From Eggerthellaceae bacterium (GTDB lineage: Bacteria > Actinomycetota > Coriobacteriia > Coriobacteriales > Eggerthellaceae), in the NCBI GenBank assembly GCA_900754955.1, contig CAAEEV010000043.1, positions 1 through 12,189 of the forward strand: 12,189 nt of DNA, read 5' to 3'. This document shows positions 1 to 12,189 of the stretch, piece after piece (position 1 is the stretch's first letter; every line of letters begins with the position of its first letter). The position numbers were made by a program, and so were the translations under genes. The notes beneath the pieces are model-generated. The model was not told the DNA's origin, did no database searches, and was given only the letters and a program-made list of their open reading frames with translations.

Positions 1-2
1 AC

Positions 3-410
3 GACGACGGCATCCGCGACGTGGTGTACCTGCAGAGCTTCGGCTGCGTGAAGGGGCACGTGCAGGCGCGCGGGGCGCAGCGCAGCCTCGAGCGGCGCTT
101 CCAGGGCCTGCGTCTTGCGGTTATCGACTGCGACCCCGAGGCATCGGCGCTCAACTGCGAGAACCGCCTGCGCCTTGTGGCCGAGGCGGCGCTCGAGGCG
201 TACGGGGTGCAGAAGGACGATGGGACGTTGGCGCAGGCGCACGAGGCGCGCAAGATGCAGTCGACCGATGGGGCGTTGAAGCAAGCGCGCGAGGCGCATG
301 GGACGCCGCCGGGTGATGTCGCGCAGCGGCAGCCGCAGGCGCATGCGGGACTCGGGCGCGACGCCCCCGCCCCCGCGCCGTCTTGTGAGATCATGGAATC
401 CGAGAGCTAA
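3..410 (+). CDS. Acyl-CoA dehydratase activase-related protein, C-terminal end (5' truncated)
   Basis: Only the last ~135 residues are in the window; the reading frame is open at the left edge. The segment with YLQSFGCVKGH, followed by VIDCDPEASALNCENRLRL, matches the C-terminal DUF2229-type part of large CoA-substrate-specific activases (BadF/HgdC relatives). By family knowledge, these ATPases carry a [4Fe-4S] cluster and drive one electron into 2-hydroxyacyl-CoA dehydratase or benzoyl-CoA reductase-like partners. The ATPase part lies outside the window. After the conserved part comes a low-complexity tail of about 65 residues with three 16-residue repeats (see the repeat entry). I do not recall such a tail in the family. 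The stop TAA at 408-410 is fused to the Shine-Dalgarno of the next gene, so the two are probably co-transcribed. Family call is fairly secure; the partner enzyme and substrate are unknown. Confidence 0.75.
   Translation, partial: DDGIRDVVYLQSFGCVKGHVQARGAQRSLERRFQGLRLAVIDCDPEASALNCENRLRLVAEAALEAYGVQKDDGTLAQAHEARKMQSTDGALKQAREAHGTPPGDVAQRQPQAHAGLGRDAPAPAPSCEIMESES
219..362 (+). repeat. Three imperfect 48-bp tandem repeats in the tail of the activase gene
   Basis: GAT codons that open each unit fall at 219, 267 and 315, exactly 48 nt apart and in frame. Translated units start DGTLAQAHEARKM, DGALKQAREAHGT and DVAQRQPQAHAG. Copies one and two are clearly alike; copy three is degenerate. The repeat adds 16-residue Ala/Gln/His-rich blocks to the protein end and lies beyond the conserved domain. 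Confidence 0.7.
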
Positions 411-420
411 GGAGAACGCT

Positions 421-645
421 ATGTGCATACCCTGTGTGATGTGCGGCGCCTGCATGGAGAGCGGAGCGGCGGACGCCGTCGAGAACGGCCGCTGCCCGTC
501 ATGCGGCGAAGCGGTGCCGCCCGATGCGGTCAGCTGCCCGCACTGCTATACGTTCCTGCCGCGCAAGCCGAAGCAGCAGGATGCGAACGACGCAAATGAG
601 GCGAAACCTTCCGCCGACTCCGCTTCTTCTGGCGTTTCCGCCTAA
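421..645 (+). CDS. Small cysteine-rich zinc-ribbon protein (74 aa)
   Basis: The ATG at 421 is chosen because TAAGGAG at 408-414 gives a good Shine-Dalgarno 6 nt upstream; the longer frame from 298 overlaps the activase and has no such site. The protein begins Met-Cys and holds cysteines at 2, 5, 8, 11, then CPSC at 25-28 and CPHC at 39-42. The last two pairs form a typical four-cysteine zinc ribbon; the first four could bind another metal or cluster. The C-terminal 27 residues are polar (Lys, Asp, Asn, Ser, Ala) and look disordered. It shares the Met-Cys start, CPHCY and CPxCGE with the 67-aa protein at 1736-1939, though in different order. No membrane segment or enzyme domain is visible. A role in metal or cofactor handling, or as a small partner of the dehydratase/activase, is inference only. 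Confidence 0.75.
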   Translation: MCIPCVMCGACMESGAADAVENGRCPSCGEAVPPDAVSCPHCYTFLPRKPKQQDANDANEAKPSADSASSGVSA

Positions 646-832
646 CGTCGCGTCACGCCCAGCGCTCACGGCACCTGAGCAGCGACCCTATGACGCTGGT
701 GCCAGATACAGTCATATCCCAGCGCTCATGGAGCCCGATTCCGACTTAGCGCCAGCCTGCCGGTCCGCCAAGCACGCGCGATCGGCTTGCAGCGCGCCGC
801 GCTTGCGCCGCCGCAGGCATACCGACGCGCAC
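646..832. other. Convergent gap with a 15-bp direct repeat
   Basis: This gap lies between the 3' ends of the zinc-ribbon gene and the TetR gene. CCCAGCGCTCA followed by C/T and GG occurs at 658-671 and again at 718-731, exactly 60 nt apart with one difference. GGCACC (670-675) can pair with GGTGCC (698-703), helped by an inner AGCG/CGCT stem, a weak candidate terminator for the plus-strand gene. There is no U-run and no convincing ORF. Confidence 0.35.
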
Positions 833-1552
833 TCAGTCGTCCTTCCGCGTCGTTACGTGCGCAATCTCCTGCCTGATGAAGGCGGTGAGCGAGTCGTGGA
901 TGATGTTCTCGAAGGGGATGATGTCGCGTGCCGCGCGGCGTGACGACGAGTAGGTAAGCCGCTCCACGAAGCGCGCGAGGAAGGCGTCCGTGTAGAACTC
1001 GGCGAGGAAGTCGATGCCGGCGTTGCGGCAGAACACGTCGCGTATGCGCTCGCGCTGGAGGGGTCCGACGCCGGTGAGCTCGCGCTCGAGTATCATCTCG
1101 ACGTCTTCCCTGATCACGGGTTGGTAGAGCTGGTGCAGGTAGTAGTCGAGGGTTCCGGGTCCGCGCATCGAGAAAATGAAGCGGTAGTACGAACGGCGCT
1201 TCTCGAGCACTGTGGCGAGCATCGAGAAGAACGGCGTGTTGTAGATGCGTCCTGATTCCTGCACGTTGCGCACGTAGAAGGGGAAATCGCCGCAGATGCT
1301 GTCGTCGGCGGGCGGTTCGTACACGAGCTTCTCGGGAGGGAAGCGCTCCTCGAGTGCGCAGGCGAGGTCGTAGCGGAACAGCCAGATGATGAGCTGCTCC
1401 TTGCTCTGGAAATGGTAGTAGAACGTCTTGCGGTGCTTGCCGATGGCATCGGTCACCATGCTCACGGTGATGCGTTCGGCGGGCATGCGCTCAACCATGC
1501 TTGCAAATGCCTCGGCGAGCTGCAGCTTGGCCCTCACGTGCTCTTTCCCCAT
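833..1552 (-). CDS. TetR/AcrR-family transcriptional regulator (239 aa)
   Basis: The start at 1552 (MGKEHVRAKL) puts the helix-turn-helix at residues ~29-52, with the hallmark TFYYHFQSKEQL ending the recognition helix. The track-length frame from 1681 would add 43 residues that do not look like protein. The Shine-Dalgarno is poor, so the start is the least certain part. The remaining ~180 residues are the ligand-binding/dimer half, with many aromatic residues (FPFYV, FFSML, SYYRFIFSM) that could line a pocket for a small aromatic or hydrophobic effector. It stands alone downstream of the hairpin that ends the molybdoenzyme operon, in the same direction. A palindrome at 1614-1638 encloses its likely -10, which suggests autorepression. 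By context it could control the molybdoenzyme operon, but the sequence does not prove this. Confidence 0.85.
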   Translation of the reverse strand: MGKEHVRAKLQLAEAFASMVERMPAERITVSMVTDAIGKHRKTFYYHFQSKEQLIIWLFRYDLACALEERFPPEKLVYEPPADDSICGDFPFYVRNVQESGRIYNTPFFSMLATVLEKRRSYYRFIFSMRGPGTLDYYLHQLYQPVIREDVEMILERELTGVGPLQRERIRDVFCRNAGIDFLAEFYTDAFLARFVERLTYSSSRRAARDIIPFENIIHDSLTAFIRQEIAHVTTRKDD

Positions 1553-1613
1553 CGCTCTTGTGATCCCCCCTGACCACTGGAACTGTTGAAGTCGACCCGA
1601 GTACGTTGCAGCG

Positions 1614-1650
1614 GGGTACGAGTTTACGTGAAGTACCCGGCTGCGCGCAA
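1614..1650 (-). promoter_or_regulatory. Candidate TetR promoter with overlapping operator palindrome
   Basis: On the minus strand TTGCGC (1650-1645) and TAAACT (1626-1621) are spaced 18 nt apart and make a modest sigma-70-type promoter about 70 nt before the TetR start codon. The 6-bp arms GGGTAC (1614-1619) and GTACCC (1633-1638) are perfectly inverted around a 13-nt centre that contains the -10. A 25-bp dyad over a -10 is a typical layout for TetR autorepression. Binding is inferred. Confidence 0.4.
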
Positions 1651-1682
1651 CGGCTCTTCTGCTTTTCCTGAAAACGTGCAAG

Positions 1683-1714
1683 GGCAGGGCCGACCCGCAC
1701 GGGCCGACCCTGCC
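1683..1714 (-). terminator. Hairpin terminator of the molybdoenzyme operon
   Basis: Arms 1683-1697 and 1700-1714 pair along up to 15 positions. Read on the minus strand the two non-Watson-Crick positions become G-U wobbles; on the plus strand they are C-A mismatches. The structure therefore fits minus-strand RNA. It starts 22 nt after the stop of the 67-aa gene. The following sequence (CTTGCACGTTTTC on the minus strand) is only weakly U-rich. Confidence 0.65.
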
Positions 1715-1735
1715 GATGGCGATGCTATGAGGCGC

Positions 1736-1939
1736 TTATGCGCTCGGCGCTGAAGGCGGCTTGGGCGCGCCCGGCGCCGCGGGGGCCGCAGGGGCTCCCG
1801 GAGCTGCAGGGGCGGCCTCGGGCTCGCGCATCATCTCGCCGCACTCGGGGCAGGTGCCGTCAGGATTCGGCTCTGCCACCACGTAGCAGTGCGGGCAGAT
1901 GATCTCGCCCGCATCTGCCGAAGGCGGTCTGAAGCACAT
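1736..1939 (-). CDS. Met-Cys zinc-ribbon protein with Pro/Ala tail (67 aa)
   Basis: The start at 1939 is supported by a strong TAAGGAGG (1954-1947), whose TAA is the stop of the preceding gene. The protein begins MCFRPPSADAGE, then has CPHC at residues 15-18 and CPEC at 30-33, a compact two-knuckle zinc ribbon. From residue 38 on it is a Pro/Ala/Gly-rich, probably flexible tail. It is the last gene of the acetylene-hydratase-like operon. Its cousin at 421-645 sits beside the CoA-dehydratase activase, so proteins of this kind appear next to metallo- or Fe-S enzymes twice in one window. I know no assigned function. A scaffold, metal-delivery or assembly role for the neighbouring enzyme is possible but unproven. 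Confidence 0.8.
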   Translation of the reverse strand: MCFRPPSADAGEIICPHCYVVAEPNPDGTCPECGEMMREPEAAPAAPGAPAAPAAPGAPKPPSAPSA

Positions 1940-1951
1940 CGCAGGGCCTCC

Positions 1952-2170
1952 TTACCATTCGCAGTTGGACATGAGGATGAAGTTGCCCGCCGTGGACGAC
2001 CACTCCTCGAGCTTGAACGGCTCGACGCCGATCTTCTTCGACAGCTCTTCGCGTGAGTCGGGATACTTCGCCACGTCGTAGAACTGCTCGATCGTCTCGA
2101 TGCCCTCTTCCTTGAGCTTCTTCGCGGCCTCGGGATCAATGCCGTACAGGGTCTCGATATCAGCTGCCAT
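1952..2170 (-). CDS. Small helix-hairpin-helix-like protein (72 aa)
   Basis: The start at 2170 (MAADIETLYG) is preceded by AAAGGA with suitable spacing; the longer frame from 2317 runs back into the enzyme gene and is rejected. The pattern YGIDPEAAKKLKEEGIETI, then FYDVAKYPDSREELSKKIGV and LEEW, looks like the tandem helix-hairpin-helix fold of DUF4332-type proteins, where a substrate- or nucleic-acid-binding hairpin sits between short helices. The usual C-terminal motif of that family is replaced by SSTAGNFILMSNCEW. It lies between the molybdoenzyme and the zinc-ribbon gene, so it is probably co-expressed. Whether it binds DNA/RNA or has been recruited as a protein-protein module for the enzyme cannot be told from sequence. 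The fold assignment is moderate. Confidence 0.8.
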   Translation of the reverse strand: MAADIETLYGIDPEAAKKLKEEGIETIEQFYDVAKYPDSREELSKKIGVEPFKLEEWSSTAGNFILMSNCEW

Positions 2171-2203
2171 AAGAATCTGTCCTTTCTCCTTCTGCCGCGT
2201 CCG

Positions 2204-2234
2204 CGCCCCCTGGGATGCGATGTCCCAGGGGGCG
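2204..2234 (-). other. Intercistronic hairpin after the molybdoenzyme gene
   Basis: A perfect 12-bp stem (2204-2215 with 2223-2234) closes a 7-nt loop about 40 nt after the enzyme's stop codon. No U-run follows on the minus strand. It is therefore more likely a partial terminator or a 3'-end stabiliser than a full stop, leaving the two small downstream genes at lower expression. Confidence 0.6.
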
Positions 2235-2273
2235 GGCTGGCGGATGCATGCTATCCGCTGAATGGGTTGCGGC

Positions 2274-4505
2274 TTAGAAATCCTGCGTCTCGCACTTGTG
2301 AACGGCGGCGGCGACACCGGTCTGCTGCCACGAACCGATCAGCTGGTCGAGCGTGTCGGGATCGTCGTCGAGCAGCACGTTGGCGTTGCACTCGAACGCG
2401 CCGAACAGGCTCGGAAGCGCCTCTTCCTTCTCGGGGAACCACCAGTCGTGCTGGATGGAGATGACGCGCGGGTCGAGCGAGGTGTTGAGGCGCGCACGCT
2501 GGCGGATCTTGCCCTTGTGCGTCTCGATCCAGCACCAGTCGCCTTCGTGGATGTCGAGGTCGATCGCCGTGGTCGGATGGATGTCGAAGATCGGATCCGG
2601 ATGCAGGTCACGATAAGGGCCGGGCTGACGATGCTCGGTGTGGTACATCGGCATGAAGCGGGCGCCCGTGATCATGATGAGCGGATACTTGTCGGCCCAC
2701 TCGGGATGCTTCTCGACCGACAGCGCCGGGTACTCGAACGACGGCAGCGGATCGAAGTCGCGGCCGGTCTCCTTGGCGAGCTGCTCGATGACGGTCGAGT
2801 ACAGCTCCACCTTGCCCGTCGGGGTCAGGAACTTGAAGCCGGGCTCCTTCCACTTCTCCCACTTCTTCTGGCCGACCATGTACTTCACGTCGTTGTAGAA
2901 CTTCTCGTACGTGAGGCCCATGGGAGCGAGCTGGAAGTCGAGCATGTCGGTGGCCTTCGGGCCCCACCACTTGTCTTCCTGGCCCACGCGGCTCGCGAGG
3001 CCGTACCAGAACTCGTAGTCGTCGCGGAAGTCGACGTCGGTGCCGCCCTCGAAGCGGTCGATGACGCGCGCCTGGGCGCCGAAGTACATCGGGCGATGGT
3101 TCATGACGGTGTAGCAGTTGTCAGGACGCTCGAGCCAGGTGGCGGCGGGCAGGACGTAGTCGGCGAGCGCGCCGGTCGGGGTCATGAAGTAATCATGCAC
3201 GACGAGCAGCTCGAGGTTCATGAACGCCTCGACGATGAGCTTGGTGTTCGAGTACGCCATAACCGGGTTGTCGGCCTGGACGATGAGGGCCTTCACCGGA
3301 TAGGGATCGCCGTCGCGCATGGCGCGGAACAGCAGCGGAGCGCAGGCGTACGGGTAGAACGACGGATACGCCTGGGAGATGATGTCCCAGCCCTTGTAGG
3401 TCAGGCCCGGGAAGCGGTCGTTGCCGATCATCTTGTCGCGCTGCTCCTGCGGAAGCGCGTAGTGCTCGTAGAACGACGGTGGGAAGCGGGACGGAGGAGC
3501 GATGAGCTCGCCGCCCTTGCGGTCGATGTGGCCGGTGATGGCACGCAGGATTGCCTTCGCGCGGATGGTGCTCGTGGCGTTGAGACCGCTCGCGTCGCCG
3601 CCCTTCTGGCCCCACGGCAGGCAGGCTGCCGGGGTGGTGGCGTACATGCGGGCTGCCTGGCGAATCTTGTCCTCGGGCACCCAGGTGATCTCGGAGACCT
3701 TGTCAACTGGATACTCGGCCGCGCGCTCCTTGAGCTGATCGAAGCCGTAGCACCACTCGTCGACGAACTCGTGGTCGTAGAGGTCTTCCTCGATGATGAC
3801 GTTGATCATGCCGAGGGCGAGCGCCGCGTCGGTGCCGGGGCGCAGCTGCAGCCACAGGTCGGCCTGCTGGGCGACCTCGGAGCAGCGCGGATCGATGACC
3901 ATGAGCTTCGCGCCGCGCTCCTTGCGGTTGGTGTCGACCCAGTGCCACAGCAGCGGCTCGGAGGCGATGGTGTTGCGGCCCCAGAGAACCACGAGGTCGG
4001 CGCCGACCCAGTCGGACTTGTCAGAGCAGAACCCGCCGTAGGTGCAGGGCTCGAGCCACATGTCGGAGCTGTAGCAGATGGTGCCCACGCCGCCGGTGTT
4101 CGGGCTGCCGAAGAGGTTCGTGAACTTGTAGTGCAGCCACGTCCAGGTGCGTGCGGTGCCCTCGGTGAAGGCGAGCGTCTCGGCGCCGTACTCGTCGCGC
4201 AGCTCGATGAGCTTGGCCGCGATCTCGTCGAACGCCTGATCCCAGGAGATCTCCTCCCACTTGCCGCCGCCGCGCTCGCCGGCGCGCTTGAGCGGTCTCT
4301 TCAGGCGGTTCGGGTTGTACACGAAGCCGTCAAGGTAACGCTGCTTGTCGAGACGCTGGCAGACATAGCCCTTGTTGTGCGGGCAATCGGGATCGCCCTT
4401 GATGTCGATGATCCTGCCGTTCTTCTTGGTGACGAGCACGCCGCAGCGCACGTGGCAGAAATAACAACCAGCTCGCAGAACCTCGATCTTATCGGTGTCA
4501 GCCAT
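2274..4505 (-). CDS. Acetylene-hydratase-like molybdopterin/tungstopterin oxidoreductase (743 aa)
   Basis: A DMSO-reductase superfamily catalytic subunit of full length. The N-terminal [4Fe-4S] site is C14, C17, C21 and C49, with R51 two residues on, where many relatives have Lys. Cys144 in GTICYSSD aligns by eye with the tungsten-ligating Cys141 of Pelobacter acetylene hydratase, and many stretches resemble that enzyme (WDQALDEIA-like, TDAALALGMINVII, QFMTPTA-like, LADYVLPAATWLERP). The C-terminal molydop-binding domain is ~608-743. The key Asp13 of acetylene hydratase is His18 here, so hydration of acetylene is doubtful. Other relatives in this branch are pyrogallol transhydroxylase and the gut catechol dehydroxylases, which makes an aromatic or plant-phenol substrate plausible. 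There is no Tat signal, so it is cytoplasmic. No Fe-S or membrane partner is adjacent. GGAG lies only 2 nt before the ATG. Family is secure; substrate and metal are unknown. Confidence 0.93.
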   Translation of the reverse strand: MADTDKIEVLRAGCYFCHVRCGVLVTKKNGRIIDIKGDPDCPHNKGYVCQRLDKQRYLDGFVYNPNRLKRPLKRAGERGGGKWEEISWDQAFDEIAAKLIELRDEYGAETLAFTEGTARTWTWLHYKFTNLFGSPNTGGVGTICYSSDMWLEPCTYGGFCSDKSDWVGADLVVLWGRNTIASEPLLWHWVDTNRKERGAKLMVIDPRCSEVAQQADLWLQLRPGTDAALALGMINVIIEEDLYDHEFVDEWCYGFDQLKERAAEYPVDKVSEITWVPEDKIRQAARMYATTPAACLPWGQKGGDASGLNATSTIRAKAILRAITGHIDRKGGELIAPPSRFPPSFYEHYALPQEQRDKMIGNDRFPGLTYKGWDIISQAYPSFYPYACAPLLFRAMRDGDPYPVKALIVQADNPVMAYSNTKLIVEAFMNLELLVVHDYFMTPTGALADYVLPAATWLERPDNCYTVMNHRPMYFGAQARVIDRFEGGTDVDFRDDYEFWYGLASRVGQEDKWWGPKATDMLDFQLAPMGLTYEKFYNDVKYMVGQKKWEKWKEPGFKFLTPTGKVELYSTVIEQLAKETGRDFDPLPSFEYPALSVEKHPEWADKYPLIMITGARFMPMYHTEHRQPGPYRDLHPDPIFDIHPTTAIDLDIHEGDWCWIETHKGKIRQRARLNTSLDPRVISIQHDWWFPEKEEALPSLFGAFECNANVLLDDDPDTLDQLIGSWQQTGVAAAVHKCETQDF

Positions 4506-5047
4506 AACTCCTTCTTTCTCTCTTCTCGATTCCTGTGTTCTCCCTGGATGTACCCCTGGCGGCCCTCCTTTCCTCGCGGGGTGGTGAAACCCGATTCGAA
4601 GGCCCTTCTCCTTCGCTTCGGGCCGTGTGTCTTTACGCGGATGCGCGCGCGTGCCGCGAAGCTACGCGGTGCGGGCGCGGCGTATCAGCAGAGGGTGCGG
4701 ATCGATATGCGGTACGGAAGATGCGGCGCATTGCGCGCCGAGAGCGATGCAATAGGAGTGCGGATGCGGATGGGCGCAGCGGGCGGACGCACCGGAGAGG
4801 TGTGGGAAAGTCGAGCTCATGTGCGACCTCCTGTCCGCTCTGCGCGGGGGCACGGTGTGAAGGCACCGGCGTGCGGCGCCAAAGCCCCGTTGGAGAGCTG
4901 AAAGCAACTGCTCGTCGGAAAGGTGTTGACTCTGCGACGAGAATGCCTAACGGCTGATTCGATTATTTCAGGGATGGAGGTAGCGGTGCCATATCCAAAA
5001 GGAGCCGCGCGGCTAGTTTGCGCGGAAACCGAGCGGGTCAGAACGCG
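4506..5047 (-). other. Long leader/upstream region of the molybdoenzyme operon
   Basis: This ~540-nt region holds no clear conserved gene. On the minus strand an extended -10, TGAAATAAT (4970-4962), is the best promoter candidate; its -35 is poor. CTCGTCG (4911-4917) and CGACGAG (4935-4941) are inverted around 17 nt just downstream of it, as a possible operator or hairpin. Further down is a short ORF with a strong ribosome-binding site (4820-4662) and a hairpin with arms CGAAGG (4597-4602) and CCTTCG (4610-4615). If the promoter is right, the leader is ~450 nt long, unusual for one gene and suggestive of leader-based control. Confidence 0.35.
4662..4820 (-). CDS. Possible His/Cys-containing leader ORF (52 aa)
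   Basis: The ATG at 4820 follows AGGAGG (4832-4827) with an ideal 6-nt gap, the best ribosome-binding site in this region. The product starts MSSTFPHLSG, has the run AHPHPHSYC, six histidines and three cysteines in all, and no recognisable domain, signal or membrane segment. Codon third positions are less GC-biased than in neighbours. It ends 156 nt before the molybdoenzyme start. It could be a translated leader peptide, or a chance ORF in GC-rich DNA. I do not recognise it. Confidence 0.2.
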   Translation of the reverse strand: MSSTFPHLSGASARCAHPHPHSYCIALGAQCAASSVPHIDPHPLLIRRARTA

Positions 5048-5093
5048 ACGAGGGGCGGGGTCGATGTCGTATCGCATCAACCTCGCCCCTCGT
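5048..5093 (-). terminator. Long hairpin downstream of the 55-aa gene
   Basis: ACGAGGGGCG (5048-5057) pairs perfectly with CGCCCCTCGT (5084-5093), and the stem continues with interruptions to GATG/CATC. It begins 23 nt past the stop of the small minus-strand gene, which fits a terminator. No U-run follows on the minus strand; on the plus strand TTTG follows. The direction is therefore uncertain. Confidence 0.45.
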
Positions 5094-5115
5094 TTGCTAG
5101 CGGTAAAATCGCGGG

Positions 5116-5283
5116 TTATGCAGCGCGGTAGTCTGAGATGTCGCGCCGTGCGAACTCGCGTCGCTTGTGGCTGCTCCATGCTTCGCCGTCGACGCTTTCG
5201 GTGCGCACGCTGTTGACCTTCCACGGCTTGCAGAGCTTGCATCCTGCGCGGCGGTTGCGCGGGCGTTTCCGTTTGTGGTTCAT
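5116..5283 (-). CDS. Conserved small basic protein of unknown function (55 aa)
   Basis: The start at 5283 has GGAGG (5293-5289) 5 nt upstream; the alternative Met at 5301 lacks this. The N-terminal half, MNHKRKRPRNRRAGCKLCKP, then WKVNSVRTES, is strongly basic with a single CxxC, and resembles a short conserved bacterial hypothetical protein that I recall with the pattern RPKNxRAGCxxCKPxKxNG. The C-terminal half is basic and polar. Arg/Lys clusters around a CxxC suggest nucleic-acid or ribosome binding, perhaps with zinc shared between two molecules, but no function is established. It is monocistronic, with a candidate extended -10 at 5344-5336 and a hairpin terminator after it. Confidence 0.7.
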   Translation of the reverse strand: MNHKRKRPRNRRAGCKLCKPWKVNSVRTESVDGEAWSSHKRREFARRDISDYRAA

Positions 5284-5308
5284 GCGGGCCTCCTTGCTCA
5301 TGGGCTTC

Positions 5309-5344
5309 TCGCTTTCTCCAAAAAGCGAATATTCAAATATATCA
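5309..5344 (-). promoter_or_regulatory. Candidate extended -10 promoter and leader hairpin of the 55-aa gene
   Basis: On the minus strand TGATATATT (5344-5336) matches an extended -10 (TGnTATAAT) at a fitting distance from the start codon at 5283. Between them TCGCTTT and AAAGCGA (5309-5315 and 5322-5328) form a perfect 7-bp hairpin with a 6-nt loop in the 5' leader. No good -35 is seen, which an extended -10 tolerates. Confidence 0.4.
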
Positions 5345-5450
5345 GGATTTCCTTGCTCTTAGCACGACGGGGGAGTGGCGGAAGCGGCAGGGCGCGGTGT
5401 TCAGGGGGATCGCTTGGTGTGGCGTACGGGTTGGCTGGATTTTCTTCCGT

Positions 5451-5622
5451 TTTTTCACCGAAGTATGTTGGTTTGAGCGCTTCGGGAGGCGTCTGAGTGG
5501 AGATGCGGGTGGGGTGAAAGTGCGACGATCTGCGAAATACCAGGTCAAGGGCGATGACGAGATGCACGTGTTGTGTGGTGGCGTTCATCTTCGAGCTGAC
5601 AGTCGGATACTTCGGTGAAAAA
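5451..5622. repeat. 16-bp perfect inverted repeat pair, 140 bp apart
   Basis: TTTTTCACCGAAGTAT at 5451-5466 recurs as its exact reverse complement at 5607-5622; next to each T/A run a CG also matches, apart from one extra T in the first copy. The intervening 140 nt have no gene. Possible readings are a dispersed extragenic element, paired operators, or the ends of a very small element. A 16-bp chance match within 160 bp is unlikely. Confidence 0.65.
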
Positions 5623-5643
5623 CGTGCATTTTTCTGGAGGATC

Positions 5644-5674
5644 CTGTCGCAACGCGCAGAAGACTCTGTCGCAA
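5644..5674. promoter_or_regulatory. Direct repeat CTGTCGCAA, 22-bp period
   Basis: CTGTCGCAA occurs at 5644-5652 and 5666-5674. The 22-bp spacing, about two helical turns, puts both copies on one face of the DNA, 56-86 bp upstream of the candidate -10 at 5730. This is the usual place for an activator binding as a direct-repeat dimer. The binding factor is unknown. Confidence 0.3.
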
Positions 5675-5707
5675 ACCTCGTTCCTTTGCCGCATGGGGCG
5701 CAAGGGC

Positions 5708-5735
5708 TTTCGCTCTGCGCGCCGCTTGGTACAAT
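5708..5735 (+). promoter_or_regulatory. Candidate promoter of the membrane-protein gene
   Basis: TACAAT (5730-5735) preceded by TGG gives an extended -10, with a weak -35 TTTCGC (5708-5713) 16 nt upstream. Transcription would begin near 5742, leaving a leader of ~55 nt before the GTG at 5798. Confidence 0.4.
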
Positions 5736-5797
5736 CGTGTGCGAACGAGGGCAATGCGGCAAGGTAGGCGAAACGGTGGGAAAGCGAGGCGCGCGCC

Positions 5798-6355
5798 GTG
5801 TCAACGTACGATGACGGGCATATCGCCGCCAAGGAGAGGAAACGGGGCGCGAAAGGCGTCGACTCGACGGTGCGGCGCGTGAACGCGGTGCTTGCCGCTG
5901 CACTCGCGGTGTTCTTCTTCGGTCATGCGCTTCTCGGCGCGGCATCGCAGAGCGTGCCTGCGCTTATCGGCCATACGGCGCCCACGGCGCTTATCGTCTG
6001 CTTCGCGGGTGTTGCCGGCGTCCATATCGTCGCGAGCATTCTGACGACTTATTTCATGTTCACCGACACCGTGCGCCCGCCGAGCGCCAAGAAACGCGCT
6101 CACCAGTGGCTCAAGTGGGCATCGGGCGCGTTCCTTGCCGTCGTTGCGGCGGGGCATGCGCTCTGCCCCGAGGGGGATTTCGCGCCGTTTCTTCTGGCGA
6201 CGCTCGCCGTGCTTCTGTGGCATACCTATGTGGGCTGCAAGTCGCTCGTGCGCGACCTCAGCCTTCCACGCAGCTTCAAGCTCGGGCTGCGCATCGCTGC
6301 GATCGTCGTTGCGCTCGGCGTGGCGGCGCTCGTTGGAGCCGCAGCGCTTCAGTAG
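5798..6355 (+). CDS. Five-helix membrane protein, candidate dihaem cytochrome b (185 aa)
   Basis: The start is GTG at 5798, with a GAGG about 8 nt upstream; it is plausible but not certain. Hydrophobic segments lie at about 29-50, 62-88, 105-123, 129-148 and 162-184. Single histidines fall in the first four: H43 (FFFGHALLG), H76 (VAGVHIVAS), H120 (AAGHALC) and H142 (LLWHTYVG). Four histidines in four helices plus a fifth helix is the plan of the dihaem membrane subunit of Wolinella-type fumarate reductase (FrdC), and loops such as DTVRPPSAKKRAHQWLKW fit a cytoplasmic face. No FrdA/FrdB-like partners are next to it, so it is an orphan here. It may serve a flavin or molybdoenzyme encoded elsewhere, with menaquinone as partner. 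Being a membrane protein is secure; haem binding is inference. The tungsten operon converges on it from the other strand. Confidence 0.75.
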   Translation: MSTYDDGHIAAKERKRGAKGVDSTVRRVNAVLAAALAVFFFGHALLGAASQSVPALIGHTAPTALIVCFAGVAGVHIVASILTTYFMFTDTVRPPSAKKRAHQWLKWASGAFLAVVAAGHALCPEGDFAPFLLATLAVLLWHTYVGCKSLVRDLSLPRSFKLGLRIAAIVVALGVAALVGAAALQ

Positions 6356-6450
6356 CGATGTGCGGCGCGGCGGCTGACAATGCGGCGCGACGGCGGAGAT
6401 CGTCTGAGTACGACTGTGGGTTTCGGCGTGCAGGGGGCTTGCGCTCTTCG

Positions 6451-7143
6451 TTACCTCTCGAGGGGCATGTCGTCGCAGACGCCGCTGAGGGCGTCGATCA
6501 TGAGGAGGCGCCCCCTGATGAGCCCGCCGCGATCAAGCAGCACCTTCACCGCCTCGGCGCTCTGGAATGCAGCGGTGGCGACTGCGGTGAAGGGCAGCAC
6601 GCCCTCGGTCTTCTCGATGCCCGACCCTTCGGCAGTGCCGTATATGGTGACGAACGACGCATCGCCGGGCATGACCGTGCACACCTGGCCGTACCAGCCG
6701 GCTACGGCGCCGTAGACGAGCGGCGTGCCCTCCTCCTGGCAGGCGTGCGCGAGCCAGAAGCGCGCGTGCAGGTCGTCGAGGGCGTCGATCGCACAATCGA
6801 CGTTCGCCGCAAGCGCGCGGGCGTTCTTCTCGCCGAGCCGCTCGACGCGTGCCTCGATGCGCACGAGCGGGTTCACGGCGGCGACGCGCTCGGCGGCGGC
6901 CTGCGCCTTCGACGTGCCGATCGTGGTTTCGGTGGCGAGCAGCTGGCGGTTGAGGTTGCTCTCGTCGAATACGTCGCAATCGAGCGCGATGATGCGCCCC
7001 ACGCCGATGCGCGCGAGCGACTCGATCACGTATCCGCCGAGCCCGCCGCAGCCTGCGACGAGCACGGTTTTCTCAGCAAGCACCGCGCACTCCGCCTCGC
7101 TGAGTGCGGCGCGGTTTCGCAGGTAACGGGCGGGGAGGGTCAT
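6451..7143 (-). CDS. ThiF/MoeB/HesA-family adenylyltransferase (230 aa)
   Basis: The start at 7143 (MTLPARYLRN) has GGAG 4 nt upstream; the longer frame runs into structured spacer and is rejected. The ATP-binding motif is GCGGLGG at 31-37, followed by DCDVFDESNLNRQ (55-67) with the catalytic Arg66, and GTSKAQAA at 77-84. These E1-like enzymes adenylate the C-terminal Gly-Gly of MoaD or ThiS proteins so that sulfur can be loaded for pterin-dithiolene or thiazole synthesis. The zinc-binding CxxC pairs of E. coli MoeB and ThiF are missing: the region that should hold PCYRC reads ASFVTIYG. It is the last gene of the tungsten operon, and its likely partner is the GG-ending protein at 10427-10699. 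A function in making or sulfurating the tungstopterin of the aldehyde oxidoreductase is the natural inference. Confidence 0.88.
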   Translation of the reverse strand: MTLPARYLRNRAALSEAECAVLAEKTVLVAGCGGLGGYVIESLARIGVGRIIALDCDVFDESNLNRQLLATETTIGTSKAQAAAERVAAVNPLVRIEARVERLGEKNARALAANVDCAIDALDDLHARFWLAHACQEEGTPLVYGAVAGWYGQVCTVMPGDASFVTIYGTAEGSGIEKTEGVLPFTAVATAAFQSAEAVKVLLDRGGLIRGRLLMIDALSGVCDDMPLER

Positions 7144-7371
7144 GGATGCTCCTTCAGAGAGGATGGCGGCGATAAGACGCGCGCTGGCGCCGGAGGTGTG
7201 CCGCCGGAGATACGCGCCGCCAGCGGCGGGCGGGGTGCGCGCCGCTGGCAAGGGTGTGCATTGCCGGCGAGGGTACGAGCCAGCCGCACGACGTGCCTGC
7301 CAGCGCGTATCCCCGGCGGGCTTAAAGCGCCATCGGGACGCAACATCGTGGCGCGTCCCGATGGCAAAGGG
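7144..7371 (-). ncRNA. Structured intercistronic RNA before the ThiF-like gene
   Basis: This 228-nt spacer contains a 13-bp perfect hairpin (7329-7341 with 7353-7365), then a closing stem of 16 pairs (7304-7319 with 7201-7216), an inner 10-bp hairpin (7219-7228 with 7240-7249) and a small GCAC/GTGC hairpin (7286-7296). The one non-canonical pair of the closing stem is G-U on the minus strand but A-C on the plus strand, which points to function in minus-strand RNA. It ends ~58 nt before the ThiF-like start, as a cis-regulatory leader would. Control by a molybdenum or tungsten cofactor (Moco/Tuco riboswitch) is an attractive idea, but I could not match the known consensus by eye. Confidence 0.45.
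7329..7365 (-). terminator. Hairpin directly after the NuoG-like gene
   Basis: GCCATCGGGACGC (7329-7341) and GCGTCCCGATGGC (7353-7365) form a perfect 13-bp stem with an 11-nt loop, 6 nt past the stop at 7372. On the minus strand it is followed by GCTTTAAG, a very short U stretch. It may be a terminator, perhaps leaky since the ThiF-like gene follows, or an mRNA 3'-end stabiliser. Confidence 0.6.
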
Positions 7372-8139
7372 CTACACGTTGCGGTAGGTGTCGCGCATCG
7401 AATCGGCGATGACGCGCCTGCGGCAGGCGGCGCACACTGCCGGCACGCTCACCGTCTCGTTGCGCTGCGACCATGCGATCGATTCGGGCGTGCCCATGAT
7501 CGCGCCGCATGAATGGCACTTCACAAGGTCGAACGTCTTGTTCCAGATGGTGCGCTGGTCGGCGTCCTGCGTGTAGGTGATCTCACCGGTGGGGCACACG
7601 TTCGCGCATGACAGGCACCCGACGCAGGCAAGCGCCTCGGTGTCGTAGGGCGTGCTCACCTTCTTGTCGGTGCCGCGCATGACCGTGCTGATGGCGCCGG
7701 TTCCAAGCGCGTTGCACGCCTGTACGCACAGGCCGCACAGGATGCACTTGCCCGCGTCGAGCGCGGTGAGGCGCGCGAAGCCGGCGTCATCGTGCGCGCC
7801 GAGCTTCTCGGCCACGTCGTACATGTACTCCGAGTCGGGCGCGCGCCGCTCGAGCAGCGCCATGAGCACGGCGCGCTCCTCGCGGATGCGGTCGGTCTTC
7901 GTGCGCACGATGCATTCCTGCTCGACGGGGTACACGCAGCTCGTGACCACCTTGGTGCGACCGCGCGTCTCCACCTCCACGATGCAGATGCGGCAGCACG
8001 CACGATGGTCCTCGAAGGCGTCCGAGCGGCAGAGCGCGGGGATGCGGATGCCGTTGCGCTTCGCCACGTCGTAGAGGTATTCGCCCTTCTCGCAGGTGCA
8101 CGGCACGCCGTCGATCTCGATGGTCAGCATCTCGGCCAT
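7372..8139 (-). CDS. NuoG/HoxU-like iron-sulfur subunit (255 aa)
   Basis: It starts at 8139, 1 nt after the NuoF-like stop, with GGGAGG upstream; a second Met follows at residue 4. Residues 1-80 are a plant-type [2Fe-2S] domain with C37, C49, C52 and C68. The His/Cys region that binds an additional [4Fe-4S] cluster in NuoG is absent (VLMALLERRAPDSEYMYDVA). Two bacterial-ferredoxin [4Fe-4S] sites follow: C132, C135, C138, C142 and C172, C175, C178, C182. A C-terminal addition carries C208/C211 and C236/C239, possibly one more zinc or Fe-S site. It most likely wires electrons between the tungsten subunit and the NuoF-like flavoprotein, as the A subunit of bifurcating complexes does. There is no hydrogenase H-cluster domain, so it is not a hydrogenase catalytic subunit. 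Confidence 0.9.
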   Translation of the reverse strand: MAEMLTIEIDGVPCTCEKGEYLYDVAKRNGIRIPALCRSDAFEDHRACCRICIVEVETRGRTKVVTSCVYPVEQECIVRTKTDRIREERAVLMALLERRAPDSEYMYDVAEKLGAHDDAGFARLTALDAGKCILCGLCVQACNALGTGAISTVMRGTDKKVSTPYDTEALACVGCLSCANVCPTGEITYTQDADQRTIWNKTFDLVKCHSCGAIMGTPESIAWSQRNETVSVPAVCAACRRRVIADSMRDTYRNV

Positions 8140-8140
8140 C

Positions 8141-9934
8141 CTAATCCCTCCCTTCGGTTCTCACGGCATTGAAGCGGCACGCCTCGCGGCAGCTGCCGCA
8201 GGCGATGCACTTCTGCGGGTCGATGGCGTGCGCTTCCTTGAGCGCGCCCGAGATCGCATCGGCCGGGCAGGCGCGCGCGCAGGCGCCGCAGCCCGTGCAC
8301 GTTTCGGGATCGATGACGAAACGCGTGAGCTTGGCGCAGACGCCGGCGGGGCAGCGCCGCTCGCGGATGTGCGCCTCGTACTCGTCGCGGAAGAACTTGA
8401 TGGTGGTGAGCACGGGGTTGGGAGCGGTGCGGCCGAGCGCGCACAGCGATGCGTCCTCCATCGTGTGCCCGATGCGTTCGAGCAGCTCGATGTCGCCTTC
8501 TTGGCCGCGTCCCTCGCAGATGTCGGTGAGGATGGCGCGCATCTGGCGCAGACCCTCGCGGCACGGCGTGCACTTGCCGCAGCTCTCCTCGCAGAGGAAG
8601 TCGACGTAGTAGCGCGCCACTTCCACCATGCAGGAGCGGTCGTCCATGACGATCATGCCGCCCGAGCCCATCATGGCGCCGTACTGCGTGAGCGTATCGA
8701 AGTCGACGGGCAAATCGAGCAGGCTTTCGGGGATGCAGCCGCCGGAGGGGCCGCCGGTTTGGATCGCCTTGAACGGGCGGTCGCCCATGATGCCGCCGCC
8801 GATGTCGTAGATGAGCGTGCGCAGCGTGGTGCCCATCGGCACCTCGACGAGGCCGGTGTTCTTCACCTTGCCCACCATGGCGAACACCTTGGTGCCCTTG
8901 GAGGTTTCGGTGCCGAGCTCGGCGTACTTGTCGCCGCCTTCGCGCAGGATGTAGGGGATCGAGGCGAGGGTCTCCACGTTGTTGAGCACGGTGGGTTGGT
9001 CGAACAGGCCGCGCTGCACGCTGCGGATGTACTTGGCGCGCGGCTCGCCGACGCGCCCCTCGATGGACGCCATGAGCGCGGTGGACTCGCCGCAGACGAA
9101 CGCGCCGCCGCCGCGCACGATGGAGAGGTCGAGCTTGTGGCCCGACCCCATGATGGAGGGTCCAAGGATGCCGGCGGCGTACGCGTCGTCGATGGCGCGC
9201 TGGATGTGGCCGCGGGCGAGCGCGTACTCGTCGCGGATGTAGAGGATGCCCTCCTCGGCGCCGATGGCGAGCGCGCCGATGATCATGCCCTCGATCACGG
9301 CGTGGGGGCAGCCCTCCATGGTCGAACCGTCCATGAACGCGCCGGGGTCGCCCTCGTCGCCGTTGCACACGATGTACTTCGGGAAGTTGTCGTAGCCGGC
9401 GGCAGTGCGCCACTTGCGGCCGGTGGGGAAGCCCGCGCCGCCCTTGCCACGCAGGCCGCTCTTCTCAACCTCGGTGATGATCTCGTCGGGGGTCATCGTG
9501 AGCGCGCGCTCGAGGCCCTGGTAGCCACCGCGTGCGCGGTAGGCGTCGAGGGAGAGCGGGTCGATCACGCCCACGTCGGCGAGCACGATCTTGTGCTGCT
9601 TCGCGTAGAACGGGTTGTCGGCAAGGTGCTCGAAGTACTCCTTGCCCTCGCGGTACATGAGGCGCTTGACGGGATCGCCCTCGATCGAGTCGATGATCGC
9701 GGGCACGTCCTTCGCCTTCACCTGGTAGTACACGAGATCGCGCGGCATGAAGCGCACGACGGGCCCCTTCACGCACTGGCCCGAGCAGCCGGTGCGCACG
9801 GTTTTCACCGAGACGTTGCCGATGCCCTTGCGGGCCGCGAGCTCGCGCTCGATCGCCGTGGCGACGTCGAGGGCGCCGTTGGCGATGCAACTCGTGCCGC
9901 AGCAGACGAGGATCTCGCTGACGTCAGCGCTCAT
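8141..9934 (-). CDS. NuoF-like flavin/Fe-S subunit of a bifurcating-type complex (597 aa)
   Basis: The start at 9934 (MSADVSEILV) has AGGAGG 6 nt upstream; an ATG one codon earlier is possible. It overlaps the NuoE-like gene by 11 nt. Domain order: an N-terminal thioredoxin-like [2Fe-2S] module (C11 or C12, C16, C50, C54), the NuoF core with FMN/NADH loops GKGGAGFPTG (163-172) and GGGAFVCGE (275-283), an SLBB region, a [4Fe-4S] site C452, C455, C458 and C498, then CPAGVC (528-533), and a C-terminal two-cluster ferredoxin (C546, C549, C552, C556; C576, C579, C582, C586). Plain complex I NuoF lacks the first and last modules. This longer plan is that of HydB-type subunits of electron-bifurcating enzymes. 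Expected role: NAD(H) exchange at FMN, coupled with ferredoxin. Confidence 0.93.
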   Translation of the reverse strand: MSADVSEILVCCGTSCIANGALDVATAIERELAARKGIGNVSVKTVRTGCSGQCVKGPVVRFMPRDLVYYQVKAKDVPAIIDSIEGDPVKRLMYREGKEYFEHLADNPFYAKQHKIVLADVGVIDPLSLDAYRARGGYQGLERALTMTPDEIITEVEKSGLRGKGGAGFPTGRKWRTAAGYDNFPKYIVCNGDEGDPGAFMDGSTMEGCPHAVIEGMIIGALAIGAEEGILYIRDEYALARGHIQRAIDDAYAAGILGPSIMGSGHKLDLSIVRGGGAFVCGESTALMASIEGRVGEPRAKYIRSVQRGLFDQPTVLNNVETLASIPYILREGGDKYAELGTETSKGTKVFAMVGKVKNTGLVEVPMGTTLRTLIYDIGGGIMGDRPFKAIQTGGPSGGCIPESLLDLPVDFDTLTQYGAMMGSGGMIVMDDRSCMVEVARYYVDFLCEESCGKCTPCREGLRQMRAILTDICEGRGQEGDIELLERIGHTMEDASLCALGRTAPNPVLTTIKFFRDEYEAHIRERRCPAGVCAKLTRFVIDPETCTGCGACARACPADAISGALKEAHAIDPQKCIACGSCREACRFNAVRTEGRD

Positions 9935-10415
9935 CATGCTCCTCCTCTCCGTTGGCGTACTGGTCGATGATGCCGCGCACCTGCTCGACCTTGAGCTTGT
10001 TGTGATAGGTGCCGTCGACCACCATGACCGGCGCGAGTGCGCACGATCCGAGGCAGTTGACGAGCTCGACCGAGAACAGGCCGTCCTCGGTGGTTTGCCC
10101 CGGATCGATTCCAAGCTCTCTCTTGAGCTGCGTGACGAGGTTCATCGAGCCGCGCAGGTGGCAGGCGGTGCCGTTGCACACTTTGATGATGTGCTCGCCC
10201 TTCGGCGTGAGCGACAGCGCCTTGTAGAACGTCGCCATGGAGTACAGCTGCGCCACGGGGCATCCCAGGTGCAGGGCGAGCTGGCGCAGGCCCGGCTCGG
10301 GGATGTAGTTGAAGGCGTGCTGCATGTCCTGGAGCGCGGCGAGCGCGTAGCGCTGGTCGGGCGGATACGCCTCGATGATCTCCCTGATCTTCTCTTTTTG
10401 TTCCTCTTTGGCCAT
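9924..10415 (-). CDS. NuoE-like [2Fe-2S] thioredoxin-fold subunit (163 aa)
   Basis: The helical N-terminal part (residues 5-65) and the thioredoxin-like [2Fe-2S] domain are both present. Ligands C80 and C85 (VCNGTAC) and C121 and C125 (CLGSC) have the C-x4-C and C-x3-C spacing of the 24-kDa complex I subunit. The start at 10415 (MAKEEQKEKI) has a weak GAAGAG upstream. An ATG at 10430 overlaps the stop of the MoaD-like gene as ATGA and would add five residues, so translational coupling is likely either way. It pairs with the NuoF-like protein to form the NAD-reactive part of the complex (the C subunit in bifurcating enzymes). Confidence 0.93.
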   Translation of the reverse strand: MAKEEQKEKIREIIEAYPPDQRYALAALQDMQHAFNYIPEPGLRQLALHLGCPVAQLYSMATFYKALSLTPKGEHIIKVCNGTACHLRGSMNLVTQLKRELGIDPGQTTEDGLFSVELVNCLGSCALAPVMVVDGTYHNKLKVEQVRGIIDQYANGEEEHDER

Positions 10416-10426
10416 AACTGCTCTTC

Positions 10427-10699
10427 TCATCCGCCGGCAACGAGGGGCGTGACGGCGACGTAGTCCTGCTCGGTGAGCGCCGTGTCGGCGCCGTCGAGGT
10501 GCTCGATGTGGCGCCCGTTCACGAGCACGATGACGTCGTCGCCCAATCCCGTGCCGTCTTCGTTCAATACGAGGTTCCTGAACGCGGGCCACCGCTGCGC
10601 CAGGTCGTGCATGAGAGCGAGCACGTTTGCGGGTGCGGGCACCTCGCAGGTGCGGCAGCCGGTGATCTGGCGGTAGGTGGCGAAGAACTTCACGAGCAT
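10427..10699 (-). CDS. MoaD/ThiS-family sulfur-carrier protein ending in Gly-Gly (90 aa)
   Basis: The start at 10699 (MLVKFFATYRQITG) has AAGGAG 7 nt upstream; the long frame from 11209 is an overlap with the oxidoreductase gene. The beta-grasp pattern (VKFFATYRQITG, DDVIVLVNGRHIEHLDG, LTEQDYVAVTPLVAGG) and the exact C-terminal Gly-Gly identify a MoaD-type ubiquitin-like protein. The terminal glycine is adenylated by an E1-like enzyme, then thiocarboxylated to donate sulfur for the dithiolene of molybdopterin. C15 and C18 make a CxxC not needed for that role. MoaD-like genes beside aldehyde oxidoreductase genes are common and are thought to serve the tungsten form of the cofactor. Its likely activator is the ThiF-like protein at the operon's end. 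Confidence 0.92.
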   Translation of the reverse strand: MLVKFFATYRQITGCRTCEVPAPANVLALMHDLAQRWPAFRNLVLNEDGTGLGDDVIVLVNGRHIEHLDGADTALTEQDYVAVTPLVAGG

Positions 10700-10727
10700 G
10701 CAAAGCTCCTTTTTCTCGTTCAGGCGG

Positions 10728-10866
10728 AAAAACCGCAGTGCCCGCCGCCCGCGCAACGGGTGCGCAGGCGGCGGGCTTGCGATGCGTGCCGGCAGATTCG
10801 CACCTGTCGGGTGCCCCTCGCGGCGTTGTTGTGCTGCGCGAGAGCACCGCAGCGCGGGCCTGCCGG
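10728..10866 (-). promoter_or_regulatory. Attenuator-like structured spacer between the oxidoreductase and MoaD-like genes
   Basis: On the minus strand GGTGC (10848-10844), GCACC (10814-10810) and GGTGC (10804-10800) occur in order, so the middle segment can pair with either outer one. The first choice is reinforced by CTCGCG/CGCGAG (10842-10837 with 10822-10817), and CCGGCAG/CTGCCGG (10866-10860 with 10795-10789) closes the whole. Next comes a strong hairpin (10776-10740), then five Us at 10732-10728 just before the MoaD-like Shine-Dalgarno. Mutually exclusive stems before a terminator-like hairpin are what an attenuator or riboswitch would show. The ligand, if any, is unknown. Confidence 0.45.
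10740..10776 (-). terminator. Terminator-like hairpin upstream of the MoaD-like gene
   Basis: GCCCGCCGCC (10740-10749) pairs with GGCGGCGGGC (10767-10776); with one G-U pair on the minus strand and four inner pairs the stem reaches 15 bp with a 7-nt loop. TTTTT follows 7 nt later on that strand. The U-run is displaced from the stem, so termination may be partial. Confidence 0.55.
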
Positions 10867-10872
10867 GGATTG

Positions 10873-12189
10873 CTACAGCGACAGCTCCTCGAGCTTGGCG
10901 GGCGTCGGCTCGCCCTCGGCGGTCCAGCCGCGCTCGGCGTAGTACTCGGCGAGCATGGTCTGCAGCTCGCTGACCTTGCCCTTCGCCGGGCCGCTCGGCA
11001 GCGCCTCGCGCAGCAGGCGCGGAGGCAGGGTGTCCTTCTCGACGCCGGCCGCCATGTTGAAGCGCTTCTCGAGGTTCCAGATGCGCTCGCCCTTGAGCAG
11101 GATGTCCTCGTCGGACTCGTCGGAGCCGACGGCCTCGCGGTACTGCCCCGCGATCTCGGGCAGGCCGATGGCGAACGTGGTGAACAGGCACATGCCCGTG
11201 GAGTCGCACAGCGCCGTGAGGTCCTGGAACGTCTTGAGCATCGACGCCTTGCCCTCGGTGACGAGCGGATCCATCTTCACGGGCAGACCGAGCACCTCGG
11301 GGCTGATCATGTAGCCGCGCACGTGGCAGCCGCCGCGGTTCGACGTAGCGTATTCGAGGCCGATGCCCTGGATGGCGCGGCCGTCGTAGGCGGGCATCTC
11401 CTGCTTCTTGACGCTCATGGACAGCTCGGGATGTCCGTACTTCTCGGCCATGCGGTAGGAACCCATGCCGATGATCTTGCCGAAGCCCTCGCCGTCAGCG
11501 CACAGCTGCGTGAGCTTGACCATCGCCTCGGCATCGCCGAAGCGCAGCGGGAAGCCGATGTCGCTCTCGGGAATGTAGCCGGCCTCGAAAAGCTCCATGG
11601 CGCAGGCGACGGTGGAGCCGAGCGTGATCGGATCCATGCCCTGCTCGTTGCAGATGAAGTTGCACTTGCAGATGGCGGCGATGTCGTTCACGCCGCAGGC
11701 GGCGCCGTAGCTCCAACCCGCCTCGTACTCGGGGCCTTCGCCGAAGCCGTCGAAGTTGCCGCGGCCCTCGACCTTGGTGATGCGGCCGCAGGCGATCGAG
11801 CAGCCGAAGCAGCCCTGGTTCTTCACGAGGTGCGTCTTGACGAGCGTCTCGCCGCTCGTGTCGTCGGCGTCCTCCCAGTAGGAGCCGTCGCGCGCGTTGC
11901 GCAGCGGCAGGCCGCCCACCTCGTTGACGATGTTCACGAGGATCTGCGTGCCGAGCGCGCCGAGGCCCTCGCCGGTGACCGGATGCGCCTGCAGCGTGGC
12001 GCGGGCGCGCGCCACCTCCTTCATGAACGCGGCGGGGCGCGCGACCTTCACGCCGCCCGTGCCGCGCACGACGACGGCCTTGAGGTTCTTCGAGCCCATG
12101 ACCGCGCCCATGCCGCCGCGGCCTGCGGCGCGGTTCTTGTCGTTCATGACGGCGGCGAAGAGCATCATGCGCTCGCCGGGCGTGCCGAT
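10873..12189 (-). CDS. Tungsten aldehyde:ferredoxin oxidoreductase, catalytic subunit (5' truncated)
   Basis: The gene runs off the right edge; 438 C-terminal residues of an expected ~600 are present. The fragment begins IGTPGER and soon shows AGRGGMGAVMGSKNLKAV, a hallmark of the family. The [4Fe-4S] ligands CxxCxxxC appear in NQGCFGCSIACG (bases ~11811-11788). The pterin motif DxxGxC is CDSTGMC (~11208-11188), whose last Cys is the fourth cluster ligand. These enzymes hold a bis-pyranopterin tungsten cofactor and oxidise aldehydes to acids. Here the electrons should pass to the NuoG/F/E-like subunits encoded downstream, giving NADH and reduced ferredoxin if the complex bifurcates. Any small ferredoxin-like subunit (WorS type) would lie outside the window. 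A long structured spacer separates it from the MoaD-like gene. Family is secure; the aldehyde substrate is unknown. Confidence 0.95.
   Translation of the reverse strand: MGTPGERMMLFAAVMNDKNRAAGRGGMGAVMGSKNLKAVVVRGTGGVKVARPAAFMKEVARARATLQAHPVTGEGLGALGTQILVNIVNEVGGLPLRNARDGSYWEDADDTSGETLVKTHLVKNQGCFGCSIACGRITKVEGRGNFDGFGEGPEYEAGWSYGAACGVNDIAAICKCNFICNEQGMDPITLGSTVACAMELFEAGYIPESDIGFPLRFGDAEAMVKLTQLCADGEGFGKIIGMGSYRMAEKYGHPELSMSVKKQEMPAYDGRAIQGIGLEYATSNRGGCHVRGYMISPEVLGLPVKMDPLVTEGKASMLKTFQDLTALCDSTGMCLFTTFAIGLPEIAGQYREAVGSDESDEDILLKGERIWNLEKRFNMAAGVEKDTLPPRLLREALPSGPAKGKVSELQTMLAEYYAERGWTAEGEPTPAKLEELSL

What the first reader, a model, noticed from the sequence alone, without database searches (positions are those of the whole stretch)
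6451..12189. Bifurcating-type tungsten oxidoreductase operon with its own MoaD/ThiF pair
Seen: AOR-family subunit, GG-ending MoaD-like protein, NuoE-, NuoF- and NuoG-like subunits and a ThiF-like E1, all on one strand with overlaps. The NuoF-like protein has the extra N- and C-terminal Fe-S modules typical of HydB-type bifurcating subunits. Known: WorABCSL-type tungsten oxidoreductases couple aldehyde oxidation to NAD and ferredoxin reduction. Inferred: this is such a complex, with a dedicated sulfur-carrier system for tungstopterin, probably for aldehyde detoxification or amino-acid/alcohol fermentation in the gut.
Basis: partly seen in the sequence, partly recalled or inferred. Interest (0 to 1): 0.7.

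Follow-up and report, generated by a model that had tools for sequence, protein, structure and literature searches.

The report
Gut bacterial bifurcating tungsten aldehyde oxidoreductase
This is very probably the gene cluster for a tungsten enzyme that oxidises aldehydes and splits the electrons between two carriers; the same kind of enzyme is already known from other gut bacteria, so it is a new member in a different bacterial class and not a new kind of system.

Summary
On the minus strand at 6451-12189 lie WorL (AOR; 163 N-terminal residues beyond the window edge), WorX (MoaD-like, ends GG), WorC, WorB, WorA and a ThiF-like E1 (F): a Class IV (bifurcating) tungsten oxidoreductase operon of "type 1" order. 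The missing WorS lies directly upstream of worL in 80 of 80 related loci, so it is expected just right of 12189. L, B, A and C, and a relative's S, have the Acetomicrobium mobile enzyme (9mqx) as best solved relative. WorB carries all ligands of the bifurcating core, including the diagnostic histidine, and groups with AmWOR1, apart from NuoF and HoxF. The AOR active-site residues are conserved. Gene set, order, WorX and the W-cofactor idea are published (2006-2026). What I add: the cluster is conserved in Coriobacteriia with F downstream of worA, and in 119 Eggerthellaceae genomes a WorX-type gene follows AOR (18 of 19 with, 1 of 100 without), while 66 genomes have MoaC and a weak MoaE-like protein without recognisable MoaD. 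That favours a WOR-dedicated sulfur carrier. Bifurcation, metal and substrate remain inferred.

The parts
10873..12189 (-). worL: tungstopterin catalytic subunit (AOR family), C-terminal 438 of 601 residues; 5' end beyond the window
   Evidence: AFOR_C 459.5 bits; P0002 100% identical full-length copy; best PDB 9mqx_D, AmWOR1; T244, E319, Y431, H452 of P0002 align to PfAOR T243, E313, Y427, H448
10427..10699 (-). worX: MoaD/ThiS-like sulfur carrier, 90 aa, ends in Gly-Gly
   Evidence: Sequence; 83 of its 90 residues given to Pfam (ThiS 40.3 bits) and NCBIfam (TIGR01687 moaD_arch 49.8 bits, cut-off 49.5); MoaD-type structures as PDB hits
9924..10430 (-). worC: NuoE/BfuC-like [2Fe-2S] subunit; ATG overlaps the worX stop (ATGA)
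   Evidence: 2Fe-2S_thioredx 158 bits; best PDB 9mqx_C, 136.8 bits, next 135.8
8141..9937 (-). worB: NuoF/BfuB-like FMN subunit with N-terminal [2Fe-2S] and C-terminal 2x[4Fe-4S]; complete B1-B5 ligand set
   Evidence: Pfam; best PDB 9mqx_B; ligands; tree
7372..8139 (-). worA: short NuoG/BfuA-like Fe-S subunit, 255 aa, with a C-terminal CxxC...CxxC also found in AmWOR1 WorA
   Evidence: Fer2_4, Fer4_7; best PDB 9mqx_A, 147 bits, next 73
6451..7143 (-). F: ThiF/MoeB-like E1 adenylyltransferase, presumably for WorX; conserved ATP-site residues, no invariant Cys
   Evidence: ThiF 175.7 bits; alignment with 49 relatives

Best explanation
A Class IV (electron-bifurcating) tungsten-containing aldehyde oxidoreductase, WorSLCBA, with its cofactor accessory genes worX and an E1 (F), from a Slackia-like member of the Eggerthellaceae (Coriobacteriia). 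WorL oxidises an aldehyde at a bis-pterin tungsten centre; electrons run through WorS and WorA to the FMN and Fe-S clusters of WorB/WorC, which reduce NAD+ and ferredoxin together. F adenylates the Gly-Gly end of WorX, which then carries sulfur for the dithiolene of the tungsten cofactor of this enzyme. Shown here: gene content, order, ligands, active-site residues, tree placement, co-occurrence. Inferred: host group (from relatives), tungsten, bifurcation, aldehyde range, sulfur transfer.
For: Best solved relative of all five subunits is AmWOR1 9mqx: D, B, A, C for the window or its full-length copy and E for the S of relative L001. Order S-L-X-C-B-A in 70 of 80 loci; the other 10 show the same order as far as subunits are found (6 SLXCB, 2 SLXC, 2 SL). 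WorB tree: window in the AmWOR1 + Wor clade at 100/97. B2-cluster ligands C436, C474, H523, C529, C534 and the cysteines of the other clusters are present, features that PMC9304861 says non-bifurcating homologues lack. WorL is 72% identical to that of E. callanderi. E1 residues of the ATP site are invariant in 49 relatives. WorX adjacent to AOR in 18 of 19 AOR-bearing Eggerthellaceae genomes, a WorX-type gene in 1 of 100 others.
Against: No biochemical result exists here for this protein. Partly purified E. limosum WOR (type 1 order like this one) reduced Fd but not NAD in vitro; its authors put this down to lost function or too low activity (PMC13390469 passages), so shown bifurcation rests on the A. 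mobile enzyme. In the WorL tree AmWOR1 is not inside the window's clade but pairs weakly (89/65) with the class III AaAOR on long branches. WorC hits do not discriminate between 9mqx and bifurcating hydrogenases. Two homologues without the terminal Fe-S modules keep part of the B2 residues. WorS was not seen in the window.
Confidence: 0.9

Rival explanations
1. An NAD-linked, non-bifurcating AOR: the NuoEFG-like module only passes electrons to NAD+, as in HoxF- or FdsB-type enzymes.
For: Simultaneous NAD and Fd reduction could not be shown for the E. limosum enzyme in vitro, though there it was NAD that was not reduced.
Against: WorB has the N-terminal and C-terminal clusters and H523, a set missing from E. 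coli NuoF, Cupriavidus HoxF and the Azospirillum FdsB-like protein in the same alignment, and does not group with them.
Confidence: 0.06
2. WorX and F are the general MoaD and MoeB of the cell, only parked in this operon, and serve every molybdo- and tungstoenzyme.
For: In Slackia equolifaciens WorX is the only MoaD/ThiS-family protein found; the second hit lies in a frame that I read by eye as RelA/SpoT. E. callanderi has three hits, two beside AOR genes and one beside a ThiF-family gene.
Against: 66 of 119 Eggerthellaceae genomes have MoaC and a MoaE-like protein with no small MoaD/ThiS protein; WorX tracks AOR, not MoaC. A second MoaD model gave nothing better than E 0.2 in 22 of 22 such genomes.
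Confidence: 0.3
3. WorX with F is a ubiquitin-like protein-modification pair instead of a sulfur carrier.
For: NCBIfam SAMP1 scores 52.5 bits with WorX, below its cut-off of 60; T. kodakarensis Ubls both conjugate to proteins and carry sulfur (abstract and one results section of PMC11323500).
Against: F has no invariant Cys among 49 relatives; the best, in the nucleotide loop, is kept in 86%. The genes of the operon itself include no protease or E2.
Confidence: 0.05

Closest known systems
Acetomicrobium mobile AmWOR1 (WorABCSL, PDB 9mqx), Class IV WOR
   Same: All five subunits (S judged on relative L001), ligand set, short WorA with the same C-terminal Cys pairs
   Different: Type 2 order CBASL there, type 1 here; B2 ligand C474 is Thr in AmWOR1
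Eubacterium limosum ElWOR1 (Class IV, type 1), seen here only through Eubacterium callanderi locus L039 (kinship recalled)
   Same: Order S-L-X-C-B-A; WorL 72%, WorB 67% identical to L039
   Different: In E. callanderi the best F match is on another contig (L084) and worS has a Mo/W riboswitch upstream; in Coriobacteriia-type loci F lies downstream of worA in 21 of 21 and no riboswitch was found in 9 of 9 scanned
AOR-MoaD-MoeB neighbourhoods (Iyer 2006) and aorABCDE of Aromatoleum aromaticum
   Same: Cofactor-type accessory genes beside an AOR, proposed for W-cofactor synthesis (passages)
   Different: Aromatoleum AOR has an FAD subunit (class III) in place of the bifurcating WorABC
Bfu family (PMC9304861), WOR branch
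   Same: BfuBC core with FMN and six clusters
   Different: The passages I read name Synergistetes and Firmicutes for Wor; this one is in Coriobacteriia

Membership tests
Class IV WOR (Putumbaka 2026) | WorL with AOR active-site residues | tested here: met
   T244, E319, Y431, H452 of P0002 align to PfAOR T243, E313, Y427, H448
Class IV WOR (Putumbaka 2026) | WorS with four [4Fe-4S] beside WorL | tested here: inconclusive
   Outside the window; directly upstream of worL in 80 of 80 related loci
Class IV WOR (Putumbaka 2026) | WorA, WorB, WorC genes in the same operon | tested here: met
   co-transcription itself not tested
Class IV WOR (Putumbaka 2026) | Simultaneous NAD+ and ferredoxin reduction | not testable with these tools
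   Needs the purified complex
Class IV WOR (Putumbaka 2026) | Tungsten in the cofactor | not testable with these tools
   Indirect only: a TupAB-like transporter, below the curated Tup cut-offs, follows the operon in L001
Bfu bifurcating family | B1-B5 ligands in BfuB including the conserved His of B2 | tested here: met
   H523 present in 69 of 72 distinct WorB of the loci, a gap in the other 3
Bfu bifurcating family | BfuB groups with bifurcating proteins and not with NuoF/HoxF | tested here: met
   36 rows
MoaD/MoeB-type sulfur carrier pair | C-terminal Gly-Gly on the carrier and E1 ATP-site residues | tested here: met
MoaD/MoeB-type sulfur carrier pair | Thiocarboxylate formation and transfer to MPT synthase | not testable with these tools
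   Needs biochemistry
Acetylene hydratase (gene 2274-4505) | Asp after the second cluster Cys (recalled as D13) | tested here: not met
   His18 in the window protein at the aligned site

The most novel reading that the evidence does not exclude
In Eggerthellaceae the tungsten enzyme has its own sulfur route (F and WorX), while molybdenum cofactor is made by a separate route that uses a divergent MoaE-like protein and no recognisable MoaD. The cell would then keep W- and Mo-pterin sulfuration apart, with this operon carrying the W side.
Probability: 0.25. Interest if true: 0.6.

Novelty: new member of a known kind. Interest (0 to 1): 0.3.

Why it matters
It extends the bifurcating tungsten aldehyde oxidoreductases, in a conserved S-L-X-C-B-A form with F downstream, to Coriobacteriia of animal and human guts. 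If WorX and F prove to be WOR-only, the family offers a natural test of how a cell keeps tungsten and molybdenum cofactor assembly apart: 66 of 119 genomes examined have MoaC and a MoaE-like protein but no recognisable MoaD.

Tried and rejected
Non-bifurcating NuoF/HoxF-type placement: rejected by tree and ligands. A two-enzyme acetylene route (the acetylene-hydratase-like gene at 2274-4505 making acetaldehyde for this WOR): rejected, because that gene has His for the Asp after the second cluster Cys and Tyr after the aligned W-ligand Cys (the roles of these residues are recalled), and in the 80 related loci its tblastn matches (E up to 1e-4, over 40 bits) reach 31% identity at most. Riboswitch control of this operon: a Mo/W riboswitch lies upstream of worS in 7 of 30 wor loci scanned, 0 of 9 Coriobacteriia among them; the window's own leader is not in hand. 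The reading that absent MoaE in Bacillota is new: PMC5039349 already reports it for acetogens (passage). Weak ThiS hits in frames of about 650-890 residues: three such frames were read (by eye two RelA/SpoT, one threonyl-tRNA synthetase); the rest I excluded by frame length and profile range alone. Genome search for the window itself: none held. My checkpoint note counts 11 'Clostridia/other' without MoaE; two of these, G011 and G012, are Coriobacteriia genomes, so the right count is 9 of 9 Bacillota plus those two.
Full report
WHAT IS THERE. Open frames and Pfam confirm six genes on the minus strand: worL (10873-12189, cut by the edge), worX (10427-10699), worC (9924-10430), worB (8141-9937), worA (7372-8139) and F (6451-7143). 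A protein search returned a 601-residue copy identical to the window part of WorL, P0002; 163 N-terminal residues lie outside. Close relatives bear names from Slackia and Eggerthellaceae, so the source is taken to be a member of the Coriobacteriia; the window's genome is not held.

THE MISSING SUBUNIT. A scan of one genome per species gave 80 loci, the cap, out of 237 that encode a relative. In all 80 a match to the polyferredoxin WorS of L001 ends 0 to 39 nt before the worL match. The order S-L-X-C-B-A is complete in 70 of 80; in the other 10 fewer subunits are found in the stretch, in the same order (6 SLXCB, 2 SLXC, 2 SL). F lies downstream of worA on the same strand in 21 of 21 Coriobacteriia-type loci that include worA; in L009 it is about 3.4 kb away and in L015 it matches in two pieces. 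In the 54 other loci the best F match is upstream on the same strand in 24, upstream on the other strand in 3, downstream in 1 and absent from the stretch in 26. I sorted loci into these two groups by record title.

WHICH ENZYME. By sequence against solved structures, the best match is the A. mobile bifurcating WOR, 9mqx: WorL to chain D (787 bits; next 701, AaAOR), WorB to B (738; next 695), WorA to A (147; next 73), WorC to C (137; next 136, so not discriminating), and WorS of L001 to E (135; next 115). PfAOR residues T243, E313, Y427 and H448, which PMC13328260 names as conserved in most aldehyde-oxidising members, align to T244, E319, Y431 and H452 of P0002.

BIFURCATING CORE. PMC9304861 (abstract, part 1 of one section and passages seen) gives the B2 ligands C438, C476, H525, C531, C536 of the NiFe enzyme and says that non-bifurcating homologues lack clusters B2-B5. 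The window has C436, C474, H523, C529 and C534, plus the cysteines of the other clusters. Among 72 distinct WorB from the loci the histidine is present in 69 with 3 gaps; C474 is Cys in 68, Thr in 2, Arg in 1, gap in 1. E. coli NuoF, Cupriavidus HoxF and an Azospirillum homologue (record without annotation; I label it FdsB-like) lack the set. Against a simple rule for the histidine: Sinorhizobium NuoF keeps three of the five aligned residues and a Flavonifractor homologue (L135) four, His included in both, though both lack the N- and C-terminal modules. In a 36-row tree (the window, 20 of the 72 WorB, three solved bifurcating proteins and 12 other homologues) the window sits with Coriobacteriia WorB (100/99), inside all Wor (100/99), inside Wor + AmWOR1 (100/97). 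The outgroup branches are long and their own order is unsure; the E. callanderi WorB was not among the rows. In a 32-row WorL tree the window's clade of 26 is supported at 100/99, but AmWOR1 lies outside it, paired weakly with AaAOR (89/65).

WORX AND F. WorX has the Gly-Gly end, and 83 of its 90 residues just pass the TIGR01687 cut-off (49.8 vs 49.5). F keeps GxGxxG, D55, D57, N63, R66, K79 and D123 in all 49 aligned relatives; no Cys is invariant (best C32, 86%). That suits an adenylating enzyme of MoeB kind. In T. kodakarensis one MoaD-like protein of three is needed for the W cofactor of one enzyme under sulfur-poor conditions (one section read).

IS THE PAIR DEDICATED? I searched 119 genomes of the family of S. 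equolifaciens, drawn evenly by the tool. AOR matches over 200 bits (a line I drew after seeing the list) occur in 19; 18 of them have a MoaD-like match within about 250 nt of the AOR match. The exception, G119, has only a partial AOR match (205 profile positions) that begins 3 bases from the start of its contig. Three of the 18 (G009, G064, G094) also have a further MoaD-like match that is not next to an AOR match. Among the other 100, 12 have a ThiS-like stretch of about 60 residues (read by eye; ThiF-, MoeB- or ThiG-like frames seen beside three, L146-L148; no family search was run on them), one (G039) has a WorX-type gene, and 87 have none. MoaC is found in 104 and a MoaE-like protein in 98 of 119 (95 over the cut-off); 66 genomes have both and no small MoaD/ThiS protein. 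A second model, TIGR01687, gave nothing better than E 0.2 in 22 of 22 such genomes and found WorX in S. equolifaciens; but that model passes its cut-off in only 4 of 14 control genomes, so it is a limited check. So WorX travels with AOR and not with the Mo cofactor genes. Limits: the genomes are related, so Fisher's p of 4e-19 overstates; MoaE scores are only 20-37 bits; a very divergent MoaD would be missed; and in S. equolifaciens WorX is still the only MoaD found. Lower-scoring AFOR matches (about 60-140 bits, perhaps the Class V enzymes that PMC13328260 names for Coriobacteria, not tested) were not counted as AOR.

NEIGHBOURHOOD. In L001 F is followed by a binding protein (NCBIfam TupA 146 bits, below its cut-off of 400; best PDB a tungstate-binding protein), a permease (second-best NCBIfam TupB, below its cut-off) and an ABC ATPase, then MoeA-like genes on the other strand. 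In the window F is followed instead by a convergent frame at 5798-6355. In E. callanderi and six other non-Coriobacteriia loci a Mo/W riboswitch precedes worS: 7 of 30 wor loci scanned, 0 of 9 Coriobacteriia.

HOW IT MOST LIKELY WORKS. Aldehyde + H2O is oxidised at W in WorL (inferred), electrons flow L-S-A to the FMN and clusters of B and C and split to NAD+ and, through B3 and B4, to ferredoxin (mechanism as hypothesised for the Bfu family). The likely use is removal of low aldehyde concentrations made in fermentation or met in the gut (published proposal for relatives; not tested here). A caution: bifurcation was shown for A. mobile and could not be shown for partly purified E. limosum WOR, whose authors suspect loss of function or too low activity.

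NOVELTY. Classes, operon types, WorX and a thiF beside a WOR are in print. One full-text search for tungsten + aldehyde + bifurcating + Coriobacter gave one paper, and the two places where its main text names Coriobacteria concern Class V; its figures and supplements were not seen, and subscription papers, such as the 2021 study that defined the clades, are not in the library. The Coriobacteriia branch may therefore be undescribed in the text I could search, but it is a member of a known kind.

Noticed in passing
window 2274-4505 (-): Acetylene-hydratase-like single-chain pterin oxidoreductase (2e7z 426 bits, next 195) with His in place of the Asp after the second cluster Cys; a small helix-hairpin-helix/DUF4332 protein follows at 1952-2269.
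   Followed up: partly
An orphan bifurcation module, a young deletion or an assembly fault; worA runs off the stretch fetched.
   Followed up: partly
119 Eggerthellaceae genomes: 66 genomes have MoaC and a divergent MoaE-like protein but no recognisable MoaD; how sulfur reaches their molybdopterin is unclear.
   Followed up: partly
G011-G021: MoaE not found in 9 of 9 Bacillota genomes with this operon, nor in two Coriobacteriia genomes (G011, G012); a published gap for acetogens (PMC5039349).
   Followed up: partly
L027 9311-9424, L039 9282-9395, L053 191-311, L054 894-1005, L056 313-424, L058 48-172, L072 2997-3115: Mo/W cofactor riboswitch (RF01055) just upstream of worS.
   Followed up: partly
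L057 7979-9160: MOSC-ThiF fusion upstream of worS, perhaps the E1 of that locus.
   Followed up: no
window 5798-6355 (+): Hydrophobic-looking 185-residue frame without Pfam or NCBIfam match at E 0.001, convergent with F.
   Followed up: no
L015 7381-8070: F matches in two pieces, perhaps a broken or interrupted gene.
   Followed up: no
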